From positions 24,205 through 88,204 of IMG/VR virus record IMGVR_UViG_3300009091_000012: a DNA stretch of 64,000 nucleotides. One strand, written 5' to 3'. Origin of the DNA: a virus. The translations under genes and the position numbers were made by a program. The notes beneath the pieces are model-generated. The model was not told the DNA's origin. It saw only the letters and a list, made by a program, of their open reading frames with translations, and did not search any database. Position 1 is the first letter of the stretch, and the number at the start of each line of letters is the position of its first letter. Shown in pieces: positions 1 through 64,000 of the stretch.

Positions 1-2
1 GC

Positions 3-3000
3 GAGCGGTACACCAGCGGGTTCATGAACGGTCCTTACCCGGACAAATTTGTTCGCTCCAACTACGCGATGGAGAATAACGAGTTCATGCCTGCTCCCTT
101 CGGCGGGATGTACGTGCCCGAACGAGGATGGTCAGTCAAGAATCAGAATGTTCCTGATAAGATTGGGCGAGATCAGATCGCGATTGAAACTCGTATTGAG
201 CCTGATGGTTCATCCCGAGAGTATGATTCTGGTAAGCACTACGCTTCACGGAAACCGTTATACGCCATCATGAATGGTTATGTCGTACCGATTTTCAATG
301 CCCATGGCGGTACGATGACGGAAGATCAAAGTATTGATAACAAATGCACGAGTGGTAACTGGGGACCGATTGATATCAACTTCCCGCCAGCTCCCACTAC
401 TGGGCATCGGTTTGATTTTGCCTTCTTGGAGATGTGGTTAAAGGAGATTGACCCGGACAACGGGGTGTTCTACCCCTATGGAGCAGTCGATTGGGGTGGC
501 TGGGATTTCCCGACCTTGGATCAAACGGCTGGTTCGGCAAGCGATTATTCAGGGACAGTTGACAACCGTGAGATTGTCAAATTTACTGAAAGCAATACTC
601 AACCGGGGTGGCGATGGGGATTCCGGGTCTATGTTCGAGATACTGATTATGACACTAACCCTATCGTCTGGGCTACTGAAGACCCCGTGACGATGGTCTG
701 TGAGGATAATGGGTCAGGGGCGTTAATTGAAGTTAACAGCTCCGGCTGCACGGGAACAATTGACTATGAAACTGGAGAATGGACTCTCCATTTCACTACT
801 CCTCCACCAAATGGCAAATACATCGTTGGTATCTATGCTTGGAACGCAGTTACTAGCGCGAATCACTGGTCACTTCGTGGGTCATTAACCTTTTTGCCGA
901 ATGGGCATTATCTCCAGATTCAGTATCGGATTCGTGTCGTCCCTGGTGTAGATTATGCGTCCTACCCGGATTGGTTTAGTGATCCTATTGTGGAAGCTCG
1001 GGGGCCGAAAAATACCCCAGTAGCGAACTACACTTTCACTAACATGTTGAATGTCCTGCATGATGGGACATTGTGGCGGGCAGGAACTGGTACTTCAGGT
1101 TCTGTAACAGATTTAGGTACCTATGACGGGTATATCTATGCTCTGCCTCTGTGCGTGTGGTCTCGCTTTAACCAGCAGCCATGGGACTATGATGAGCAGA
1201 ATGGCGGGCTTAGTGATCGACTTGATGATTGTATCCATTACGCTCCTGATGATCGGCATGTGATCGATCTTCGCCCGGTCATCTTCTCTGAGCGGTATGG
1301 CATGAATGAAGCGGCAGAGAACACCCTGGATAGGATCATCCGGGGCGATCACCGTTCAGTGTTTGGGCAAGCGGTTGTTGACGCTGCGGATGATGGTACT
1401 CCGACCAGTATTAATGTCTGGGGTGTGGAAGTCCCCGAGCTGTGGCGGGTGTATCAGTATTCTGGAATGGCGATCGACACCAACATCAACACTGTTCGGG
1501 ACATTGGGTTGGCAACGACTAATGACCCGTTAGAGGGAGATGGTGGTGAATTCACGGCACCTCGGGCACACCATGACGGTATCCGGCGTATCTTCTCCCC
1601 GCAGGAGGAGGTTCAGGAAGTTCCGATCAGTATCCCTGATGTGTCTTTAAGTCCTGCTAGCCCCTCTCCTCTTGTTACGTACAACCCCGCTACGGACGTT
1701 ATTACGTTAAGTACGAATGTCACTACTCTTTCTGGGTATTCATCGACTTCAGGTAAGGGGCTTCTTATCAATGATTCTTACCCCCGCCTGTGGTGGCGTG
1801 GTTCTCGTCAACCGGTAGTCTATTCGACGCGGTGGTCAGGGTTGGGTACTAACACAGCCACAGCCACTATCAAGACTGACGCAGATACGTATGAACCGAA
1901 TGGTGCTATTGACGGTATTGTCGAGCTGATCTACCCAGAATGCACGGGTATTGGTCGCCCGGTCAAGACTATTGATGGTGTTTTAGCTTACGATGGACTC
2001 AACAACTACGCGACTGTTATTGTGGGGAATGAAGATGGCTCCCCCGATGACATGGAAATGGTTGAGTGGAAGATCAATGCTGGGCTTCAACCGGGGATGA
2101 ATCTTCCTGCCGGTATGTGCTTTAGCCCAGGGCCAAGTCCTACTTCCATATATGTGTGTGACAGTGCCAATAACCGAGTGGTTAAACTTAACGCTTCCAC
2201 TCTTGCCTATCAAGCACAATGGCCGACGTTAGCGAATTACCCGGTACCATCAGACGGAACTTTCGATTTGAGTGTCCATCTCCGGTACCCAGTAGACGTA
2301 GCTTGTGATTCGTCTGGAAATGTCTACGTAGCTGATCGGGACACACATCGAGTCGTTAAGCTGAATTCGACATTAACGACGCGGATTAGTGCTTTTGGGA
2401 ATGGTTTGCCAGCTACTGTCTACAACGATGATGACCAATTACGCTATCCCGAAGGTGTCACAGTAGACAGCGCGAATAACGTTTATGTGGCTGACACCGA
2501 GTTGTTCCGGGTGGTGAAGCTCACTAACTCGTTGACCTATGTGAGCCAAATCGGCAACGGGTATAGTGGCCCCGGCAAGAATCAGTTCATCCAACCGGCT
2601 GGGCTTGACTGTGGCACTGTGGACGGCGACGAGTTTATCTATGTGGCCGATGAAAGCCGCATTGTGTTGGTGGACCCCACCAACATGACCACTGAGACCA
2701 TCCTCGGCTCCCTGATGGGAGCGCAGATGCAGCGGTTCTTCCGCAACCAAGGATGGGTGACTGTGGCCGAAGATGCAGCGGGGAACAAGTACGCCGTCTC
2801 TTGTGAGCGGAAGCAGGTGATGAAGTTTGACTCCGGCTACCAGCTCGTGGCGGTTTTCGGTGAAGACGGTGTCGCCGGGTGGGATGACGAGCACCTGACT
2901 CACCCTCGTGATCTGATTTATGACGCAAATGCCTCTCTCTTGTACGTGGCCGATAACGATACGGAGGGAGATGATGGGCGTGTTGTTGTCCTAAGCTCGT

Positions 3001-4718
3001 TGGATCTTACTTATCAGGGGCAAAGAGATACGGATAAGGGGTTAGTTGGTCTAGCCTTCTATCAAGATGCGGGTACTGCCGGGAAACTGTATGCAGGTGG
3101 GCAAAATACGGTTTACAGGTTCGCTTTACCTGTTCCAGGTTCTCGGTTAGATCCGGATAATTGGACGCAAGATTGGGCAGTAACAGCATTTTCAGGGACT
3201 GATATCGCTTTTGTTCATGACTTGTCGTTAAACCAAGCGAGTGGTAACTATCTTTACGTCGGTGATTTGTTGGCTTCGAAGGTATACAAGGTAGATATTT
3301 CAGGCGGTACACCTACGTTAGCTGATACTTGTGACTTGATCTCTGAGGGTAAAGCTCCGCAGTGGCCTCCGGCTGTAGGTGTAGGTTGCCCCTTTGGAAT
3401 GGAGCTGAATGCGGATGCATCCAAGCTGTACCTTTGTGGTGGCTCCCTTAATGGGGAAACTACTGGTGGTGTTATCCGGGTGGTTAACACTTCCACTATG
3501 GAGATCACTGACGATGATCTCTTTGACAATCAGCACTGGCCAACAGAATCGTTCCCATTCAACATCCGGTTCAACAAGGACGGGGATGCATATGTGCTCC
3601 TGTCCAACCGGGTGCTGCTCTATAATCAACCGTTTGTTCCGTCGAGCGGTAGCATCGCTGGGGATTTCCTCTATGACGTAGCCGATGTCCCACTCAACAT
3701 CGACCTTGACCTCGCGGTTGAGTGGGAAAACGTTCGTGCCGTCCACATTAAGGACGATGTCCTATATGTGGCAGACATGACGACCAATACCCTCACTTCG
3801 ATTGATGCGGTGAGTCTCACAGTCTTAGGGCAGATCGGGTCACCGGCAGTGGTTGGTCGTGGAAAAGCTTCAACGGCTGGCCCTGGTGGGGTGATAGTTC
3901 ATAACACGGAGATCTATTTCTCTGATACGCTCAACAACCGGGTTGTGAAGGGTTATCGATTCTTCCCGAATGTCGAGCGAGGTACTGGTCGGCTTACGTA
4001 TCTGATCGCACCTCCGGCAACGCATACTGTCACTTATCAGGTGCGATATGCTCCGTACCAGGGCTACTGGAAGTTTTTGAATGAGCCGAGTCTGCATGGG
4101 CGACACTACATCACTGACAACAACACCATGTACTTAACTACGTTAGGCCGGGGTACTCCGAGTATCGTAACTCAGGATGGGGGCATGGGTTTCTACGCTA
4201 ATATGATTGCCCATCTTCCGACGCCTACGGATACGCCGACCAAGGCTCCTCGGGTGACCGATGAGTACCTGTTTGCCCCAGAACCGCTACCGATCACGGG
4301 AGAGACTGGCGGGACGCCTTTTGCCCGGTTGCCGGTCATCAATCGGTATCCGGCGACTGCCCAAGAGGTCAACCCCATGTATGGTGGTGGGTCTCGGTAT
4401 GACTTCACTCGAATGTTGTTCATGCAGGGGTTAGGACCGAATTGGCCGTCTGAAACTCCAGTGGACTATGTGCAGCGTGGATTTGAATGCACCGGTACTT
4501 TCCCTGGTTATGACACGCTGGAAACCTTCCCGCTGCAAACGATTTCGGTGCCGCGTCTTCTGTTTGCCACAGCTATCGTGGAAATCGAGGGACAGGGATT
4601 CTTGGTCATTTTTACCTGCTATCGTGCCGAGCAGCGTAACCGGTTGAATGACGGCACCCCGATTGTGGCAGATGTGTTCAAGCTGTTCGGCAACCCCGGT
4701 GTCAAGGCTAGGTATTAA
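3..4718 (+). CDS. Large NHL-repeat virion protein (5' end outside window)
   Basis: Open in frame from the window edge; the first Met is at 24, but nothing upstream resembles a ribosome binding site, so the true start probably lies before the window. At least 1,564 residues. Counting from that Met, about residues 690-1310 carry NHL-type beta-propeller repeats: units of the form P-x-G/D-V followed by YVADxxxxRVVKL (for example VDSANNVYVADTELFRVVKL, and a last unit with FSDTLNNRVVKGY). The flanking parts are Gly/Tyr/Trp-rich and beta-like, as in tail or appendage proteins. It is followed 10 nt later by another probable structural gene and then the lysis genes, which fits a late virion module. 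NHL propellers bind proteins or glycans, so a receptor-binding, tail-fibre or baseplate role is inferred, not shown. Confidence 0.75.
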   Translation, partial: ERYTSGFMNGPYPDKFVRSNYAMENNEFMPAPFGGMYVPERGWSVKNQNVPDKIGRDQIAIETRIEPDGSSREYDSGKHYASRKPLYAIMNGYVVPIFNAHGGTMTEDQSIDNKCTSGNWGPIDINFPPAPTTGHRFDFAFLEMWLKEIDPDNGVFYPYGAVDWGGWDFPTLDQTAGSASDYSGTVDNREIVKFTESNTQPGWRWGFRVYVRDTDYDTNPIVWATEDPVTMVCEDNGSGALIEVNSSGCTGTIDYETGEWTLHFTTPPPNGKYIVGIYAWNAVTSANHWSLRGSLTFLPNGHYLQIQYRIRVVPGVDYASYPDWFSDPIVEARGPKNTPVANYTFTNMLNVLHDGTLWRAGTGTSGSVTDLGTYDGYIYALPLCVWSRFNQQPWDYDEQNGGLSDRLDDCIHYAPDDRHVIDLRPVIFSERYGMNEAAENTLDRIIRGDHRSVFGQAVVDAADDGTPTSINVWGVEVPELWRVYQYSGMAIDTNINTVRDIGLATTNDPLEGDGGEFTAPRAHHDGIRRIFSPQEEVQEVPISIPDVSLSPASPSPLVTYNPATDVITLSTNVTTLSGYSSTSGKGLLINDSYPRLWWRGSRQPVVYSTRWSGLGTNTATATIKTDADTYEPNGAIDGIVELIYPECTGIGRPVKTIDGVLAYDGLNNYATVIVGNEDGSPDDMEMVEWKINAGLQPGMNLPAGMCFSPGPSPTSIYVCDSANNRVVKLNASTLAYQAQWPTLANYPVPSDGTFDLSVHLRYPVDVACDSSGNVYVADRDTHRVVKLNSTLTTRISAFGNGLPATVYNDDDQLRYPEGVTVDSANNVYVADTELFRVVKLTNSLTYVSQIGNGYSGPGKNQFIQPAGLDCGTVDGDEFIYVADESRIVLVDPTNMTTETILGSLMGAQMQRFFRNQGWVTVAEDAAGNKYAVSCERKQVMKFDSGYQLVAVFGEDGVAGWDDEHLTHPRDLIYDANASLLYVADNDTEGDDGRVVVLSSLDLTYQGQRDTDKGLVGLAFYQDAGTAGKLYAGGQNTVYRFALPVPGSRLDPDNWTQDWAVTAFSGTDIAFVHDLSLNQASGNYLYVGDLLASKVYKVDISGGTPTLADTCDLISEGKAPQWPPAVGVGCPFGMELNADASKLYLCGGSLNGETTGGVIRVVNTSTMEITDDDLFDNQHWPTESFPFNIRFNKDGDAYVLLSNRVLLYNQPFVPSSGSIAGDFLYDVADVPLNIDLDLAVEWENVRAVHIKDDVLYVADMTTNTLTSIDAVSLTVLGQIGSPAVVGRGKASTAGPGGVIVHNTEIYFSDTLNNRVVKGYRFFPNVERGTGRLTYLIAPPATHTVTYQVRYAPYQGYWKFLNEPSLHGRHYITDNNTMYLTTLGRGTPSIVTQDGGMGFYANMIAHLPTPTDTPTKAPRVTDEYLFAPEPLPITGETGGTPFARLPVINRYPATAQEVNPMYGGGSRYDFTRMLFMQGLGPNWPSETPVDYVQRGFECTGTFPGYDTLETFPLQTISVPRLLFATAIVEIEGQGFLVIFTCYRAEQRNRLNDGTPIVADVFKLFGNPGVKARY

Positions 4719-4728
4719 GGAGTAGCTA

Positions 4729-5601
4729 ATGCCCTATGCAGTATTTTCCAAGCGCACTAAGATCGTGTCGCGGATCATCCACGATCTGACGAGCCTGTTG
4801 CCTAGTGAATCGGCCATCGAAGTGGACGATGATATCGCTTATCCGCGTAGGCAGAAGGCTATTCCTATCGGACAGCAGGTGAACACAAAACGGTTCAAGC
4901 TGTTTGAAGCTGCTGACCTTTCGCCTACGATCAAGCCGTATGCGCGTGTGTATGACCCGGTAACAGATATCGCTGGAAAGGTGAAGCACACACCGTTGCT
5001 TATCCGGGCAGCTAGGCTGTCTGGGGGTGATGTTCAAGATCCTGATGAGTTTATCGATCTTCCGATCTATGCCAACCCATTTGCCTGGAAGGCGCAAGAG
5101 GTTGCCCAGATCAAGTACGAGTCGATGCTGGCCGAGAATTACCCTTATCAAGTAGTGATTGGTGAAGAGTTCATTGACACGAAACACATCGATGCTTCTT
5201 CTTCCAATTACATCCTGAGTGAGGGGCATTGCATGCTCTCCCCCGGTGGGGTGCTCGTCACCAAGGAGTTTAGTTTCCGGTTGCCGAAGCGAATTACCTT
5301 CTCCACTGCTAACTATGAGAAGGCGTTTAGGTACGCTTTTGATACGTACTTCTTCTCCACCAACCCGGAATTCCCCGAAGGTGTCCAGATGGCTTGGCGT
5401 GGGGATAAGTATGTAGACGGGTCTGACACTGACTATCAAGACCTAGTTGTTGACGAGGAGATGCCTACGCTAGTGGGTTTAGAGACAGCTTCCACGTTAC
5501 TTACTACTTTCCAACTCAAGTTCACGAATCTCACTCCGGAAATGTTCGAGATCGAAAATTACGTCCTCTTCCTCCGTCTGCGGAATGTGCCTGGGTCGTA
5601 A
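4729..5601 (+). CDS. Unknown protein, probably virion-associated (290 aa)
   Basis: Starts at ATG 4729 behind AAGGAG at 4717-4722, which overlaps the stop of the NHL-repeat gene. It has no transmembrane segment, no signal peptide and no motif I recognise. The composition is typical of a soluble beta-rich structural protein with many aromatic residues. Position between the giant NHL protein and the lysis cassette suggests a tail or appendage component or its chaperone; this is inference from context only. Confidence 0.6.
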   Translation: MPYAVFSKRTKIVSRIIHDLTSLLPSESAIEVDDDIAYPRRQKAIPIGQQVNTKRFKLFEAADLSPTIKPYARVYDPVTDIAGKVKHTPLLIRAARLSGGDVQDPDEFIDLPIYANPFAWKAQEVAQIKYESMLAENYPYQVVIGEEFIDTKHIDASSSNYILSEGHCMLSPGGVLVTKEFSFRLPKRITFSTANYEKAFRYAFDTYFFSTNPEFPEGVQMAWRGDKYVDGSDTDYQDLVVDEEMPTLVGLETASTLLTTFQLKFTNLTPEMFEIENYVLFLRLRNVPGS

Positions 5602-5611
5602 GGAGATACCA

Positions 5612-6004
5612 ATGGCTTTTATCGCGACTGTCGTTAACATGCCGCAGCTTAGGCGGTCAAACTGGCGTGGCCCTGGTAACCCTAGACCGCCGTCACCGCC
5701 AATTATCGAGCCTCCGGGTCGGCCTCCGATCAAGCCCCGGTGCAGTGGGGGCTATCAGTACATGAATGTTCGATGCATCCCGGTTGGCCCTCGGGGCGTT
5801 GGGGACCATCGCCTCATGTACAGATTCGGTTGTCGGCGTACGACTGCTCGTAGTGTTCGAGCATCTCGTTACACTCGAAACGGTGTGGTGTGGCGTGGAG
5901 TGCCGATGCAATATCTTCCGTTGTACCGGAATGACCGTCGCGTGATCGGTGGACGACGTATTCCACGTCGTGCGGTGACCCGTCATACGGTTCAAGAGGG
6001 CTAA
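5612..6004 (+). CDS. Pro/Arg-rich unknown protein (130 aa)
   Basis: ATG 5612 is chosen over the upstream in-frame ATG 5585 because AAGGAG lies 7 nt before it. Residues about 18-45 are proline-rich (repeated PP and RP steps); the rest is strongly basic with many Arg-Arg pairs and few acidic residues. Two Cys lie in the middle. No known domain was recognised. A basic, proline-rich protein next to virion genes could be a minor virion or nucleic-acid-binding protein, but that is a guess. Confidence 0.6.
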   Translation: MAFIATVVNMPQLRRSNWRGPGNPRPPSPPIIEPPGRPPIKPRCSGGYQYMNVRCIPVGPRGVGDHRLMYRFGCRRTTARSVRASRYTRNGVVWRGVPMQYLPLYRNDRRVIGGRRIPRRAVTRHTVQEG

Positions 6005-6154
6005 ATGAACGCTCGTGAACTCGTGCTCGAAGAGGTATTGGCCCGTATCGTGGACGAGCATGGAGTGGAGACCATGGCTCTGAATTGGGCCATTTTGAAT
6101 GAGCTTATGAAGGAAGAGGCTCCACCGGAAAAGTCGGAAGAGCCTGCTGAATAA
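6005..6154 (+). CDS. Small acidic protein (49 aa)
   Basis: The ATG directly follows the TAA of the previous gene, so translation is probably coupled. It has an amphipathic helical N-terminal half (MNARELVLEEVLARIVDEHG) and a Glu/Pro-rich tail. Function unknown. It precedes the amidase gene. Confidence 0.5.
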   Translation: MNARELVLEEVLARIVDEHGVETMALNWAILNELMKEEAPPEKSEEPAE

Positions 6155-6163
6155 GATCTTTTA

Positions 6164-6177
6164 GTTGTAATTACAAC
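6164..6177. promoter_or_regulatory. 14-bp perfect palindrome upstream of the amidase
   Basis: GTTGTAATTACAAC is a perfect dyad about 14 nt before the amidase start and just ahead of its AGGAGGGG site. It could be an operator or a small AU-rich RNA hairpin that affects translation. No function is known. Confidence 0.3.
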
Positions 6178-6190
6178 AATAGGAGGGGTA

Positions 6191-6724
6191 ATGCCTCGTT
6201 GGACACATATCGTAATGCACCACTCGTTTACCGGAGATACTACGCTACCTGATGCAGTCGCGATTCGACGTTTCCACACTAGCTATAGACATGGTGGGGA
6301 CATCATCACCGAAGCTCAGTATCAGCAGCTTAAGAGTGAAGGTGCTTCAGGGTTAGAACTTCCGTGGCAAGACATCGGTTACCATTGGATCTTTGAACGT
6401 TTGTCGGATGGGCGGCCCTGGTTGCTCAAAGGTCGTTCTATGATGAAGACCGGAGCGCACTGTAAGGAAGCCGGAATGAACCGACGAGGTATCGGAGTCT
6501 GTATCGTTGGCAATTTTGACCCGGCACCTCCTCCCGAGGATATGCTGGAGATGGTAGCCGATGATGTCGCATGGCTCTGCCGCATGTATCGGATTCCGGT
6601 AGAAAACGTGGTTGCTCACAGGGATTTCGCTACGTATAAAACTTGTCCTGGGGCGAAGTTCGATATGAACTATTTTCGAGAACGGGTAGCTGAATATCTG
6701 GCAATCTGGATTCCTCACACCTAA
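6191..6724 (+). CDS. N-acetylmuramoyl-L-alanine amidase endolysin (amidase_2/PGRP type)
   Basis: Cleaves the bond between MurNAc and L-Ala in peptidoglycan at lysis. It is a single catalytic domain of 177 aa with no separate wall-binding domain, typical of Gram-negative phage endolysins. Visible family residues: HH at 10-11 in the first strand, GYHW at 63-66, GAHC at 88-91, IGVCIVGNF at 101-109, and the zinc/catalytic block AHRD 142-145 with TCPG 151-154 (candidate zinc ligands a His of the HH pair, His143 and Cys152). There is no signal peptide, so a holin is needed for release, and one follows directly. A strong AGGAGGGG ribosome site precedes the ATG. Confidence 0.93.
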   Translation: MPRWTHIVMHHSFTGDTTLPDAVAIRRFHTSYRHGGDIITEAQYQQLKSEGASGLELPWQDIGYHWIFERLSDGRPWLLKGRSMMKTGAHCKEAGMNRRGIGVCIVGNFDPAPPPEDMLEMVADDVAWLCRMYRIPVENVVAHRDFATYKTCPGAKFDMNYFRERVAEYLAIWIPHT

Positions 6725-6750
6725 TCCGAGGAATAGAAAGACATACGATC

Positions 6751-7035
6751 ATGGGGAGATATCTCGTGAACGCCGTAAAACTCATCAGTGAAAGCACCGG
6801 AGTTCTTGCCACGCTGTTTGCCATGACGGGCATGACGGCATCATCGATTTTCCTGTGGTTCCGCCCTGAGCGGTTTACTGCCGATAACTGGCTCTCTGCG
6901 TTGTTAACGTGTGCTGGGCTGGTTGGAGGAGTGGTAGCTAAACGAACGATCGAAAATACCAAACTCGGTAAAACCGGAGTCGGTGATATCGACGGCGCGG
7001 GGAACAATCGAAAAGACGATAACAATGGGGGGTAA
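6751..7035 (+). CDS. Putative holin (two-TM, 94 aa)
   Basis: Small membrane protein with two hydrophobic segments at about residues 15-37 and 46-64 and a hydrophilic Lys/Asp/Asn/Gly-rich C-terminus. Size, topology and position between the endolysin and the spanins fit a holin that opens the inner membrane for the amidase. Holins share little sequence, so the call rests on topology and context. Confidence 0.65.
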   Translation: MGRYLVNAVKLISESTGVLATLFAMTGMTASSIFLWFRPERFTADNWLSALLTCAGLVGGVVAKRTIENTKLGKTGVGDIDGAGNNRKDDNNGG

Positions 7036-7038
7036 ACA

Positions 7039-7476
7039 ATGTTCGGGTTAGCTTGGCTAACAGGTCCAATGCTCTATGCTGGTGTTGGTGGGTTGGTAGT
7101 TATCATTGCTCTTTCCGGCGCACTTTGGGTCCAGACAGATAGAGTTGCTTCTAGGGACGACACCATCAAAGCTATGGAAATCGTTGCTGCCTCCTGGGAG
7201 CAGAAGGTTGGCGAAAAAGAAGCTAAGATTGAAAGCCTACAGTTCACGATCGACGAGCAGAACAAGCTCATTGAAGACAATGCCGCTCAGGGTGAGCTTG
7301 CTAAAGCCAAGCAACGCGAGGTTGACGCCCTTCAGCAAGAGCTAGCCCAGGCTAAGGGCGATCTTAAGCTGATCTCCGATATGTACAGCCGTATGCGAGA
7401 TCAGGCGGTCGGGTTGAACACCTGTCAGACTTACGAGATGGTTCTACGCTCCATTGCGAAGAGGGTAGCGCCATGA
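7039..7476 (+). CDS. i-spanin (Rz-like)
   Basis: Inner-membrane spanin of 145 aa. One N-terminal transmembrane anchor at about residues 10-31 is followed by a long Glu/Lys/Gln-rich coiled coil, residues 38-120, and a short tail with one Cys (LNTC). This is the Rz architecture: it spans the periplasm and pairs with the outer-membrane lipoprotein encoded next to disrupt the outer membrane. Its 3' end overlaps the next gene by 4 nt (ATGA), as expected of spanin pairs. It implies a Gram-negative host. Confidence 0.75.
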   Translation: MFGLAWLTGPMLYAGVGGLVVIIALSGALWVQTDRVASRDDTIKAMEIVAASWEQKVGEKEAKIESLQFTIDEQNKLIEDNAAQGELAKAKQREVDALQQELAQAKGDLKLISDMYSRMRDQAVGLNTCQTYEMVLRSIAKRVAP

Positions 7477-7862
7477 ACCGCAGTCGAAATATCTTAGGCG
7501 CTATCTGTGCTGGTGTCATGATCGTTGTGTCAGTTGTGCTACTCTTGTCCTTGTGTGGGTGTAACCATAAGCCCAAGTTGCCGTGCCCTGAGTCAGAGCT
7601 ACAGATTGTCAAAGTGGATAAGCCCATCCCCTGTATCGTTGAAATTGCTCCATTGGAGCCAGCCCCCAAGCCGACGCCCCTCCCGTTCCCCGAGGATGTT
7701 CTAGATGAAGAGGTCAAGAAGGCGTGGGCGTTGAAGGTGGGTGAAGCTGTTGAGAGCCAACATGCGCTTCAGCTTGCTCGTGACGCAGCGTGGCTGGTGA
7801 AGATCACGGAGCATAACAAAGCGCTTCCAAAGTGCTCGGAAATCCCCACTCCGGTTCCATAG
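7473..7862 (+). CDS. o-spanin lipoprotein (Rz1-like)
   Basis: 129 aa. The N-terminus is a lipoprotein signal: basic MNRSRN, a hydrophobic stretch 8-27, then L-C-G-C with Cys30 as the likely lipidated residue. Residues about 50-75 are proline-rich, as in Rz1 proteins, followed by a short helical region. It would sit in the outer membrane and bind the i-spanin. It is longer than lambda Rz1 and extends beyond rather than nesting inside the i-spanin gene. It is the last gene before a strong terminator. Confidence 0.72.
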   Translation: MNRSRNILGAICAGVMIVVSVVLLLSLCGCNHKPKLPCPESELQIVKVDKPIPCIVEIAPLEPAPKPTPLPFPEDVLDEEVKKAWALKVGEAVESQHALQLARDAAWLVKITEHNKALPKCSEIPTPVP

Positions 7863-7887
7863 CCCCCTTACACCCTTGTAAATTCAG

Positions 7888-7914
7888 CCCCGATCTTTGA
7901 GATCGGGGTTTTTT
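7888..7914 (+). terminator. Rho-independent terminator after lysis cassette
   Basis: An 8-bp perfect stem (CCCCGATC / GATCGGGG) with a 5-nt loop is followed by six T. It closes the virion/lysis transcript 26 nt after the o-spanin stop. Confidence 0.9.
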
Positions 7915-7994
7915 GCTTTATTAGGTAATCGCGCAAAGGCATGCGCGAGGGGTGTTGAGGCGCGAAGAGAAAGAGTCACATAGGAGGTAAATCT

Positions 7995-8036
7995 ATGTTG
8001 ATCTATAGGGTAGCTGTCCAAGGAAAGAGTGCATGA
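7995..8036 (+). CDS. 13-aa leader peptide coupled to phosphoesterase
   Basis: ATG 7995 follows a near-ideal TAGGAGGT site and encodes MLIYRVAVQGKSA. Its TGA overlaps the ATG of the next gene (ATGA at 8033-8036). The downstream gene has only a weak AGGAAAGAG site, so this mini-ORF probably delivers ribosomes to it by translational coupling. Confidence 0.5.
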   Translation: MLIYRVAVQGKSA

Positions 8037-9265
8037 GCACACCGAAAGCAACACAAGAAATACAACATTTTGTTCACGATGATGGCACAATTGAAGTCAC
8101 CGTCATCCCAATTGTAAAAGGAAATGTCAAAGCCTTTTTTACCGACAACGAAGATGTACGCCATTACGGGTACACGACAGAACAAGAACTCCGCGCTATT
8201 GCTAACATCCCCGATAATTACCACACCAAAGCCTTCAATCCGAACAACTGGGCAGCTCAAGATAGCGACGGCCCCTTCATTTGTCATCAGGTAAAGGGCA
8301 TCTTCTCCCCGCCTGTCCCGGAGGAGAACGCGATCGGGGCGTTGCTCAAGCACATGGAGAGCAAATCACGGATCGTACCGAGGCTATACCCCAAGATAAG
8401 GTTTGGCTCGAAGGTCCGTCGTCGCCTGTTGGAGATCAGCGTCATGGATCCCCACCTCGGGCTTCAGTGCTTCAGGCCGGGGGCAGACGCCGACTACAAC
8501 TTAGAACAAGCGGAAAAGACCTATCTGTGGGCGGTGAACAACTTACTTGCCCTTGGTGAGCATTATGGCCCCTTCGAAGAGATCCTGTTCCCGTTCGGTA
8601 ACGACTACCTGCACGCGGAAATGATGCCGATGGGCAAGGGTGCGGGGCACACCACCTCGGCAGGCACCGCTCAGCCCGAGATGATGGCATGGCACCATGT
8701 GTACCTGCGTGGGGAGAAGCTCCTGATCCAGGCCATCGAGATGATGAAAGACAAGGCTCCGGTTATCTTACTGGAGGTTCCGGGGAACCATGATCGGTAT
8801 TCGGCCTTCACCATGGGCCGGGTAATGAACGCATGGTTCCACAACGACGAGAATATCGTCGTAGACGCCTCTCCCAGCCCCTACAAGTTCAAGCACTATG
8901 GGGTGAACCTCATAGGGTTCGAGCACGGGCACAGCGTGACTCCGATCCGGCTAGCGGCCTTAATGGCCAATGAGTGCAGAGACATTTGGGCGGGCATCAA
9001 GTACGCTGAGTGGCATCTGGGTGACCAGCACCGAAAAGGATCGTCAAAACCGTCTGTGTTCGAGGAGCAGGGCGTTTCGGTGGAGTTCCTGCCGAGTATC
9101 GTGGCTCCGAACGAGTGGCATAGGCTGAAGTCGTTCAACCACCAGAAGCGGGGAGCCATGGCATGGGTCTGGGACTACGAGACCGGCCCTGTAGCTCGTC
9201 TTCAGGTGAACCTCGATAATCTGACCGGTGGACCTATGGGAGGAGGCACCTGTGACCTGGAGTGA
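8033..9265 (+). CDS. Calcineurin-like metallophosphoesterase
   Basis: 410 aa. The two-metal phosphoesterase signature is present in order: DPHLG at about 138-142 (D-x-H), FGNDYLH near 187-193 (G-N/D motif), GNHDRYS near 249-255 and GFEHGH near 291-296 (motif with the metal-binding histidines), with a further WHLGDQH near 327-333. The first about 130 residues are an extra domain I do not recognise. It could be a nuclease, nucleotide phosphatase or phosphodiesterase acting on nucleic acid; the substrate cannot be read from sequence. It is the first large gene after the lysis terminator and is coupled to a 13-codon leader. A second, different metallophosphoesterase (SbcD) lies at 46.9 kb. Confidence 0.82.
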   Translation: MSTPKATQEIQHFVHDDGTIEVTVIPIVKGNVKAFFTDNEDVRHYGYTTEQELRAIANIPDNYHTKAFNPNNWAAQDSDGPFICHQVKGIFSPPVPEENAIGALLKHMESKSRIVPRLYPKIRFGSKVRRRLLEISVMDPHLGLQCFRPGADADYNLEQAEKTYLWAVNNLLALGEHYGPFEEILFPFGNDYLHAEMMPMGKGAGHTTSAGTAQPEMMAWHHVYLRGEKLLIQAIEMMKDKAPVILLEVPGNHDRYSAFTMGRVMNAWFHNDENIVVDASPSPYKFKHYGVNLIGFEHGHSVTPIRLAALMANECRDIWAGIKYAEWHLGDQHRKGSSKPSVFEEQGVSVEFLPSIVAPNEWHRLKSFNHQKRGAMAWVWDYETGPVARLQVNLDNLTGGPMGGGTCDLE

Positions 9266-9656
9266 CGTTTTATGGATTCTGGCCCTGATCCCGGTAGCGT
9301 TCATCCAGAACATGGTCTTTACGGCAGTCAGTCGTTCCCGTAACAGCGGTGACCCGCAGTACCACAGATGGTGGGCATATGGTAGCAATAGTGTTTGGCT
9401 GCTGTGCCAAGTGTTCATCTGGAAGGGTTTCTGGGGGGCGTTCAATGATGCCGACTACCTGACCATGGTGGTTATGGCATTCGTCTACATCGTCAGCACG
9501 ACTGAAGGTTCAGTCGTTATGATGCGACGGATGCTCAAGACGGAGACCGGGGCACGTAAGGTCGGAGCCAATCCGAATGAAGTCAAAGTTCAACAGATAG
9601 AAGTGGATATGGCTACCTTGAAAAAACGGATCACTGAACTTGAAGAGTGCTGGTAG
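9252..9656 (+). CDS. Unknown membrane protein with C-terminal coiled coil (134 aa)
   Basis: GTG 9252 is preferred because GGGAGGAGG lies 4 nt upstream and the gene overlaps the phosphoesterase end. Hydrophobic segments at about residues 4-22, 46-62 and 72-88 suggest three membrane spans. The C-terminal 40 residues (VKVQQIEVDMATLKKRITEL) form a short coiled coil. No family was recognised. Possible roles are superinfection exclusion or membrane remodelling, without evidence. Confidence 0.6.
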   Translation: MTWSDVLWILALIPVAFIQNMVFTAVSRSRNSGDPQYHRWWAYGSNSVWLLCQVFIWKGFWGAFNDADYLTMVVMAFVYIVSTTEGSVVMMRRMLKTETGARKVGANPNEVKVQQIEVDMATLKKRITELEECW

Positions 9657-9675
9657 GAAAACCCGGATGGGGTGG

Positions 9676-9704
9676 TTGCCTTCTGAAAAATAGTCGTGTA
9701 TATT
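9676..9704 (+). promoter_or_regulatory. Sigma70-like promoter for HU-like gene
   Basis: TTGCCT (9676-9681), 17-nt spacer, TATATT (9699-9704), about 30 nt before the HU-like ATG. Confidence 0.55.
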
Positions 9705-9707
9705 TGT

Positions 9708-9726
9708 TCCTGTGAGGTTCACAGGA
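9708..9726 (+). promoter_or_regulatory. Dyad overlapping the HU-like gene's SD
   Basis: TCCTGTG / CACAGGA, separated by 5 nt, runs into the CAGGAGG ribosome site and covers the predicted transcription start. It is a candidate autoregulatory operator or SD-masking hairpin. Confidence 0.4.
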
Positions 9727-9734
9727 GGTACGTA

Positions 9735-10097
9735 ATGAACACGACGACACTTAGGGATTACATCTACTCCGAGTCTGCCAAAGTGTTCGATCCCCCAATG
9801 ACGCGGCAGGACGTGTCATCGTTGATCGACATTTTCCTTGATGGATTGGCGGCGGGTCTCTCGGGAAAGATCACGGATGCTGAAGGTGAGGAAGACGGTA
9901 TCAACAAGGTGCTGCTTCGTAGCTTCGGCACCTTCAAGGTGGTCAAGCGCCGTGGGCGCACGTATAGCGTCCGGGGCAAGGAAGTCAAGGTCGGTGATCG
10001 TTTCACGGTTGTCTTCAAGCCGGGAGCGGACCTCGTCCGGATGCTTGAAACCATGACCCCGGAGAGCGAACCGGCACCTCCTATTCAGCAGCCGTAG
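9735..10097 (+). CDS. HU/IHF-family DNA-bending protein
   Basis: 120 aa; ATG 9735 is chosen because CAGGAGGT sits 5 nt upstream. The HU/IHF fold is visible: helical N-terminus with VSSLIDIFLDGLAAGL, then LLRSFGTFKVVKRRGRTYSV, which matches the family's G-x-G-x-F-x-V strand pair, then an abbreviated DNA-binding arm and FKPGADLVRML, the family's F-x-P/A-G-x-x-L-x-x-x-V end. A short insertion (GEEDG) interrupts the helix-strand junction. It probably compacts or bends phage DNA during replication or packaging. It has its own promoter and is followed by a terminator, so it is a monocistronic unit. Confidence 0.88.
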   Translation: MNTTTLRDYIYSESAKVFDPPMTRQDVSSLIDIFLDGLAAGLSGKITDAEGEEDGINKVLLRSFGTFKVVKRRGRTYSVRGKEVKVGDRFTVVFKPGADLVRMLETMTPESEPAPPIQQP

Positions 10098-10113
10098 TGT
10101 ATATCGCTCTCCC

Positions 10114-10147
10114 GGCACCCTTTCTCCCAAGGGTGCCAAATTTTTTC
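10114..10147 (+). terminator. Terminator after HU-like gene
   Basis: GGCACCC / GGGTGCC stem with a 10-nt loop, followed by AAATTTTTT. Confidence 0.75.
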
Positions 10148-10167
10148 CTTATCCTTGGAACAGGGGG

Positions 10168-10196
10168 TTGACATCCGAGGTAGAGGGTAATATATT
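10168..10196 (+). promoter_or_regulatory. Sigma70-like promoter of small RNA locus
   Basis: Consensus TTGACA (10168-10173), 17-nt spacer, TATATT (10191-10196). There is no ORF with a ribosome site before the terminator 90 nt downstream. Confidence 0.75.
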
Positions 10197-10202
10197 GCCT
10201 CT

Positions 10203-10290
10203 TGTCGAGAGCGAGTCTGGTACACCCGGTTCTCGGCACGAGGCTCGGAGGCCACAGGTAGTCCCCTTCCTGTGGCCTTCACTCTTTTTA
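10203..10290 (+). ncRNA. Putative small structured RNA, about 85-90 nt
   Basis: Transcription from the consensus promoter at 10168 would start near 10203. The RNA would fold into an 8-bp hairpin (10203-10210 with 10231-10238, one G-U pair; the dyad continues upstream into the promoter) with a 20-nt loop. A second, perfect 9-bp GGCCACAGG / CCTGTGGCC hairpin (10250-10258 / 10269-10277) is followed by TTCACTCTTTTTA, which resembles a terminator. No start codon with an SD is present. Promoter, hairpin, terminator and absence of an ORF make a phage sRNA the simplest reading; a regulatory leader for the next gene is the alternative. Confidence 0.5.
10250..10289 (+). terminator. Terminator-like hairpin ending the small RNA
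   Basis: Perfect 9-bp stem, 10-nt loop, then a pyrimidine tail ending in TTTTT (10285-10289). Confidence 0.55.
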
Positions 10291-10295
10291 GGGGC

Positions 10296-10324
10296 TTGAC
10301 ACAAGGGTAACCAAGGTATATCCT
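10296..10324 (+). promoter_or_regulatory. Promoter predicted to give a leaderless mRNA
   Basis: TTGACA (10296-10301), 17-nt spacer, TATCCT (10319-10324). The ATG of the next gene is at 10334, only 9 nt after the -10 box, and there is no SD, so transcript start and start codon nearly coincide. Confidence 0.6.
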
Positions 10325-10333
10325 GATAGTGTC

Positions 10334-10915
10334 ATGAAGTTCACACGTACCCCCGATGGTTCACTCGTCCAAGTCCCCTCGGCAGTCCTGCCCAGGCACC
10401 ACGGGTACACACCGGACATGACGGTAGAGATCAGGTTCGGCAAGAGCAAGTGCCAGTTCCTGACCCCGTATCCCTCCCAATTGGACAAGGCACTCACCGC
10501 ACCCCACCCAGGGTACATCTTCACGCCGCAGTACAAGAGCGGCAACTGGGACGGGCAACACCACTTCATCACACGGGCTGGCCAATTTCCTACAGGGTTA
10601 TTGCCAGTGGTATTTCACATCTTAAAGACAGGGATAAATCCGTTGATAAAGGAAGGGAAAAAGGAACGGAAAGTCCTGTCTATTCTACCGGCTAATGTGA
10701 AGGTCACGGTACCCGAGGAGGAGATTTTCCACTTCTATCCGGGGATGGTCACCTTCTACCAGGACCACGTCAACGCAGTCGAGTATCTCTCTGAAGATGG
10801 AACCTTTGCCTACTCGGTTCCGTCGCTGAAGCAGTGGAAGAAAGTTGAGACGCACAACGCTTTCGCAAGATCCGTACTCGATTTAGCTAAAGCTTTGAAA
10901 ACAAAAGACTTATAA
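10334..10915 (+). CDS. UvsW-type helicase N-terminal domain, encoded separately
   Basis: 193 aa. The segment GYIFTPQYKSGNWDGQHHFI followed by FPTGLLP matches the N-terminal domain of T4 UvsW (there GYRFNPRFRYGNWDGRIRLL then LPFGLV), which in T4 is fused to the helicase core and binds branched nucleic acid. Here the domain stops at a TAA and the helicase core begins only 372 nt later. It could act in trans with that core. No SD precedes the ATG; a promoter ends 9 nt before it, so leaderless translation is likely. A programmed splice was considered but no intron core was found. Confidence 0.65.
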   Translation: MKFTRTPDGSLVQVPSAVLPRHHGYTPDMTVEIRFGKSKCQFLTPYPSQLDKALTAPHPGYIFTPQYKSGNWDGQHHFITRAGQFPTGLLPVVFHILKTGINPLIKEGKKERKVLSILPANVKVTVPEEEIFHFYPGMVTFYQDHVNAVEYLSEDGTFAYSVPSLKQWKKVETHNAFARSVLDLAKALKTKDL

Positions 10916-11102
10916 AAATGCAGAGGACGATAACCACAATATCAAACGTTTCCTCGCAAAAAACATGCAGGGAACCCGGAGATGCGAGGTGTAAACCGAG
11001 CATAAACGGGTCTATTTGGATGAGGTACTTTAGTACCGAATCCGAATAGGAAGGTTGAAAGGAAGGGGGGGTATATATATGTACTATATAAGGGACCGGG
11101 GG

Positions 11103-11122
11103 GGAAACCATAAGGAAACCAT
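11103..11122 (+). repeat. Two 9-bp direct repeats, period 11 bp
   Basis: GGAAACCAT occurs at 11103-11111 and again at 11114-11122, one helical turn apart. Confidence 0.6.
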
Positions 11123-11182
11123 CGATAGCGTCTACCAGTCCTTTCCGGAGAGTTGTTGAGATTCCCAGTTCGGGTAGGTTCG

Positions 11183-11205
11183 TTCCCAGGTCGGGAATAT
11201 TTTTT
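11183..11205 (+). terminator. Terminator-like hairpin in uvsW spacer
   Basis: TTCCC / GGGAA stem with a 5-nt loop followed by TATTTTTT. A longer pairing of ATTCCC at 11161 with the same 3' arm is also possible. It separates the N-terminal and core helicase transcripts. Confidence 0.5.
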
Positions 11206-11214
11206 CCAGGGGGC

Positions 11215-11243
11215 TTGACGAGTGACGAAGTGGGGTTTACATT
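11215..11243 (+). promoter_or_regulatory. Sigma70-like promoter for helicase core
   Basis: TTGACG (11215-11220), 17-nt spacer, TACATT (11238-11243), about 45 nt before the helicase ATG. Confidence 0.65.
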
Positions 11244-11287
11244 AGCTGATCTGAGCCTCCGGAGACTCGGCAAAGGAGCCAACGCTA

Positions 11288-12592
11288 ATGCCAGTCGGGT
11301 GTACCAACTTCCAAATCAACTCATGGCAGACTGTCGCAGATCACTTCCCAGGTGTTCAACCTCTAGCAAACCTTGAAGATAACCAGGAGATCGAGTTCCG
11401 GAGCTATCAAGCTCTGGCAGTCGCTTCGGTTATCTTTTCCGGTTTCAGGGGGGTGGTTCGAGCGGCTACCGGTAGCGGGAAAACTTTAATCGCAGCCGGT
11501 ATCTGTGGTGCATTTTTGCCAAAGCGTTCACTCGTGATGATCCACGGGAGGGAGTTGCTTCGCCAGAATCACGAAGAGTTCGTACGTTACCTTGGTAAAG
11601 AAAACGTTGGTGTTATCGATACTTCCAAGTTCAATCCGAAACTGATCACGTTGGCGTCAATCGACACGTTCGCGTTTTACATGGGTAGCCTTCCGTGTAA
11701 GAGTACCGGTGTCCCGATCATGAACCCGACTGCGTTTTACGAGCAGAAGAAGCGTTTCCTCGACTACCTTCAAAATGACGTTGATATGCTGGTTTTCGAT
11801 GAAGTTCACCATGGTTCAGCCGATACGTGGCAGGATGTGGGAAAGCAAACTGAAGCGTATTACCGTGTTGGTCTCTCGGGTACACCGTTGAAGCATGACG
11901 AATTGTCCGACATGCTCATGATGAGCCTTGTCGGTCCAGTGGTCTACGACCTTAACGCTTCGTGGCTTCAGAAGAAGGGTTATCTCGCACAGGCGCGACT
12001 CGAAATACGTAAGCTCGATTACACGTCACCAAAAACTCGCGGGTTGAATTACCAGCAAGCTAGAAAAGTTTTATTGATCAACAATCATCAACGTCATGTT
12101 CGTATTGCAAGTGATATTTTAGATGCAATTGAAAATACGAACACTCGACTTCTCGTACTCACGGGGAACTCAGTCGAGATTGCGGAACAAGTCGCTGCTG
12201 AACTCGAAGTCCTGGCCAGACCGTTGACTCGTAAACTGGGGTTCGAACCGTTCACCATGGTTACGGGTCAGATGCACCCGAAGAAGGTAGCGAAAGCCTT
12301 CAGTGACCTCCGTAAGGGAAACATCCGGTGTGTCATCACCACGAAGCTGGCTGATGAAGGCATCGATGTGCCCGACGTGAATCTCCTTTTCCTTGTCGGT
12401 GGTGGGAAGGCATATGTGTCCACCGTCCAGCGTATCGGTCGGGGTCTCCGTAAGAAGGACGGGGAGCGAGAGCTGTTGGTGGTGGATTACTTTACGTTGG
12501 GGAATAAGTACATGGAAAAGCATGATAAGCAACGGCTTAAGACCTACGAAGCGGAGGATTTCTTTTACCAGATCGACATCATCGATGCCTAA
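11288..12592 (+). CDS. uvsW: UvsW-like SF2 helicase core
   Basis: 434 aa superfamily 2 ATPase. Motifs in order: Q-like FRSYQALAV near 38-46, Walker A ATGSGKT near 60-66, DEVHH near 168-172 (DExH box), SGTP near 197-200, motif V TKLADEGIDVPDV and motif VI QRIGRGLRKK near the end. UvsW-type enzymes unwind branched DNA and R-loops and help resolve recombination and origin RNA intermediates. The T4 N-terminal domain is missing here and is encoded upstream as a separate protein. Start ATG 11288 follows AAAGGAGCC; the gene has its own promoter. The TAA overlaps the next ATG (TAATG). Confidence 0.85.
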   Translation: MPVGCTNFQINSWQTVADHFPGVQPLANLEDNQEIEFRSYQALAVASVIFSGFRGVVRAATGSGKTLIAAGICGAFLPKRSLVMIHGRELLRQNHEEFVRYLGKENVGVIDTSKFNPKLITLASIDTFAFYMGSLPCKSTGVPIMNPTAFYEQKKRFLDYLQNDVDMLVFDEVHHGSADTWQDVGKQTEAYYRVGLSGTPLKHDELSDMLMMSLVGPVVYDLNASWLQKKGYLAQARLEIRKLDYTSPKTRGLNYQQARKVLLINNHQRHVRIASDILDAIENTNTRLLVLTGNSVEIAEQVAAELEVLARPLTRKLGFEPFTMVTGQMHPKKVAKAFSDLRKGNIRCVITTKLADEGIDVPDVNLLFLVGGGKAYVSTVQRIGRGLRKKDGERELLVVDYFTLGNKYMEKHDKQRLKTYEAEDFFYQIDIIDA

Positions 12593-13578
12593 TGTACACC
12601 GATGATCTTCCTCCGTACGCAGATAAGGATCCTGATTACGCTGTCCTCAAGGATCCTGATGAGATCGTGGTGCTCCGCATGCTCAAGACCTACGAGGATC
12701 TGATCCTCCGGTACACGAGCAAATCCCCCCTTGTCTACAATAACTTCAATGGCACTGATAACTTCCGTAAGTCTAGGGCATACAAACCCATGTGCCGTTT
12801 GGCGGGGAAAATTCGCACCGCCAAGATAGCGGACCCGGCCCACTTCATTGCGTTCATCTTCGAGCTTTGGGCGACTCAGCCGAAGCAGCATGAGCGTAAG
12901 TTTCAAATGCGGAAGAAAGGGATGGGACAGTTTCAAGGCTCGGGGGTGGACTACCCTTCGCTGAAGTACATCGTTGACTGCGGGGATGCGCTGCTGCAAG
13001 AGTTTGCCGCCATCACTAACTATAAGCCGACGCACTTCATGCCGAGGGACGACTATGCCAACCGTGACCGGCAGATGATCCGGAACATGGTGGATCGATG
13101 GTGCGAGATGGAGGGTAAGACACCTGCGGACTACTGGACGACGCCTCAGCATCTGCGGGACTTGGAGTGGAAGTACATCGATTACGCGGACTCGTTGTGG
13201 GAGTGTGATGCCCTGATCCAGGAGAAATTCGGATTTAGTGTACAGGAGATGAAGGAGTACCTCATCGAGAGGGAAAGGGTCACTAGGGAGTACTTCGAAA
13301 CCCACCCTCCGATCCCGTTCAAGCACATCACCGTGTTGGATTGGGAGGAAGAGAACGAGGTCGATCAGGAGCGGATCGACCGGTACCAGCAGGCCATCGA
13401 ACAGGGTATCGACGTTACGACCGAAGAATTTCAGAAAGGCGTAGAAGATACTGTAAACCCCATTGACATAGATCATCCGGATACGCTCGCTTGGTATTTC
13501 TTTGGTATCGGCCAGCCACGTCGTCGGGATGGGGAGGAGATAGACGTTGCCGAAGATTTTGGAACTTCTGACGGATGA
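12592..13578 (+). CDS. Unknown replication-cluster protein (328 aa)
   Basis: Overlaps the helicase stop by 1 nt and the DnaB-type gene by 32 nt, so the three are translationally linked. It is soluble, rich in Asp/Glu/Arg and aromatic residues, with long predicted helices and an acidic C-terminal third; no catalytic motif was recognised. Location between two helicases suggests a helicase loader or replisome accessory factor, as inference only. Confidence 0.6.
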   Translation: MYTDDLPPYADKDPDYAVLKDPDEIVVLRMLKTYEDLILRYTSKSPLVYNNFNGTDNFRKSRAYKPMCRLAGKIRTAKIADPAHFIAFIFELWATQPKQHERKFQMRKKGMGQFQGSGVDYPSLKYIVDCGDALLQEFAAITNYKPTHFMPRDDYANRDRQMIRNMVDRWCEMEGKTPADYWTTPQHLRDLEWKYIDYADSLWECDALIQEKFGFSVQEMKEYLIERERVTREYFETHPPIPFKHITVLDWEEENEVDQERIDRYQQAIEQGIDVTTEEFQKGVEDTVNPIDIDHPDTLAWYFFGIGQPRRRDGEEIDVAEDFGTSDG

Positions 13579-14956
13579 CTTTCGATACGATACGTTAGCC
13601 TACATCATCAGGGATCAACTTGTTGCGAAGTCACTCATACACGGAATACCCGATGACTTCTACGCTTACAACCCACGGTTGAACGCGATCTTCTTAGGGT
13701 TCCGGGAGTTTCTGAGTAAGTATGGGTGCCGCCCGAGAGAGCATGAGCTGGAAGATTATCTTCAGGACTATGTCCAGAAGAACAAGCTGGATGTCCACCA
13801 GCAGCAGGCGTTGTTCTCCCAGTTGCATGATGTTTGGCGGTGGAGCAACTATTCGTCGTATCGAGTAAAAGAGAAGTTCTCGAAGGCTATCAAGTGGCAT
13901 AACCTGTTACGTGTCGGCCTCCAGATGCCGGATCTGGCTGATAACGATGACTTCGACAGTTTGTTGAAGGCGTGGAAGGATGCCGTGTCATTGGGGGTGG
14001 AAGACACTCCGGTCACCGAGTACTGGAAAGACATCAGTGACCGTATGGAGCGGCGTAAGAACCAGAAGAAACGGTTGATTCCGACAGGATTTACGCCTCT
14101 TGATGAGATGGTCAGCGGGGGGCTTCCCCGAGGGGCGCTGGCGTTGTTGCTGGGAGGCACGGGGTTCGGGAAGAGCGCCTTCCTTTCACAGATCGCGATG
14201 CAGGGGTCACGGCAGGGATACCGGACGGCCTTCATTACCCTGGAGTTGGATGCTGATTCGGTGATGGCGAGGATGGATGCATTCAACACCAACTTGCCGG
14301 TGGAGACCTTGCCGCATAAAGGCCCCACATGTGCCAAAAAGCTGTATGAAGTTTTCGAGGGTGACCCAACGCAACTCCCGGCTGAGATGTTTGTGAAGTA
14401 TTACCCCACCAAGAGCATCGACCTGACCCACATCGAGTCTTTCTTGGAGCGGCTCCGGATGGAGCAGGGGGTCACTCTCGATCTGCTGGTGGTGGATTAC
14501 TTCGACCTGTTGAAGATGGTCGGCGTGTACAAGGACAAGTGGGCGGCGCTGGAGGAGAACTGCGAGATCCTGCGAGGCATGGCGGGCAAGTACGACATGG
14601 CGATCTGGACCGCAGGGCAGACCCGGCGTGACGGCATCAGCAAGGAGCTGGTCGGGATGGATGACATCTCGGCCTCGTTCGGCAAGGTGTTCCCGCTGGA
14701 CCTGATGCTGACCATGAGCCAGACCCCGGAGGAGCGGATCAAGAAGGCGATGCGGGTGCGAGCGGCCAAGAACCGTTTCGGCCCCACGGACGGCATCATG
14801 TTCGTTGAGCATGACTTTACCAGGATGCGCTTTACCGCCTTCTCAGAGGATGAGGCGAAGAAGAAGGGTCTCTACACTCCCAAGGGGAAGAAGAAGCGCA
14901 ATGCTAGCGCCTCTACAGGGACGCTGTACCAGGGCTTTGGCACCCAGGGGCCATGA
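13547..14956 (+). CDS. dnaB: Replicative DNA helicase, DnaB family
   Basis: 469 aa starting with TTG 13547 behind GGGGAGGAG. The RecA-type core has PTGFTPLDEMVSGGLPRG (179-196, typical of DnaB), Walker A GGTGFGKS (203-210), a conserved LELD after strand 2, Walker B LLVVDYFD near 316-323, AGQTRRD near 357-363 (sensor) and an arginine-containing RAAKNRFG near 412-419. The about 160-residue N-terminal part is a divergent primase-interaction domain. It works with the primase encoded next (4-nt overlap) to unwind the fork ahead of the PolA-type polymerase at 41 kb. Confidence 0.88.
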   Translation: MPKILELLTDDFRYDTLAYIIRDQLVAKSLIHGIPDDFYAYNPRLNAIFLGFREFLSKYGCRPREHELEDYLQDYVQKNKLDVHQQQALFSQLHDVWRWSNYSSYRVKEKFSKAIKWHNLLRVGLQMPDLADNDDFDSLLKAWKDAVSLGVEDTPVTEYWKDISDRMERRKNQKKRLIPTGFTPLDEMVSGGLPRGALALLLGGTGFGKSAFLSQIAMQGSRQGYRTAFITLELDADSVMARMDAFNTNLPVETLPHKGPTCAKKLYEVFEGDPTQLPAEMFVKYYPTKSIDLTHIESFLERLRMEQGVTLDLLVVDYFDLLKMVGVYKDKWAALEENCEILRGMAGKYDMAIWTAGQTRRDGISKELVGMDDISASFGKVFPLDLMLTMSQTPEERIKKAMRVRAAKNRFGPTDGIMFVEHDFTRMRFTAFSEDEAKKKGLYTPKGKKKRNASASTGTLYQGFGTQGP

Positions 14957-15999
14957 TGGGTAGGGCCATCCGTCCAAACGTGCTGGAGAGGCTCCTGGAC
15001 AAGGTGTGGCCCGATCACAGGGTGGAGAAGGATGGCACCGAGCACATGGTCGAGTGCCCCTTCTGTGACACGGATAAAGCCAAGTGCGCTGTGAACCCCG
15101 GAAAGGGCGTGTTCCAGTGCTGGGTGTGTACGGAGAAGGGACCGGTTCAGAAGCTGCTGTTCCATCTCCGTGACCTGAAGATCATCACCCAAGCGGACAT
15201 AGATGCCGTGATGGTGGGCAAGGGTATCCCGGCACTTTCTGACGCCATCCAGGTATTGAAGCCAAAAGCAGCTAAGAAGAAAGAGCAGTATTGGAGTAAC
15301 ATCATCCCCTGCGTGTACCCGCCCCACACCCAGGAGCTGATGACTATGATGGCGCATAACACCCTGGAGGGTAGACTCCGTAGGGCAGCCATCGAGTACC
15401 TGAACAATCGAGGGGTAACGGACGAAAATATCAAGGAGTTCCGGCTGGCTCTCTGCACTGAGCTGGGGTCACCGTACTATGGGCACATATTCTTCCCGGC
15501 ATTGGGGAAGTGGGGTAGGCAGCTTACCTTCTGGACCACGAGGAGCATCCTTCCGAACCCGGAGCCGAAAAGCCTTCATGCAAGTGGCAAGTACTCGCGG
15601 TTTTCGGCGAAGCAGATCCTAATGAACGAGCATTTGGTTGTAGGTACAACGGTGGTTCTATGTGAAGGCCCGTTTGATGCTATCAGCATTATGAATGCCA
15701 CCGGTTATCCTGCATGCCCGCTTCTGGGGAAGATCTTTCACGAGTATCAGTTCAACCTGTTGAAGGACGAGAAGAAGATCGAGCGGGTGTACGTTTGTTT
15801 GGACCCGGATGCCAGGGAATTCCAGGATAATATCACGCATAAGTTCACTAAACCGATCAAGACGTACGTGGTGTTGTTGGAAGGTGGAGACCCGAACGAG
15901 GTATCCCCGGAGACGTTGAGAGCCGCCTTTCAAGCGGCGGCTCCCTCAGCGAATGATCAGGTCTATCGTCAGTTTTCGAAGCTTCGTGAACGGGTTTAG
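14953..15999 (+). CDS. DnaG-type primase (zinc ribbon plus TOPRIM)
   Basis: 348 aa, shorter than bacterial DnaG (about 580) because a C-terminal helicase-binding domain seems to be lacking. An N-terminal zinc ribbon has CPFC (35-38) and CWVC (56-59). The TOPRIM domain has CEGPFDA near 237-243 (catalytic Glu) and VCLDPDA near 279-285 (DxD-like). It makes RNA primers on ssDNA exposed by the DnaB-type helicase. ATG 14953 overlaps the helicase stop; the TAG overlaps the 3' end of the convergent minus-strand gene by a few bases. Confidence 0.88.
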   Translation: MMGRAIRPNVLERLLDKVWPDHRVEKDGTEHMVECPFCDTDKAKCAVNPGKGVFQCWVCTEKGPVQKLLFHLRDLKIITQADIDAVMVGKGIPALSDAIQVLKPKAAKKKEQYWSNIIPCVYPPHTQELMTMMAHNTLEGRLRRAAIEYLNNRGVTDENIKEFRLALCTELGSPYYGHIFFPALGKWGRQLTFWTTRSILPNPEPKSLHASGKYSRFSAKQILMNEHLVVGTTVVLCEGPFDAISIMNATGYPACPLLGKIFHEYQFNLLKDEKKIERVYVCLDPDAREFQDNITHKFTKPIKTYVVLLEGGDPNEVSPETLRAAFQAAAPSANDQVYRQFSKLRERV

Positions 16000-17456
16000 A
16001 CGTTAATGCCGCCCTTGAGCGCTGCTTGAGCGAGCTTTCGCTCTCTGGCTTTTTTGATCGCTTGGCTGGCTTTGTTGATTCCTTTGTCTGCGGCAGTCCA
16101 GGCTGCGGTATCGATGACTGTGCTGCGGACAAAAGGACTGCGGACGAACTTGCTGGCAGCGGCAATAACCGGGCGTCCGAATCGGGCAAGAATCCCTACT
16201 GCGGGTCCGATCTCGGTAAGGTTGGCCCTACGCTCGAAGGCAGAGGCATGCATGCGCCTCTTTCTGGTGAGGGCATTGACACCGGCATTGAGTGCCATAC
16301 TTGTCCCGACTTCCTTAGCAACAGTTCGCACGATGGGTTTTGCTGCGAATCTGGTAGCAGCAGCGCGAAGTCCAGCTCCCAGGGCGACACGACCAGCAGC
16401 AGCAACAACTGGAGCGGCTACTAGGGGGTTTTCGGTGATGTCATCGGTGGCATCGATGTCGGCCATCAGTCCCATGCCTTGTGCTGCCCTTTTTGCCCCA
16501 CTCCTACCCATGATGATCGGATTCCCTGTTGCTGCCCCTAAAGCCATCCGGATTTTACCCGCTTCATAGATTCGGGCAGCGGCATTGATCACTGGATCCT
16601 CGATGTCATCACCAACAACGGTTTTTTTGGTGTTGGTCTTAGTCTTCTGGTTTAGCTTGATGGGACCGGCAGCTTTTGCGTTTTGCGTTCGGATTTTCCC
16701 CCCATCCTGACTCAGCATGAGAGCGGTGTGGGCCGTGTGTTGAGGGTGGAGTTTGGTATAGGCAGACCCAGCTTGGGGTTTCGCTTTTGCAGCTTCCATG
16801 ATGTCCTCGTGAGTGGGCTTAGGTTTATGCGGTGTCTTAGCCCGGAAATGCCCGGTGCCAAGCTCTTGCTCCTGACCGAGTTGCTTTAACTTGGCGGCAT
16901 ATTCGGGGTCACGGCGAATCTTGGCTCGCATGGTCAGTTCGTGGGAGCCAACGTCAACGGCGGTTCTCTGGGCAGTCTGTGAGAGTGTTTCACCTGTCCA
17001 TCTAAGTAAAGGGTGCCGAGAGAGCAGTCGCTTGGTTGCCCCTTTCAGGACACGGTATTTATGCCCACCGGGGAGGCTTTTGGCCCCAACACGGATATGT
17101 TGCAAAGCTCGCTTGGGCCACTTTTTCCATCGTTTGATCACGCCCGACCTGAGCATGACATCTTTCGGCCCCATCGGCCTTTCGTCTTCCTCAACTCGCC
17201 TACGATAAATCAAGGGAGCTTCCTCTTTAAAGCGCTTTTTGGCATAGCGCTTTTCCCGCCAGTCTACGTACTTGTTGACACCCTTTTGACGGGTGTCTTC
17301 ACCTTTTTGGATACCGATCATTTGGGCGGCTTGGACCGCAACACCCCCTGGATACGTGTTTTTGAAGGCTTCGGCTTGCCGTCTGAAGCCCCAATATAGC
17401 CCGTATGAGTCAGGTGTTTCGGAACCTTGGTGTTTTGGGCGTCCAGATGCAGGCAT
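15996..17456 (-). CDS. Large basic Ala/Lys-rich unknown protein, only minus-strand gene
   Basis: 486 aa read right to left, with AGGAGA 6 nt before its ATG, so it is a genuine gene. Very basic, rich in Lys, Arg and Ala. The first about 300 residues are hydrophilic. Residues about 330-420 contain several Ala/Gly/Val-rich moderately hydrophobic helices (for example VAAPVVAAAGRVALGAGLRA), and the end is again Lys/Arg-rich. No known domain. The pattern of a basic protein with Ala-rich amphipathic helices resembles virion-internal or ejected proteins, but its place among replication genes argues for caution. It converges on the primase with 4 nt overlap and no terminator between. Confidence 0.7.
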   Translation of the reverse strand: MPASGRPKHQGSETPDSYGLYWGFRRQAEAFKNTYPGGVAVQAAQMIGIQKGEDTRQKGVNKYVDWREKRYAKKRFKEEAPLIYRRRVEEDERPMGPKDVMLRSGVIKRWKKWPKRALQHIRVGAKSLPGGHKYRVLKGATKRLLSRHPLLRWTGETLSQTAQRTAVDVGSHELTMRAKIRRDPEYAAKLKQLGQEQELGTGHFRAKTPHKPKPTHEDIMEAAKAKPQAGSAYTKLHPQHTAHTALMLSQDGGKIRTQNAKAAGPIKLNQKTKTNTKKTVVGDDIEDPVINAAARIYEAGKIRMALGAATGNPIIMGRSGAKRAAQGMGLMADIDATDDITENPLVAAPVVAAAGRVALGAGLRAAATRFAAKPIVRTVAKEVGTSMALNAGVNALTRKRRMHASAFERRANLTEIGPAVGILARFGRPVIAAASKFVRSPFVRSTVIDTAAWTAADKGINKASQAIKKARERKLAQAALKGGINV

Positions 17457-17537
17457 ATCTGTCTCCTATCACGTGTAATAAAGCGATTTTACCAATTGGG
17501 CTTCCGGGAGAGGTTTTTTGCGTCATACCGGAGCTGA

Positions 17538-17600
17538 TTCTGGGAGTCCCAGAACCCGTTCTGGGACAGTTAAGTGCTTGAAAACACATCGTTTCTGGGA
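17538..17600. repeat. TTCTGGGA operator-like repeats with 17-bp palindrome
   Basis: TTCTGGGA-G-TCCCAGAA is a perfect 8+1+8 palindrome at 17538-17554. The half-site recurs at 17559-17566 (21 bp from the first) and 17593-17600. Confidence 0.55.
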
Positions 17601-17632
17601 ATCTAGGAGCCATTATTTTGAAAAGCGTTTTA

Positions 17633-17668
17633 GGGGGGGTCGGGGCGGGGGGGTCGGGTAGGGTTGGG
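17633..17668 (+). other. Strong G-quadruplex-type motif
   Basis: G7-TC-G4-C-G7-TC-G3-TA-G3-TT-G3 on the + strand: six G-tracts with 1-2 nt loops, more than the four needed for a quadruplex. Confidence 0.6.
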
Positions 17669-17942
17669 CACTCGCGGAGAATCATTCAACACGCCTGAAA
17701 AGCCTATCGTGGCTTATGCTTTCTCAGGACGGGCGAGATGGTAGAGAATGGGCATAGGCACGGGAGCGCCCGCTCCCGCGTGTCAGAGAGATCCTCGGCT
17801 CTCTCTGCGTCTCTGCGTCGCATTTCCCCCGACTGCCACAACTGTGGGTGGTTCTGCTCCAAGCGCCGGGAATTCACTCCGGCCTGGGGGTGGGGTACGC
17901 CCACGCAACCGGCAACCTCGTTGCCAGAAGGAAAGGTCCGCT

Positions 17943-18365
17943 ATGACCAAGCGCCAGTCGTCCAAGTCCACGAAGTCCAACGCGAACACCGCCGACCCCA
18001 TCGTCCCGATCTACATGTACGTGACCCTGCTCGTGCTCACCCAGGGTGGTGAGTGGAAGCGGCACCAGGACACCGTCAGCGACCTCAAGGCGATCCGCAA
18101 CGCCTACCTGCCCACCGACCGCATCGACTGCTCGAAGGTGAAGGCGATGCTCGACGAGTCGCCCGGTGTGAAGATCGAGATGCCGCTGTCCCGTGAGGGT
18201 GTGGCCAACCTCGTCGCGAAGCTCGACGCCGTCCCGGTCACGTCGCTCGACGAGGCGGCGCGGCTGCTCAAGGCCAAGGCCCGCATCGAGCGGATGGTGG
18301 CCTACAAGTCGGCGGTGCCCGCCGTGTCGAAGGTCGTGCTCCGTGCCGGTTACGCCATCAAGTAG
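17943..18365 (+). CDS. Unknown protein, first gene of GC-rich block (140 aa)
   Basis: ATG 17943 is chosen because AGAAGGAAAGG precedes it and codon use is typical of the block from here on; the 65-codon upstream extension is made of hairpins. The N-terminus is Ser/Thr/Lys-rich and probably disordered, then a hydrophobic patch (PIVPIYMYVTLLVLTQGG) and a helical, Lys-rich C-terminal half. Almost every codon ends in C or G, unlike the genes before 17.5 kb. Function unknown. Confidence 0.6.
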   Translation: MTKRQSSKSTKSNANTADPIVPIYMYVTLLVLTQGGEWKRHQDTVSDLKAIRNAYLPTDRIDCSKVKAMLDESPGVKIEMPLSREGVANLVAKLDAVPVTSLDEAARLLKAKARIERMVAYKSAVPAVSKVVLRAGYAIK

Positions 18366-18372
18366 ATACTCT

Positions 18373-18397
18373 CGAACCCCCCGCCGAGGGGGGGTTC
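18373..18397 (+). terminator. Hairpin after the 17943 gene
   Basis: GAACCCCCC / GGGGGGTTC, 9-bp stem, just after the stop codon; only a short T/C tail, so termination may be partial. Confidence 0.5.
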
Positions 18398-18473
18398 TTC
18401 GAAGCCACTCAGCCCTGGGGTGGTTTCGGAGAACCCGCAACATCAACGCTCGGCTCAACGAAAGGGGTTGCCT

Positions 18474-18845
18474 GTGGCACAGAAATTCTATCAACGCATC
18501 GACTGGAACGGCGGAGGCGTGACGCACGTCTTCAAGCTGTTCCTCTGGACCATCGCCTTCGGGTGGTTCGGCAACTGCACCCCCCGGACGCTTCAATTCC
18601 AGCGCACGGGTCGCGTCCTGGAGATCGCCTACGTTCACAAGAACCTGCGGGACACCGTGCTGTGGTTCAACCTCGGTCGGCACCGGTACGACGAGAATGG
18701 TAGGCGGCTCACGTACCGGTTCGCCTGGAACTCGGAGTGGATCGCCGGTCGGTGGGGGAAGTCTCTCGAAGATGAGGGGCCGTGCCCTCGTCACCCTGAC
18801 GCCGTCATCTACGATGGGTGGCTCGGCTACCACCTGTGGGTTTGA
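18474..18845 (+). CDS. Unknown Trp-rich protein (123 aa)
   Basis: GTG 18474 is preferred because it follows GAAAGGGG by 7 nt, the same signal as in the next genes. Rich in Trp, Tyr and Arg, with one mildly hydrophobic segment near residues 15-30 and strands such as LTYRFAWNSEWIAGRWG. No recognised domain. It lies between two hairpins. Confidence 0.55.
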   Translation: MAQKFYQRIDWNGGGVTHVFKLFLWTIAFGWFGNCTPRTLQFQRTGRVLEIAYVHKNLRDTVLWFNLGRHRYDENGRRLTYRFAWNSEWIAGRWGKSLEDEGPCPRHPDAVIYDGWLGYHLWV

Positions 18846-18851
18846 AGGCGA

Positions 18852-18892
18852 AACGGGGCGAAAGCCCCGTTGTACCGGGTGGTTCCCGGTAC
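18852..18892 (+). other. Two tandem 8-bp hairpins
   Basis: AACGGGGC-GAAA-GCCCCGTT (GNRA tetraloop) is directly followed by GTACCGGG-5 nt-CCCGGTAC. They separate two genes; there is no U-tract, so RNA processing or stability elements are as likely as termination. Confidence 0.6.
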
Positions 18893-18937
18893 CTGATGAG
18901 CCAGCCGCTCGACTTCGTCTTTGAAAGGGGTATGCCT

Positions 18938-19324
18938 ATGTCCGTTCCAGGGTATCCGGTCGTGTACTCGACCGAAGAGGACAGCGACAAGGGCGTCAAA
19001 GTCCATTGCGCTGTCTGCGGTCGAGACTACAAGGGGGATTCCCCCCACCAAGCGTACGGTTGCGCGTCGTCCATCGACAACGGTCAGATCTCCGGGGGCT
19101 ACGGTTCCGTCGTCGCCGATTTCACCATCTTCAATATCGTGCAGGACTTCGGAGTCACCCAAGGCGACATCTGCGACGAGTGCATCCTCAACCTCTTCGA
19201 CGCGGGCAAGATCATCCACGTCAAGAACGAGTTGCCCGAGGACAGCGAGCGCCCGTTCAACTCGAAGTACTATCGCCAGTATCTCGACAGCGTCAAGCAC
19301 GAGATCGAGTTCTACGGGAACTAG
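18938..19324 (+). CDS. Unknown Cys-pair protein (128 aa)
   Basis: ATG 18938 is 7 nt after GAAAGGGG; an in-frame ATG at 18932 is too close. Cys pairs CAVC near residues 24-27 and CDEC near 76-79 could bind one zinc ion. The C-terminal region is helical. Function unknown. Confidence 0.55.
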   Translation: MSVPGYPVVYSTEEDSDKGVKVHCAVCGRDYKGDSPHQAYGCASSIDNGQISGGYGSVVADFTIFNIVQDFGVTQGDICDECILNLFDAGKIIHVKNELPEDSERPFNSKYYRQYLDSVKHEIEFYGN

Positions 19325-19335
19325 GGAGCTGCATC

Positions 19336-19620
19336 ATGGCACTCCCTCTGACCGAGGAACTTGGTGACCTGAAGCTGCGCGAGTTGTACGAGGCGCTGAA
19401 AGCGCTCGTGTATCGCGACGAGTACTGCACCGACAACGAGCATGGTATCGCGAACTACGTCCTCGAACACGGCCCGACGCGCATCCACCTGTACCGCTAC
19501 TTGGGGGGCGTGACCTTCGTCCTCACCTTGACGTACACCCCGATCGGCGGGCCGCAGCGCGTCTTAGAATTCGTTGACCAAGTGGAGGACGGCCAGTTCT
19601 TCATGCTCACTTCGCTGTAA
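19336..19620 (+). CDS. Unknown small protein (94 aa)
   Basis: ATG 19336 follows AGGGAGCTG. A helical N-terminal half (LKLRELYEALKALVYRDEYC) is followed by beta-like YLGGVTFVLTLTYTPIGG. No domain recognised. Codon use matches the GC-rich block. Confidence 0.55.
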   Translation: MALPLTEELGDLKLRELYEALKALVYRDEYCTDNEHGIANYVLEHGPTRIHLYRYLGGVTFVLTLTYTPIGGPQRVLEFVDQVEDGQFFMLTSL

Positions 19621-19694
19621 ACCCTCGATAGCGTCGAGTACCGCGTATCTTGTTGATCTATCAGCAGTTTCCAACTCAGGAAAGGGGACATACT

Positions 19695-20504
19695 GTGTCC
19701 AATCTGACTCCCAGTCGCATCGCCTGCTTCGACCGCTTCGCGGAGCGAGTCGAAGACTTCCTCAACGCGAACTCCAAGCCCTCGAAGAACGGTCACCGCT
19801 CCCTCATCGCGGCGATCTTCGAGGTCATCGTGACCATCTGCTTCCGACCCACCGCCCTCGCGCCGGTCATGCACAACGGCGTGTCGCTCCAGGCCACGGG
19901 CATGACCAAGCGGCGCTTCCAGCTCCGCGCCCCCAAGACGCTGCCGAACGGCAAGCCCAACCCGAAGGCCGACATGCTGATCTTCGATCGGGCGACCGGC
20001 AACCCGGTGTACTCGAAGGCCCACGCCCAGATGTACACCGCCAAGGCGTTCCGGGAGTGGCGGGCAACGCAGACTGGTCTCAAGACCCCCGAGACCGTGT
20101 ACGTCGTCAACTGGGACAAGGTCTCCCAGGCCAAGCAGCAGGGTCTCGCCAAGTCCTTCCCGCCCAAGCGCGACGGCAAGCCCGAGTTCGTGCCCCAGGT
20201 CGTCGGCATCCTGCTCCGGAAGGGCAACAAGCCCGCCAAGGGCGAGAAGCGCCACTCGTGGCAGCGGCTCATGCTCGTCGTGGTCGGCAAGTACGGCGAG
20301 TTCGGCACCTGCGTGATCCCGAACGCCGCCGTCTGGCAGTCGGGCTGCGTCAAGGCGCTGGGTGAGGCGATCGGTTGCCCCGAGGCCGACATCCCGGTCT
20401 GGGACGACGAGAACGAGGCCCAGTTCGCCGCCCAGTTCTCCAAGGCCGCCAACGCGGTGATGGAGGCGCAGCGGCACGGCATCGACCTCGACTTCGACTT
20501 CTAG
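19695..20504 (+). CDS. Unknown basic protein (269 aa)
   Basis: GTG 19695 is 7 nt after GAAAGGGG. The largest product of the first GC-rich cassettes: Lys-rich N-terminal half, beta-rich middle (KRHSWQRLMLVVVGKYGEFG), acidic C-terminal tail ending in DLDFDF. The acidic-aromatic end resembles the protein-interaction tails of some ssDNA-binding proteins, but no OB-fold motif was recognised. A terminator follows. Function unknown. Confidence 0.6.
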   Translation: MSNLTPSRIACFDRFAERVEDFLNANSKPSKNGHRSLIAAIFEVIVTICFRPTALAPVMHNGVSLQATGMTKRRFQLRAPKTLPNGKPNPKADMLIFDRATGNPVYSKAHAQMYTAKAFREWRATQTGLKTPETVYVVNWDKVSQAKQQGLAKSFPPKRDGKPEFVPQVVGILLRKGNKPAKGEKRHSWQRLMLVVVGKYGEFGTCVIPNAAVWQSGCVKALGEAIGCPEADIPVWDDENEAQFAAQFSKAANAVMEAQRHGIDLDFDF

Positions 20505-20514
20505 TCGAGCTAAC

Positions 20515-20545
20515 GAGGGGGCCTCGTGGCCCCCTCACTTTTTCG
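20515..20545 (+). terminator. Rho-independent terminator
   Basis: GAGGGGGCC / GGCCCCCTC perfect 9-bp stem, 4-nt loop, then ACTTTTT. Confidence 0.85.
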
Positions 20546-20591
20546 AAAGCTCTTGGCAATGGAGCCGAGCGCTTTCGAGAAAGGGGATCTT

Positions 20592-20894
20592 ATGGCCTTG
20601 ACCAAGGACTTCGACAACGTGCCCAGGAAGTTCTTCGGGGGGAGCCGCACCCCGAAGGCGGTCAGTGTGGACCTCTGTGTCCACCCCGAGGACCGCAACC
20701 GCCCGCTCCAGGTCAGCAGCATTCTCTGCCGCACCTACAAGGGGCGGGTCACCAAGGACGAGCTGCGACGGATCAAGTTCGCCCTGGACGAGGTCCAGGC
20801 GGTGCTCGTCATGAACAAGCTTCAGGGCCAGAGGCTGACCGCTATGGCGTGGTTCCCCCGCTACGGGTGGCACGTCGTGGCGAGGAAGGACTAG
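20592..20894 (+). CDS. Unknown small basic protein (100 aa)
   Basis: ATG 20592 lies behind GAAAGGGG with the 7-nt spacing shared by the neighbours. A basic N-terminus, a helical centre (KDELRRIKFALDEVQAVLVM) and an aromatic end. No domain recognised. Confidence 0.55.
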   Translation: MALTKDFDNVPRKFFGGSRTPKAVSVDLCVHPEDRNRPLQVSSILCRTYKGRVTKDELRRIKFALDEVQAVLVMNKLQGQRLTAMAWFPRYGWHVVARKD

Positions 20895-20896
20895 CC

Positions 20897-21094
20897 ATGC
20901 CCGAGCCGGAGCTGACCGTCGAGAAGCTGCTCGACTTCTTGGAGGACGTGCTCTTCACGTTGATCGTAGACGAGCACCTGCACCCCGATCACGATCCGGA
21001 TTGCGGGTGCGTCTACGGGCACATCAAGAAGGTGCTCGGCCCCGAGCGCACGGTGAGGATCGTGGCCGATGCCAAGCGCTGCATGAGCGAGTAG
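20897..21094 (+). CDS. Unknown small acidic protein (65 aa)
   Basis: Begins 3 nt after the previous stop, so probably coupled. It is His/Asp/Cys-rich in the middle (HLHPDHDPDCGC), a possible metal site. Unknown function. Confidence 0.5.
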   Translation: MPEPELTVEKLLDFLEDVLFTLIVDEHLHPDHDPDCGCVYGHIKKVLGPERTVRIVADAKRCMSE

Positions 21095-21105
21095 GACTGT
21101 TCATA

Positions 21106-21128
21106 CAACGCCCCTACATGGGGCGTTG
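21106..21128 (+). terminator. Strong hairpin between genes
   Basis: CAACGCCCC-TACAT-GGGGCGTTG, perfect 9-bp stem, followed by TCTGG rather than a T-run; may terminate weakly or protect mRNA. Confidence 0.5.
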
Positions 21129-21175
21129 TCTGGATCAGCTCCCCCTGGTCCAAATACAATCTTGGAGGTGCCGAT

Positions 21176-21382
21176 ATGGCATTCAAGGGGACCGTCAGCG
21201 TTCGCATGGGCCGGAACTGGATCGAGACCACCGAGCAGGTGCGCCCGGTGACCAGCCAGGACCGGGTCAAGTTGGGCTACGCCAACTTGGCGCTGCACCA
21301 GTTCAACGCGGTGCGCGAGGTGTCCAGCACGGAGAAGGACATCCTCACCCCCTGCAACACCAACCCTGAGTCCCTCAAGTAG
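21176..21382 (+). CDS. Unknown small protein (68 aa)
   Basis: ATG 21176 follows TTGGAGGTG. Basic, no membrane segment, no recognised domain. Its stop codon lies inside a 9-bp hairpin. Unknown function. Confidence 0.55.
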   Translation: MAFKGTVSVRMGRNWIETTEQVRPVTSQDRVKLGYANLALHQFNAVREVSSTEKDILTPCNTNPESLK

Positions 21383-21389
21383 GGACTCA
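21367..21389 (+). other. 9-bp hairpin containing a stop codon
   Basis: TGAGTCCCT-CAAGT-AGGGACTCA: the stem covers the last codons and the TAG of the 68-aa gene. No T-run. Confidence 0.55.
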
Positions 21390-21546
21390 TGTTAGCGCCT
21401 ATCCGCCTGGATAGCTCTCGCTTCGGGTTCTATCTGATCTGGGCACAGCCTGTCACGGCGTGGGGCGGTCGGGGGAATCCCCATCCACATCCACGTGATC
21501 GCGTGGTAGACTGTGCCTGTCCGACTCTTCACCTCGGGAGGTGATT

Positions 21547-22287
21547 ATGCCTGCGATCGAGGAACCGGACCCCCAGAAGGTCTACGCCAGCGGAGGACTC
21601 ACGTCCTACGGCGTAGTCCAACTCATCATCAACCAGCTTCTGGGGGGGCTGCGAAAGCCCGACCTGGAAATCCTCGCCAGCTTCGTCAACCACCGCCTCG
21701 CCAACTTCCCCTGTCACTGGAAGAAGGACTTCGCGACCATCGAGGATGTCTTCACCCTGTGGGAGAAGGTCGCCTTGGAGCAGGGGAACACCGTTTCGGT
21801 CATCAAGAAGTTGCGTGACCGCACCGGCTGGGGGCTGCGGGAAGCCAAGGAAGCCACCGACGCCTACAAGGCGGCACTGGCGAAGAAGGAGATCGATCCT
21901 CTGACAAGGGAGATCCCCTTGTGGATGGACGAGGACGAAGACCCCAACGACTGTATCACCGCGAAAGAGCGGCGGCTGATCTTCGAACAGATGCTGAAGG
22001 GTGACAGCACATGGGCGCTGATGAACCCCGAAGGCATCGACCAGATCGCCCAATGCGAGTGCCTCAACAGCATTCGGGAGCGGCACCAGAGTTCGTCATG
22101 GTCTCTGATCGACGCCAAGATGCTGTTCGACGCGGTCGCCAGGGACATTCGCGCCGGGAAGATCTCGAAACCCGCCGTGCAACTGGTCGAAGAACCCGAG
22201 CCGGAAGACCTCGACGCTGCCATCCGGAGCGGAGAGATCGAAGGCGTGATCGAGTTCAAGGAACTCGACGGACAACTACTGGAGTAG
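21547..22287 (+). CDS. Unknown protein with ribosomal L7/L12-like C-terminal-domain motif (246 aa)
   Basis: ATG 21547 follows CGGGAGGTG. Residues about 78-105 read VSVIKKLRDRTGWGLREAKE, which parallels the helix-loop-helix signature of the L7/L12 C-terminal domain (VIKxVRExTGLGLKEAKxxV). In L7/L12 this surface recruits translation factors. Flanking parts are an N-terminal helical region and an acidic C-terminal half with no known motif. It could bind host translation GTPases or simply reuse the fold. First gene after the hairpin-separated cassettes and head of a tightly packed run. Confidence 0.6.
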   Translation: MPAIEEPDPQKVYASGGLTSYGVVQLIINQLLGGLRKPDLEILASFVNHRLANFPCHWKKDFATIEDVFTLWEKVALEQGNTVSVIKKLRDRTGWGLREAKEATDAYKAALAKKEIDPLTREIPLWMDEDEDPNDCITAKERRLIFEQMLKGDSTWALMNPEGIDQIAQCECLNSIRERHQSSSWSLIDAKMLFDAVARDIRAGKISKPAVQLVEEPEPEDLDAAIRSGEIEGVIEFKELDGQLLE

Positions 22288-22289
22288 CC

Positions 22290-22550
22290 ATGAGCACCTT
22301 TCGGATCGAGCAACTGGAACCTCTCCCCCCGGACGAGAACCCGTTCCTGCACGACCGGTTCCACATGGGCAACTCCCTGGGGAGCAACGTCATGCTCATG
22401 TACCGGGGTTCCGGGGAAGACCAGCCTGCGGACTACCTTATCGTCGTTCATATCCCGACCGGCCAGCGGCTGAAGATCACCTTCCCGGAGGCCAGACCGG
22501 ACATTCTCGACGGTGGGGTCATGAGCAGGCTGTTGGGAGGTGTGTCGTGA
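22290..22550 (+). CDS. Unknown small protein (86 aa)
   Basis: ATG 22290 follows CTGGAGTAG, whose TAG is the stop of the L7/L12-like gene. Beta-rich centre (YLIVVHIPTGQRLKITFPEA). Ends in a GTGA overlap with the next gene. Unknown. Confidence 0.5.
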   Translation: MSTFRIEQLEPLPPDENPFLHDRFHMGNSLGSNVMLMYRGSGEDQPADYLIVVHIPTGQRLKITFPEARPDILDGGVMSRLLGGVS

Positions 22551-22858
22551 GAGCGATCAGGAACCCGAAGCTCGTCACTCAGGCGATTCAGGAGGCGATG
22601 CTCATTGTCTCCGATCTGCGGGTGGGGCAGCTTCTGGCCAACGCCATGCAGTGGTACAACGAGCGGGAGGGCAAGCACTCCCGATTCATGGACAAGCATG
22701 GCTCACCGGACCTGTACTACGTTGAAGACATCGAACTTGCCAACATCATCCAGATGTACGTGATGTCCCTTGACTGCCCCAAGTGCGCGGGCAAGGGTGG
22801 CAAGCACTTTCTCGATTGCCCCGTGTGGGAGCACAACCAGAAGAAGGAGGCAGAGTGA
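22547..22858 (+). CDS. Unknown protein with C-terminal zinc-type Cys cluster (103 aa)
   Basis: GTG 22547 overlaps the previous stop. Helical through about residue 75, then CPKCAGKGGKHFLDC, resembling one DnaJ-type CxxCxGxG unit. Unknown function. Confidence 0.5.
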   Translation: MRAIRNPKLVTQAIQEAMLIVSDLRVGQLLANAMQWYNEREGKHSRFMDKHGSPDLYYVEDIELANIIQMYVMSLDCPKCAGKGGKHFLDCPVWEHNQKKEAE

Positions 22859-22859
22859 T

Positions 22860-23114
22860 ATGAAGACCAAGCAAGAGCGTCAGGACGCGGCGAAGCAGTT
22901 CATCGTGGAGCGCAGCAAGCGTTCCCCGAAGGAGCAGTGGCAGCGGCTGGACGCGAAGTTCGGTGTCTACGAGGGTGCCCGCAAGGAGCGGAAGCGTCTG
23001 CTGAAGCAGATGGGTGCTCCGGTGTGCGAGTACTGCGAGGGCAAGGGGTGCAGTCGCTGTCATTACTCCGGGTACTTCGTCAATTTCGCGTACGGGGAGG
23101 CCCCAAATGGCTGA
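22860..23114 (+). CDS. Small basic protein with DnaJ-like zinc motif (84 aa)
   Basis: Starts just after the previous stop. Lys/Arg-rich helical N-terminal two-thirds, then CEYCEGKGCSRCHYSG, a compact CxxCxGxG-CxxCxxSG pair resembling half of the DnaJ zinc centre. Could bind nucleic acid or protein. Unknown. Confidence 0.5.
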   Translation: MKTKQERQDAAKQFIVERSKRSPKEQWQRLDAKFGVYEGARKERKRLLKQMGAPVCEYCEGKGCSRCHYSGYFVNFAYGEAPNG

Positions 23115-23391
23115 GTACATCAACACCTACGAGGCGTGCTCCGTCCACAAAAATGGTCATTCGGGCCATTGTGAGAAGTGCGAGACGGAGAACGTGCGTG
23201 GCTTGCTGCGCGAGGTGGTCAACTCCGAGATGATGGAGCCGGATGAGTTCGGCAACATCACGCTTTTCGTCAAGCCGGAGCTGTGGGGCAAGATCGTGGT
23301 GCTCCGCACTGTCCCGGTTCCTGTCCGCACCGCCTACGAGATGACGGATGCGGCCACGGCCACCGGGATGTATGACCACGACACGGAGTGA
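23107..23391 (+). CDS. Unknown Cys/His-rich small protein (94 aa)
   Basis: ATG 23107 overlaps the previous stop by 8 nt, behind GGGGAGG. N-terminal CSVHKNGHSGHCEKC is a likely zinc site; the remainder is beta-like. Function unknown. Confidence 0.5.
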   Translation: MAEYINTYEACSVHKNGHSGHCEKCETENVRGLLREVVNSEMMEPDEFGNITLFVKPELWGKIVVLRTVPVPVRTAYEMTDAATATGMYDHDTE

Positions 23392-23395
23392 GACC

Positions 23396-23476
23396 ATGAA
23401 GTGGATACTCATTCTGTTGCTGTTGACGTTCTTCGGCATGAAGTGGCTCGACCGGCTGTCCCACCCAAGAAGGTGA
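23396..23476 (+). CDS. 26-aa single-span membrane microprotein
   Basis: MKWILILLLLTFFGMKWLDR then LSHPRR: one transmembrane helix with a basic end. It starts 4 nt after one stop and ends 4 nt before the next ATG, so it is embedded in the operon. Unknown. Confidence 0.4.
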   Translation: MKWILILLLLTFFGMKWLDRLSHPRR

Positions 23477-23480
23477 AGCC

Positions 23481-23855
23481 ATGAGTCGGGAACCATTTAT
23501 CGACCTGTCTGACAAAGATGAAGTCATGGCCTCAATCGGGTGGAGAGACAAGGAGATTGCCCGCCTGCAAGCAGAGGTGATCGCGTTTCGGGTTCTCTAT
23601 GGAGAGGAGCAGACCAAGACAAAGCGCCTGCAAGCGTTGGTGGACGCGGCGCGACCCGCTGCTCAGTTCTGCCTGTGGTGCTGCGAGTACTTTTTCGAGG
23701 GCAACGACATCTGCGGTGGAGATGCTCAGGACAAGATGGTCGAGCTGGGGCTGCTCGAACAGAGACCGACGCCGGAGGATTCCGAGTGGTATGGCGAGTG
23801 TGACTTTCTGTACTTCCCCACCAAGGCTTTCGAGGCTCTGGGGGGTGAGTCGTGA
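23481..23855 (+). CDS. Unknown coiled-coil/Cys protein (124 aa)
   Basis: SD AAGAAGGTGAAG. A helical or coiled region near residues 20-60 and a C-LWCCEYFF cluster near 64-72. Overlaps the next gene (GTGA). Unknown. Confidence 0.5.
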   Translation: MSREPFIDLSDKDEVMASIGWRDKEIARLQAEVIAFRVLYGEEQTKTKRLQALVDAARPAAQFCLWCCEYFFEGNDICGGDAQDKMVELGLLEQRPTPEDSEWYGECDFLYFPTKAFEALGGES

Positions 23856-24016
23856 GTCAACGTTCTGCGTTAGAGAACGATGCACTCATTCGAAAATTGA
23901 TCGCCTATGCCAAGGGGGATTGCTACAGGCTTACGGCGATCATTCGCAGGTTGGGTGCAACCGGGAAGACTCCCAAGTGGAAGGAAGTTGTCCGCGCCCT
24001 GGGAGGTGGGTTATGA
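23852..24016 (+). CDS. Unknown small basic protein (54 aa)
   Basis: GTG 23852 overlaps the previous stop and its TGA overlaps the next ATG. Mostly helical and basic (LIRKLIAYAKGDCYRLTAII). Unknown. Confidence 0.45.
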   Translation: MSQRSALENDALIRKLIAYAKGDCYRLTAIIRRLGATGKTPKWKEVVRALGGGL

Positions 24017-24543
24017 GCCATCCGTTGCTCACCATGTGCCAGGAACTCATCGACGAGAACCTGCGTCTCAAGAGCGACCTCAACATGATGTTCTTCGAGA
24101 AGGAGGCGCTCCAGCAGGCGCTGGAAGCGAGTGAGGCGTTGCTCCATCAAGAGCAACTTCGGAACGAGAAGGTGGTGCTTGACCTCAGTGGTATGCTTGG
24201 CCATACCTTGCAAAAGATCGAGCAGTTGCAGGAAGAACTGCATCAGGCACAGCTTCGAGCGGACTCGATGAAGTTCAGGATCATCGACCTGGAGAACGAG
24301 GCGCGATATCCCGAGATCCGAGCGGCCAAGGACGCCGAGTTCCTGAAGAAACGCTGCACCGAGTGTGAGGAGGAAGGCTGTCCTGGCCTTATCCAGTGCC
24401 CCAAGTGTGGGTACAAGGAGCACGGTGCGAGTGCTCTTACCCACGTTCAGGACCACGGCTACTGCCACGAGTGTCTGGTGGCATGGCAATACGGGGAGGA
24501 TAAATGGCAACACAACGGGGAGGATGAAGATGACTCTGTTTGA
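24013..24543 (+). CDS. Coiled-coil protein with zinc ribbon (176 aa)
   Basis: ATG 24013 follows GGGAGGTGGG. Residues about 10-105 form a long coiled coil; residues about 115-156 hold CTEC, CPKC and CHEC pairs, consistent with zinc ribbons. Acidic tail. Possibly a protein-protein adaptor; no family recognised. Confidence 0.55.
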   Translation: MSHPLLTMCQELIDENLRLKSDLNMMFFEKEALQQALEASEALLHQEQLRNEKVVLDLSGMLGHTLQKIEQLQEELHQAQLRADSMKFRIIDLENEARYPEIRAAKDAEFLKKRCTECEEEGCPGLIQCPKCGYKEHGASALTHVQDHGYCHECLVAWQYGEDKWQHNGEDEDDSV

Positions 24544-24922
24544 GCGGGCGATGAATGACTTGGCCGAGAACCTCAACCACGTCATCAACTACAACTGGGA
24601 GCAGGAAATCGAGGATTTCGAGCAGCAGCTTTTCGAGGAAAATGCGGATAGCAACCACGTTTTCGTCAAGCTCGTCAAGCTGGAAAACGCACGGCGCGTT
24701 CTGGTAGGGGGACCGATGCCCGAGGAACCGCCTCGCAGGTTGGGTGAGTACCTGTGGAACGAGCTGCTGAACACGTCGCAGTACTTCGAGTGCGACAACT
24801 GCCACCACATCGACTCGAAGCTCGATCCGATCCCCCCGACCTACTGGCAGTACGTGGAAGGCGGGGAGATCGCTCCAGCCGGATTCTGCGTCAGGTGCGG
24901 CTGTGCCGCATTTCCGGTGTAG
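24530..24922 (+). CDS. Unknown zinc-site protein (130 aa)
   Basis: ATG 24530 gives 6 nt spacing from GGGGAGG; the in-frame ATG 24524 touches the SD. Acidic helical N-terminus, then CDNC near residues 86-89 and CVRCGC near 121-126. Unknown. Confidence 0.5.
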   Translation: MTLFERAMNDLAENLNHVINYNWEQEIEDFEQQLFEENADSNHVFVKLVKLENARRVLVGGPMPEEPPRRLGEYLWNELLNTSQYFECDNCHHIDSKLDPIPPTYWQYVEGGEIAPAGFCVRCGCAAFPV

Positions 24923-24933
24923 CAGGAGGTGTT

Positions 24934-25146
24934 ATGGCCCGGTATACGCAACCACGTAGCGACACCCCGAACGAGGGCACCGGCCCGAACGAGCGGAAGT
25001 ACGTTCCGAGGACGCTGACGAACTACGAGAAGTTCGCTCGGAACGGGGAGTTGCTTTGGCACTGTTCGCATTGCGATGCGCTCAACCAGACCAACGCGAG
25101 AGCGTGCGCTCAATGCGGTGCTGACAGACGGCAGAACAAGCGGTGA
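24934..25146 (+). CDS. RanBP2-type zinc-finger small protein (70 aa)
   Basis: Strong CAGGAGGTG site. The C-terminal WHCSHCDALNQTNARACAQC fits the RanBP2-type finger W-x-C-x2-C-x3-N-x6-C-x2-C exactly. Such fingers bind ubiquitin or single-stranded RNA in eukaryotes and occur sporadically in bacteria and phages. The N-terminal 45 residues are polar and probably disordered. Confidence 0.55.
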   Translation: MARYTQPRSDTPNEGTGPNERKYVPRTLTNYEKFARNGELLWHCSHCDALNQTNARACAQCGADRRQNKR

Positions 25147-25409
25147 CCACCATGAGCATGATGGATTCGAGACTGGCTCAGCATGAGCGGGATCTTGAGT
25201 ACCTGAAGCATGACGGGAAGAAGTGCCCGTTTTGCGGAGTGGTGGACTGCATCGTCATGACTGGTGAACTCCAGCATGAGGGCACGGCCATCTTCCAGGA
25301 AGTCAAGTGCGAGAAGTGCGCCACTCGATGGGTGGATTGCTACGAGCTGACGGGCATTTCGGCAATGGAAGATCTGGCAGAGCAGTCTGACTTTGACGAA
25401 CAACTGTGA
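25143..25409 (+). CDS. Zinc-ribbon protein (88 aa)
   Basis: GTG 25143 overlaps the previous TGA; ATG 25152 is the alternative start. CPFC near 29-32 and CEKC near 56-59 form a zinc ribbon. Unknown function. Confidence 0.5.
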   Translation: MTTMSMMDSRLAQHERDLEYLKHDGKKCPFCGVVDCIVMTGELQHEGTAIFQEVKCEKCATRWVDCYELTGISAMEDLAEQSDFDEQL

Positions 25410-25427
25410 CTTGGAAAGGAGCCTCGT

Positions 25428-25736
25428 ATGAGCAAGAGTCAGGTGACCAAGGGGACGGTCGTTCTGCGTCGGCACGAAGTCGAGGTGCTTCAACAGAGGT
25501 TGAACATCATCCCGGACCACGTGAACGGGATGCCGCTTCAGACCAAGGTGCGCCGGGGTGCCATCGAGCGCCGCCGTTTGTCCTTGGTCAAGGCCGACAA
25601 GCTCGCTCCGAACCTGCTGGCGAGCCAGGAGCTGTACCGGCTGTGCCAGTACATCAATGACGGCTTCAAGACGGTGGGCTGGGCGATCCGTTCGACAGTC
25701 TCCGGTGACTACTTCGTCTACAGCGAGAAGTGGTGA
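25428..25736 (+). CDS. Unknown basic protein (102 aa)
   Basis: GGAAAGGAG precedes ATG 25428. Lys/Arg-rich, mostly helical with a beta end (SGDYFVYSEKW). The TGA overlaps the next ATG. Unknown. Confidence 0.5.
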   Translation: MSKSQVTKGTVVLRRHEVEVLQQRLNIIPDHVNGMPLQTKVRRGAIERRRLSLVKADKLAPNLLASQELYRLCQYINDGFKTVGWAIRSTVSGDYFVYSEKW

Positions 25737-26017
25737 TGCGACTCTTTCCGGCGAACATTCTCATCTGTGAGGGTGATTCACTCGTGCGGAGGGATACGAC
25801 AACCCCCATGGGCTTCAAGGGGGAGTGGATCATCGTTCCCAAGGAAGACTTCGATGCTGCCCGGAAGTTGTTCACGGATCTCCAGGACGCGATCATCATG
25901 TTGAGCCGAAACGTGGACGCCGAGGACGACTACTATCGCCGGAAGGCGATCGTCCCGGAGGTGAATCAGCTTCGCCTTCTTGTGGGACTGCCGGTACTCG
26001 GAACGTCAACGCTATGA
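25736..26017 (+). CDS. Unknown small protein (93 aa)
   Basis: TGATG coupling with the previous gene. Short beta segment then helical (DFDAARKLFTDLQDAIIMLS). Overlaps the next ATG. Unknown. Confidence 0.5.
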   Translation: MRLFPANILICEGDSLVRRDTTTPMGFKGEWIIVPKEDFDAARKLFTDLQDAIIMLSRNVDAEDDYYRRKAIVPEVNQLRLLVGLPVLGTSTL

Positions 26018-26274
26018 AGACGTATATCGCGATCGAAGTCGTGACTCGGGGTGGTCAGTCGTACCGAAGTGACGAGCAGGAACTCACCCCCGAGGTCGAA
26101 GAGGCCATGGCCGGGTGGAAGGAGATCACGAGTCGTTTGCGGGAGGTTTCGGACTTCAGCATCGTCGCTACCCATGTGTGGGGCGAAACGACATACCACT
26201 TTCATCCGGACGACATTTCCGTTGTCGCCATTCTCAAAATCCGAGAAGAATGGAGCAAAGCAATGAAGCGGTAG
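26014..26274 (+). CDS. Unknown small protein (86 aa)
   Basis: ATGA overlap at 26014. Starts with a beta strand (MKTYIAIEVVTRGG) and ends helical and basic. Unknown. Confidence 0.5.
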   Translation: MKTYIAIEVVTRGGQSYRSDEQELTPEVEEAMAGWKEITSRLREVSDFSIVATHVWGETTYHFHPDDISVVAILKIREEWSKAMKR

Positions 26275-26332
26275 CTATGTCAAGAAGTGCTTGAACCTAT
26301 CGTCAACTTCTCACTCAATAAGGAGATTTCAG

Positions 26333-26956
26333 ATGGCAACGAAGCGCACCTATCGCAAGACGGCCCCGAAGACCCAGACCAGCCAGCAGGCTGCCCCTCG
26401 GGACTATGATGTCCGGTATGTCCCGGACTTTGTGCTCGGGCAGATCTCGGGAGCGAAGAACGGCAAGTCCGGTCGCCCGGAGCTGTTCAGCCTGCGGACC
26501 TACAAGGTCCGGACCAAGGAAGGCGAGACCGTCGTCGGCAGCTACCTCGTGTTCGGTGGGGTGCCGCCCCAGAAGCTGCACGAGAAGCTCGACAGCCTGG
26601 GCTTCAAGGTCCGCCGCCGTCCCGCTTCCTGGACCGACAAGCAGAACGTCGTCCACGAGGTCGGCAGCAACGACCGGGACTGCTACGCGGTGTACTACAA
26701 CACCGAGCCGTCCATGACTGAGGAGCAGGCCGAGTACATCGGTGGGTTGCTGGCGAAGACCACGAAATACGTGGCCGACAATGGCCGCACCTTCCTGCTC
26801 CCGTCCTGGGACGCCGTCGAAGCCGACTGGGGAAGCCGGGACAACTGGCTCCAGATCTGCACCGTGGCCGAGGAGGAGCACTCCCCCGCATCGGGCGGCA
26901 ACGGTGACGAAGAGACGCCGGGGGTGGACCTCAAGGCCCTCGACGAGATGTTCTAG
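26333..26956 (+). CDS. Unknown protein with SSB-like acidic tail (207 aa)
   Basis: ATG 26333 follows AAGGAGATTTC. Basic disordered N-terminus, a beta-rich middle (residues 25-120), then an acidic tail ending in DLKALDEMF. A basic/beta core plus an acidic amphipathic tail is reminiscent of single-stranded DNA-binding proteins, but no OB-fold signature is recognised and a clear gp32-like SSB lies at 44.7 kb. High expression is likely (good SD, strong codon bias). Confidence 0.55.
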   Translation: MATKRTYRKTAPKTQTSQQAAPRDYDVRYVPDFVLGQISGAKNGKSGRPELFSLRTYKVRTKEGETVVGSYLVFGGVPPQKLHEKLDSLGFKVRRRPASWTDKQNVVHEVGSNDRDCYAVYYNTEPSMTEEQAEYIGGLLAKTTKYVADNGRTFLLPSWDAVEADWGSRDNWLQICTVAEEEHSPASGGNGDEETPGVDLKALDEMF

Positions 26957-26962
26957 GCGACC

Positions 26963-27187
26963 ATGTCCAAGTCGGTGACGCTGCTCGATTTCCTAACCGA
27001 GGAGCAGATCACCAAGGCTGACCGTATCGTGGGGGAAACCCCCGATATGGGGCAGGCTGCGAAGCGTCTGCGAGCGGAGGTCATCGAGCCGAACATGGCC
27101 GAGATCGACCGCAAGCTCGGGCAGGAGAACGATCCTGCGTTCATGGCGTACGCGACTCTGTACGTCTTGCTGCGGCTACGGCAGTAG
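26963..27187 (+). CDS. Unknown small helical protein (74 aa)
   Basis: ATG 26963 is 6 nt after the previous stop with a weak SD, so probably coupled. Entirely helical (ITKADRIVGETPDMGQAAKR). A terminator follows. Unknown. Confidence 0.5.
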   Translation: MSKSVTLLDFLTEEQITKADRIVGETPDMGQAAKRLRAEVIEPNMAEIDRKLGQENDPAFMAYATLYVLLRLRQ

Positions 27188-27198
27188 CTACTCTGGGT

Positions 27199-27237
27199 GG
27201 GGGCTATCCTTCGGGGTAGCCCCCATCTTTGTCTTGG
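27199..27237 (+). terminator. Terminator with UUCG loop
   Basis: GGGGGCTA / TAGCCCCC stem enclosing CC-TTCG-GG, followed by ATCTTTGTCTT. Ends the GC-rich block. Confidence 0.7.
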
Positions 27238-27248
27238 AAGGGAGCCTT

Positions 27249-27656
27249 ATGGACGAAGCAGCAGCACGGCAGCTCATCCTCGATACGCTGGCGAAGATGG
27301 ACCAGATGGAAGAACTCCGGAAGAAACAGACGGAGACGATCGCCGAACTGCGGCGTGCGCTCTCCCACAAGTATTTCTGGCCGGAAGCATACGCGGGGCG
27401 AGCTGTCCCTAAAATCTTGTTCGTCGGAGCGGGTAAAAGCGACAAGTTCACCATGACCATGACGGATCTGGAGACGTTGGAGATGCGTAGCTTCACGTTC
27501 CGGGTTCGGCACACGACTAAGGAACAATCACAGTTCATCCTAACGGGGCGAGTGGGCGGTTACGCTCGTATCGAGTTGGTGGAACCGCAAGGGCTGGAAA
27601 TCCCGGTTGATATCATGCTTGAAGTCGTGAAACCGTGGCTCAATCAGTGCTTCTGA
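27249..27656 (+). CDS. Unknown protein (135 aa)
   Basis: ATG 27249 follows GGAAGGGAG. N-terminal coiled coil (residues 5-40), then a beta-rich half. No domain recognised. Confidence 0.5.
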   Translation: MDEAAARQLILDTLAKMDQMEELRKKQTETIAELRRALSHKYFWPEAYAGRAVPKILFVGAGKSDKFTMTMTDLETLEMRSFTFRVRHTTKEQSQFILTGRVGGYARIELVEPQGLEIPVDIMLEVVKPWLNQCF

Positions 27657-27666
27657 GGAGGCAACT

Positions 27667-28833
27667 ATGTACATGAAAGACGTGCGAGTCGGTCAGACGT
27701 ATGCGTATGCCGAGGACTACAGCCGGAAGTGCCGGTTCAACGTCAACGAGGTGACGGTGCAGCCGGTCGTCATCACGGACAAGTCCGTGCAGGAGGTCTA
27801 CACGACGGACAACTGCGGGAGGTTGATCCCGACTCGCAAGACCATCCTGAAGGGGAAGCTCTATGGCATCCCGGCCACCGACATGCGGGCGCTCGACCTG
27901 GACCTCGTGGAGAAGGACAACCAGAAGCTCATCCAGGTGGTGCAGGTTAAGCCCGAGGATATCGTGTCCCCGTGGGAACCGGAAGTCGAGCGGGCACGGT
28001 ATCGTGCGGCGATCAAGGTGAAAGCCATGAACGCCCAACGGTATCTTGGGATTCTGGCCTGTGCGGTGCTGGATCAGATGCGACTTCAGTCATCTTTCGT
28101 CGTTCAGAGCAACCCATCAGTTCTTCTCGATATCTGGCCCCTGACCCTTTCTGGCAGCTCCCCCTTCATGTACTCGAAGGATGAGGAAGTCACCCAGCTT
28201 CTGCGGCATCAACTGAAGTGGTCGCTGTTCTCGGGGCTGGTTGCCTTCAACCGTACAGAGGATGACTACCTTTCGTTTGCTGTGACGATGCAAAAGCCTT
28301 CGGAGGGATGGCCCAAGAAGGAAGCAGCTACTACTGATGTGGCCGCTTCAATGACCACGTACAACTACGTGAAGGTCTTTGGTGTCAATCTGGCGATGCT
28401 GTTTGGAGCCACGTACTGCAAGCCGCCCGCACAGCCGCCCAAGAGCTACCGCAAGAAGAACGTAGCTCTGTGGACAGCGAAAGACAGGGCTGCGAACGAG
28501 GTTTACTTCGACAAGAAGCTTCTCCCGTGGTTCGAGCGTGTTCGTGCCCGGTTGGCGAAGAGCACGCAGGAGGAGCGGCATCATGTCGTGGAGCTGGGGC
28601 TGAATCAGCTTCGACAGCAGGTGATGGATTTCACCGGTTTCTCCGGACGGGCTGCCAAGGATATCCCGGTGGGTAAGAACATCCCGATGTTCAACTTCAC
28701 CTTCTCTTCGGATGTTTGGCAAAAGGAGTTGAAGGCACGGTCTGAGTCAACACTTGCGCTGCCGAGTGCTGCCCAACTTCAGACACTCAAGTCTTCGGAG
28801 CTGAGATACACCGCGTTCTTCCTGTCGAGGTGA
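27667..28833 (+). CDS. Unknown protein (388 aa)
   Basis: AGGAGG precedes ATG 27667. Beta-rich first 100 residues, then a largely helical region with several Tyr/Phe/Trp; Lys-rich centre near 265-280. No catalytic motif or membrane segment recognised. It is one of the larger orphan proteins of the accessory region and may be a multidomain host-takeover factor; this is a guess from location. Confidence 0.55.
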   Translation: MYMKDVRVGQTYAYAEDYSRKCRFNVNEVTVQPVVITDKSVQEVYTTDNCGRLIPTRKTILKGKLYGIPATDMRALDLDLVEKDNQKLIQVVQVKPEDIVSPWEPEVERARYRAAIKVKAMNAQRYLGILACAVLDQMRLQSSFVVQSNPSVLLDIWPLTLSGSSPFMYSKDEEVTQLLRHQLKWSLFSGLVAFNRTEDDYLSFAVTMQKPSEGWPKKEAATTDVAASMTTYNYVKVFGVNLAMLFGATYCKPPAQPPKSYRKKNVALWTAKDRAANEVYFDKKLLPWFERVRARLAKSTQEERHHVVELGLNQLRQQVMDFTGFSGRAAKDIPVGKNIPMFNFTFSSDVWQKELKARSESTLALPSAAQLQTLKSSELRYTAFFLSR

Positions 28834-28836
28834 CGT

Positions 28837-29079
28837 ATGCCCTGGACCGAGCAGGAGATCAAGGAAATTGAGCGTACCTATCAGGCACCGGAAGGGTTCA
28901 CCTGGGTGTGCCTGATGTGCGGGAAAACCGCACGGAACCGTGACCAGTTCATGGACGTTTCGTGCTTCATCCACGCGGTGGTCATCAAGAACACCGATCT
29001 GAAACGGGATGAGACCGGGGAAGTCATTGCCGTGCAAGAGGTTGCGTTTGATCCACAAACGGATCGGATTCGGGCGTAG
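28837..29079 (+). CDS. Unknown small Cys protein (80 aa)
   Basis: Begins 3 nt after the previous stop. CLMC near residues 26-29 and a further Cys at about 43 may form a partial metal site. Unknown. Confidence 0.5.
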   Translation: MPWTEQEIKEIERTYQAPEGFTWVCLMCGKTARNRDQFMDVSCFIHAVVIKNTDLKRDETGEVIAVQEVAFDPQTDRIRA

Positions 29080-29087
29080 GAGGCATC

Positions 29088-29264
29088 ATGCCTGAGACCC
29101 CTGAGCAGGAGTTGGCCCGGTTGAGGAACGCTGTCCGAGAGCTGCCGAATTTTCTTCGGTTGGAGATCCCGGACATCCTGATGGATGAGCATGGTTCTCA
29201 ATGCGATTGCGACGTGTGTCGTACTTTCGGATACGCGGCTGAGCAGGCTGAGGACGAGGAGTAG
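29088..29264 (+). CDS. Unknown small acidic protein (58 aa)
   Basis: TAGGAGG before ATG 29088. Helical, with QCDCDVC near residues 38-44 and an acidic end. Unknown. Confidence 0.45.
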   Translation: MPETPEQELARLRNAVRELPNFLRLEIPDILMDEHGSQCDCDVCRTFGYAAEQAEDEE

Positions 29265-29267
29265 GTC

Positions 29268-29441
29268 ATGCGTAACCTTCAGGGTATCCCGCGAGAGTGG
29301 TTGACTCAGGCCCACCTGACCCCCAAGGAGCAGCGTGAACTGGAGCAGCGTGAGAAGAAGCAGCTCCGGGAGCGGTTGAGCCGTGAAGAGATCTACGCCA
29401 AGGAAGAGCCTGACTTCGATACGTGGCAAGCGGAGAAGTAG
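29268..29441 (+). CDS. Unknown small charged helical protein (57 aa)
   Basis: Starts 3 nt after the previous stop (SD GAGGAG in the upstream codons). One long charged helix in the middle (residues 18-43). The next ATG follows its stop directly. Confidence 0.45.
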   Translation: MRNLQGIPREWLTQAHLTPKEQRELEQREKKQLRERLSREEIYAKEEPDFDTWQAEK

Positions 29442-29684
29442 ATGACCTCTCAAGAAAATCCGCTTTGGTTGAGTGATAGCATCCAGTTCCCCCGGCTGTT
29501 GGCTGAGATCCATGCTATTGATATGCCTCAAGATATGCTGGATCAGCTTTGCCTAAACATGGATTTGGAGCCGTTCCAAATCGGAGAGATTCTCAGGCGA
29601 GCGACAGAGGCATTTGACAGGATCAAAGAGGAATTTTGTCCGTCGTCCCTAGACACTACCAAGAGGATCAACCCTGATGGCTAA
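29442..29684 (+). CDS. Unknown helical protein (80 aa)
   Basis: ATG abuts the previous TAG. Helical throughout and acidic. Overlaps the next gene by 8 nt. Codon use shifts back to lower GC from here. Confidence 0.5.
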   Translation: MTSQENPLWLSDSIQFPRLLAEIHAIDMPQDMLDQLCLNMDLEPFQIGEILRRATEAFDRIKEEFCPSSLDTTKRINPDG

Positions 29685-29994
29685 GTATAGCCCTCTACAG
29701 CATGAGCATCTTGAAAAAGAGACCAAAGCACAGCTCATTCGGCGTATACAAGAGCTGAGAAAAATGGACATTGCCAAAGAGGAAACAATAGGCAGTCTCC
29801 ATGATCAGCTTTGGCAGCAACATGACCAGAAGCGGGATTTTGAGTGGTTGATGCGCACAAGGGAAGATAAGATTCGTGATGTTTGTGCCATTTTCATCCA
29901 TCTGGATGTGAAACGGGTTGCCCCAACATCACTTGTACTCATTCAACGTCTACTGCAAGAAGCCCTGGACTGGCAACAGAAAAAGGCAGAGTGA
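29677..29994 (+). CDS. Unknown coiled-coil protein (105 aa)
   Basis: Overlaps both neighbours. Long heptad-like helix at residues 8-70 with many Gln/Lys/Glu. Unknown. Confidence 0.5.
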   Translation: MAKYSPLQHEHLEKETKAQLIRRIQELRKMDIAKEETIGSLHDQLWQQHDQKRDFEWLMRTREDKIRDVCAIFIHLDVKRVAPTSLVLIQRLLQEALDWQQKKAE

Positions 29995-30473
29995 TGGCTA
30001 ACAGCTACGAGCAGACGTGCTTTGGGATCGAGAACGTGACCAATAAGGAGTATGCGTGGATCAAGGAGATGACCCGTAAACTCCAAGATGTTGAGTCACA
30101 GGAGGAGGGTATCCCTGAGCTGGATGACTTCGTCTCCCATGGGTGGACCGGGTGGAAGCTCGTCACCATGGTCACGGGCATCCAGGGAGAGGCTATCACG
30201 GAAGATAACGTCCGAGGTGAAGTCTACTTCGACATCGAGGAAGGCTTCGACAACGACGCCCTGATTGCTCTGCTCCAGGGGTTCCTGAAGAAGTTCCGTC
30301 CCGATGGCGTGATCGGCTTCGAGATCGCCTACACCTGTTCGAAGATGCGCCCCGATGAGTTTGGTGGTTCGGCAATCGTCATCACTGCCGATGAAGTTCA
30401 GTCGTTCGGTACGGCAGCGTGGTTGCTGGATCGCCTCGGGGAGTACAGAGCACAGGGGAAGGTGCGGGCGTAG
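29994..30473 (+). CDS. Unknown protein (159 aa)
   Basis: TGATG overlap at 29992-29996. Alpha/beta composition with acidic centre; segments ALIALLQGFLKKFRPDGVIG and GGSAIVITADEVQSFGTAAW suggest a compact globular fold. No family recognised. Confidence 0.5.
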   Translation: MANSYEQTCFGIENVTNKEYAWIKEMTRKLQDVESQEEGIPELDDFVSHGWTGWKLVTMVTGIQGEAITEDNVRGEVYFDIEEGFDNDALIALLQGFLKKFRPDGVIGFEIAYTCSKMRPDEFGGSAIVITADEVQSFGTAAWLLDRLGEYRAQGKVRA

Positions 30474-30474
30474 T

Positions 30475-30720
30475 ATGCCCTTCGTGCTCATCTTCGAGCA
30501 TCGTTTTGGGAAAGACGTGTACGTGGCCCACACTCGGGAAGCCATCGAGAAGCAACGAGAGTATCTTGCCCATCAATGGCGGGACGAGTACGATATCCCG
30601 GAGGAAATCCCGGATGCTGTCCTAGCCGAGAGCTGGTGCGAGTACACGCATGGTACAGAGGGTTTCGAGATTCGTGACATCGACTTTGTCGAGGAGGCAC
30701 CTGACGGGGTTACAGACTGA
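30475..30720 (+). CDS. Unknown small acidic protein (81 aa)
   Basis: Follows the previous TAG by 1 nt. Beta strand, helix, strand order; acidic. The stop overlaps the next ATG. Confidence 0.5.
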   Translation: MPFVLIFEHRFGKDVYVAHTREAIEKQREYLAHQWRDEYDIPEEIPDAVLAESWCEYTHGTEGFEIRDIDFVEEAPDGVTD

Positions 30721-30959
30721 TGCGTATCTATCTCAAAGGCGGGGATGTCGTCGCTGCTAGCGCAGACTTCGAGATCGTCACGGATCAGGGGGAACATACC
30801 TTGTGGAGTATGGGCGTCCCTGATGGTGAAGTGATCCGTTATTGGCACCCCCAAGAAGAGAAGTGGTACGACTGCCGGTGGGATCTTGAAACCGACAGTC
30901 CAAACTATGGCCAGCTCTACTACGAGGGTCTGGAGCGCGGGGATGAGTCCGTTCTATAG
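30720..30959 (+). CDS. Unknown small acidic protein (79 aa)
   Basis: TGATG start. Beta-rich with Trp/Tyr. Overlaps the following gene by 17 nt. Unknown. Confidence 0.5.
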   Translation: MRIYLKGGDVVAASADFEIVTDQGEHTLWSMGVPDGEVIRYWHPQEEKWYDCRWDLETDSPNYGQLYYEGLERGDESVL

Positions 30960-31164
30960 GACCACGATCACGTTCGAGGTTCTGAGTGAGGGGCCTATCC
31001 CGAGCCATTGGGATCTGGCGCGGATTCACGAGGAGACGATTTCCGGGGAGTGGTCCGGGAAGTCGGAAGTCACTTCAGTGAAGGAACTGACCGAGGAGGA
31101 GCTGATCCGCGAGTGCCATGAGCATGGTACGGACCCCCACTTCTTCCTGATTGACAAACCTTGA
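30943..31164 (+). CDS. Unknown small protein (73 aa)
   Basis: ATG 30943 behind GAGCGCGGGG, inside the end of the previous gene. N-terminal strand, acidic helical C-terminus. Its last codons contain the -35 box of the next promoter. Confidence 0.45.
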   Translation: MSPFYRTTITFEVLSEGPIPSHWDLARIHEETISGEWSGKSEVTSVKELTEEELIRECHEHGTDPHFFLIDKP

Positions 31165-31179
31165 AAACCGTGATATCAT
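31151..31179 (+). promoter_or_regulatory. Sigma70-like promoter for AAA/VWA operon
   Basis: Perfect TTGACA (31151-31156), 17-nt spacer, TATCAT (31174-31179), 34 nt before the ATPase ATG. Confidence 0.75.
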
Positions 31180-31212
31180 CAACCGTAACTGGCACTTAGA
31201 CGGAGGCCAGAC

Positions 31213-32193
31213 ATGGAAGTAATCACCATCGAAGCGGGTCAGGTGTTCCCCCAGCTCAAGGGGGAGAACGCCAAGGTGAAGATTCCCTTCGGCCAGTATG
31301 ACGATAACGATCCCGAGGATCAGCGGCTCAAGGCTCTGATTCCGGCAGTGGATCCGTACTATCGTTTCCCTGGTCGGCAGGTGATCTCGCTGCTGTTGGC
31401 TTTCGCCAACCGCGACAACGTCCTGCTCGTGGGATCGACCGGTGTTGGTAAGACGATGCTGGGGATGCAGCTCGCGGCAAAGGTCATGCTGCCCGCCGTC
31501 AGGTTGAACCTGCACGGTGAGCTGGGATCGCCGGAGCTGTTCGGCTACTTCGGGTTGAGCAACCCCAACATTCTGAACGATGACGGGTGGAAGTGGACCA
31601 CCTTGACCAAGGCGATCCAGCACCCGTGCGTCCTGCTGCTGGATGAGTGGGATTCCATCAGGGCTGAGCTGTCGATCGGCCTTCAGCGGCTGTTGGAAGA
31701 TCACCAGCCCGGTGTGATGCTGCCGGAGCGGGATCAGTTTATCCCTCGGCATAAGGACTGCATCATCATCGCCACCGCGAACACCCGAGGGCTGGGTGAC
31801 GAGACCGGCCTGTATGCCGGGACCGGTGCTCAGAACTTCGCGCAGTTGAACAGGTTCCATCTGGTGATGGAGATGGAGCCGCTGCCGCCCAAGAATCTGG
31901 CGCAGATTCTGGAGAAGGTGGAGTTCTACAACCAGAGCTTGAAGCCGGAATTGGTGGATGCGCTCACCAAGTTCTATGCGGCAACCCTGTCCTCGTGGGA
32001 GCAGAACGGGCTGTCCACTCCGATCTCCGTGAGGATGATGCTGCACTTCGCCAAGTACTTCCTGGTGCTGAAGTACGAGGCATTGGGGATGACCATCCTG
32101 TCCAAGCTGCCCACAGCCAGGGACAGGGAGATCATGCTGGGTATCGCTGATCGGTTCAACTTCGTTGATCCGAACCGAACTGCCGCCAAGTAG
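31213..32193 (+). CDS. MoxR/CobS-like AAA+ ATPase
   Basis: 326 aa AAA+ protein. Walker A GSTGVGKT (74-81), the MoxR/CobS-type ELGSPELFGY segment (103-112), Walker B LLLDEWD (141-147), sensor-1 IIATANTRG (about 191-199) and a C-terminal helical lid. Such ATPases pair with VWA-domain proteins to remodel target complexes or, in CobS/CobT, to drive metal insertion; the next gene encodes exactly such a VWA partner. It has its own consensus promoter and a GGAGG site. CobN, the third cobaltochelatase subunit, is not present in the window, so a chaperone role in virion assembly or host takeover is as plausible as cobalamin metabolism. Confidence 0.85.
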   Translation: MEVITIEAGQVFPQLKGENAKVKIPFGQYDDNDPEDQRLKALIPAVDPYYRFPGRQVISLLLAFANRDNVLLVGSTGVGKTMLGMQLAAKVMLPAVRLNLHGELGSPELFGYFGLSNPNILNDDGWKWTTLTKAIQHPCVLLLDEWDSIRAELSIGLQRLLEDHQPGVMLPERDQFIPRHKDCIIIATANTRGLGDETGLYAGTGAQNFAQLNRFHLVMEMEPLPPKNLAQILEKVEFYNQSLKPELVDALTKFYAATLSSWEQNGLSTPISVRMMLHFAKYFLVLKYEALGMTILSKLPTARDREIMLGIADRFNFVDPNRTAAK

Positions 32194-32202
32194 GAGGCAG
32201 CC

Positions 32203-34830
32203 ATGGACGAAATGGAAGAGTGGGCCACGCTAGAGCTGGCCATGGCAGAACTGGGTGTCAAACACATGCGCGACCTGTTCGGGGGGAACATCCCCGTCGC
32301 GCAGGTTCTGCAAGGAATTGCGGCTGGCTTGGCCGACTGCGATGTCACGGTCGTGGTAGACCCGAAAGTGACAGTTCCGCAGGCGATCCCGAGCCAGAGA
32401 AAGATCCTTCTTCCAGCCCACGTGAAGTCGGAGCGGGCGTTGCTGATCGTGTCCTGGTATCTCGATCATGAGACCGGGCATATCATCTTCACCCCGCCGC
32501 CCGAGAACACCGTGGAAGGCTGGAAGCAACAGTCCCGTATGCTCGATGTCTGCAAGGCAAAGGGCTATACGGAGATCCCGGAAGAGCTGATCAAGACGGC
32601 GCACTTCTTCCTCAACTGTGTTGAGGATGCTCGCGTCGAAAACCTGATGGTACGCCGGTTTCCGGGGTGCAAGAAGCACTTCATCGGCGGGCCGATTGCG
32701 TTGGATCTGCAAGATCCGTTCACGCCGACGCTGGAGAAAGCCAAGGAGATCCAGGCAGCGAACAACCTGCCGCATCCACCGCTGAATCCGTTCTTCGTCG
32801 GAGAGTTGCACGCGAATGCGCTTCTGAACGGTAAGCACGGCCAGTTGGACCGGGACTATATCCGGGGAATCGCGCCGCCGCATGTGAGCTGGGTGCTCGA
32901 TGCAGTGGACGATACCTTCGGGGATATCCGGGATGTGTGCGCCGTGACGTTGGAAGATCTGGCAGCGCGGGTGGATAAGGTCATGGCGCTTATCCTGGAG
33001 AAAAAGCTCCCGGATATGAGTGAGGCCGAAGAGAGCGAAGGCGATCAGGAAGGCGAGGAGCAGGGTGGCGACGATCGCTTTGCCGAAGAGTTCGCCAAGC
33101 CCAAGAAGGGCAAGAAGAGCAAGAAGGGCAAGAAGGGAGACAAGGATGAGCAATCCGATAGTGACTCCGATGGAGCAGATGAAGCTGGAGAAGGAGATTC
33201 TGACGAATCTGAGTCCGGAGACGGAAGCGATAATGATGCTGGTGCAGGAAGCGTGGGAGACGAAGATGAGTCAGATTCGGAAGGAGAATCGGACTCTGAG
33301 GGAGGAGAAGGAGACGCTGCTGGCGAACATGATGGCAGCGAGGAGGACGATGAGGATTCTGAAGACGATGATTCAGAATCTGATGGCGTATCCGGGGCCG
33401 GAGATGACGAAGACGATTCAGATGAAGGTGATTCGGCGTCTGGGGGAGACGATGAAGAGGGCGACGACGGAGATGACGAGGATGACGCCGATGAAGATTC
33501 TGGAGACGACGGCACCGAAGGCGATGACCAAGATGATGAAGGAGATCGAGACGGAAGCGAAGAAGGCGAAGAGGACGCTGAGGGAGATGGAGAAGACGAA
33601 GAAGAAGTCGCTGCCGAAGGCGATTCCGACGACGCGCTGACCGGAGACATCAGCAAGCAGGCGCAGTTCGATCAGTTGATTGAGTGGGCGCAGGATGCTC
33701 AGACGGACATGGCGCAGCTCATGCGAGAGGCGCAGGAAGCGGAGGAAGCGGCCAAGCAGCAAGCGGCTGTAGAGTCGAACAGCGCCACAGCCGGTTCACC
33801 GAGTATGGAGCATGCCCCGGATGCGGAGGGGATGCCTGACGAGTATCTGGCACGGTTGGACCCCGGAGTCGGGGTGGTCGTGATCGCGGATCAGGATCTG
33901 GACGCACTGGTTCAGGATGATGACTCCGCCTTCCAGGAGTATGACCGGTTTATCCAGGAGATTATGCCCCATGATCTGGGGCCAGCCGCTCGGCGGCTGA
34001 TGGGCAAGTTCAAGAGCGCACCGGGCAAAGCGTGGCAGGGGAATCGGATCAACCCGAAGATGCTGCAACCGATCATGTCCGGACACGCTCATGGCCGACC
34101 GCTGTATCTCCGACGCCAGGAGACGGTGCAAAGCAAAAAGGGCGTGGTCGTCATGCTGTGCATCGATTGCTCAGGCTCGATGATCTCGGATGTGCCGGGG
34201 TTGAATCTCCCGAGACCGCACAACTCCAAGTTCGCGATCTCGCACGCAGCAGGCCGGGGGATCGCTCGGCTATTGCAGCGGATACAGGTGCCGTTTGCGG
34301 TGATGGGCTACACCACCGATACGACGAACAACAATCGTCGTAACTATAACGCATCGAGGCAGATGGACATCGTCAACTTCTTGTTCAAGGATTTCCACGA
34401 GCCGTGGACGACTTGTGAGCAGAAGATGCTGGCGATGAACGCTTTCACTCGCACGACTTATAAGGGCCGGTATATCTATCCGGAAACCAATTCCGATGGT
34501 GAGTCGCTGCTGTGGGCGGCGACACAGATCATCACCCGACCGGAGGATCGGAAGATCATGATCGTGCTGTCGGATGGGCTGCCAGCGGCAGGGGACTACA
34601 CGATGCAGTCCAAGTTCCTGAAGTGGGCAGTGCGCCGGATCGAGATCGCGGGCATTCACATTGGAGCGTTGGGTATTGGAGATCGTGGTGTGACCCACTA
34701 CTACCGGATGTATGAACTGCTGGATGTGTTCCCCCAAGGTTGGGGAGACAAGCACACGGCACCGTTCCTCATCCAGGAGAAGCTGATCACACTCATCGAT
34801 CGGTTGGCAACGGACCAGACGGGGAGCTAA
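32203..34830 (+). CDS. CobT-like zincin-type/VWA protein with acidic linker
   Basis: 875 aa. Residues 1-150 hold HETGH (89-93), an HEXXH zincin motif, and VEDARVE (140-146), whose Glu could be the third zinc ligand. Residues about 270-490 are a highly acidic Asp/Glu/Ser/Gly low-complexity linker with a short Lys cluster at its start. The C-terminal VWA domain begins near 645 with VVVMLCIDCSGSM (MIDAS DxSxS, Asp655) and IVLSDGLPAAGDY near 786-798. This is the layout of CobT-type partners of MoxR/CobS ATPases, and the ATPase is the preceding gene (9 nt gap, AGGAGG site). The VWA would bind targets through a metal ion; whether the zincin half is proteolytic is unknown. Confidence 0.8.
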   Translation: MDEMEEWATLELAMAELGVKHMRDLFGGNIPVAQVLQGIAAGLADCDVTVVVDPKVTVPQAIPSQRKILLPAHVKSERALLIVSWYLDHETGHIIFTPPPENTVEGWKQQSRMLDVCKAKGYTEIPEELIKTAHFFLNCVEDARVENLMVRRFPGCKKHFIGGPIALDLQDPFTPTLEKAKEIQAANNLPHPPLNPFFVGELHANALLNGKHGQLDRDYIRGIAPPHVSWVLDAVDDTFGDIRDVCAVTLEDLAARVDKVMALILEKKLPDMSEAEESEGDQEGEEQGGDDRFAEEFAKPKKGKKSKKGKKGDKDEQSDSDSDGADEAGEGDSDESESGDGSDNDAGAGSVGDEDESDSEGESDSEGGEGDAAGEHDGSEEDDEDSEDDDSESDGVSGAGDDEDDSDEGDSASGGDDEEGDDGDDEDDADEDSGDDGTEGDDQDDEGDRDGSEEGEEDAEGDGEDEEEVAAEGDSDDALTGDISKQAQFDQLIEWAQDAQTDMAQLMREAQEAEEAAKQQAAVESNSATAGSPSMEHAPDAEGMPDEYLARLDPGVGVVVIADQDLDALVQDDDSAFQEYDRFIQEIMPHDLGPAARRLMGKFKSAPGKAWQGNRINPKMLQPIMSGHAHGRPLYLRRQETVQSKKGVVVMLCIDCSGSMISDVPGLNLPRPHNSKFAISHAAGRGIARLLQRIQVPFAVMGYTTDTTNNNRRNYNASRQMDIVNFLFKDFHEPWTTCEQKMLAMNAFTRTTYKGRYIYPETNSDGESLLWAATQIITRPEDRKIMIVLSDGLPAAGDYTMQSKFLKWAVRRIEIAGIHIGALGIGDRGVTHYYRMYELLDVFPQGWGDKHTAPFLIQEKLITLIDRLATDQTGS
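33146..33640 (+). CDS. Possible overprinted Met/Lys/Glu-rich ORF inside VWA gene
   Basis: A second reading frame within the acidic linker is open from before 33020; ATG 33146 has AAGGGAGA 5 nt upstream. It gives about 164 aa with a coiled-coil-like start (MEQMKLEKEILTNLSPETEA). Codons such as GAT/GAC/GAA read one base later become ATG/ACG/AAG, so the Met/Thr/Lys richness may be an accident. Confidence 0.2.
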   Translation: MSNPIVTPMEQMKLEKEILTNLSPETEAIMMLVQEAWETKMSQIRKENRTLREEKETLLANMMAARRTMRILKTMIQNLMAYPGPEMTKTIQMKVIRRLGETMKRATTEMTRMTPMKILETTAPKAMTKMMKEIETEAKKAKRTLREMEKTKKKSLPKAIPTTR

Positions 34831-34839
34831 GGGGAACAT

Positions 34840-36699
34840 ATGCGCTCACTGTCAGTGACCCAGGGTGTTGTACTGGACCCGTTTTCGATTCTTGCCTCGG
34901 GGGTGATGCGCCAGCATGGAGGGCTGAAGATCACGGGCGATCTGGACTGCCTGCACGGAGAAGCCAGATTCAAACAAGCGTTTGTCAATGCGTGCTACTT
35001 CGCTGAGTCGATGACCGTGGTAGGACCGATCGCTCAGCTTATCCAGGAGCATACGGACCCTGCAACGCACGCAGCGTTGGCATGGCGGGCAACTCCGACG
35101 ACTGGGGATAACCGTGACTTCTTCAACCAGTTGAAGCAGTTCATGGCCCAGAATAACCTGGACAAGATCCCCTCGGATCTGATCTTCGGTTCCATGTCGG
35201 ACGTGGACTATCGGCTGCATACGATGCCGGATGTGACGTTGGGGCATAAGCGCAACGACTATGGCTCGGATGACTTCCAGTCGAGGCTGTTCGAGCAGCT
35301 CTTTCAGAGCACGTGGCGGCAGTTCCGGATCGACTCTAGAGCGCGGGCTTTGAGGCCGAATCTGGACCAGTCGTTCTTCACGTATAGACCGGAATCGATC
35401 ATTAAGGGCAGTCCGGTATCGGCACTGATGGCGGTGATCTTCACCTTCAAGAAGCCGGTGGGGCCTCTGGCGGTGGGAGAGCTGACCAATCTGGCATCGT
35501 GGCCACCCGTGGTGTTCCTGCTGCCGGTGTTGGCTCCGGCGTTCGCTTCCATTGATGATGACGATGTCTACCATAGCCCAGCGGGGGCAGTGGTCCGGAA
35601 TCAACCGGCGATGATGACCTATCAGCTCCGGATTCCGGAGAGCAACAAGGTGAGGAACCATACGCTGCCTTATGGTCAGCCGTATCGGTTGTCCTCGGTG
35701 CATTCGTGGGGCAAGGAGCCGGATACGCTGCGGTCGCTGTCGGACGTGTTCAAGGCTCTGTGGTCGCAGGCCGCGCAGTACTCAGCCTGGAATCTTCGGT
35801 ATGAGTGGGACGCGAAGGCGACCTCGTTGCCGGTCGGAGAGCTGGCTCTGGATCCGATCGGAGCCGGTCGGCGTATCCGGAGTCATAACCGGTTCTCCGG
35901 CAGGTATCCGCTGCACGCTCCGGCGATGCTGTGGGAGACGGGGATCTATAGCGTATCGGGAGGTAGTGCTCCGAGGCTGTGGGGTTGGGAACCTGAGCGA
36001 GGTGAGAGTCAGTACATGGATTTCGTTCACCGAGCGCATCTGTTCACGAATCAGCTTCGCTCGTATCGTAGTGGTGGTGGCAAGGAGTTCCTGTTCGTCT
36101 TTCCGAGCTACTTCCAAGAGGAAGTGAGCGATCACTTCCTGCCGACTGCTATCACCTTGGCTCGTTGGATGCTGGTGAAGCACGCCGGGTTGGAGGACTT
36201 CGTGGACGGGCATGTTGTTGCCACGAATAAGCCGGGGGATGGTGGAGCCACAGCGGAAGAGCTGGCGGCTGACCCGGAGCTGGAGCCTGGGGTTGGCGGA
36301 CGGTCTCTTGCGGATCGGCTGGCCGATCACCTGGGACAACAGAATATGCAGAACGAGGGTGCGCTGCCGGTGCATCGGGTGAAAACGCCTATCGGTTTCG
36401 ATAAGACCGGTGACCCGACTGTGTTCGGGCTGGCGGTTGATACGACTGCCGAAAACGTGATGCACTATCACGAAGCGCACAACGGTATCAACATTACCGA
36501 CGAGAACCTGGAGAAGATGGTCAACGGTGTCCAGGTCCAGGGTAACTTCAAGTTCCTCGATGCTTTCTGCTCCAAGAGCACGAAGGATCTGACGGACGTG
36601 TTCGCCACCGTGAGCAAGAAAGCCGTGTCGAAGATGCGGGCTGGCGAACTCGTGGACGAGAGCATGGTGGTCGATCTGTTCGACGACATGCTGGACTAA
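34840..36699 (+). CDS. Unknown operon partner of AAA/VWA pair (619 aa)
   Basis: Starts 9 nt after the VWA gene behind AAGGGGAAC. A large soluble protein; no Walker, nuclease or protease motif seen. Regions of note: a hydrophobic PPVVFLLPVLAPAFASIDDD near 223-242, and an acidic C-terminus ending MVVDLFDDMLD that resembles a protein-docking tail. Its conserved placement after an AAA/VWA pair would make it a candidate substrate or third subunit. I do not recognise the family. Confidence 0.6.
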   Translation: MRSLSVTQGVVLDPFSILASGVMRQHGGLKITGDLDCLHGEARFKQAFVNACYFAESMTVVGPIAQLIQEHTDPATHAALAWRATPTTGDNRDFFNQLKQFMAQNNLDKIPSDLIFGSMSDVDYRLHTMPDVTLGHKRNDYGSDDFQSRLFEQLFQSTWRQFRIDSRARALRPNLDQSFFTYRPESIIKGSPVSALMAVIFTFKKPVGPLAVGELTNLASWPPVVFLLPVLAPAFASIDDDDVYHSPAGAVVRNQPAMMTYQLRIPESNKVRNHTLPYGQPYRLSSVHSWGKEPDTLRSLSDVFKALWSQAAQYSAWNLRYEWDAKATSLPVGELALDPIGAGRRIRSHNRFSGRYPLHAPAMLWETGIYSVSGGSAPRLWGWEPERGESQYMDFVHRAHLFTNQLRSYRSGGGKEFLFVFPSYFQEEVSDHFLPTAITLARWMLVKHAGLEDFVDGHVVATNKPGDGGATAEELAADPELEPGVGGRSLADRLADHLGQQNMQNEGALPVHRVKTPIGFDKTGDPTVFGLAVDTTAENVMHYHEAHNGINITDENLEKMVNGVQVQGNFKFLDAFCSKSTKDLTDVFATVSKKAVSKMRAGELVDESMVVDLFDDMLD

Positions 36700-36712
36700 G
36701 CAGGGGGATAAC

Positions 36713-37621
36713 ATGGACACCTCTCTGGTTCTTGGTCGAACAGGATCGTTTGACGAGGAGACAGGGCTGTTTGTCCTGACAGGCGGGTATCCCGATTTTG
36801 GCTTAACGCCGGAAACGGTGCGTGCTATCGGTAAAAGCCGGGATGGGGTGGAGATGAACTCCACCCTTCCGTTCATGGACAATAAGCTCCAGACCAAGAA
36901 CAACGTGATGTTTGTCGATCAGACGCCGGGTGCTTTCAAAGATCCGGTGAAGTTTGCAGGAGGGCTTAAGACACTCATCGACCATTGCGAGCGTGTTGCG
37001 GTTCATAAGGGAGTTTTTGCACTGGATGTTTCTTCAGACTCGATGTTTTATCGGTGGGGCATCGCGAAGATCGCAGAGCGCCGGTACGTGACTGAGTGGA
37101 TGGGGTTGTTGCCCCCAGAGCATGTACTAAAGGTGATCCTCAAGCAACAGGGGGTGGCAACGAAGCGTACCATCCTCTTTGCGACTGGTGTTCCACCGTC
37201 AGCCGGTGGCCGGATGTGGTTGGTGTCACCACACGGTTTCCCGTGGTGGGGTGAGCAGTCCAAGGTGGTCCTCGACATGGGCGGCTCGACTGATATCGAG
37301 CAGGCTATGATGATGAATAAGTTCTTGTTCCTGCTTGTCCCACATGCCGTCCCGATGATCTCCGGTCACCGGAAGCTGCAACAGGATGAGCTAAATCCAC
37401 GAATCCTCTGCTACGACAGTTTTGACGAAGGGGCTTACCCTCTGGAGGTGGATAGCTTTTTGGCTAAGGTGATCCAGAGCAGCACGACGTTACAGCAGGG
37501 AGCCGATCGCTTGCGGTGGCTGTATGAGAATGCAGCGGCAGGGGCCGGGGTCGCCGCCCAGGCCCAGGATTTCGGGGTGGACCACGCCTTGGCCCTGCCC
37601 GAGAACGACGAGATGTGGTGA
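36713..37621 (+). CDS. Unknown operon protein (302 aa)
   Basis: ATG 36713 behind CAGGGGGA, 13 nt after the 619-aa gene. Alpha/beta composition; segments such as VFALDVSSDSMFYRWGIAKI and TILFATGVPPSAGG look like a globular enzyme-type fold, and VFALDVSSDSM has a VWA-like DxSxS look (D-V-S-S-D), so a degenerate VWA-like domain is possible. C-terminus Ala-rich then acidic. Unknown. Confidence 0.55.
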   Translation: MDTSLVLGRTGSFDEETGLFVLTGGYPDFGLTPETVRAIGKSRDGVEMNSTLPFMDNKLQTKNNVMFVDQTPGAFKDPVKFAGGLKTLIDHCERVAVHKGVFALDVSSDSMFYRWGIAKIAERRYVTEWMGLLPPEHVLKVILKQQGVATKRTILFATGVPPSAGGRMWLVSPHGFPWWGEQSKVVLDMGGSTDIEQAMMMNKFLFLLVPHAVPMISGHRKLQQDELNPRILCYDSFDEGAYPLEVDSFLAKVIQSSTTLQQGADRLRWLYENAAAGAGVAAQAQDFGVDHALALPENDEMW

Positions 37622-37624
37622 GGT

Positions 37625-38236
37625 ATGTCCTACGCAAAGACGTATAAGGCTACGTTTCTTGAAGATATCAGTCAATTCCCCAGGGTTTGGAACTATGGTC
37701 AGTACCGGAGCAACAACTACGGTGAGCACACTGTGGCGGTGTCGGTTGGTGGAGTAGACTTTTTCTATAGCTACAAGACGCTGGTTGCGTTTTCTGATGA
37801 TAAGACTCTTGTTGTGCATAGCAACAATTGGACCCGAACAACCGGCAAGCACCTGACCTGGATCAAGCGAGCACGTCCAGCGGGGATGCCTTGCATTACT
37901 GCTGATCATCCTACATTCGTAGCGATGCTCTATAACCTGTTGAGAGCAACAGGGTTAGTCGCCCGCAACTACGCGAAGAAGGTGCCTTGTAGGGTTCAGG
38001 CGTTGGAGACTGGGGAGATTATCGATGGGAATATCCCGTCAGCGGTGACCCTGACCCCTGGGCGAGCGTACGTACGAGATCAGGAACGGAAGATGGCGAA
38101 GGCAAAGGAGAAGGAGGAGGAGAAGGCGCGTAAGCTGCGCCTTAAGCTCCGGAAGGAACGGCGGTTGGAGAAGAAGCGACGGGAGGAGATGTTTTCGGGG
38201 TTGATGCCCCTTGAGATAGTGGAGGAAATGCTGTGA
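37625..38236 (+). CDS. Unknown protein with basic coiled-coil tail (203 aa)
   Basis: Follows the previous stop by 3 nt. The first about 150 residues are beta-rich (AVSVGGVDFFYSYKTLVAF); the last 55 form a Lys/Arg/Glu helix (EKEEEKARKLRLKLRKERRL). The stop overlaps the next GTG. Unknown. Confidence 0.55.
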   Translation: MSYAKTYKATFLEDISQFPRVWNYGQYRSNNYGEHTVAVSVGGVDFFYSYKTLVAFSDDKTLVVHSNNWTRTTGKHLTWIKRARPAGMPCITADHPTFVAMLYNLLRATGLVARNYAKKVPCRVQALETGEIIDGNIPSAVTLTPGRAYVRDQERKMAKAKEKEEEKARKLRLKLRKERRLEKKRREEMFSGLMPLEIVEEML

Positions 38237-39024
38237 GCCGAGTGGCGCTGGCAGAGGCAGTTGAGCAAGGGCTGGAGAATCCGTTCACGACCGAATATCT
38301 GGAAAAGGAAATCCAGTTTTACAACCCGGTGCCGTATGCCAAGGATGGGTTGGTCCTCAAGCTCAAATCGATCAAACACCCTGTCCGCATCGATGAGTAC
38401 CTCAACAAGCAGATGGTGTGTGAGGGACCGGCTATCCCGATCCTTACGTTTGACGGTACGATCTGGATGAGCCTGACGTGGCTGGAAGTGGAGTCGCATT
38501 GGGTACCGTTCCAGACCTTTGGCGGGGATATCCTGGTTGGTGGCCTCGGGATGGGGTATGCGGCGCTTCGGTTCGCGGCGATGGAGCATGTTGATTCCGT
38601 CACCGTGTACGAGACGGACAAGAGGGTGATCGACTTCTTCCAGGCTACCCAAGGAGATCGCCCGGAGCAGGCTAAGATCCGGGTTATCCACGAGGACATC
38701 CACAAGGCCCAGGGCCGCTACGAGTTCGCCTTTATTGATATCTATCCGACGCTATTGCCGGATGAGCTGCTGAGGGACGCGAGGTTCTTCTGTGAGAGCC
38801 GTCCTGGTCTGTCGATCATGGAGACTCCCCACTTCTGGGGGCAGGAGCTTGCGTGGCTGACCCTGATGCAGCGGCGGGTGTACAAGCCGTTTAGTCTGTC
38901 CTATGTCGAGCGTATGTTCTTTGAGTATTGGTGGAAAACAGATAAGCCTGATCTTGCCCGTGAGATCGAGGATGTTCGCTTCTGTTCATCTTTGGCGAAG
39001 GTGATGAGCAGGGTGGAGGACTAA
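38233..39024 (+). CDS. Class I SAM-dependent methyltransferase-like protein
   Basis: 263 aa from GTG 38233. The Rossmann signature GGDILVGGLGMGYAALRFA (about 97-115) gives the glycine-rich SAM loop; VTVYETDKRVIDFF (about 122-135) has the acidic residue that binds the ribose; IRVIHEDIHKAQ and YEFAFIDIYPTL are the later strands. The order resembles spermidine-synthase-like methyltransferases. No target-recognition domain is evident, so the substrate (small molecule, protein or nucleic acid) is unknown. Confidence 0.72.
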   Translation: MSRVALAEAVEQGLENPFTTEYLEKEIQFYNPVPYAKDGLVLKLKSIKHPVRIDEYLNKQMVCEGPAIPILTFDGTIWMSLTWLEVESHWVPFQTFGGDILVGGLGMGYAALRFAAMEHVDSVTVYETDKRVIDFFQATQGDRPEQAKIRVIHEDIHKAQGRYEFAFIDIYPTLLPDELLRDARFFCESRPGLSIMETPHFWGQELAWLTLMQRRVYKPFSLSYVERMFFEYWWKTDKPDLAREIEDVRFCSSLAKVMSRVED

Positions 39025-39025
39025 G

Positions 39026-39226
39026 ATGCCGAATACGTCCAAGCCATGGCGCGTGCAGTATCAGCATCCTTGTCAGGGTTGTGGTAAACCAACTGAATAT
39101 GTGTGGTGCCAAGAGTGCTGTGACAAGGGTTTGGCAAAGTGTCCTCATGGGAACAAGGCCGGAGAGTGTGATGCCTGTGACCGAGAGGGCGACTTTGCCT
39201 ATGACTCAGGGAGGGAAAGCCGATGA
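39026..39226 (+). CDS. Zinc-binding small protein (66 aa)
   Basis: Four Cys pairs: CQGC, CQECC, a lone C/H pair (KCPHG) and CDAC, arranged as two zinc sites. Basic N-terminus. Overlaps the next ATG. Unknown function. Confidence 0.55.
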   Translation: MPNTSKPWRVQYQHPCQGCGKPTEYVWCQECCDKGLAKCPHGNKAGECDACDREGDFAYDSGRESR

Positions 39227-39774
39227 GCAAACGGCAGGTGCTGGTCGAATCGATCACCGAGTGCCTGATCAAACGTGATCGAGTTGAACTAAACATCAAG
39301 CTCTATGATGAGAACCTTGCGACTGTCAATCTTACCAGTAAGAATAATCCTGGTGGAGAAGCATGGGATTGGGCGCAGGGGAATTGGCCGGAGTTCGTGC
39401 CGGAGGAGAAGGAGTTCGAGCTGATCGCCAGTGATGGTAGCCTGGTGAAGGTTAAAGCGCCGGTTAAGTGGGTGTGCGTGACGGGGGTGGTCGATCCTAA
39501 AACTCGCAAGTCCTTGCCGATCGAAGAGTTGCGCGAGAGCCATGCCAGCAACAGAAGGTGGGGGGCGGCCAAAAGGGGACAGAAGGTCAAGCCGGTCAAG
39601 GTCAAGGAGCCAGTCCCACTTCAGGCCCAGAAGACCAAATCAAAGAATTCCCCGAAGGGGAATTCTTTGGCTAAGACCCCGAATAAGCTGGCCCCGGCGG
39701 AGGACGTGGGTGAGGTGGATTTGCAGGCGCTGATTGATGAGAGGGTGCAGGAAGTGATGGGAGAAGAAAATTAG
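39223..39774 (+). CDS. Unknown protein with Lys/Pro-rich linker (183 aa)
   Basis: ATGA overlap with the previous gene. Beta-rich N-terminal 100 residues, then a Lys/Pro linker (about 115-160) and an acidic helical end. The linker is encoded across a 13-bp perfect inverted repeat. The stop overlaps the -35 box of the next promoter. Confidence 0.5.
   Translation: MSKRQVLVESITECLIKRDRVELNIKLYDENLATVNLTSKNNPGGEAWDWAQGNWPEFVPEEKEFELIASDGSLVKVKAPVKWVCVTGVVDPKTRKSLPIEELRESHASNRRWGAAKRGQKVKPVKVKEPVPLQAQKTKSKNSPKGNSLAKTPNKLAPAEDVGEVDLQALIDERVQEVMGEEN
39641..39669 (+). repeat. 13-bp perfect inverted repeat inside a coding region
   Basis: CAAAGAATTCCCC-GAA-GGGGAATTCTTTG. In RNA it would form a very stable hairpin with a 3-nt loop inside the 183-aa gene, 141 nt before the next gene's ATG. 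Confidence 0.7.
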
Positions 39775-39803
39775 TGACAACAAGAAGAAGGTGATGGTAT
39801 CCT
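39774..39803 (+). promoter_or_regulatory. Promoter predicted to give a leaderless mRNA
   Basis: GTGACA (39774-39779), 18-nt spacer, TATCCT (39798-39803). The ATG at 39810 is 6 nt after the -10 box, at the expected transcription start; an in-frame TGA at 39792 excludes an earlier start and no SD is present. Confidence 0.55.
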
Positions 39804-39809
39804 ACGGTT

Positions 39810-41063
39810 ATGGCTAATCTTACTCCCATCTACGATCACAATTGCACGCTCTGCCCCTTACATAAAGTGCCGGGGGTTACTTGTTTGTCCGGGATCGGCA
39901 ACCTGGACGACCCGAGCATCCTTATAGTGGGGGATGGGCCGTCGAAGCAGGAGGTGCTGCTTGGTCGGGCGTTCGGCGATGAGCGGGGTAGGCTGCTCGC
40001 TCAGTCGCTCGATGAGATCGGTTTCCCCATCGGGCCTAAAGGCGATGTGTTTGCTACCTACGCCGTTAAGTGCTTCCCGTCTGGTAAGGTAAAGGTTAAG
40101 GATGCCAAGATTTGCGCGGCGAAGTATCTCAACCAGGAGATCGACCTTTTCCGCCCGAAGTTGGTTATAGCGCTGGGTAAAACCGCCCAATATGCCGTCT
40201 TGGGTAGTACTGCACCTATCTCTAAAACTAGGGGCAAGCTGTTCCCCTTAGTTCGTACCGACGCAGCAGGAAATGAGTGGACAACCCAGGTCATGCCGGT
40301 GGATCATCCATTCTCTATCCTCACCACACCGGCCAAGCTGGACCCGTGGCTCGCTGATCTGCGGCGGGCTAAGGCGGTGTTTTATGGCGACGGAAATCCT
40401 TACTGGTCGCCGGAGAAGCTGGAGCGGTTTGACTTTAAAGTGATTGATTCTATCGCGCAGTTCAAAGCAGTTGCACGGGAGCTTATTGCCAAGCACAGGG
40501 GCGAGTACCTAGCTATCGACATTGAAGCTAGTGGTGTTGATGAGGCTATGAACGATGATGACTTTCGGGTTTTCAGCTTGCAGTTCGGGCTTATAGATTT
40601 GGAGGGGCGCGAGGAACATCCGGTCTACTTCCTACCCATCCAGTCGGCGGGGTTCCCGTGGACATCTGAGGCTAAGTGGCTGGATAATACCGCCCGCCTG
40701 CTGAATCGGTTTCTGAGCACGGACTACTTCAAGCTGGTGGGGCATAACCTAAAGTACGATTTGAAAGCGCTTAGACGGATTGGTGTAACTGAAGCATATG
40801 CCGTCTATGACACGCTGATGGCATGGTCAATTGCACATGGTGAAGCACCGTTGTCTCTGAAAACAATTGCTTACGAGGTTAGTGATTTAGGTGGGTACGA
40901 AGTCCTTATGGATCAGTACTTTAAGGAGCACGGTACTTATGACGCCCCCCCCGAAATTCTAATCTCGTACAGTTGCCTTGATGTTGTGCTTGTGCGCTAC
41001 CTTTTTAGTGAGCTGTACAAAACGATCCTTCAAGAGAAAAAGCGTGTTAACATTGGAGTATGA
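39810..41063 (+). CDS. Family-4 uracil-DNA-glycosylase-like domain fused to 3'-5' exonuclease
   Basis: 417 aa. Residues 1-200: UDG-4 pattern with Fe-S cysteines CTLC (12-15) and two later Cys (KCFPSGK and KICAAKY, about 90 and 106), GDGPSKQE near 41-48, and VDHPFSIL near 168-175. Residues about 230-400: DnaQ-type exonuclease with Exo I AIDIEASG, Exo II GHNLKYDLKAL and Exo III YSCLDVVLV. In SPO1-type phage polymerases these domains are fused in front of the PolA domain; here the polymerase is a separate downstream gene. The pair would form a proofreading polymerase. It is transcribed from an apparently leaderless promoter. Confidence 0.8.
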   Translation: MANLTPIYDHNCTLCPLHKVPGVTCLSGIGNLDDPSILIVGDGPSKQEVLLGRAFGDERGRLLAQSLDEIGFPIGPKGDVFATYAVKCFPSGKVKVKDAKICAAKYLNQEIDLFRPKLVIALGKTAQYAVLGSTAPISKTRGKLFPLVRTDAAGNEWTTQVMPVDHPFSILTTPAKLDPWLADLRRAKAVFYGDGNPYWSPEKLERFDFKVIDSIAQFKAVARELIAKHRGEYLAIDIEASGVDEAMNDDDFRVFSLQFGLIDLEGREEHPVYFLPIQSAGFPWTSEAKWLDNTARLLNRFLSTDYFKLVGHNLKYDLKALRRIGVTEAYAVYDTLMAWSIAHGEAPLSLKTIAYEVSDLGGYEVLMDQYFKEHGTYDAPPEILISYSCLDVVLVRYLFSELYKTILQEKKRVNIGV

Positions 41064-41073
41064 GCTATTGTCA

Positions 41074-41138
41074 TGGCTGGGTGCGGTGTGGCGAGGCCAG
41101 GTAGGGTATGGCATGGTGTGGCTCGGCAAGGCAGGGGA
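41074..41138 (+). repeat. Degenerate pentamer repeat (NGGYN) between polymerase halves
   Basis: Thirteen consecutive 5-bp units, all with GG at positions 2-3 (TGGCT GGGTG CGGTG TGGCG, then AGGCC AGGTA GGGTA TGGCA and so on). It fills most of the 100-nt gap between the exonuclease and polymerase genes and lacks a start codon in use. Confidence 0.7.
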
Positions 41139-41163
41139 GCCTCGGTTTAGTAAGGGGGTCTAA

Positions 41164-42648
41164 ATGATTCGGTTCCATTCGGATGCCGAAGGCGGTAGTC
41201 CTCGGTGGCTGTGTGATTATCAGTCTCTATTGGTCAATGCTTTTGTCGATATTGAGAGCTGCGGTTTTCCTTTCGATCCTATTCAACATGCACAGTTTAT
41301 CGAGAATGCCGAACGTACTTATGCCGAGTACGAACGGCGATTGATGACCAGCCCCCAACTGCAAGCCTACATCCAGCAGAAGGGGCTGCCCGCTACGGGT
41401 AAACGGGCGTTTAACCTGTCCTCGGCCACCCAACTCCAGGAGTTCCTCTTCAGCCCGCGTAGTTCAGGGGGCCTGGAGCTTGTACCCGTAAAGCGCTCTA
41501 AGCTGACGGATAAGGCTAGTTCCGACCGAGAGTCCTTGCAGCATTTCGCTCAGGCAGGCAACGCTTTCTGCTCGGATCTATTGGTGTTACGGAATTTCGG
41601 TAAGCTATTGTCGTCGTTTGGTGAGCCGCTCTTAAAGTTCTACTGTCCTCGCACCGGAGCAGTTCACCCGACCTACTTCCTGGCCAAGGTGACAGATAGT
41701 GCTGGGGTTGCAGGCGGTACTGCGACCGGACGGCTGTCGTGCAAGCACCCCAACATGCAGCAGCTACCGAAGCGGGATAAAGATGACAAGGGAATTGGGC
41801 TGGCGGGGATCGACGTGCGGAAGTCCTTCGTGCCGTTTCCGGGCCACATCCTTATAGAGTGCGACCAGAGCCAGATCGAGGTGCGGGTCGCCGGGATGTA
41901 CGCTAAGGATACGACGATGGGTAAGTTCTTCGATGAGGGGGGAGACTTCCACATCCGGGTGGCCTCTCAGGTGTTCCAACAGGATTTCGATCATATGGTC
42001 GAGGTGTTGGCGAATGAGCACCATCCCGAGTACAAGAAGTTCAAGCAATTCCGTACTGCCGCTAAAACCTTTACCTTTGGTCTGATGTTCGGTATGGGGT
42101 TGAATAAGCTGACCAGACAATCCGGGTTGACTGAGGCTGAAGGTAAAGCTTTTATCGATGAGTACTTTGCTACTTTCCCTCAGTTCGCTTCGTGGCGTGA
42201 GGAGATGATTGATTGGGCTACCGAGCACGGATGGGTCCAAACCTTATTCGGGCGTAAAAGAACCATAAAGATTAGCGGCTATGAAACGGAGGATGGTCGG
42301 GAGGAACGCATTGGCATCAACACTCCGATTCAGAGTGCGGCGGCAGATATTACTCTGTTTGCGCTCAGCCGGTTGTGGGAGTTCTTGAAGGCCAACGGTT
42401 ACGGGGCAAAGATTCTTGGCACGGTCCATGACTCTATTATCTTCTCGGTGCCCTACGAGGAGTTCGAGGAGCTATTACCGGAGATAGCCCGGAGGATGAT
42501 CCGTCCACCTGGGCTGGAGTGGCTTTTGGATGACGTGCCGATTCCCCTGTCGATTGGCATTGAGGCGGGGCCTAACCTCAAGGATATGCACAAGTTAGAC
42601 CTCGATGACGTGCTGACCTGCTCCCTCGACGTAAAGGATTATCTATGA
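41164..42648 (+). CDS. polA: DNA polymerase A-family polymerase domain
   Basis: 494 aa, polymerase domain only. GGTATGRLSCKHPNMQQLP (family motif before motif A), motif A LIECDQSQIEVRVAG (Asp metal ligand), motif B RTAAKTFTFGLMFGMG with Phe at the position equal to E. coli Phe762 and T7 Tyr526, QSAAADI, and motif C TVHDSIIFSV (HDS in place of HDE). The 3'-5' exonuclease is supplied by the preceding gene. SD is AAGGGGGTC. Together with the DnaB-type helicase, primase, SSB and HU protein it forms the replisome. Confidence 0.9.
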   Translation: MIRFHSDAEGGSPRWLCDYQSLLVNAFVDIESCGFPFDPIQHAQFIENAERTYAEYERRLMTSPQLQAYIQQKGLPATGKRAFNLSSATQLQEFLFSPRSSGGLELVPVKRSKLTDKASSDRESLQHFAQAGNAFCSDLLVLRNFGKLLSSFGEPLLKFYCPRTGAVHPTYFLAKVTDSAGVAGGTATGRLSCKHPNMQQLPKRDKDDKGIGLAGIDVRKSFVPFPGHILIECDQSQIEVRVAGMYAKDTTMGKFFDEGGDFHIRVASQVFQQDFDHMVEVLANEHHPEYKKFKQFRTAAKTFTFGLMFGMGLNKLTRQSGLTEAEGKAFIDEYFATFPQFASWREEMIDWATEHGWVQTLFGRKRTIKISGYETEDGREERIGINTPIQSAAADITLFALSRLWEFLKANGYGAKILGTVHDSIIFSVPYEEFEELLPEIARRMIRPPGLEWLLDDVPIPLSIGIEAGPNLKDMHKLDLDDVLTCSLDVKDYL

Positions 42649-42998
42649 GCGATGCAGACGAGTTCGAAGCGACTTTACCCGATGGTAAAGTAGTTGACGA
42701 TCCAGCCGTGTTCACGAAAGCATGGAAGGAGTTCGCTGCGCTTGTAAGTGAAGAGTTTGATGAGCTTGAGCTAAAGGCGGTGGCCTTTAACCCAGGTGTT
42801 CTCTATGCCTTTGGCCCTGTGGTGAAACAATGGCATAGCCTGGAATTGCCTATGGCTTTTCATAAGGCATTGAACGACCGGATCCAGGAGCTTCGACGCC
42901 TTCGTGAGTTCTTCTTTGAGATGGTGGAGATCAGCAAGCAGGCTGGTTTCTATACCGAGGTGAAGGACGTGATCGTGAAGGTGGGAAAGAGGGAGTGA
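42645..42998 (+). CDS. Unknown helical protein (117 aa)
   Basis: ATGA overlap with polA. Acidic N-terminus, then helices (ALNDRIQELRRLREFFFEMV). Coupling to polA suggests a replication accessory role. Unknown. Confidence 0.55.
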   Translation: MSDADEFEATLPDGKVVDDPAVFTKAWKEFAALVSEEFDELELKAVAFNPGVLYAFGPVVKQWHSLELPMAFHKALNDRIQELRRLREFFFEMVEISKQAGFYTEVKDVIVKVGKRE

Positions 42999-42999
42999 G

Positions 43000-43422
43000 A
43001 TGGCCCATCTGGTGAGCCTCGATAAGTATTTGGTGCAGCACCCGGTTCCGGCATGGGATCATGATAAAACTTCGGATGAGAACTTTGCAGCGGAAACAGC
43101 CTGGTTAGTAGCTCTGGGCGAGGCTATCCGGCAGGATAACGGTGGGTCGGGAGCTGCTTCTGGGATCATCGGCGAGGTGGTGAGGTGGCCGCGTGCTGAT
43201 GGCTATGCCGAGTACATCATCGTGAAAACAAAGCCACTTCAGCTTGCTCATATTCCTCTTGGGGATGGCTATATGGTCGAGCCAGCGCTGATCCGAGGGA
43301 CTACGCTGGCCGAGGTGAAGCGTATGGTAGAGGATGAGCGGCGGTGGAGTAAGCTGTTTGCGGGCAAGGGCGTTGTCCAGGTTACGATCGATAAGAACGG
43401 GGAATTCGTGGAGGCGAAGTGA
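43000..43422 (+). CDS. Unknown protein (140 aa)
   Basis: Starts 1 nt after the previous stop region, SD GAGGGAGTG. Mixed alpha/beta, no recognised motif. Overlaps the next GTG. Confidence 0.5.
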   Translation: MAHLVSLDKYLVQHPVPAWDHDKTSDENFAAETAWLVALGEAIRQDNGGSGAASGIIGEVVRWPRADGYAEYIIVKTKPLQLAHIPLGDGYMVEPALIRGTTLAEVKRMVEDERRWSKLFAGKGVVQVTIDKNGEFVEAK

Positions 43423-43853
43423 AACCGGGACGATTGTTAAAAGGTCGGATTGTGTCAGGTGAGTGGGCCGGAGAGGACACGCTGGTAACTTACCGTGTAC
43501 CAGGGCATCTAGTGCTAGAGATTCATGACGCGCTGATATTGGTACTTGGTGATTATCTTTGCCCATACCACCAAGAGTCCTTGGGTTGGGACGAGTGCTC
43601 GGAAGGTTATGACGGGCGATGTGCTGTGCGTGCTCTCCGCCAGGAACTCTATCGCACCTACAAGTTGCCGGAGCCGATCTCGTATGGTCCGCCAGACTAC
43701 GTTAAGGCTGGGGATAGGGCGATGATCCCGTGTCCTTCTTGCAGTAAGCCTCGTGAAGCGGTTCTGTCTTTGGATGGAGATGGTTGCTTCGAGTTTGAGG
43801 TAGGAGCAGCTTGTCCGCACTGTGGGCATCCTGGCGATGAAGAGGAGGATTAG
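43419..43853 (+). CDS. Unknown protein with C-terminal zinc ribbon (144 aa)
   Basis: GTG 43419 overlaps the previous TGA. CPSC near residues 106-109 and CPHCG near 133-137 form a zinc ribbon; a CPYHQ segment lies near 48. Acidic end. Unknown. Confidence 0.5.
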   Translation: MKPGRLLKGRIVSGEWAGEDTLVTYRVPGHLVLEIHDALILVLGDYLCPYHQESLGWDECSEGYDGRCAVRALRQELYRTYKLPEPISYGPPDYVKAGDRAMIPCPSCSKPREAVLSLDGDGCFEFEVGAACPHCGHPGDEEED

Positions 43854-43856
43854 TCA

Positions 43857-44102
43857 ATGGCCAAGGTTACGGTTGATTTCGATTTGGACAACCCCGAAGA
43901 TCTGAAACGGTTTGGACGGCTGTCTGAGGATTCTACTTGTGCTAACTACGCTAAGTTAGTTGAAGCTCTTAAACAGTTTGATGCTTGGTTGTTAGCATTG
44001 CGGGATGAGATGTCCAATAAGCCAAAGGCCATGCTGGTGGACACGATCCGAACTATGCTTCTCGATAAGGTCGTGTCGCTTAGCCTGTTCAAGAAAGATT
44101 AA
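43857..44102 (+). CDS. Unknown small helical protein (81 aa)
   Basis: ATG 43857 follows the previous TAG by 3 nt. Acidic N-terminal strand then helices. Last gene before the promoter at 44125. Confidence 0.5.
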   Translation: MAKVTVDFDLDNPEDLKRFGRLSEDSTCANYAKLVEALKQFDAWLLALRDEMSNKPKAMLVDTIRTMLLDKVVSLSLFKKD

Positions 44103-44124
44103 GGGGGAAAGCCCGGATAGGATC

Positions 44125-44153
44125 TTGACTTTCTTAGTGTTTGGACCTATATT
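44125..44153 (+). promoter_or_regulatory. Sigma70-like promoter for SSB/RecA/SbcCD operon
   Basis: TTGACT (44125-44130), 17-nt spacer, TATATT (44148-44153), 15 nt before the next ATG with a GGAGGTG site. Confidence 0.75.
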
Positions 44154-44168
44154 TTCTATGGAGGTGTC

Positions 44169-44645
44169 ATGAAAGTCCAGATGATCGTGGGGAATGAGCA
44201 GCTCGATTTTACCGTCCACACGGAGCTAAACTTCGATCCTGCCAATGTTTTCGATGTGATCGGGGAGCAACCCGGCAAGCTGGCATGGTGGACGGCTCTC
44301 GTCGCGGTGAAGGAGCAGGAGCTGGCCGACTTCGTGGTGGACATGGAGGCCCGCACTTCCGCTATCGAGCTGGATATCAGGAAAAACAGCAAGAGCTTGG
44401 AGGATCAGTATGGCAAGGTAACCGAAGGTGTGATCAAGGCTGTACTCGCGGCTAATGATGAGGTCGTCCAGTTGAGTACGAAGATGAACGAGATCAAGCG
44501 GGACGCCAACATCCTGCGAGCGATGGCGAAGGGTTTCGACTCTCGCTCGTCGTTGATGGCAACCGCAGGGTCCATGCACCGGGCCGAACTGGAAGCGGGG
44601 TTGCGAGCCTTGACAGGTCGGGCCAAAAAGGGTATGATGGAATAG
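44169..44645 (+). CDS. Unknown protein of recombination operon (158 aa)
   Basis: First gene behind the 44125 promoter, TGGAGGTG site. Beta-like start, then long helices (LDIRKNSKSLEDQYGKVTEG and onward) suggesting a coiled coil. The operon continues into SSB and RecA, so an accessory role in recombination is possible. Unknown. Confidence 0.55.
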   Translation: MKVQMIVGNEQLDFTVHTELNFDPANVFDVIGEQPGKLAWWTALVAVKEQELADFVVDMEARTSAIELDIRKNSKSLEDQYGKVTEGVIKAVLAANDEVVQLSTKMNEIKRDANILRAMAKGFDSRSSLMATAGSMHRAELEAGLRALTGRAKKGMME

Positions 44646-44705
44646 TGTTCGTTGCTATCTGTGTTTTCGATTAACTTACACGTACACGTAAAAGGAGATA
44701 GTAAG

Positions 44706-45785
44706 ATGGATAGACTGAGTGCTGAGCTGAAGCGTGCCGAGAGAGCAACCCGCCAGTTCCTGCCGTTCTTCAAGTTCCCCATTGGTAAGACGGATCTTAG
44801 GATTCTCCCTGCTCCGAAGGGGGAGGATGAAGATGGTTGGTTCGTGCCGGTCGGGTTTCACTACAACTTGAACGAGAAGCAACCGATCATTTGCCGCGCT
44901 GAGACGAATTGGGCGCACGAGGATTGTGCGGTGTGCGCGGCGGTGACCGAGCTTCGGGCGGCGGGGCAGAACGATGAGGCGCAGCGCATCGGAGTGCGCC
45001 GTCAGTACATCGTTCGCGCCATTGTCCGAGGCCAGGAGGAGAAGGGTATCCAGATGCTGCGACTGCCGACCACCGTGTGGCAGTCCATCGGTAAGATCGT
45101 GCTGGAGAAGGAGACCTTCGGGGACGTGCTCAGCATGTCACCTAAAGGGCGGGATATCCGGGTGATCAAGACCGGGACTGGCTTGGCAACGCAGTACGAG
45201 GTGCAAGCCCTGCCACAGACCAAACCGGCTCTGCCGACGCCGGGTGAGGTCAAGGCTGTGATGGAAAAGCTTGACCCTATCGCCAATCTCGTGAGTATGC
45301 CCACGTCAAAGGAAGTGGAGATGTTGGTGAAGGCCAAGCTCGGTTTCGTGGTGAGTACTCCAAGCGTGGGTGCGGTTGCTACTGTGGATGAGGCCGACGA
45401 CGAGTGGAACAGCCCGCCCAGCAAGGAAGAGACCGATTGGGACGATGCCGCCGAGGATAAGGCAGCGGATGAGGGGGATGATGAGGATTGGGGGGATGAG
45501 GGGGGCGATGTCCCTTTTGATGACTCGGAATCTGAGGAAAAGGAAGGTGCCGTTGAGCCGGTGTCGGATGACTCGTGGTTGGCAGATGACGATGACGAGG
45601 ATGACGGCATTGATTACGGCGCGAAGGTGCAGGCGCTGCGGGATGAGCAAAAGAAGAAACAAGCTACGCAGATGACCGGGCTGACCGAGGGGCTGAGTAA
45701 GGAACTGCATAAGACGCACGCTGCCCAGGAACAGGAACCGGAGAGGCGCAAGAAGGGTAAGTCGCGGCAGCGTTTGGGAGCGTAA
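44706..45785 (+). CDS. gp32-like single-stranded DNA-binding protein
   Basis: 359 aa; ATG 44706 follows AAAAGGAGATAG. The N-terminal core resembles T4 gp32: FFKFPIGKTDLRILPAP, GWFVPVGFHYN and a zinc site with Cys63, His71, Cys74 and Cys77. Residues about 245-315 are the acidic tail that in gp32 recruits replication proteins. Unusually the tail is followed by about 40 basic residues ending KKGKSRQRLGA, whereas gp32 ends acidic. It would coat ssDNA at forks and hand it to the RecA-type protein encoded 1 nt downstream. Confidence 0.8.
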   Translation: MDRLSAELKRAERATRQFLPFFKFPIGKTDLRILPAPKGEDEDGWFVPVGFHYNLNEKQPIICRAETNWAHEDCAVCAAVTELRAAGQNDEAQRIGVRRQYIVRAIVRGQEEKGIQMLRLPTTVWQSIGKIVLEKETFGDVLSMSPKGRDIRVIKTGTGLATQYEVQALPQTKPALPTPGEVKAVMEKLDPIANLVSMPTSKEVEMLVKAKLGFVVSTPSVGAVATVDEADDEWNSPPSKEETDWDDAAEDKAADEGDDEDWGDEGGDVPFDDSESEEKEGAVEPVSDDSWLADDDDEDDGIDYGAKVQALRDEQKKKQATQMTGLTEGLSKELHKTHAAQEQEPERRKKGKSRQRLGA

Positions 45786-45786
45786 A

Positions 45787-46866
45787 GTGCCTAAAGTCAA
45801 ATCGACTACAACTTCGGGGGCAGCTTCGTCTGCCCCCTCTTCTTCTATCACTTTAGACATTGTCGAACACCTTCAAAAGAACAACGAGGCTCATACTGAG
45901 CGGATGACGGAAGCTGGTTCCATCGTCACCGTTCCGAAGTATCTGTCCACCGGGTTGCCTATCATCGACAGTATGCTCGGAGGTGGGGTTCCTGCTGGCC
46001 GTATCACGGAGTTGTTCTCCAAGGGTGAAGGCCAAGGCAAGTCCTCGCTTGCTGCCACGCTCATGTACGAGATGCAGAAGCGAGGCGGTACCGTCGTACT
46101 GATGGATACTGAGCATGGTTTCGTTGAAGAACGGTTGAGGATGTTCGGTGTTGACCCGGCCAACGTGATCTTCGTAGAGCCGAAGCACATCGAGAATGCG
46201 TGCGAGGTGATCTCCGACATTCTGAAGTACCTGAAGCAGAAGCCCGAGGTCCAGAGCAACGTCCTTATCATCTGGGATAGCGTGACAGCCACACCCAGCA
46301 AGGCCGAGTACGAGGCGAGCTATGGTGACCTCCAGATCGCGAGCGCGGCCCGTGCTTGGAGCGCCAGTATCAAGAAGTTGAAGGCCGAGATTGCTAGGTC
46401 CGAATGTTACGTGGTGATGATCAATCAGACTCGTACCAACATCGGGCAGATGTTCGGGGAGAAGCATCAGACGACCGGTGGCATGGCGATCAAGTACTAT
46501 GCTGATTGCCGACTGGTGCTGTACCGCGAGCAGGCTTCATGGTTGAAAAAGGGTGAGGAGCGGATCGGTTTCAAGGTCACGATGATGACGGAAAAGTCTC
46601 GTGTGGCCGCACCTTTTCAAAAGGCAACCGCGTACTTGTTGTTTGATTCTGGTTTCGACCGGGATCGGGCACTCTTTGACCTATTGCTGACGATAGGCGT
46701 ACTAGAACAGAAGGGTGCGTGGTACGAGTTCGAGGGTGTGAAGTCCTTTCAGCAAAAGGATTTTCTGGACGTAGTTAAGAACTTGGATCAGCCTGTAAAA
46801 GATAAGATCATAGCGGCGATGAAGAAAGCTCGGGTGACGGACGAGACAATCGCCATGTGGTTCTGA
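45787..46866 (+). CDS. recA: RecA/UvsX-type recombinase
   Basis: 359 aa from GTG 45787 (SD in the end of the SSB gene). Walker A GEGQGKSS (80-87), catalytic Glu in MDTEHGF (about 104-110), Walker B VLIIWDSV (about 159-166), a MINQTR motif after strand 5 (about 218-223) and TTGGMAIKYYADCRL (DNA-binding loop 2 region). The N-terminus has a Ser/Ala/Pro-rich tail encoded by a GC-rich hairpin. It promotes strand invasion and recombination-dependent replication with the SSB, UvsW and SbcCD proteins. Confidence 0.88.
   Translation: MPKVKSTTTSGAASSAPSSSITLDIVEHLQKNNEAHTERMTEAGSIVTVPKYLSTGLPIIDSMLGGGVPAGRITELFSKGEGQGKSSLAATLMYEMQKRGGTVVLMDTEHGFVEERLRMFGVDPANVIFVEPKHIENACEVISDILKYLKQKPEVQSNVLIIWDSVTATPSKAEYEASYGDLQIASAARAWSASIKKLKAEIARSECYVVMINQTRTNIGQMFGEKHQTTGGMAIKYYADCRLVLYREQASWLKKGEERIGFKVTMMTEKSRVAAPFQKATAYLLFDSGFDRDRALFDLLLTIGVLEQKGAWYEFEGVKSFQQKDFLDVVKNLDQPVKDKIIAAMKKARVTDETIAMWF
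45816..45846 (+). promoter_or_regulatory. Terminator-like hairpin in the 5' coding region of recA
   Basis: GGGGGCAG-6 nt-CTGCCCCC perfect stem followed by TCTTCTTCT, starting 29 nt after the GTG. May act as an attenuator or expression balancer between SSB and RecA. Confidence 0.35.
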
Positions 46867-46887
46867 TACCCTGTAAAGGGGGACAAT

Positions 46888-48021
46888 ATGAGCAAGATCT
46901 GCCTAATTGGTGATCCTCACTTCGCCAATCGGAAGCTGTTCGGTTTTCCTACTGCGGTCAAGGGGCGTAACACTCGGCTTGACTCTGTCATCCGTGCCTT
47001 TGAGTGGATCGATCAGAAGCTGAAGGACGACTACCCCGAGGTCGAGACGGTGTATATCCTGGGCGATATCACGCACGACCACGGCATCATGACCCCTGCG
47101 GTGTTCGATGCGGTTCAAACTAGTGTGTATGCTCTGACCAAAGGGGGCAATCGGGAAGTCCTGCTACTGAGCGGCAACCACGATCAGGACATTCACGGGC
47201 TGTCGATCATTAAGGTGTTCGGCACCTGTGACGATTGTGAAAGTGCCTCTGTGTTCGACATCGATGAGATTTTCCCCAGGCAGTTCGGGGGTATGCAGAT
47301 CTATCCGGTGTCCTATGGCAGTGATCTTTCACAGCTATGGGTGAAGCTGGCAATTGATAAGGCGAGGAAAGCTGACCCTGCCATCCTTTTGATGCACCAT
47401 CATTTCGAGGGCGCGGTTCACGGTCCTCATGAGTTCGAAGTGCCGGGAGGTCTTGCGCTGAAGGATATCCCCGACAATGTGGCGCTGGTGGTGAGCGGGC
47501 ATTACCACAAGTGGCAGTGGATCGGGAACCGTGTCCTCTATATCGGTGCGCCCATCCAGCATGACTTTGGCGAAGCGACTTATCTGCCTGGATTTACGAT
47601 TTTGACCGTGCATGATGACTCGAAGCGTAAGCCGGATGTGGAGTTTGTCGAGATCCCAGAAGGCGAGGTGCCGAGGTTCCATATCCTGCCTCATACCCTC
47701 ACACCTGCTAATTTGCCTGGGATCCCGGCGCTGGACTATTACCGAGTGGATTTGCCGATGGATGTGGACCCGGCTTCAATTGAGTGGTTGCACAAGGCGG
47801 TCCAGCATTTGGCGGTGAAGCCACTTCCGAGCACGACCGAGCTTCGGAGCAGGGTGGAGCAGTATTTCATCGAGGCCGGTACCCAGCAGCCAGAAGGACG
47901 TGTGGATCTGGGCGAGGTTATTGAGGCGTATACGATGCTCAACGTCGAGGACGAAGGCCGCCAGCAGGATCTGATCCGGATCGGGAAAGAAATCGCAAAC
48001 AAGGTGGTATCAGGATCATGA
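46888..48021 (+). CDS. sbcD: SbcD/Mre11-type nuclease subunit (T4 gp47-like)
   Basis: 377 aa. Metallophosphoesterase motifs: GDPHF (8-12), YILGDITHDHG (about 52-62), LSGNHDQD (about 93-100), LLMHHHFEG (about 167-175) and SGHYHKWQW (about 204-212). Acts with the SbcC-like ATPase encoded two genes on to process DNA ends for recombination. SD AAAGGGGGA; ends in an ATGA overlap. Confidence 0.87.
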   Translation: MSKICLIGDPHFANRKLFGFPTAVKGRNTRLDSVIRAFEWIDQKLKDDYPEVETVYILGDITHDHGIMTPAVFDAVQTSVYALTKGGNREVLLLSGNHDQDIHGLSIIKVFGTCDDCESASVFDIDEIFPRQFGGMQIYPVSYGSDLSQLWVKLAIDKARKADPAILLMHHHFEGAVHGPHEFEVPGGLALKDIPDNVALVVSGHYHKWQWIGNRVLYIGAPIQHDFGEATYLPGFTILTVHDDSKRKPDVEFVEIPEGEVPRFHILPHTLTPANLPGIPALDYYRVDLPMDVDPASIEWLHKAVQHLAVKPLPSTTELRSRVEQYFIEAGTQQPEGRVDLGEVIEAYTMLNVEDEGRQQDLIRIGKEIANKVVSGS

Positions 48022-48203
48022 GCAGACCTATGAGTATTGCGGAGTTGTTTGAAGAGGCCACTAACTTTATAGCTGAGGCTCAGGAGGACTACGAGAACCA
48101 AAAGCTGGAAGAAGCTGCGAACGAGGTAGAGGACGCGATGGAGATGCTCACCAAGCTTTTGGAGAAGATAACGAAAGAGATCGATGAGGCGGGGGATGCT
48201 TAA
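48018..48203 (+). CDS. Small helical protein between sbcD and sbcC (61 aa)
   Basis: Overlaps sbcD by 4 nt and the sbcC start by 8 nt. Wholly helical, acidic (EEATNFIAEAQEDYENQKLE), with heptad-like spacing. Position suggests an accessory subunit or coupling ORF for the nuclease complex. Confidence 0.5.
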   Translation: MSRPMSIAELFEEATNFIAEAQEDYENQKLEEAANEVEDAMEMLTKLLEKITKEIDEAGDA

Positions 48204-50160
48204 GTTCACGAAGCTGACCGCTAAGGATTTTATGGCTCTGGGTGAGGTCGAGTACCTTTTCACGCCGGATAAGGTACGCCTGCTGCTTGGCCGCAACGAG
48301 GACAGCCTCACCGCTGATGACAATGGAGCCGGGAAGTCGAGCGTGGCCGAGGCGCTTCGTTGGGCGCTGTATGGCGAAACGGTGCGACAGTGCTTGGACA
48401 AGTCGCTGAGCGTGGACCATGTGATCCGGCGTGGGCAGAAGAAAGCGATGGTGTCCGTTTATTTTGAGGCACACGGCAACGAGTATGAGGTGAAGCGCGA
48501 GCGGAACACCACTACTCAGAAGCTGACCGTGCAAGTGCTGCGAGGACAGGGACCGTGGCAGGAGTATAGCGGTAAGGCGGCGCAGGAAATCCTCGATCAG
48601 GCGCTTGGTATCAACGTTATCCAGTTCTCCAATTTGGTGTATCTGGACGGCTCGTATCCCCTGTTGTTCGCTCCGAGCACCGACCGTACCCGGAAGGATA
48701 TCCTGGCCGATCTGGTGGACGTGGCCATCACGCAGCAGATGGAGGAGGAGGTCAGACAGCAGCTTCTCCCGATCCAGACTGAGCAGGTTCGGTTGGAGCG
48801 GCTTATCGACCATTGTACCCAGGCGATCGAGTACCAGACCGAGTACAAAGGTAGGAAGCATACTCAGGGGCTGGCATTGACTAAAGAGTGTACCTTGCTG
48901 AAAGGCGCAAGCGACCAAGCTCTGCAAGAGGTAGAGGCGCTTCGTCAACAGGTGAATGACTTGCGCAGTCAGGTCGAAGCTGCGCAATTGAAGCATTTGG
49001 ATCAGCTCACTAAAAGTGAGAAAGAGCTTGGTATTATCGACCGTAACCTGGAGACGGCTACAGACAATCTTATGCAGGCGCGTAGCTCATTCCGGGTGGG
49101 TGACATCGATCAGGTGCAGAAGCAAATTGATTCTTGTACCAGGGAGATAGTTGCCCGTGAGAAACGGATCAAAGAGATCCGTTTACTGCAATCCCGAGGT
49201 CAGTGTCCTACATGCGGGCAAGCTACGAGTGAGGTCGGCACCAATGAGTGCAACGCCCTGGAGGACCAGATCAGGGGGTTTCGAGATGAACTTCAAAAAC
49301 ACCAAGCTGCTCAAGCAGTTCTTGAAACGGAACGAAACGGGTATGTGGATGCCCTTACTACAACCGTCCAGAGTTTGCGTGAAAAGCGGGTTTTGGCAAA
49401 CACTGCGCTCCAAGCTATCCGGCAGCAAGGCGCGGGGACGGGTACGCTAACTGATGAATACAATGATCTTCAGGAGAAATTCAGCGCCAAGCAGAATGAA
49501 CGTAACGAGCTTCAGTCTGATTTGAAGGCCAAGCGAGCGCTTCTCCAGCAAGCGAAAGAGAACTATATCGAAGCACGGAAGAAGCTGAAGCAGCTTGTTC
49601 AGGACAAGGAGCAAGCAGAAGGAGCGCTGGCTGAGCTGACTAAGCAGGCGGATAAGCTGTCGTTCTGGAAAACTGGGTTCGGCCCGAAGGGTGTGCCGTC
49701 GCTGTTTATCGAGACGGTGCTGCCTCGTATCTCCTCACGTATTCAACATTTTGCTAACATCCTCACGGGTGGGGATGTGATGGTGCAGTTGAGGGCATAC
49801 AAGGAGACCAAGAGCAACACGATCCAGGAGGCGATTCAGATTGATGCCGTGAACTCAAAGGGTGCCTCGGTGTATGGGGCGAACTCTACGGGTGAGCGTA
49901 ACCGGATCAATCTCGCTGTGACCCTGGGGCTGGTGGATTACTTCCGGTCTACCAAGGTGTTCGCATCCAACCTGTTGATCTGCGATGAGGTGTTTGACGG
50001 ATTGGACAGTATGGGGGTTGAGGCGGCTCTGGAAGCGTTGGGAGAGGCCCACGTGGATCATGTGCTGGTTGTGTCGCATCACGAGCACCTGAAGCCGCTG
50101 TTCCCCGAAATCTTGTACGCCCACAAGAAAAATGGTGTGTCGTCGCTGGTGGAGGTCTAA
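48196..50160 (+). CDS. sbcC: SbcC/Rad50-type ATPase (T4 gp46-like)
   Basis: 654 aa; ATG 48196 is preferred (GAGG 6 nt upstream). Walker A within DDNGAGKSSVAEALRWAL (about 46-63), coiled-coil arms about 170-330 and 350-480, zinc hook CPTC (337-340), ABC signature NSTGERNRINLAVTLGL (about 560-576) and Walker B LLICDEVFDGLD (about 593-604). Shorter arms than bacterial SbcC, like gp46. Dimerises through the hook and works with SbcD in end processing and recombination. Confidence 0.88.
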   Translation: MLKFTKLTAKDFMALGEVEYLFTPDKVRLLLGRNEDSLTADDNGAGKSSVAEALRWALYGETVRQCLDKSLSVDHVIRRGQKKAMVSVYFEAHGNEYEVKRERNTTTQKLTVQVLRGQGPWQEYSGKAAQEILDQALGINVIQFSNLVYLDGSYPLLFAPSTDRTRKDILADLVDVAITQQMEEEVRQQLLPIQTEQVRLERLIDHCTQAIEYQTEYKGRKHTQGLALTKECTLLKGASDQALQEVEALRQQVNDLRSQVEAAQLKHLDQLTKSEKELGIIDRNLETATDNLMQARSSFRVGDIDQVQKQIDSCTREIVAREKRIKEIRLLQSRGQCPTCGQATSEVGTNECNALEDQIRGFRDELQKHQAAQAVLETERNGYVDALTTTVQSLREKRVLANTALQAIRQQGAGTGTLTDEYNDLQEKFSAKQNERNELQSDLKAKRALLQQAKENYIEARKKLKQLVQDKEQAEGALAELTKQADKLSFWKTGFGPKGVPSLFIETVLPRISSRIQHFANILTGGDVMVQLRAYKETKSNTIQEAIQIDAVNSKGASVYGANSTGERNRINLAVTLGLVDYFRSTKVFASNLLICDEVFDGLDSMGVEAALEALGEAHVDHVLVVSHHEHLKPLFPEILYAHKKNGVSSLVEV

Positions 50161-50771
50161 TGGGCAAGATGTCGAAGCGTAAGGGGAGCAATACGGAGAA
50201 CACGCTGGCCAAGATTCTCCGTGAACACTTTATGCCCGACGTTGACCCTAAGACAGCCTACCAGATGGTGCATCGTACGCCGTTGTCGGGGGGGCATGTG
50301 GAGCGGGGCGACCTGATCATCAAGCCCCCCGTCTTGAAGTACTTCCCCTGGTTTATCGAGTGTCGTAACCGGGAGAACTGGGATTGGCCGCAGATCTGGA
50401 AGCAAGCTGAAAAGTCTCTTATCATCAGGTGGTTCTTGGTAGATGCGGTGGAGAAGTGCCACCCTTATGATCAGAACGAGAGGTACCAACGGTTGCCGAT
50501 GCTGGTGTTCACCAAGAACCAGCAGCCGTTGTATTTTGCGGCATGGTTAGAAGATTTGAGCATGCGCGGGATTGAAGCTTATCAGTTCGATTCGGTGATG
50601 TACGTCCCGATTACAGTTGACAAACAAGTCGAGAAAAAGTATGTTGTTATTGGTGACTTTGAGCGTATGCTGACGCTTCATCCTGTACCGGATACGAACG
50701 TCATGCAGGAGCAGATCAATACGTACCTGGGAGTGACTAATGAGTGCCTTAAAGGTGTTGATTCAGGTTGA
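50160..50771 (+). CDS. PD-(D/E)XK-type nuclease/resolvase-like protein
   Basis: 203 aa, ATG overlapping the sbcC stop. Pattern KGSNTENTLAKILREHF (Glu helix), ERGDLIIKPP (active-site Asp) and WFIECRNRENWDW (E-x-R in place of E-x-K), spaced as in archaeal-type Holliday junction resolvase folds. Placement after sbcC supports a recombination nuclease. The catalytic Lys appears replaced by Arg, so the assignment is moderate. Confidence 0.55.
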   Translation: MGKMSKRKGSNTENTLAKILREHFMPDVDPKTAYQMVHRTPLSGGHVERGDLIIKPPVLKYFPWFIECRNRENWDWPQIWKQAEKSLIIRWFLVDAVEKCHPYDQNERYQRLPMLVFTKNQQPLYFAAWLEDLSMRGIEAYQFDSVMYVPITVDKQVEKKYVVIGDFERMLTLHPVPDTNVMQEQINTYLGVTNECLKGVDSG

Positions 50772-51297
50772 CGTACAGAACGTCTTCTATGGATCACGTA
50801 ACTTCACGCACGGGCAGAGCCGAGTGGATTACGAAAAGCTGGTTGAGTTTATCAAGCACGCGGTTGTCGAACATGCACAAGAGGACAATCGCTTTCTGGC
50901 TTCGATAGCGGATGTGGCAACTACAGTATTTGGCTATGTGGTGCAGACGCCACGTTATAAGGGCATGAACTTCTTCGCGTTCTTACGTAGGATTGGGTAT
51001 GTGCTGCGGGTGCGGACCTACCCCGAGGATCTTGAGGTCGAGGATGAGTACTGGCGTGGAACCGTCAGCAACATGATCCAAATGGACTATCTCCAGTATG
51101 CTCCGGACTTTGACTACGTGGTCATTGTTTCGGGCAGTGGGGTGTATGAACCGGTGTTCAAGGCGTCCCGACAGAACTGGCCGAACGTGAAGCGGTGTAT
51201 CGCGGCGTTTAAGGATACTCTCCACGCCACGTACGGTCGGCGCGAGAATCTTGTATGCTTGGCTATCAGCTTGGATGAGCAAGTGCTAAGGAGCTAG
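50740..51297 (+). CDS. NYN/PIN-like domain protein
   Basis: 185 aa, overlapping the previous gene by 32 nt. VLIQVDVQNVFYGSR (first Asp-x-x-N motif of NYN/LabA ribonucleases), a central helical region, and DFDYVVIVSGSGVYEPVF, where the family usually has SGDxD/SGDGDF. The second acidic position is therefore Ser-Gly here, and RNase activity may be reduced or lost. Confidence 0.5.
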   Translation: MSALKVLIQVDVQNVFYGSRNFTHGQSRVDYEKLVEFIKHAVVEHAQEDNRFLASIADVATTVFGYVVQTPRYKGMNFFAFLRRIGYVLRVRTYPEDLEVEDEYWRGTVSNMIQMDYLQYAPDFDYVVIVSGSGVYEPVFKASRQNWPNVKRCIAAFKDTLHATYGRRENLVCLAISLDEQVLRS

Positions 51298-51298
51298 T

Positions 51299-52210
51299 GT
51301 GGCAAAACGAGGGGTGTCGAGAACTCGCAAGGACGATGGGCTGTCTCCGGCCCAGGCTAAGAAAGAGCGGGTGTTGAAGAAGTCCCGTCGTCGTAAGAAT
51401 CTCCCTGCCTCTCAGCTTCGCACCGTGACAGACCCCACAACTGGGGCCATCACCGTCATGCAGGCGTATGATGAATACCCCGACGAGTTTCGTTACATCG
51501 CCAAGATGTTGTATCTCACAGGGCAGGCAACGCCAGCCGAAATCTCACAGCGCATGGGCATACCACTAGGGACTGTTCGATCCTGGTCACAACGGGATAA
51601 GTGGACGGCTCTGCGTCGTAACGTTGCTCGTATCGCCAATAAGGACATGGTCAAAGCTGCTCGTAGGGCGATGAGCAATTACATGAAGGACATCGACCGT
51701 GGGCTGAATACCATCTTGGAAACGCTTAATGCCAGGATGCTAGCCGTGCCTGCGGATAAACAGCTTGATAATGAGGGCCAGATCGTTCGTTATCTGCTGG
51801 ATGTCTGGAGGTTGAAAATCTCCCTTGTCCGTACACTGACTTATGGTGTGCATGGCAAGGCGTTCTTCCCACACCCGAGTAACCTTACGTTTGACGATAC
51901 TGCCGAAGAGCCAACGGCGATGTTGTTCGGCGAGCATGATATCGAGGAGCTGCTGCAAGTTATACCGGCGTATATGCAGCAGGCGGCCCGCTTGGTCATC
52001 GGGGTGGGGCCAGAAGATTTGAGTGAAGAGATGTTGGACGCGGTGCAGATGAGGCTGGACGAGGTGGAGGAGGAGCAGAAAGAGCGGGAGAAAGAGAGTA
52101 AGGAAGCTCGGGCGAAGCAGCGCCGTGAGCAACAAGGTATTGAAGAATGGCCGGAAGGATTAGACCCAGTCGAGGATGTCATGGACATCGAGGAGGATGA
52201 TGACGAATGA
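51299..52210 (+). CDS. Terminase-small-subunit-like HTH protein
   Basis: 303 aa from GTG 51299. Basic Lys/Arg-rich N-terminus, then YLTGQATPAEISQRMGIPLG and TVRSWSQRDKWTALR (about 79-115), the helix-turn-helix and W-x-x-RDxW pattern of phage terminase small subunits. Helical middle, strongly charged coiled end. It would recognise phage DNA and present it to the large terminase, which is not in the window. Longer than usual small subunits (about 150-200 aa). Confidence 0.6.
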   Translation: MAKRGVSRTRKDDGLSPAQAKKERVLKKSRRRKNLPASQLRTVTDPTTGAITVMQAYDEYPDEFRYIAKMLYLTGQATPAEISQRMGIPLGTVRSWSQRDKWTALRRNVARIANKDMVKAARRAMSNYMKDIDRGLNTILETLNARMLAVPADKQLDNEGQIVRYLLDVWRLKISLVRTLTYGVHGKAFFPHPSNLTFDDTAEEPTAMLFGEHDIEELLQVIPAYMQQAARLVIGVGPEDLSEEMLDAVQMRLDEVEEEQKEREKESKEARAKQRREQQGIEEWPEGLDPVEDVMDIEEDDDE

Positions 52211-52914
52211 GCCGTCCACGAGATTTTAGAGACACGCGCAACCGAGGAGGACGAATTGTTCTTCCTAACGAAGCGAGGGTAGATGACATGGCCGCACGTA
52301 GGGTGGCGGAAGAGCAGGCGGTCGAGAGTAACCCGTTCTTTAAGCTGATTTCCAACGTCCGCAAGGAGCTGTTGGAGGAGATGGCACGGGTGGCTGAGCA
52401 GAATCGACAGCTTACCGTTCGATTGCACGCGCTGTTCGATTACTTGAACTCGATCGGTATTTTGGTGTGGCACGGCATGGATCAGCAGACCGGCAAGGTG
52501 AAGGCAGATGTTCCAACTAAGAGTGAGGACGCCACGCTGCCGGTGTTGAATCTGTTGGTGGATCAGGGTGCGCTTCCTAATCTTCCACAGCGTGGGTTTG
52601 ACGCTTACATCGAAGAGCATCTGGCCACCACGGAGATGATCATCAAGCTCCATATCCTGCACGCCAAGCAGGATGTGCCAATGAAGGAAGTCATTCAAAT
52701 GGCGCGGGAGTTCAACAACGCCCCTGGTCGCCTGCGTAAGATCAGCGGGGAGCAAATCCCGCTTATCAAGTATCTTACGGAGAATCCGGACCATCTGGCT
52801 GAAGAAGAGTTGGATGCTCTGGCAACTGAGTTCAATCTACGAAAAGAGGAGGAACAGCCAAATGTCGTGGGAGAGATTCGAGTTACCAGCAACGAGGGAT
52901 CCAATGTTCACTAA
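52207..52914 (+). CDS. Unknown protein (235 aa)
   Basis: ATGA overlap with the terminase-like gene. Arg-rich N-terminus, coiled helix (VRKELLEEMARVAEQNRQLT), helical C-terminus, acidic end. Could be a packaging accessory factor. The next gene starts inside its 3' end. Unknown. Confidence 0.5.
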   Translation: MSRPRDFRDTRNRGGRIVLPNEARVDDMAARRVAEEQAVESNPFFKLISNVRKELLEEMARVAEQNRQLTVRLHALFDYLNSIGILVWHGMDQQTGKVKADVPTKSEDATLPVLNLLVDQGALPNLPQRGFDAYIEEHLATTEMIIKLHILHAKQDVPMKEVIQMAREFNNAPGRLRKISGEQIPLIKYLTENPDHLAEEELDALATEFNLRKEEEQPNVVGEIRVTSNEGSNVH

Positions 52915-53281
52915 GAAGGTGCGCCGCTACCGTAGGCAGCAGTGTTGTTTGCGTGCGATCATGAGTCAGCAGAACCTGAAGCCGATTGATCTTGCTGAGC
53001 AGTTGGAAGTTAGCACCAGTACGGTCTGGAATTGGATGCACGGCGTCACGGTCCCCGATGTCTTGATGGCCGATGATATCTGCCAACTGTTGAAGGTTAA
53101 GCTGGTGGATATCTACCCGAGGTGGGATGGTGCTGAGATTGTCGAGGTCGAGGCGGTCCAGCTTCCTCTTCCGGAAGAGGCGCTTGCTTCTACCACCAAT
53201 GAAGAGGTGCCGATTACTCCTACTACTACCGTGGACGATGTGAAGGAGGAGCCATGTACGAACCCGGACAGCGTATCGTGA
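52862..53281 (+). CDS. XRE/Cro-type HTH DNA-binding protein (139 aa)
   Basis: ATG 52862 follows GAGGAGGAAC within the previous gene. Basic N-terminus, then PIDLAEQLEVSTSTVWNWMH and VPDVLMADDICQLLKVKLVD (about 37-78), a Cro/C1-type helix-turn-helix plus fourth helix. The C-terminal tail is Pro/Thr/Glu-rich. Probably a transcription regulator of phage genes; target unknown. Confidence 0.7.
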   Translation: MSWERFELPATRDPMFTKKVRRYRRQQCCLRAIMSQQNLKPIDLAEQLEVSTSTVWNWMHGVTVPDVLMADDICQLLKVKLVDIYPRWDGAEIVEVEAVQLPLPEEALASTTNEEVPITPTTTVDDVKEEPCTNPDSVS

Positions 53282-53436
53282 TTCGTAAGGATGACGGGAC
53301 CGAGCAGATGGTGCTGGTCGAGGATGTCCTGGCTGATAACGGTGGACAGAAGCTGCGGGTCAAGGATGTGGAGACCGGCGTGTCCTCTGTGGTATCCCCG
53401 ATGGAGACCACCATTGTGGAGCACCTGGAGGATTAG
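53254..53436 (+). CDS. Small beta-rich protein (60 aa)
   Basis: ATG 53254 with AAGGAGGAG upstream, inside the HTH gene end. Predicted SH3-like small barrel (QRIVIRKDDGTEQMVLVEDV). Followed by a terminator. Unknown. Confidence 0.5.
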   Translation: MYEPGQRIVIRKDDGTEQMVLVEDVLADNGGQKLRVKDVETGVSSVVSPMETTIVEHLED

Positions 53437-53456
53437 TCGTTTAGTTGCTGCAACTT

Positions 53457-53494
53457 GTAGAAACCCTGGTCTATACCGGGGTTTTCTACTTTTA
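53457..53494 (+). terminator. Terminator-like long hairpin
   Basis: GTAGAAACCCTGGT pairs with ACCGGGGTTTTCTAC (one bulge, one G-T), 14 bp, 5-nt loop, then TTTTAG. Confidence 0.65.
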
Positions 53495-53499
53495 GGGGG

Positions 53500-53528
53500 T
53501 TGACAACCGGATCAGAATGTTGTATCTT
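53500..53528 (+). promoter_or_regulatory. Sigma70-like promoter
   Basis: TTGACA (53500-53505), 17-nt spacer, TATCTT (53523-53528), about 45 nt before the 558-aa gene. Confidence 0.7.
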
Positions 53529-53574
53529 TGCTATGAAATGATGGATGTCAACCACCACAACCAAGGAGTCGAAC

Positions 53575-55251
53575 ATGGGGACCAAGGTTCGAAGAATCCT
53601 ATTTGAGGGGCACTTGCTCTTTAGCGTGCCTGATATGACCGAGTACCTAGAGATGGGGGACTTCCGACGCAAGATGGACAAGGTGGGGCTGATGCCTCTT
53701 ACCCTGCCTTTGCCCAAGGAACTGAGGACGCAGGCGGGACAGCCCCTTCAGCATGATTGGATGACCTGGGACGATGTCTACAAAATGGACCAACGCTTCA
53801 AGTGGAGCGGCAGTGAGATCGGCAAGAAGCTGGCGATGGTCCGCATGTGGTCCAGAAACAAGGATGGAGATGCGTATCGCCTCACTATGGGGGGCGATAT
53901 GGTGTTAGTGGAGCAGCGGCCCAAGGTGTTGAAGGATGTTGGGGAGTTCATCGAAACGGTGGTAGATCTGGAGGTAGCGGACGTGCGTCAGAACAAGGCA
54001 AGGGCGAAGGCGAAGCATGAGCAGGATAAGGTAGCAGTGCAACAGTTCCACGATAAGGTCGCCATGCAGAAGGCAGCCCAGAAGCAGAGCATGGTGCAGG
54101 CTATGCGGACGGATAGCCAGCAGGTGGACGAGCACCTCACCCAGGCCAAGCTTGATCTTGGGCAGTTGATGGTGGATCTTGATTACATGCCGAAGGTGGA
54201 TATGTTCGATCATCCGGTGCGGGTGGTGGCGATGGTGATGATCGAGGGAGTGGAGATGCCTCTGCTGCTGCAACAGGATTTTTGTTTGGCAGTGGGTATC
54301 CACCCTACTTCGTCCATGCTCAGTTCGGTACCGGAGACGGATCGTGGCTTTGTGAGTACGACAGGGGAACGGAATGCTGGCCCCGCGATGCGGACGATGT
54401 GTTGGATCTCACTCCGTGCGGGAGTGGATCTTCTGCGGCGTTCGAATAAGACTAAAGCGCGGGAACTGGCACAGCAACTCAATACGGTGGACTGGAGAGT
54501 CATCATGACGGGCAAGTATGAACCGAAGGGGATGGGCATTGTCCCGATGCAAGAGCAACAGGCGTTGACGGTGTCCTCGGATGTCAATTTGGACCTGATG
54601 GCAATTGTCGAGAACGTGCAGGTCGAGTCGATCAAGGAACGGCGTGAGATGCGGGCGCAGATGGAGAAGCTGATCCTTGGTGAGCAGGCCAACACGCAGA
54701 CGATTGTGCAGGAACTGGCTGGTGTTATCAAGCATATCACCAACAAGTTCGACATGATGTTCCAGGTGGATACCACGCAGCAGCCGAAGGTGAACGTGGT
54801 GAACTACGAGCCGGAGGTGGTGAAACCCGAGGTTACCCCCGAGGATAACCCGGTCCCAGTCACCACCGAGCCTGCTGAACCGAAGAAGCGGCGAGTGCGT
54901 AAGGGTGGCCCTTTCGTTCCTCAGATCCCGAAGCGTGACCCGCTTCCCGGCCAGCCCAAGATCATCGGGCAGGATGAGCGTACGCTCAGGTTTGTGCGGG
55001 AGAAGGTGGGCAAGGGCTACGACACTACCAAGATGTTCTTGAACAAGCGGGGTAAGCGCACCGACAAGTATCAGCTTTCACTGGCACAGCGTGCGAGGGG
55101 TGAGCTTGAGCGGCAGGGTAGGCTGCATGAGCTGTACAGCGTCCCTAGCCCGAAGCCGACCAGGGGGCCGAACCCGAACACCAGCAACGAGAATGCCTAT
55201 CCTGTTGATGTGTTGGAAAAGGCTTATGCTACTATGGAGTTCGAGGAGTAG
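53575..55251 (+). CDS. Large unknown protein with coiled coil (558 aa)
   Basis: ATG 53575 is preferred over ATG 53545 because AAGGAG lies 6 nt before it. Parts: a compact N-terminal region (1-130), a Gln/Lys coiled coil (about 135-195), a globular middle, a second helix (REMRAQMEKLILGEQANTQT), then a Pro/Glu/Val linker and a basic C-terminal end (KKRRVRKGGP). It resembles phage anti-repressor or regulatory proteins in having an N-terminal domain plus a C-terminal DNA-binding-type basic region, but no family is recognised. It has its own promoter. Confidence 0.6.
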   Translation: MGTKVRRILFEGHLLFSVPDMTEYLEMGDFRRKMDKVGLMPLTLPLPKELRTQAGQPLQHDWMTWDDVYKMDQRFKWSGSEIGKKLAMVRMWSRNKDGDAYRLTMGGDMVLVEQRPKVLKDVGEFIETVVDLEVADVRQNKARAKAKHEQDKVAVQQFHDKVAMQKAAQKQSMVQAMRTDSQQVDEHLTQAKLDLGQLMVDLDYMPKVDMFDHPVRVVAMVMIEGVEMPLLLQQDFCLAVGIHPTSSMLSSVPETDRGFVSTTGERNAGPAMRTMCWISLRAGVDLLRRSNKTKARELAQQLNTVDWRVIMTGKYEPKGMGIVPMQEQQALTVSSDVNLDLMAIVENVQVESIKERREMRAQMEKLILGEQANTQTIVQELAGVIKHITNKFDMMFQVDTTQQPKVNVVNYEPEVVKPEVTPEDNPVPVTTEPAEPKKRRVRKGGPFVPQIPKRDPLPGQPKIIGQDERTLRFVREKVGKGYDTTKMFLNKRGKRTDKYQLSLAQRARGELERQGRLHELYSVPSPKPTRGPNPNTSNENAYPVDVLEKAYATMEFEE

Positions 55252-55253
55252 GC

Positions 55254-55463
55254 ATGCCACGGCGTAATGTTTATCGTGATCTGTTGATCCGTATCCTGCA
55301 ACAGACCAGGGCGGGTGCAATTGATTATGATGAAGTACCCAAGGAGCTACTCTCCGAGGCCGCAGAGTTGTGCGATTTTGACATTGACTCATTGCCCCCC
55401 ATCATCCTGGGGGCAGATCTATCATCGTTGGGTGCCAAGTGGCATAAGGAAGGTGACGAATGA
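55254..55463 (+). CDS. Unknown small acidic protein (69 aa)
   Basis: Follows the previous stop by 2 nt. Basic first 15 residues, then acidic. Overlaps the next ATG. Confidence 0.45.
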   Translation: MPRRNVYRDLLIRILQQTRAGAIDYDEVPKELLSEAAELCDFDIDSLPPIILGADLSSLGAKWHKEGDE

Positions 55464-55807
55464 CTGAAAGAGAGTACCCCAAGACGCCGGAGTTGGACAA
55501 GATGCAAGCGTGCAGGGAGGGGGCGCAGACCATCGGAGAGTTCATCGAGTGGCTCCGTGAGGAGCAGAAGGTGGGCTTTTTCAAGGTGGCGCAAACGGAA
55601 GAGGAGGGGGCAGTCCACCTGAGCTACACCCCGTTCTGTGAGGATATCAACGTCCTGCTTGCCAACTTCTACAACATCAGCTTGGAAAAGGTTGAGGCGG
55701 AACGACAGGAAATCCTTGAGTACATCAGGACTAAGCACGGGGATAAGCCTGCACCTGGGTTCTCCTTGAAGGCTGAGGGTGAAGAGCTGGGGGATGTGAA
55801 TGTCTGA
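55460..55807 (+). CDS. Unknown acidic protein (115 aa)
   Basis: ATGA start. Helical, acidic; pattern TIGEFIEWLREEQKVGFFKV and a Leu/Asn-rich segment. Overlaps the next gene by 8 nt. Unknown. Confidence 0.5.
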   Translation: MTEREYPKTPELDKMQACREGAQTIGEFIEWLREEQKVGFFKVAQTEEEGAVHLSYTPFCEDINVLLANFYNISLEKVEAERQEILEYIRTKHGDKPAPGFSLKAEGEELGDVNV

Positions 55808-56183
55808 CAGAGCGGATAGGCGGGGCTGGCACATCTATGCCAGATTGGTGTGCGAGCATCAGCAGTTTAACGACTGTGCGAGGCCACAATGGGTGAGGGT
55901 GTTGGTGATGTGGCACCCGGTGTTGGGCAAGCTGATATCCGCAAGTGCGGTGTTGCGTTGGGTGCATTGGGCGTTCCCGGTCCTCATTGGTGGTAGGGCA
56001 TTGATGTGCGCCAACTGCCACCGGGTGGCGTACCAGAGCAGACTGTCGGAGTGGATCGCTCGTTTCGTAGCGTTCGTTACGTGTATGGGTGAGGATACCT
56101 CTGACGCCATCCTCATGATCGATGAGGATCTGAAACACCTGTCGGAGCGGACGCTGGCTGAGCTTAACCCTGAAGATATTTAG
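55800..56183 (+). CDS. Unknown protein (127 aa)
   Basis: Basic first half with one weakly hydrophobic segment near residues 40-60, Cys near 19, 26 and 67; acidic helical end. Unknown. Confidence 0.45.
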   Translation: MSDRADRRGWHIYARLVCEHQQFNDCARPQWVRVLVMWHPVLGKLISASAVLRWVHWAFPVLIGGRALMCANCHRVAYQSRLSEWIARFVAFVTCMGEDTSDAILMIDEDLKHLSERTLAELNPEDI

Positions 56184-56184
56184 C

Positions 56185-56212
56185 TTGACACGCACTACAT
56201 TTGTGGTGTAAT
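56185..56212 (+). promoter_or_regulatory. Sigma70-like promoter
   Basis: TTGACA (56185-56190), 16-nt spacer, TGTAAT (56207-56212), 36 nt before ATG 56249. Confidence 0.6.
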
Positions 56213-56248
56213 GGTAGATGGGATCAGCTAATTCGAGGGAGCAGAGCA

Positions 56249-56533
56249 ATGAAGATCAAGGAGATCACCATTGGTGGTAGCTACACCTACCAACCCGCTG
56301 CGTACCACAGCGCGAGGGCAGAGGCTACTTTCACGGTGGAGCTTGATGACGACGAAGATCCGGATGCAGCTCAGGATGAACTGAGGCAGCAGATCGTGAA
56401 CTCTATTGTTCACACGCTAGCGGGTGTGGACGAGGTCCACAATCAGGTGTTCAAGAAGGGCATGAACCCGAAGGACTTGATCAAAGAGTCCAACGAGGGG
56501 GATATGTTCGAGGACGAGGAATGGAACCCATAG
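56249..56533 (+). CDS. Unknown small acidic protein (94 aa)
   Basis: ATG 56249 after GAGGGAGCAG. N-terminal beta hairpin with TIGGSYTYQPAAYHSARAEA, then acidic helical end. First gene of the promoter unit. Overlaps the next ATG. Confidence 0.55.
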   Translation: MKIKEITIGGSYTYQPAAYHSARAEATFTVELDDDEDPDAAQDELRQQIVNSIVHTLAGVDEVHNQVFKKGMNPKDLIKESNEGDMFEDEEWNP

Positions 56534-56829
56534 ACCCCACCAAGCTCAAGCTGGCTGGCGTCAAGGTATGGGGCGTTATAGCTGAAGGACAATCTTTCGG
56601 GCTACGCATCGAAGAGCTTGTGGGTGACGGGCATAAGGTGTTGGCAGTATCAGCGGGTAGAGAAATAGAAGATGGCTCGTATGAGAGCCTGGACAACCCA
56701 TCCAAGGAATTCATGATGGGCTTGCTGACTCATATCCTGTACTTCAATTTTGAACCCATGATGACGTTGAGTGGAGATGCGTTGGCAGCACTTGAAGCGG
56801 AGGAAGAAGATAATCTACCACGACAGTAG
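56521..56829 (+). CDS. Unknown acidic protein (102 aa)
   Basis: Starts within the previous gene behind GAGGACGAGG. Beta-rich N-terminal half, helical and acidic end. Unknown. Confidence 0.5.
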   Translation: MEPIDPTKLKLAGVKVWGVIAEGQSFGLRIEELVGDGHKVLAVSAGREIEDGSYESLDNPSKEFMMGLLTHILYFNFEPMMTLSGDALAALEAEEEDNLPRQ

Positions 56830-56838
56830 AAAGGGGAC

Positions 56839-57054
56839 ATGAGCATGACGATCTATCTGGACGAGCAGCAGGAGTACTTCGACGGTGGACAAGGAACGAT
56901 GGTGCCATCCCCGATGAAAGAGACGCTGAAGACTTATGGCAGGGGATTGGCAGCAGCGGTGGCAGCAGCAACCGTCGCGTACACCATCAAGTTTCTGAGT
57001 GATGGCTTCATGGCCGACGAGCTTACAGTCTACTACGACGAAGAACCGGATTGA
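56839..57054 (+). CDS. Small protein with Ala-rich hydrophobic helix (71 aa)
   Basis: GAAAGGGGAC precedes ATG 56839 (ATG 56845 is possible). Acidic ends flank GLAAAVAAATVAYTIKFLSD (about 36-55), a likely membrane-inserted helix. Its N-terminal TIYLDEQQEYF resembles RIFLDDEEEV in the next gene. Confidence 0.5.
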   Translation: MSMTIYLDEQQEYFDGGQGTMVPSPMKETLKTYGRGLAAAVAAATVAYTIKFLSDGFMADELTVYYDEEPD

Positions 57055-57067
57055 GAGGTAATGCGGG

Positions 57068-57271
57068 ATGGCTTTCTTGAGCAACTGGCAAATGCGGATC
57101 TTCCTTGACGATGAGGAAGAGGTGTCACCTTCCACGCCTACTCCCTCAGCACCCCGTCACACTGGCACCAGGGGGAAAAGCAGATCCAGTGGAAGGCCAT
57201 CCCGCCGTTTTCTCACCTCGAAGATCAAGATACTAGAGGATACGGATATGCCCAATGAGGAATCTAAATAG
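57068..57271 (+). CDS. Unknown small protein (67 aa)
   Basis: ATG 57068, weak GGTAATGCGGG upstream. Ser/Pro/Arg-rich middle, probably disordered. Its TAG lies in the left arm of a 14-bp inverted repeat. Confidence 0.45.
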   Translation: MAFLSNWQMRIFLDDEEEVSPSTPTPSAPRHTGTRGKSRSSGRPSRRFLTSKIKILEDTDMPNEESK

Positions 57272-57386
57272 CAACCCCTGGTCCCGTCAACCATTACCGA
57301 GGTTAGGCAGTACCACTGTCTCTGCACATACCTACCTCACATCTCACGCAAATAACAGCCCATCCCACATCCACCAGGGGTTGCTA
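57269..57386. repeat. 118-nt element closed by 14-bp perfect inverted repeat
   Basis: TAGCAACCCCTGGT (57269-57282) and ACCAGGGGTTGCTA (57373-57386) are exact reverse complements. The 90-nt interior is C/A-rich and G-poor and is therefore likely unstructured. There is no ORF and no T-run. It could be an RNA stem-loop, a MITE-like insertion or a protein-binding dyad. Confidence 0.6.
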
Positions 57387-57417
57387 ATTCTTCATAAGAA
57401 CAGGGAGTATGCAATTT

Positions 57418-57810
57418 ATGCCTGAATTACACGCCAAGTTCATAGTCTGGAAAAACAGGATAACAGCGAAGCTTATCCAAGAGGATAGGTTTGTGTTGAT
57501 GCCTATTCTGTCTACTCCTCAAGTGATTGATAACAATAGGGTTAGCTGGGCAGCTCATAAACCTGCCTCCGGAAGTCACTGTATCAACTGCACTTACTAC
57601 GTAGTGGCAGTAGAGGAAGAGCCAAGTCTTAAGGACGGGGATGACAACCCGTTGCACACAGCCCCCCCACAAGTGAATGGGAGCTGTATCTACTTGATGC
57701 CCGAGTACCTGATCACCAACGTCAAGGTGACCCAAGGGTGTGAGCTACATGAGAAGCGACCTGATGAGTTCGTGGACGACGCAATCGAGGACAAGCTGAA
57801 GGTGTGGTAA
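57418..57810 (+). CDS. Unknown protein (130 aa)
   Basis: ATG 57418 is slightly favoured over ATG 57409, which nearly touches AGGGAG. Contains CINC near residue 60 and two later Cys, a possible metal site. No family recognised. Confidence 0.5.
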   Translation: MPELHAKFIVWKNRITAKLIQEDRFVLMPILSTPQVIDNNRVSWAAHKPASGSHCINCTYYVVAVEEEPSLKDGDDNPLHTAPPQVNGSCIYLMPEYLITNVKVTQGCELHEKRPDEFVDDAIEDKLKVW

Positions 57811-57814
57811 CAAA

Positions 57815-58501
57815 GTGAACGCGAGAGCAATCAAGAAGCGGATGTTGAAGAATGCCAAGAGGGTGTTCTGGGGTAGGAGGGCATTCATAGGTCTGAGGTT
57901 CCCCCTGGACACCGTACTGCCCCCTAAGCCACCAGATATACAGGTGCCGGATGGGTTCATACCTGATGATTGCTTCCCCGGTATCTGGCACCGTAAGAAC
58001 CAGGATGGCAGTGAGGATTACCTGACTATCCACCATCCTTCGTGTAGCCAACCACCAGACCCGGAAGAGGGGAGGAGCTATTACCACATGGAGCGTAACA
58101 GGTGGGATAGCGCCTACCAATGGTGGGAGGTGTACCAGTCGAGGTCAGTGATTGGTTGTGAGGTAGCGGTACAGGTGCCGGTGGACCCCAGCTTGGCAGA
58201 GACAATGGCGGGGCAGGCACGTGACCTGGATAGGTGGAGAGACCTGATCATCTTCGGGGATGACGATAACACCTATCCGCTGGTGTGGACCCTCATGGCA
58301 CCGGAGTGGGCAGCTAAGACTGGCTACCTGTATAAGGACGACACTCACTACTATTGGATCTGGTCGGTGAAGTACTTCTATGCCTACTTCCTGCGTAGGT
58401 TCGTGACCTTGTTCAAGCACAGCTACCTGGAGCTGAAGAAGCAGGGAGTGGACGTTAAGGTGGTGGATAGCGAGCCAAAGGGCGCTCTCTACCTGTTCTA
58501 G
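57815..58501 (+). CDS. Unknown aromatic-rich protein (228 aa)
   Basis: GTG 57815, 4 nt after the previous stop. Basic N-terminus, Pro-rich region, then very Trp/Tyr-rich stretches (YYWIWSVKYFYAYFLRRF near 180-198) that may associate with a membrane. No domain recognised. Confidence 0.55.
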   Translation: MNARAIKKRMLKNAKRVFWGRRAFIGLRFPLDTVLPPKPPDIQVPDGFIPDDCFPGIWHRKNQDGSEDYLTIHHPSCSQPPDPEEGRSYYHMERNRWDSAYQWWEVYQSRSVIGCEVAVQVPVDPSLAETMAGQARDLDRWRDLIIFGDDDNTYPLVWTLMAPEWAAKTGYLYKDDTHYYWIWSVKYFYAYFLRRFVTLFKHSYLELKKQGVDVKVVDSEPKGALYLF

Positions 58502-58510
58502 GGGGCAGTG

Positions 58511-58741
58511 ATGGCTCATGCGAACACAGATGTGTTGAACTCCTATCAGGTGAACACGCTGCTTGAGGCGCTGTTGGATCTGGTCCAAAACGGGGATGAC
58601 ATCTTCATTCAGCAACAGGAACGGACTGCCCAGTTAAACGAGGATTTGCTTGCTTGTAGAATGCTTATCGAGCAGCAGCAGAAGCAGATCGAGATGCTGA
58701 TTAAACGGGTGGATAGCCTGGAAGTACCGGACATGCTCTGA
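58511..58741 (+). CDS. Coiled-coil protein ending in LEVPDML (76 aa)
   Basis: ATG 58511 after GGGGGCAG. Helical with Gln-rich heptads (LIEQQQKQIEMLIKRVDSLE) and the C-terminal peptide RVDSLEVPDML, nearly repeated at the end of the next protein. TGATG overlap with the next gene. Confidence 0.5.
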   Translation: MAHANTDVLNSYQVNTLLEALLDLVQNGDDIFIQQQERTAQLNEDLLACRMLIEQQQKQIEMLIKRVDSLEVPDML

Positions 58742-59262
58742 TGAAAGCCGTAAAGAAGCCAGCCACGAAGCGTACACCTAAGTCTGAGGATTACAGACTT
58801 ACTACGGAGATATCACCGGAGCTGTCAGCATTATCAGAGCCGGAATTGGATGAGCCGTTCCTTCGCGAGTTGTTAAAGGAAGCTGTAACCTTCAACAACA
58901 CTCTGCCTGCCCCTGGTACCTATCACGCAAGCACTGACCCACAGATAGATGGGCCAGTGTTGAAGAAGTGGGTGCAACTGATACAGCAGCAGCAACAGGC
59001 AGAGGCCGAGAAGTCGGCAGCAGTCAATGTGGCCGTGACCCGGTCAGAGGCAGAGCGGCTCATCTTTCAGCAGATCAACGAGCTACGGTCGGACATGAAA
59101 GACGTGCTCCGTTGTCTGATGAAGGTTGAGAACCTCGTACAGTCGATGTTGGATAAGAGCCAGCCTATCGGGGAGCTGGTTACAGGGTTGAATAAGCTGG
59201 TAGACCGCATGGACGATCTTGACCATCGTGTGAAGTCAATCGAAGTACCGGACATGCTCTAA
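58741..59262 (+). CDS. Coiled-coil protein ending in IEVPDML (173 aa)
   Basis: Basic N-terminus, Pro/Thr segment, Gln-rich coiled coil, then helices ending RVKSIEVPDML. The shared end with the preceding 76-aa protein suggests duplication or a common docking peptide. Confidence 0.5.
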   Translation: MKAVKKPATKRTPKSEDYRLTTEISPELSALSEPELDEPFLRELLKEAVTFNNTLPAPGTYHASTDPQIDGPVLKKWVQLIQQQQQAEAEKSAAVNVAVTRSEAERLIFQQINELRSDMKDVLRCLMKVENLVQSMLDKSQPIGELVTGLNKLVDRMDDLDHRVKSIEVPDML

Positions 59263-59278
59263 GAAAGGGGATGAGCAA

Positions 59279-59518
59279 ATGGCAACCAAGCGAGTGACGA
59301 AGCAAGTGGATAAGAATGTCATTGATACGATTGATCCTGACGTGCATTGCACGGTGAGCGTGGAGATCACCATAGAGGATCTGTTGAAGCTGCTGGCCCC
59401 CAAGTACCCGATTCTGGATGTTATTGTCCAGGAGGCGAGGAAGGGGGCGGTGCTTGGTGTAGACAACTGTGACACCGAGTATGGCACCCTGTTGCTCGAC
59501 ATCAGCGTGGAGGATTAA
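59279..59518 (+). CDS. Small protein, paralogue of the 60445 gene (79 aa)
   Basis: AAAGGGG before ATG. MATK start, Thr/Lys-rich, then SVEITIEDLLKLLAPKYPIL and a C-terminal LLLDISVED. The same order (MATKK, VEITLDELVDILAQRDPAI, IDLLVVD) occurs in the 70-aa product at 60445-60657. Confidence 0.55.
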   Translation: MATKRVTKQVDKNVIDTIDPDVHCTVSVEITIEDLLKLLAPKYPILDVIVQEARKGAVLGVDNCDTEYGTLLLDISVED

Positions 59519-59519
59519 G

Positions 59520-59804
59520 ATGGCCAAGAAGAAGAACACCCGGTTGCTTATCAACGATGACATCTACAACCCGGCTGACGGTAAAGGGTATCGCTTGCAG
59601 ATCACGAGGCTCGATGATGAGGGTACGCGGCTGGACTATGCGCTGTATGTGCAGCACGAGGACTCGTTCGGCACCGAGTACTGGGAAAAGATCGATGAAA
59701 CGGCTGACTATGAGGATTTTCCAACTACTCTCGTCCGGGTGTTGAGCTATCTCCTGTTTGAGAGCCGAGGCATCAACCTGGGCATGGGTGACTTGGAGAA
59801 GTGA
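59520..59804 (+). CDS. Unknown small protein (94 aa)
   Basis: ATG 59520 follows the previous TAA by 1 nt. Beta-rich with charged turns. TGATG link to the next gene. Unknown. Confidence 0.5.
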   Translation: MAKKKNTRLLINDDIYNPADGKGYRLQITRLDDEGTRLDYALYVQHEDSFGTEYWEKIDETADYEDFPTTLVRVLSYLLFESRGINLGMGDLEK

Positions 59805-60007
59805 TGAAGAACAACAAAGTGGTTGATGAAACTTGGGACCGGGTATTGGATGACTTCGAGGTGTGGTACGAGAAGGAGAGCCAATCGAAGTACTGTGCGG
59901 TGTGCGAGAACACGGAGTATCCCCACCCTGAGTGGGAGGATCAACTGGACCAGTTGTTCAAGCTGGTGAAGAAGCACTTCATCCTCACTCCGAAAGGTAA
60001 GAAGTAG
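59804..60007 (+). CDS. Unknown small protein (67 aa)
   Basis: TGATG start. Acidic-basic mix, CAVC near residues 31-34, basic end. Abuts the next ATG. Confidence 0.5.
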   Translation: MKNNKVVDETWDRVLDDFEVWYEKESQSKYCAVCENTEYPHPEWEDQLDQLFKLVKKHFILTPKGKK

Positions 60008-60445
60008 ATGTTCACCCTTGATGCTATGGATGGCCGGGAAAAGTATGACACCATCGTGTCTACTATCAAGCAGCGTAAGCGACAGATCGAGATCGAGGTG
60101 GACGAATGGCTCACCCACATCGACTCGGAGGACATCAGTAGGATCGCGCAGCGTCTGGAGTTCAGCACCGAGGTGGTGCGTGCGGCAGCTTATGGGCAGG
60201 TATACACCCAGGTACTGAAAGGGCTGGAAGAGAACGATGAGAAGCCGAAGTACACCTGGGATCTCAGGGTGCCGCACGTATTCCAGTATGCGCTGCAAGA
60301 GGTGTTGAGCAGGTCGCAGAATCCGAGGTTCTCGACCAGCCCGATGGGTAACCTCATCCACCAGTTCACTTTGTCCGCATGGGCTGATGTGGTAACCCTT
60401 ATCGATGATGTGTGCCACGTTATCTACAAAGGAGCGAAGAAGTAA
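60008..60445 (+). CDS. Unknown helical protein (145 aa)
   Basis: Starts immediately after the previous TAG. Helical; no motif recognised. The stop overlaps the next ATG. Confidence 0.5.
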   Translation: MFTLDAMDGREKYDTIVSTIKQRKRQIEIEVDEWLTHIDSEDISRIAQRLEFSTEVVRAAAYGQVYTQVLKGLEENDEKPKYTWDLRVPHVFQYALQEVLSRSQNPRFSTSPMGNLIHQFTLSAWADVVTLIDDVCHVIYKGAKK

Positions 60446-60657
60446 TGGCGACCAAGAAGGAAGTTTCGGTTAAGCCCACGGGTATCACCATCACCCACTC
60501 CATGATCGTGGAGATCACGTTGGATGAGCTGGTGGACATCCTGGCGCAGCGGGATCCAGCGATCAAGACACTACTTGATAATGACAAGCATTTCGAGGTA
60601 AATGATGTGACCGCTGATCTGGGTGCCATTCAGATCGACCTGTTGGTGGTTGACTAG
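60445..60657 (+). CDS. Small protein, paralogue of the 59279 gene (70 aa)
   Basis: ATG overlaps the previous stop (TAATG), SD AAAGGAG. Shares the MATK start, VEIT-x-DEL-x-x-I/L-LA core and beta-rich acidic end with the 79-aa protein. Unknown function. Confidence 0.55.
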   Translation: MATKKEVSVKPTGITITHSMIVEITLDELVDILAQRDPAIKTLLDNDKHFEVNDVTADLGAIQIDLLVVD

Positions 60658-60667
60658 GAGATTCTTG

Positions 60668-60910
60668 ATGATGTGGTGGAAGAAGCTCAAAGTCCGCTTT
60701 GAGTGCTGGCGTTGGGGCCACGATTGGTGGTACAGCCGGGACTACGATCGAACGTATCGTAACATCGGCATGTTCTACATAAATCGTACGTGTCACACCT
60801 GTGGTCGGCGTGAGGTGGGGATGCCCAAGCTGGGCGAGACCGCCTATCAGGATGTATATGGAGACCCTGACCGCAGCAAGTTCTTCTGGGTGAAGGAGTC
60901 AATAAAGTGA
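60668..60910 (+). CDS. Unknown basic Trp-rich protein (80 aa)
   Basis: AGGAGAT precedes ATG 60668. Basic aromatic N-terminus (MMWWKKLKVRFECWRWGHDW), CHTC near 48-51. Unknown. Confidence 0.45.
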   Translation: MMWWKKLKVRFECWRWGHDWWYSRDYDRTYRNIGMFYINRTCHTCGRREVGMPKLGETAYQDVYGDPDRSKFFWVKESIK

Positions 60911-61032
60911 GCGATATGGTGAATGCGTTCTTTGCCAGCCAAGTAGGCTCACTCATCGTGGGCATACTGCTCGGTATTGCGACCTATCGGTTCATCAAGC
61001 TGTGGCGGCGGTGGAGGGTACGGGATGACTGA
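60907..61032 (+). CDS. 41-aa single-span membrane protein
   Basis: GTG 60907 overlaps the previous stop. One transmembrane helix (VGSLIVGILLGIATYRFI) followed by a basic KLWRRWRVRDD tail, so the C-terminus is probably cytoplasmic. Overlaps the next gene by 8 nt. Confidence 0.45.
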   Translation: MSDMVNAFFASQVGSLIVGILLGIATYRFIKLWRRWRVRDD

Positions 61033-61321
61033 GTGGGTGCTGAAAGAATGTCCAGGTTGTGGCCGTAAACAACCCCCTTTTCTCTATGACGAGGGGGTTG
61101 AGTTGTGTATGGGGTGCGCGGATAAGGGCACCACCTATACCGACAAGATGCGGAAGCCAAAATTGGCAAAAAAGAAGTTGACACTCGAAAGCAAGGACAC
61201 TATCATTGATTCCGTGAAGAAGCGGAAGTACACCAAGCGAACCAAAGTGCTTGAGGTGGGGGAGCTTGACCAGACTGCATTGACTCGTTCGCGGATGATG
61301 AAGGAGCTGGACGATGAGTGA
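61025..61321 (+). CDS. Zinc-finger small basic protein (98 aa)
   Basis: ATG 61025 overlaps the membrane microprotein. CPGC near residues 9-12 and CMGC near 28-31, then a Lys-rich stretch. Could bind nucleic acid. Unknown. Confidence 0.5.
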   Translation: MTEWVLKECPGCGRKQPPFLYDEGVELCMGCADKGTTYTDKMRKPKLAKKKLTLESKDTIIDSVKKRKYTKRTKVLEVGELDQTALTRSRMMKELDDE

Positions 61322-61520
61322 TGCTGGATGGGTGGTACAGATAATGACCAGCATTAACGGCGGCAATGGGCAGTGGGTGACTATCTGGAATACTGCAAAC
61401 TGCCACCGGACTGGTGCGATTGCCGAATGGGACAGGTTGTATGGGGCTTATGACGGTGAATGGGAGTATTGCCGCAAGAGAAAGCTCTTGCGCTGCGTGC
61501 GGTGTGAGGTGAAGCCATGA
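61314..61520 (+). CDS. Unknown small protein (68 aa)
   Basis: Overlaps both neighbours. Beta-rich start, CVRC near residues 61-64 at the end. Unknown. Confidence 0.45.
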   Translation: MSDAGWVVQIMTSINGGNGQWVTIWNTANCHRTGAIAEWDRLYGAYDGEWEYCRKRKLLRCVRCEVKP

Positions 61521-61771
61521 GTGAGCTTACAGAGCGGCTTATCTCCTGGGCGCAGAACGAGGAGATGATCGACCAGTACTACACGGACCACGGTAAGGAT
61601 TGTATGGATGCGGTTGATCAGCTTGAGCGGATGCAAGCGCTGCTCCATGAGGTCGCGTGTTGCGGCGTTGAGTTTGAAGACGAGCGAGTCAGGTACGTGA
61701 CCATCCAGATTGACAAAGAAACGCTCGACGCCATCCGTGCTCTGGACGGTGTTGATGTTTCAAACTTGTAA
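61517..61771 (+). CDS. Unknown small acidic protein (84 aa)
   Basis: ATGA start. Helical N-terminus, CCG near 48-50, acidic. Unknown. Confidence 0.45.
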   Translation: MSELTERLISWAQNEEMIDQYYTDHGKDCMDAVDQLERMQALLHEVACCGVEFEDERVRYVTIQIDKETLDAIRALDGVDVSNL

Positions 61772-61800
61772 CATCTACCAGGATTCGGAGATCAATAGCC

Positions 61801-62040
61801 ATGTTTCACGGGTCAACGGATAAGCAGACTACGTGGTGTGGTGAGAGCGTCCACTATGTCAGTGGGTGGCAGGAAGACGCGAACTACGTGGAGTGCATCG
61901 AGTGTCTGAGGGCGAAACTTCATGCCCAGCAGCAAGTGGTGGACGAGGTGTTGCGGGTGATCAGAGAGGAAGTCTACGGTTTGCAGGATCTGCGGAACGC
62001 GCTGCGTGAGGGCGGGTTTCTGGAGGTGAAGCATGAGTAG
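61801..62040 (+). CDS. Unknown small protein (79 aa)
   Basis: ATG 61801, weak SD. Possible C/H site at residues 13-36 (WCGESVHY, CIEC), then a coiled helix. Overlaps the next gene. Confidence 0.45.
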   Translation: MFHGSTDKQTTWCGESVHYVSGWQEDANYVECIECLRAKLHAQQQVVDEVLRVIREEVYGLQDLRNALREGGFLEVKHE

Positions 62041-62266
62041 TTTTAAAACTGCTTGGGTTAAGGCTTGTAAGGGTTATGAGCCACCGGATCTAGAGGCTGA
62101 GATCGCCCGCCTCACCGTAGAGAACAAGCGCCTGCTAGCGGTGGTAGACGTAGCGGTGGAGGCTGTTGAGAACTGGAAGTACGAAGATGACATGGCTGCT
62201 TGGGAGAGCATGAAGAAACTGCATGACATCCTCCGCACCATTGGACGTGGGGTGTATCGTGAGTGA
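62033..62266 (+). CDS. Unknown helical protein (77 aa)
   Basis: SD TGGAGGTG in the preceding codons. Helical heptad segment (EIARLTVENKRLLAVVDVAV). Unknown. Confidence 0.45.
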   Translation: MSSFKTAWVKACKGYEPPDLEAEIARLTVENKRLLAVVDVAVEAVENWKYEDDMAAWESMKKLHDILRTIGRGVYRE

Positions 62267-62275
62267 CCGGAGCCA

Positions 62276-62446
62276 ATGATGGACACCTTTCAAATCGTTG
62301 TGCTGTTTATCTTCCTCCTCGGCTTTGCTTTTGTGGGTGGCATATGGGTAGAGCGGCACACCACGGAGTTCAATATTTATCGTAGTTTATCGCGTCCTGA
62401 TAGGCCGTGTCCGACGTGTGGGAGGAAAAATACTCGCCATGAGTGA
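62276..62446 (+). CDS. Membrane-anchored protein with CPTC zinc knuckle (56 aa)
   Basis: ATG 62276 (or 62279) after CCGGAGCC. One transmembrane helix (TFQIVVLFIFLLGFAFVGG) and a cytoplasmic basic end with CPTC. Overlaps the next gene (ATGAGTGA). Confidence 0.4.
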   Translation: MMDTFQIVVLFIFLLGFAFVGGIWVERHTTEFNIYRSLSRPDRPCPTCGRKNTRHE

Positions 62447-62822
62447 CTGGACTCGCGATGAGATCGTGTCGGTGTTGAAGGTGGGCCATGAGGCCGAGAT
62501 CAAAGAGGCCGACGAGTGGCGACCATTGGCGCAGCACGTATTGGACCTGTTGAAGCTGCACGACAGGAAGTACGAGAAGCTGGTGGCAGTGGCCCACAAT
62601 GCCAGCCAGAATGTAGGTATCTGGGCGGATAAGCTGGACCGTGCTCTCAAGGAGCTGGAAGGCAAAGACCCAAGGGTGTGCCCGAAGTGTCAAAGCCAGC
62701 CACCACCGTATACGCTGCCGGATCTGTGGCCGGTGAGAGTCATCCCGGTCACCTGTACGGGTTGTGGAAAGACGTGGGTGTGGGAGGGTCAACGATGGGA
62801 GGGGAACTATGACGCAGAATAA
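62439..62822 (+). CDS. Unknown protein with zinc ribbon (127 aa)
   Basis: ATG 62439. Helical first 75 residues, then CPKC and CTGC pairs (about 83-86 and 108-111). Unknown. Confidence 0.5.
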   Translation: MSDWTRDEIVSVLKVGHEAEIKEADEWRPLAQHVLDLLKLHDRKYEKLVAVAHNASQNVGIWADKLDRALKELEGKDPRVCPKCQSQPPPYTLPDLWPVRVIPVTCTGCGKTWVWEGQRWEGNYDAE

Positions 62823-62982
62823 CGACTATGTGGTGCAGCTCCAGAAGCTGCTCGCTGCCATCGACTGGTTGCTCCAGTCGCCGACCAACAAGGACGGGGC
62901 TATCCCTGGGGATAGCAAGGCATTTAGAAATCTCATCGAAGTGACTGATAAGGTCACGAAGTTCCTGGTGGGTAAGTCATGA
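62809..62982 (+). CDS. Unknown small helical protein (57 aa)
   Basis: GGGAGGGGAACT before ATG 62809, in the end of the previous gene. Helical, uncharged core. Unknown. Confidence 0.45.
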   Translation: MTQNNDYVVQLQKLLAAIDWLLQSPTNKDGAIPGDSKAFRNLIEVTDKVTKFLVGKS

Positions 62983-63461
62983 GTAAGGCGTTCTTTGAGG
63001 GCTTGGTAGGGAGCACGATGCTGGCGCTTCAGAAGCAGAATGACGCCTTGAAAGTGGAACTTGCCGCAGTGGTCAAGGAGCGGGATTTAGTCAAGTCGCA
63101 GTATGCGCGGGCGATGGAGCTGGGCCAGCAGTCGATGCGGGTGATGGACGCAGCCTGCCGCACCATTGACGCCCATAAGAAGGCCCTGGGAGCGATTGCG
63201 GAGATCTACCCCATCAGGGCCACCCCTAGCTTGACCAGCGTGTTGGAGGGGCTGCTGGACCAGGAAGAATGCGAACTGTGCGAGGGCAAGGGCAGGGTGC
63301 CAGCGTCGATGCACGCGGAGTCCATCATGTCGCCCACCTATGACGGTAGGAACTGCGAGTGTCCACTGTGTAAGGGTAGCGGCATCAAGTACGACGCAGA
63401 TGGCTATGTGGCGGCTGACTATCTCTGTAAGATGTGCAAGGGCACGGGGAGGGTCAAGTGA
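62979..63461 (+). CDS. Coiled coil plus DnaJ-type Cys-rich zinc domain (160 aa)
   Basis: ATGA overlap. Coiled coil near residues 15-75; the C-terminal third has three CxxCxGxG units: CELCEGKGRV, CPLCKGSGIK and CKMCKGTGRVK, as in the zinc domain of DnaJ but without a J domain. Probably a protein-interaction module; target unknown. Confidence 0.6.
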   Translation: MSKAFFEGLVGSTMLALQKQNDALKVELAAVVKERDLVKSQYARAMELGQQSMRVMDAACRTIDAHKKALGAIAEIYPIRATPSLTSVLEGLLDQEECELCEGKGRVPASMHAESIMSPTYDGRNCECPLCKGSGIKYDADGYVAADYLCKMCKGTGRVK

Positions 63462-63706
63462 TCCATCAGATTAGCTTGGAAGTGGGAGATAAGGTCAAGC
63501 TTAACCCGGACATCACAAAGCGCATGAGGTGCATCCAGGACCGAACGTTCAAGCTAGTGATCCCTACTGATGTGAAGGAGTGGACGGTCAAGTCGTTGGG
63601 GGAAACCATGGTGTCGCTGACTGCCCCAGGGTATGGGGAAAGACCCTATGGCAGCGGGTGTATCACGATGAACAAGATCGACCTGATCATGGCGATGGAG
63701 GACTAA
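63458..63706 (+). CDS. Unknown small protein (82 aa)
   Basis: GTG 63458 after CGGGGAGGG, overlapping the previous stop. Beta-rich, with LEVGDKVKLNPDITKRMRCI near the start, SH3-like. Unknown. Confidence 0.5.
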   Translation: MIHQISLEVGDKVKLNPDITKRMRCIQDRTFKLVIPTDVKEWTVKSLGETMVSLTAPGYGERPYGSGCITMNKIDLIMAMED

Positions 63707-64000
63707 TGACCGCAAAAGCTGACGTGCTGGAGTGGCTGACTGAGTGTGCTGAGCAGTATGAGGATGGATTGTCCAGGGAGGAGCGCAAGAACAAGCGCAA
63801 GGTGGCGGCGATGAAAGATAACGTATACCGCGCTGCCATCAAGGAGATCAAGGGGTTGAGGAGGGAGATCGAGCGCACCGACCTCACCCTGTCCGCGCTG
63901 ATCACTAAGAACCTCAAGATCCTGGGCATGCTCCGCCTGAATGCTAAGAGCATGGATAAGGTAGACCAGGAGCTGGAGCACCTGAAGAAGTGGAGCAAGG
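63706..64000 (+). CDS. Unknown charged helical protein, truncated by window end
   Basis: ATG 63706 overlaps the previous TAA (TAATG). At least 98 residues, rich in Lys/Glu/Leu and helical (KEIKGLRREIERTDLTLSAL). No stop before the end of the window. Confidence 0.45.
   Translation, partial: MTAKADVLEWLTECAEQYEDGLSREERKNKRKVAAMKDNVYRAAIKEIKGLRREIERTDLTLSALITKNLKILGMLRLNAKSMDKVDQELEHLKKWSK

Follow-up and report, generated by a model that had tools for sequence, protein, structure and literature searches.

Viral AAA+/VWA Gene Pairs and Related Systems

Adjacent genes for a MoxR-type AAA+ ATPase and a metallopeptidase-VWA protein were described in group 2.2 jumbo phages by Iyer et al. (2021; PMC7824862), who proposed a role in assembly and processing. 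Viral cobST clusters were described by Liu et al. (2021; PMC8651126), who proposed that they make use of the CobN of the host, and in cyanophages cobS is accompanied by a gene labeled “peptidase” and is core across many hosts (PMC3037559). The authors of the Hardycor1 study assigned an AAA/VWA pair to a replication/accessory module (PMC7911831). An experimentally studied viral MoxR/VWA example is p618/p892 of ATV, which serves the virion tail (PMC4124505).

Here, we analyzed a 64,000-nucleotide stretch (hereafter, the window) of an 88-kb IMG/VR record (IMGVR_UViG_3300009091_000012, positions 24,205 to 88,204). The source is an uncultivated, large tailed phage of the myovirus type, which encodes sheath, baseplate, and portal proteins and in which such a pair is followed by three further genes. 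The initial annotation had suggested that the ATPase/VWA pair might be undescribed, but it is already present in the literature (PMC7824862; PMC8651126). The core AAA+/zincin-VWA pair is therefore known, and what is new is the presence of three extra conserved proteins of unknown kind in the same operon; no such cases were found outside the group of the window phage.

Compared by description, the locus resembles the group 2.2 jumbo-phage pair in its adjacent MoxR-type AAA+ and N-terminal-metallopeptidase VWA genes, but differs in its long acidic linker, its three further proteins, and its replication/recombination context. It shares a phrog_249 ATPase and a CobT_C/VWA partner with the viral CobST clusters (PMC8651126; PMC3037559). 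However, cobT precedes cobS in the cyanophage, Rhizobium, Pseudomonas, Stenotrophomonas, SSU5-type, and ICP2 clusters, whereas this order is reversed in the window, and none of the examined viral CobST clusters contains the 619-, 302-, or 203-aa proteins. Cellular CobN-CobS-CobT shows homology in its AAA+ and VWA components and in the EQARVE/EDARVE region of CobT; by contrast, the two cellular CobTs that we aligned lack HExxH, and the window phage has no CobN and falls below the family cut-offs. ATV p618 (MoxR), p892 (VWA), and p387 likewise combine a MoxR ATPase, a VWA partner, and further stimulating proteins, although, again compared by description, they belong to an archaeal virus and form a virion component (PMC4124505). 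In the MoxR-VWA ternary systems (VMAP, iSTAND, FtsH, beta-propeller; PMC7159879), MoxR and VWA are also joined by further conserved proteins, but the bpMoxR match of the window ATPase is not significant (Pfam, E 0.16), and the 619- and 302-aa proteins have no significant Pfam match.

A Conserved Five-Gene Operon

All five open reading frames noted at 31213-38236 were found on the plus strand with the lengths claimed. They encode a CobS/MoxR-type AAA+ ATPase (31213-32193; 326 aa), a CobT-like protein (32203-34830; 875 aa), two orphan proteins of 619 aa (34840-36699) and 302 aa (36713-37621), and a 203-aa protein (37625-38236). The intergenic gaps are 9, 9, 13, and 3 nt, in gene order, and purine-rich, ribosome-site-like sequences lie 5' of the operon genes. 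While the five-gene unit held, its proposed end at 38236 did not, since a 263-aa ORF for a probable SAM methyltransferase-like protein (38233-39024, plus strand, GTG start at 38233) overlaps the 203-aa gene by 4 nt and is likely on the same transcript. Given the gaps of 3-13 nt and the 4-nt overlap, the transcript probably runs on toward the polymerase genes. The 263-aa protein matches the phrog_15480 methyltransferase family (6e-4).

The same phage is represented by a 168,260-bp record (G001) in which the operon proteins are 100% identical. We also found relatives of 176,533 bp (G002), 139,526 bp (G004), and 82,783 bp (G003), the last of which ends 1 kb past cobT. G001 and G002 appear to be essentially complete, because the end genes of each record are neighbors in the map of the other. 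The order cobS-cobT-619-302-203 is common to G001, G002, and G004, which are related uncultivated myoviruses; the downstream 263-aa protein has a 53% homolog in G002 and none in the G004 stretch compared. CobS of the window is about 64% identical to that of both G002 and G004, and CobT 50-54% (G004 and G002), while the 619-, 302-, and 203-aa proteins show identities of 39-43%, 30-32%, and 26-33%, respectively, among the three phages. Homologs of all five genes at 26-65% identity show that the ORFs did not arise by chance, and the operon is real and conserved. Some variation was observed around the pair: in G004, cobS and cobT are separated by an inserted 167-aa HNH-endonuclease-like ORF (named from sequence; locus L039, 9508-10011), and in G003, cobS-cobT is followed by a DNA methyltransferase-like ORF, with no 619-aa gene within the 1 kb between cobT and the contig end. 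It is possible that the G003 619-aa gene has been relocated to the missing part of the genome. Elsewhere in the window, a region in which few genes look convincing holds a Hammerhead type II ribozyme at 18846-18910 on the plus strand (Rfam RF02276; 44.9 bits against a gathering cut-off of 37).

The CobS-like ATPase and the CobT-like Zincin-VWA Protein

The 326-aa ATPase contains both motifs reported for it, GSTGVGKT (Walker A) and LLLDEWD (Walker B, LLLDE). It matched AAA_5 in Pfam (42.9 bits), phrog_249 in PHROG (1e-39), and the NCBIfam CobS family TIGR01650, with a score of 97.5 bits against an equivalog cut-off of 558.55. Its best PDB match by sequence is CobS (9ujv, 8.9e-28), followed by midasin, NorQ, and CbbQ. 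HETGH (residue 89), EDARVE (residue 141), an acidic linker, and a DCSGSM VWA motif (residue 655) were likewise all located in the 875-aa protein. Its zincin-like domain is N-terminal (HETGH 89-93, N138, E141), the acidic linker covers residues of about 280-480, and the VWA domain, with its MIDAS at 655, is C-terminal. The VWA part matched PF11775 (CobT_C, 2.1e-16), and the protein matched solved CobT in the PDB (21vt/9uka) and scored 43 bits against TIGR01651, for which the equivalog cut-off is 759.05; PDB searches detected no homolog of the zincin domain. The family and PDB matches support the CobS/CobT layout first proposed for the pair. As in the phage MoxR/zincin-VWA pairs, a CobS-type AAA+ protein with Walker A and B motifs adjoins a CobT_C-type VWA protein, which carries an N-terminal HExxH followed by N..ED..[IV]E, as well as a MIDAS of the form D-x-S-G-S.

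In an alignment of nine phage N-terminal domains, H89, E90, H93, N138, E141, and D142 are invariant. The S-PM2 “peptidase” and the window CobT-like protein have HExxH...EDARIE in common, and at 52 loci in bacterial genomes, most full-length CobT-like neighbors retain HExxH and N..ED. Four of the nine phage domains matched the Pfam family for the N-terminus of cellular CobT (PF06213), indicating that the viral and cellular CobT N-terminal domains are related. In place of the viral D-H-E-x-x-H, the two cellular CobTs aligned have DSMALRKACH and DGLAMRLRHH, and they keep EQARVE. Judging from these two cellular sequences, viral CobT seems to retain a gluzincin-like signature that is absent from cellular CobT. 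HExxH is absent from the CobT-like protein of Stenotrophomonas phage BUCTxx99, and in the CobT of Pseudomonas phage hairong (locus L042), SEIAK stands at the aligned HExxH position and the VWA MIDAS is intact; peptidase activity may thus not always be needed. The hairong protein suggests that the peptidase can be lost while an adaptor role persists. Shorter CobS/zincin-VWA pairs, with a CobT of about 540-610 aa and HESAH/HEAAH...ED.RVE, are present in several Desulfovibrio genomes (loci L088, L093, L114, L070, L078, and others), some of which carry multiple copies.

Three Accessory Proteins

The initial annotation could not place the 619- and 302-aa proteins, and neither gave a significant match in Pfam, PHROG, NCBIfam, PADLOC, or the PDB. 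The profile searches that it had called for assigned the pair as AAA+ and CobT/VWA. The 619-aa family has the invariant blocks PDxLRSLSDVFKALWSQAxQY and LDPxGAGRRIRxHNR, and the 302-aa family has TKRTxLFAxGxPxxGG and SGH...PRIL. The C-terminal part of the 203-aa protein is rich in lysine, arginine, and glutamate, and all three members of this family weakly matched phrog_5643, a family of unknown function (best E 0.0024). Across IMG/VR, INPHARED, PLSDB, and GTDB, homologs of the 619- and 302-aa proteins were limited to G001, G002, and G004, in scans that used short peptide patterns, which can overlook remote homologs. A degenerate DVFKALW pattern and new patterns from the alignments likewise recovered no relatives beyond these three lineages in GTDB, INPHARED, and PLSDB. 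The question had been raised whether the two orphan families always travel with the ATPase/VWA pair or occur widely without it. They accompany the pair in three of three lineages, always together, and wide occurrence without it was looked for and not found in the collections scanned.

Weak matches of the 302-aa protein to Vibrio tail fibers (E 0.07-0.4) were judged to be chance. The DVSSD segment pointed out in this protein is present, but its significance as a motif did not hold up: the relatives have AARGESAF and EARGEAVY, and this lack of conservation rules out a second MIDAS. AlphaFold models built from three-sequence alignments were unusable, with pLDDT values of 32 (619 aa) and 33 (302 aa), and at this level (about 32) they do not separate partner, client, and bystander roles of the two proteins.

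Promoter and Genomic Context

The sigma-70 promoter that had been proposed ahead of the ATPase gene was found at 31151-31179 on the plus strand, as TTGACA-N17-TATCAT with an extended -10 (TG before the -10). It ranks best among seven candidates in 27-43 kb, where 7.2 would be expected by chance at the loose threshold used. At the stricter threshold of at least 11 of 12 matches, the plus strand of the window has four strong TTGACA-17 sites (10168, 31151, 44610, and 61178), compared with 0.05 expected in first-order random sequence. In G002, G003, and G004, cobS is preceded at a distance of 57-62 nt by TTGACA-17-(TATTAT/TAACAT/CATAAT), so that a near-consensus promoter occupies the same place in four phages, and this conservation argues that the 31151 promoter is real. 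Promoters with at least 11 of 12 matches in G001 (7) and G002 (5) all lie outside the portal/sheath/baseplate block (12/12), an avoidance that is suggestive only, since the sites of the two genomes are partly homologous.

The operon precedes genes for a UDG-exonuclease, DNA polymerase A, and RecA-like, gp47-like, and gp46-like proteins. Counted by eye, 10 of 12 phage lineages have replication/recombination genes next to the pair or no more than about 8 kb from it, and several of the lineages have homologous replication modules in common. Examples include cyanophage S-PM2 (near gp46/47 and gp45/44), Ochrobactrum phage OC, Rhizobium phage N1_10, Pseudomonas phage hairong, Stenotrophomonas phage BUCTxx99, Cyrano and SSU5-type relatives, Brevibacterium phage Cantare, Vibrio phage ICP2, and a Cobavirinae phage; no clear replication context was seen in Roseobacter phage CRP-810 or Microcystis phage Mae-Yong1326-1. 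CobT-like relatives also occur in about 1000 PLSDB plasmid records, mostly enterobacterial or from Acinetobacter (e.g., pXH988_2). PLSDB entry NZ_CP019354.1 (21043-24482) is one example, and in the E. coli case examined, dnaE follows immediately after the pair.

Possible Functions of the Operon

We propose, with a probability of roughly 45%, that the operon encodes an early, replication-linked protein-remodeling and possibly proteolytic machine rather than a metal chelatase. Host sigma-70 RNA polymerase would transcribe the operon, presumably early in infection. The CobS-like ATPase would form an AAA+ ring on which the CobT-like protein docks via its VWA/MIDAS domain, and the flexible acidic linker would bring in the zincin domain, which may clip or bind a client as the ring pulls. 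The target would be a protein complex of the replication/recombination phase, either phage replisome or recombination proteins or obstructing host proteins. The 619-, 302-, and 203-aa proteins could serve as dedicated client-binding or scaffold subunits, or be clients themselves.

A phage CobST might instead join host CobN and increase cobalamin production in support of nucleotide metabolism (Liu et al., 2021). This cobaltochelatase helper role draws on the homology to CobS and CobT and on the cobalamin link for viral CobST in the literature (PMC8651126), and it is possible that the host of the window phage carries CobN, as the CobN searches covered phage genomes. However, the absence of CobN reported for the window extends beyond it, with no PF02514 match in phage genomes G000-G003; the essentially complete G001 and G002 have neither CobN nor a match to the RNR large-subunit family, and an Rfam search of the window identified no cobalamin riboswitch. 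Neither protein comes near its NCBIfam equivalog cut-off, and the zincin motif is absent from the cellular CobTs aligned. Moreover, of five genomes searched, three have a phage-type CobT alongside a cellular-type one, and homologs extend to E. coli phages and phage-plasmids, including Escherichia phages Cyrano and PhiR41_1 (recorded host K-12 MG1655), although E. coli itself gave no CobN match in a control search. The lack of CobN, RNR, and riboswitch, the missed cut-offs, and the E. coli hosts rule out cobaltochelatase as the best reading, and with the zincin motif and the replication context also weighing against it, a helper role appears very improbable.

It is unlikely, though conceivable, that the ring and the VWA-zincin protein form a virion assembly or maturation chaperone that acts on structural proteins by folding, remodeling, or processing them. 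The domain architecture is the same as that for which Iyer et al. (2021) proposed assembly (PMC7824862), ATV p618/p892, thought to act in tail development, offers a precedent (PMC4124505), a zincin could process structural proteins, and the phage is a myovirus. Yet the operon is not part of the structural block and adjoins PolA/RecA/gp46-47, its relatives are likewise near replication genes, and it has a conserved sigma-70 promoter of a kind that the structural blocks in G001 and G002 lack, so that gene context and promoter favor an early replication-phase role. An early-type promoter would also suit a counter-defense or host-takeover machine that dismantles or cleaves a host defense complex or protein, with the fast-evolving 619-, 302-, and 203-aa proteins giving specificity. 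The 302-aa (30-32%) and 203-aa (26-33%) proteins indeed diverge faster than CobS (64%), as target-facing parts may, and MoxR-VWA pairs with a third protein are known in conflict systems (PMC7159879). This explanation seems rather unlikely, as nothing links the operon to a defense system, and the core status of cobS in cyanophages of many hosts (PMC3037559) suggests a general function. PADLOC gave weak AAA-domain matches for the ATPase alone (best IetA, 3e-7) and none for the VWA, 619-, 302-, or 203-aa proteins; the operon being itself a defense system was rejected on this basis. Whatever the pair does, the three accessory proteins could be unrelated to it and share nothing but its promoter, an idea that we consider doubtful but deserving of some weight. 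In its favor, neither homology nor interaction evidence joins them to the pair, the AlphaFold models are uninformative, and further genes, one of them methyltransferase-like, come next on that strand; on the other hand, three lineages keep the three genes directly behind cobT in one order, at 26-43% identity, and the 619- and 302-aa families are always together and found nowhere else.

Implications for Viral CobST

In cyanophages, as in many phages and phage-plasmids, the ATPase carries the label “porphyrin biosynthesis” or CobS and has been taken for a B12 auxiliary metabolic gene. We tentatively put forward a broader version of the replication-linked machine, which we consider speculative. 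Five proteins, namely an AAA+ ring, a VWA protein with an active zincin, 619- and 302-aa proteins of possibly new fold, and the 203-aa protein, would seize DNA synthesis by remodeling or cutting replication-phase complexes, and viral “CobST” more widely might be a widespread replication-linked protease-chaperone misannotated as a B12 enzyme. Protein processing, not B12, is the function suggested by the viral zincin motif, by the occurrence in elements of E. coli, a host lacking CobN, and by the setting among replication genes.
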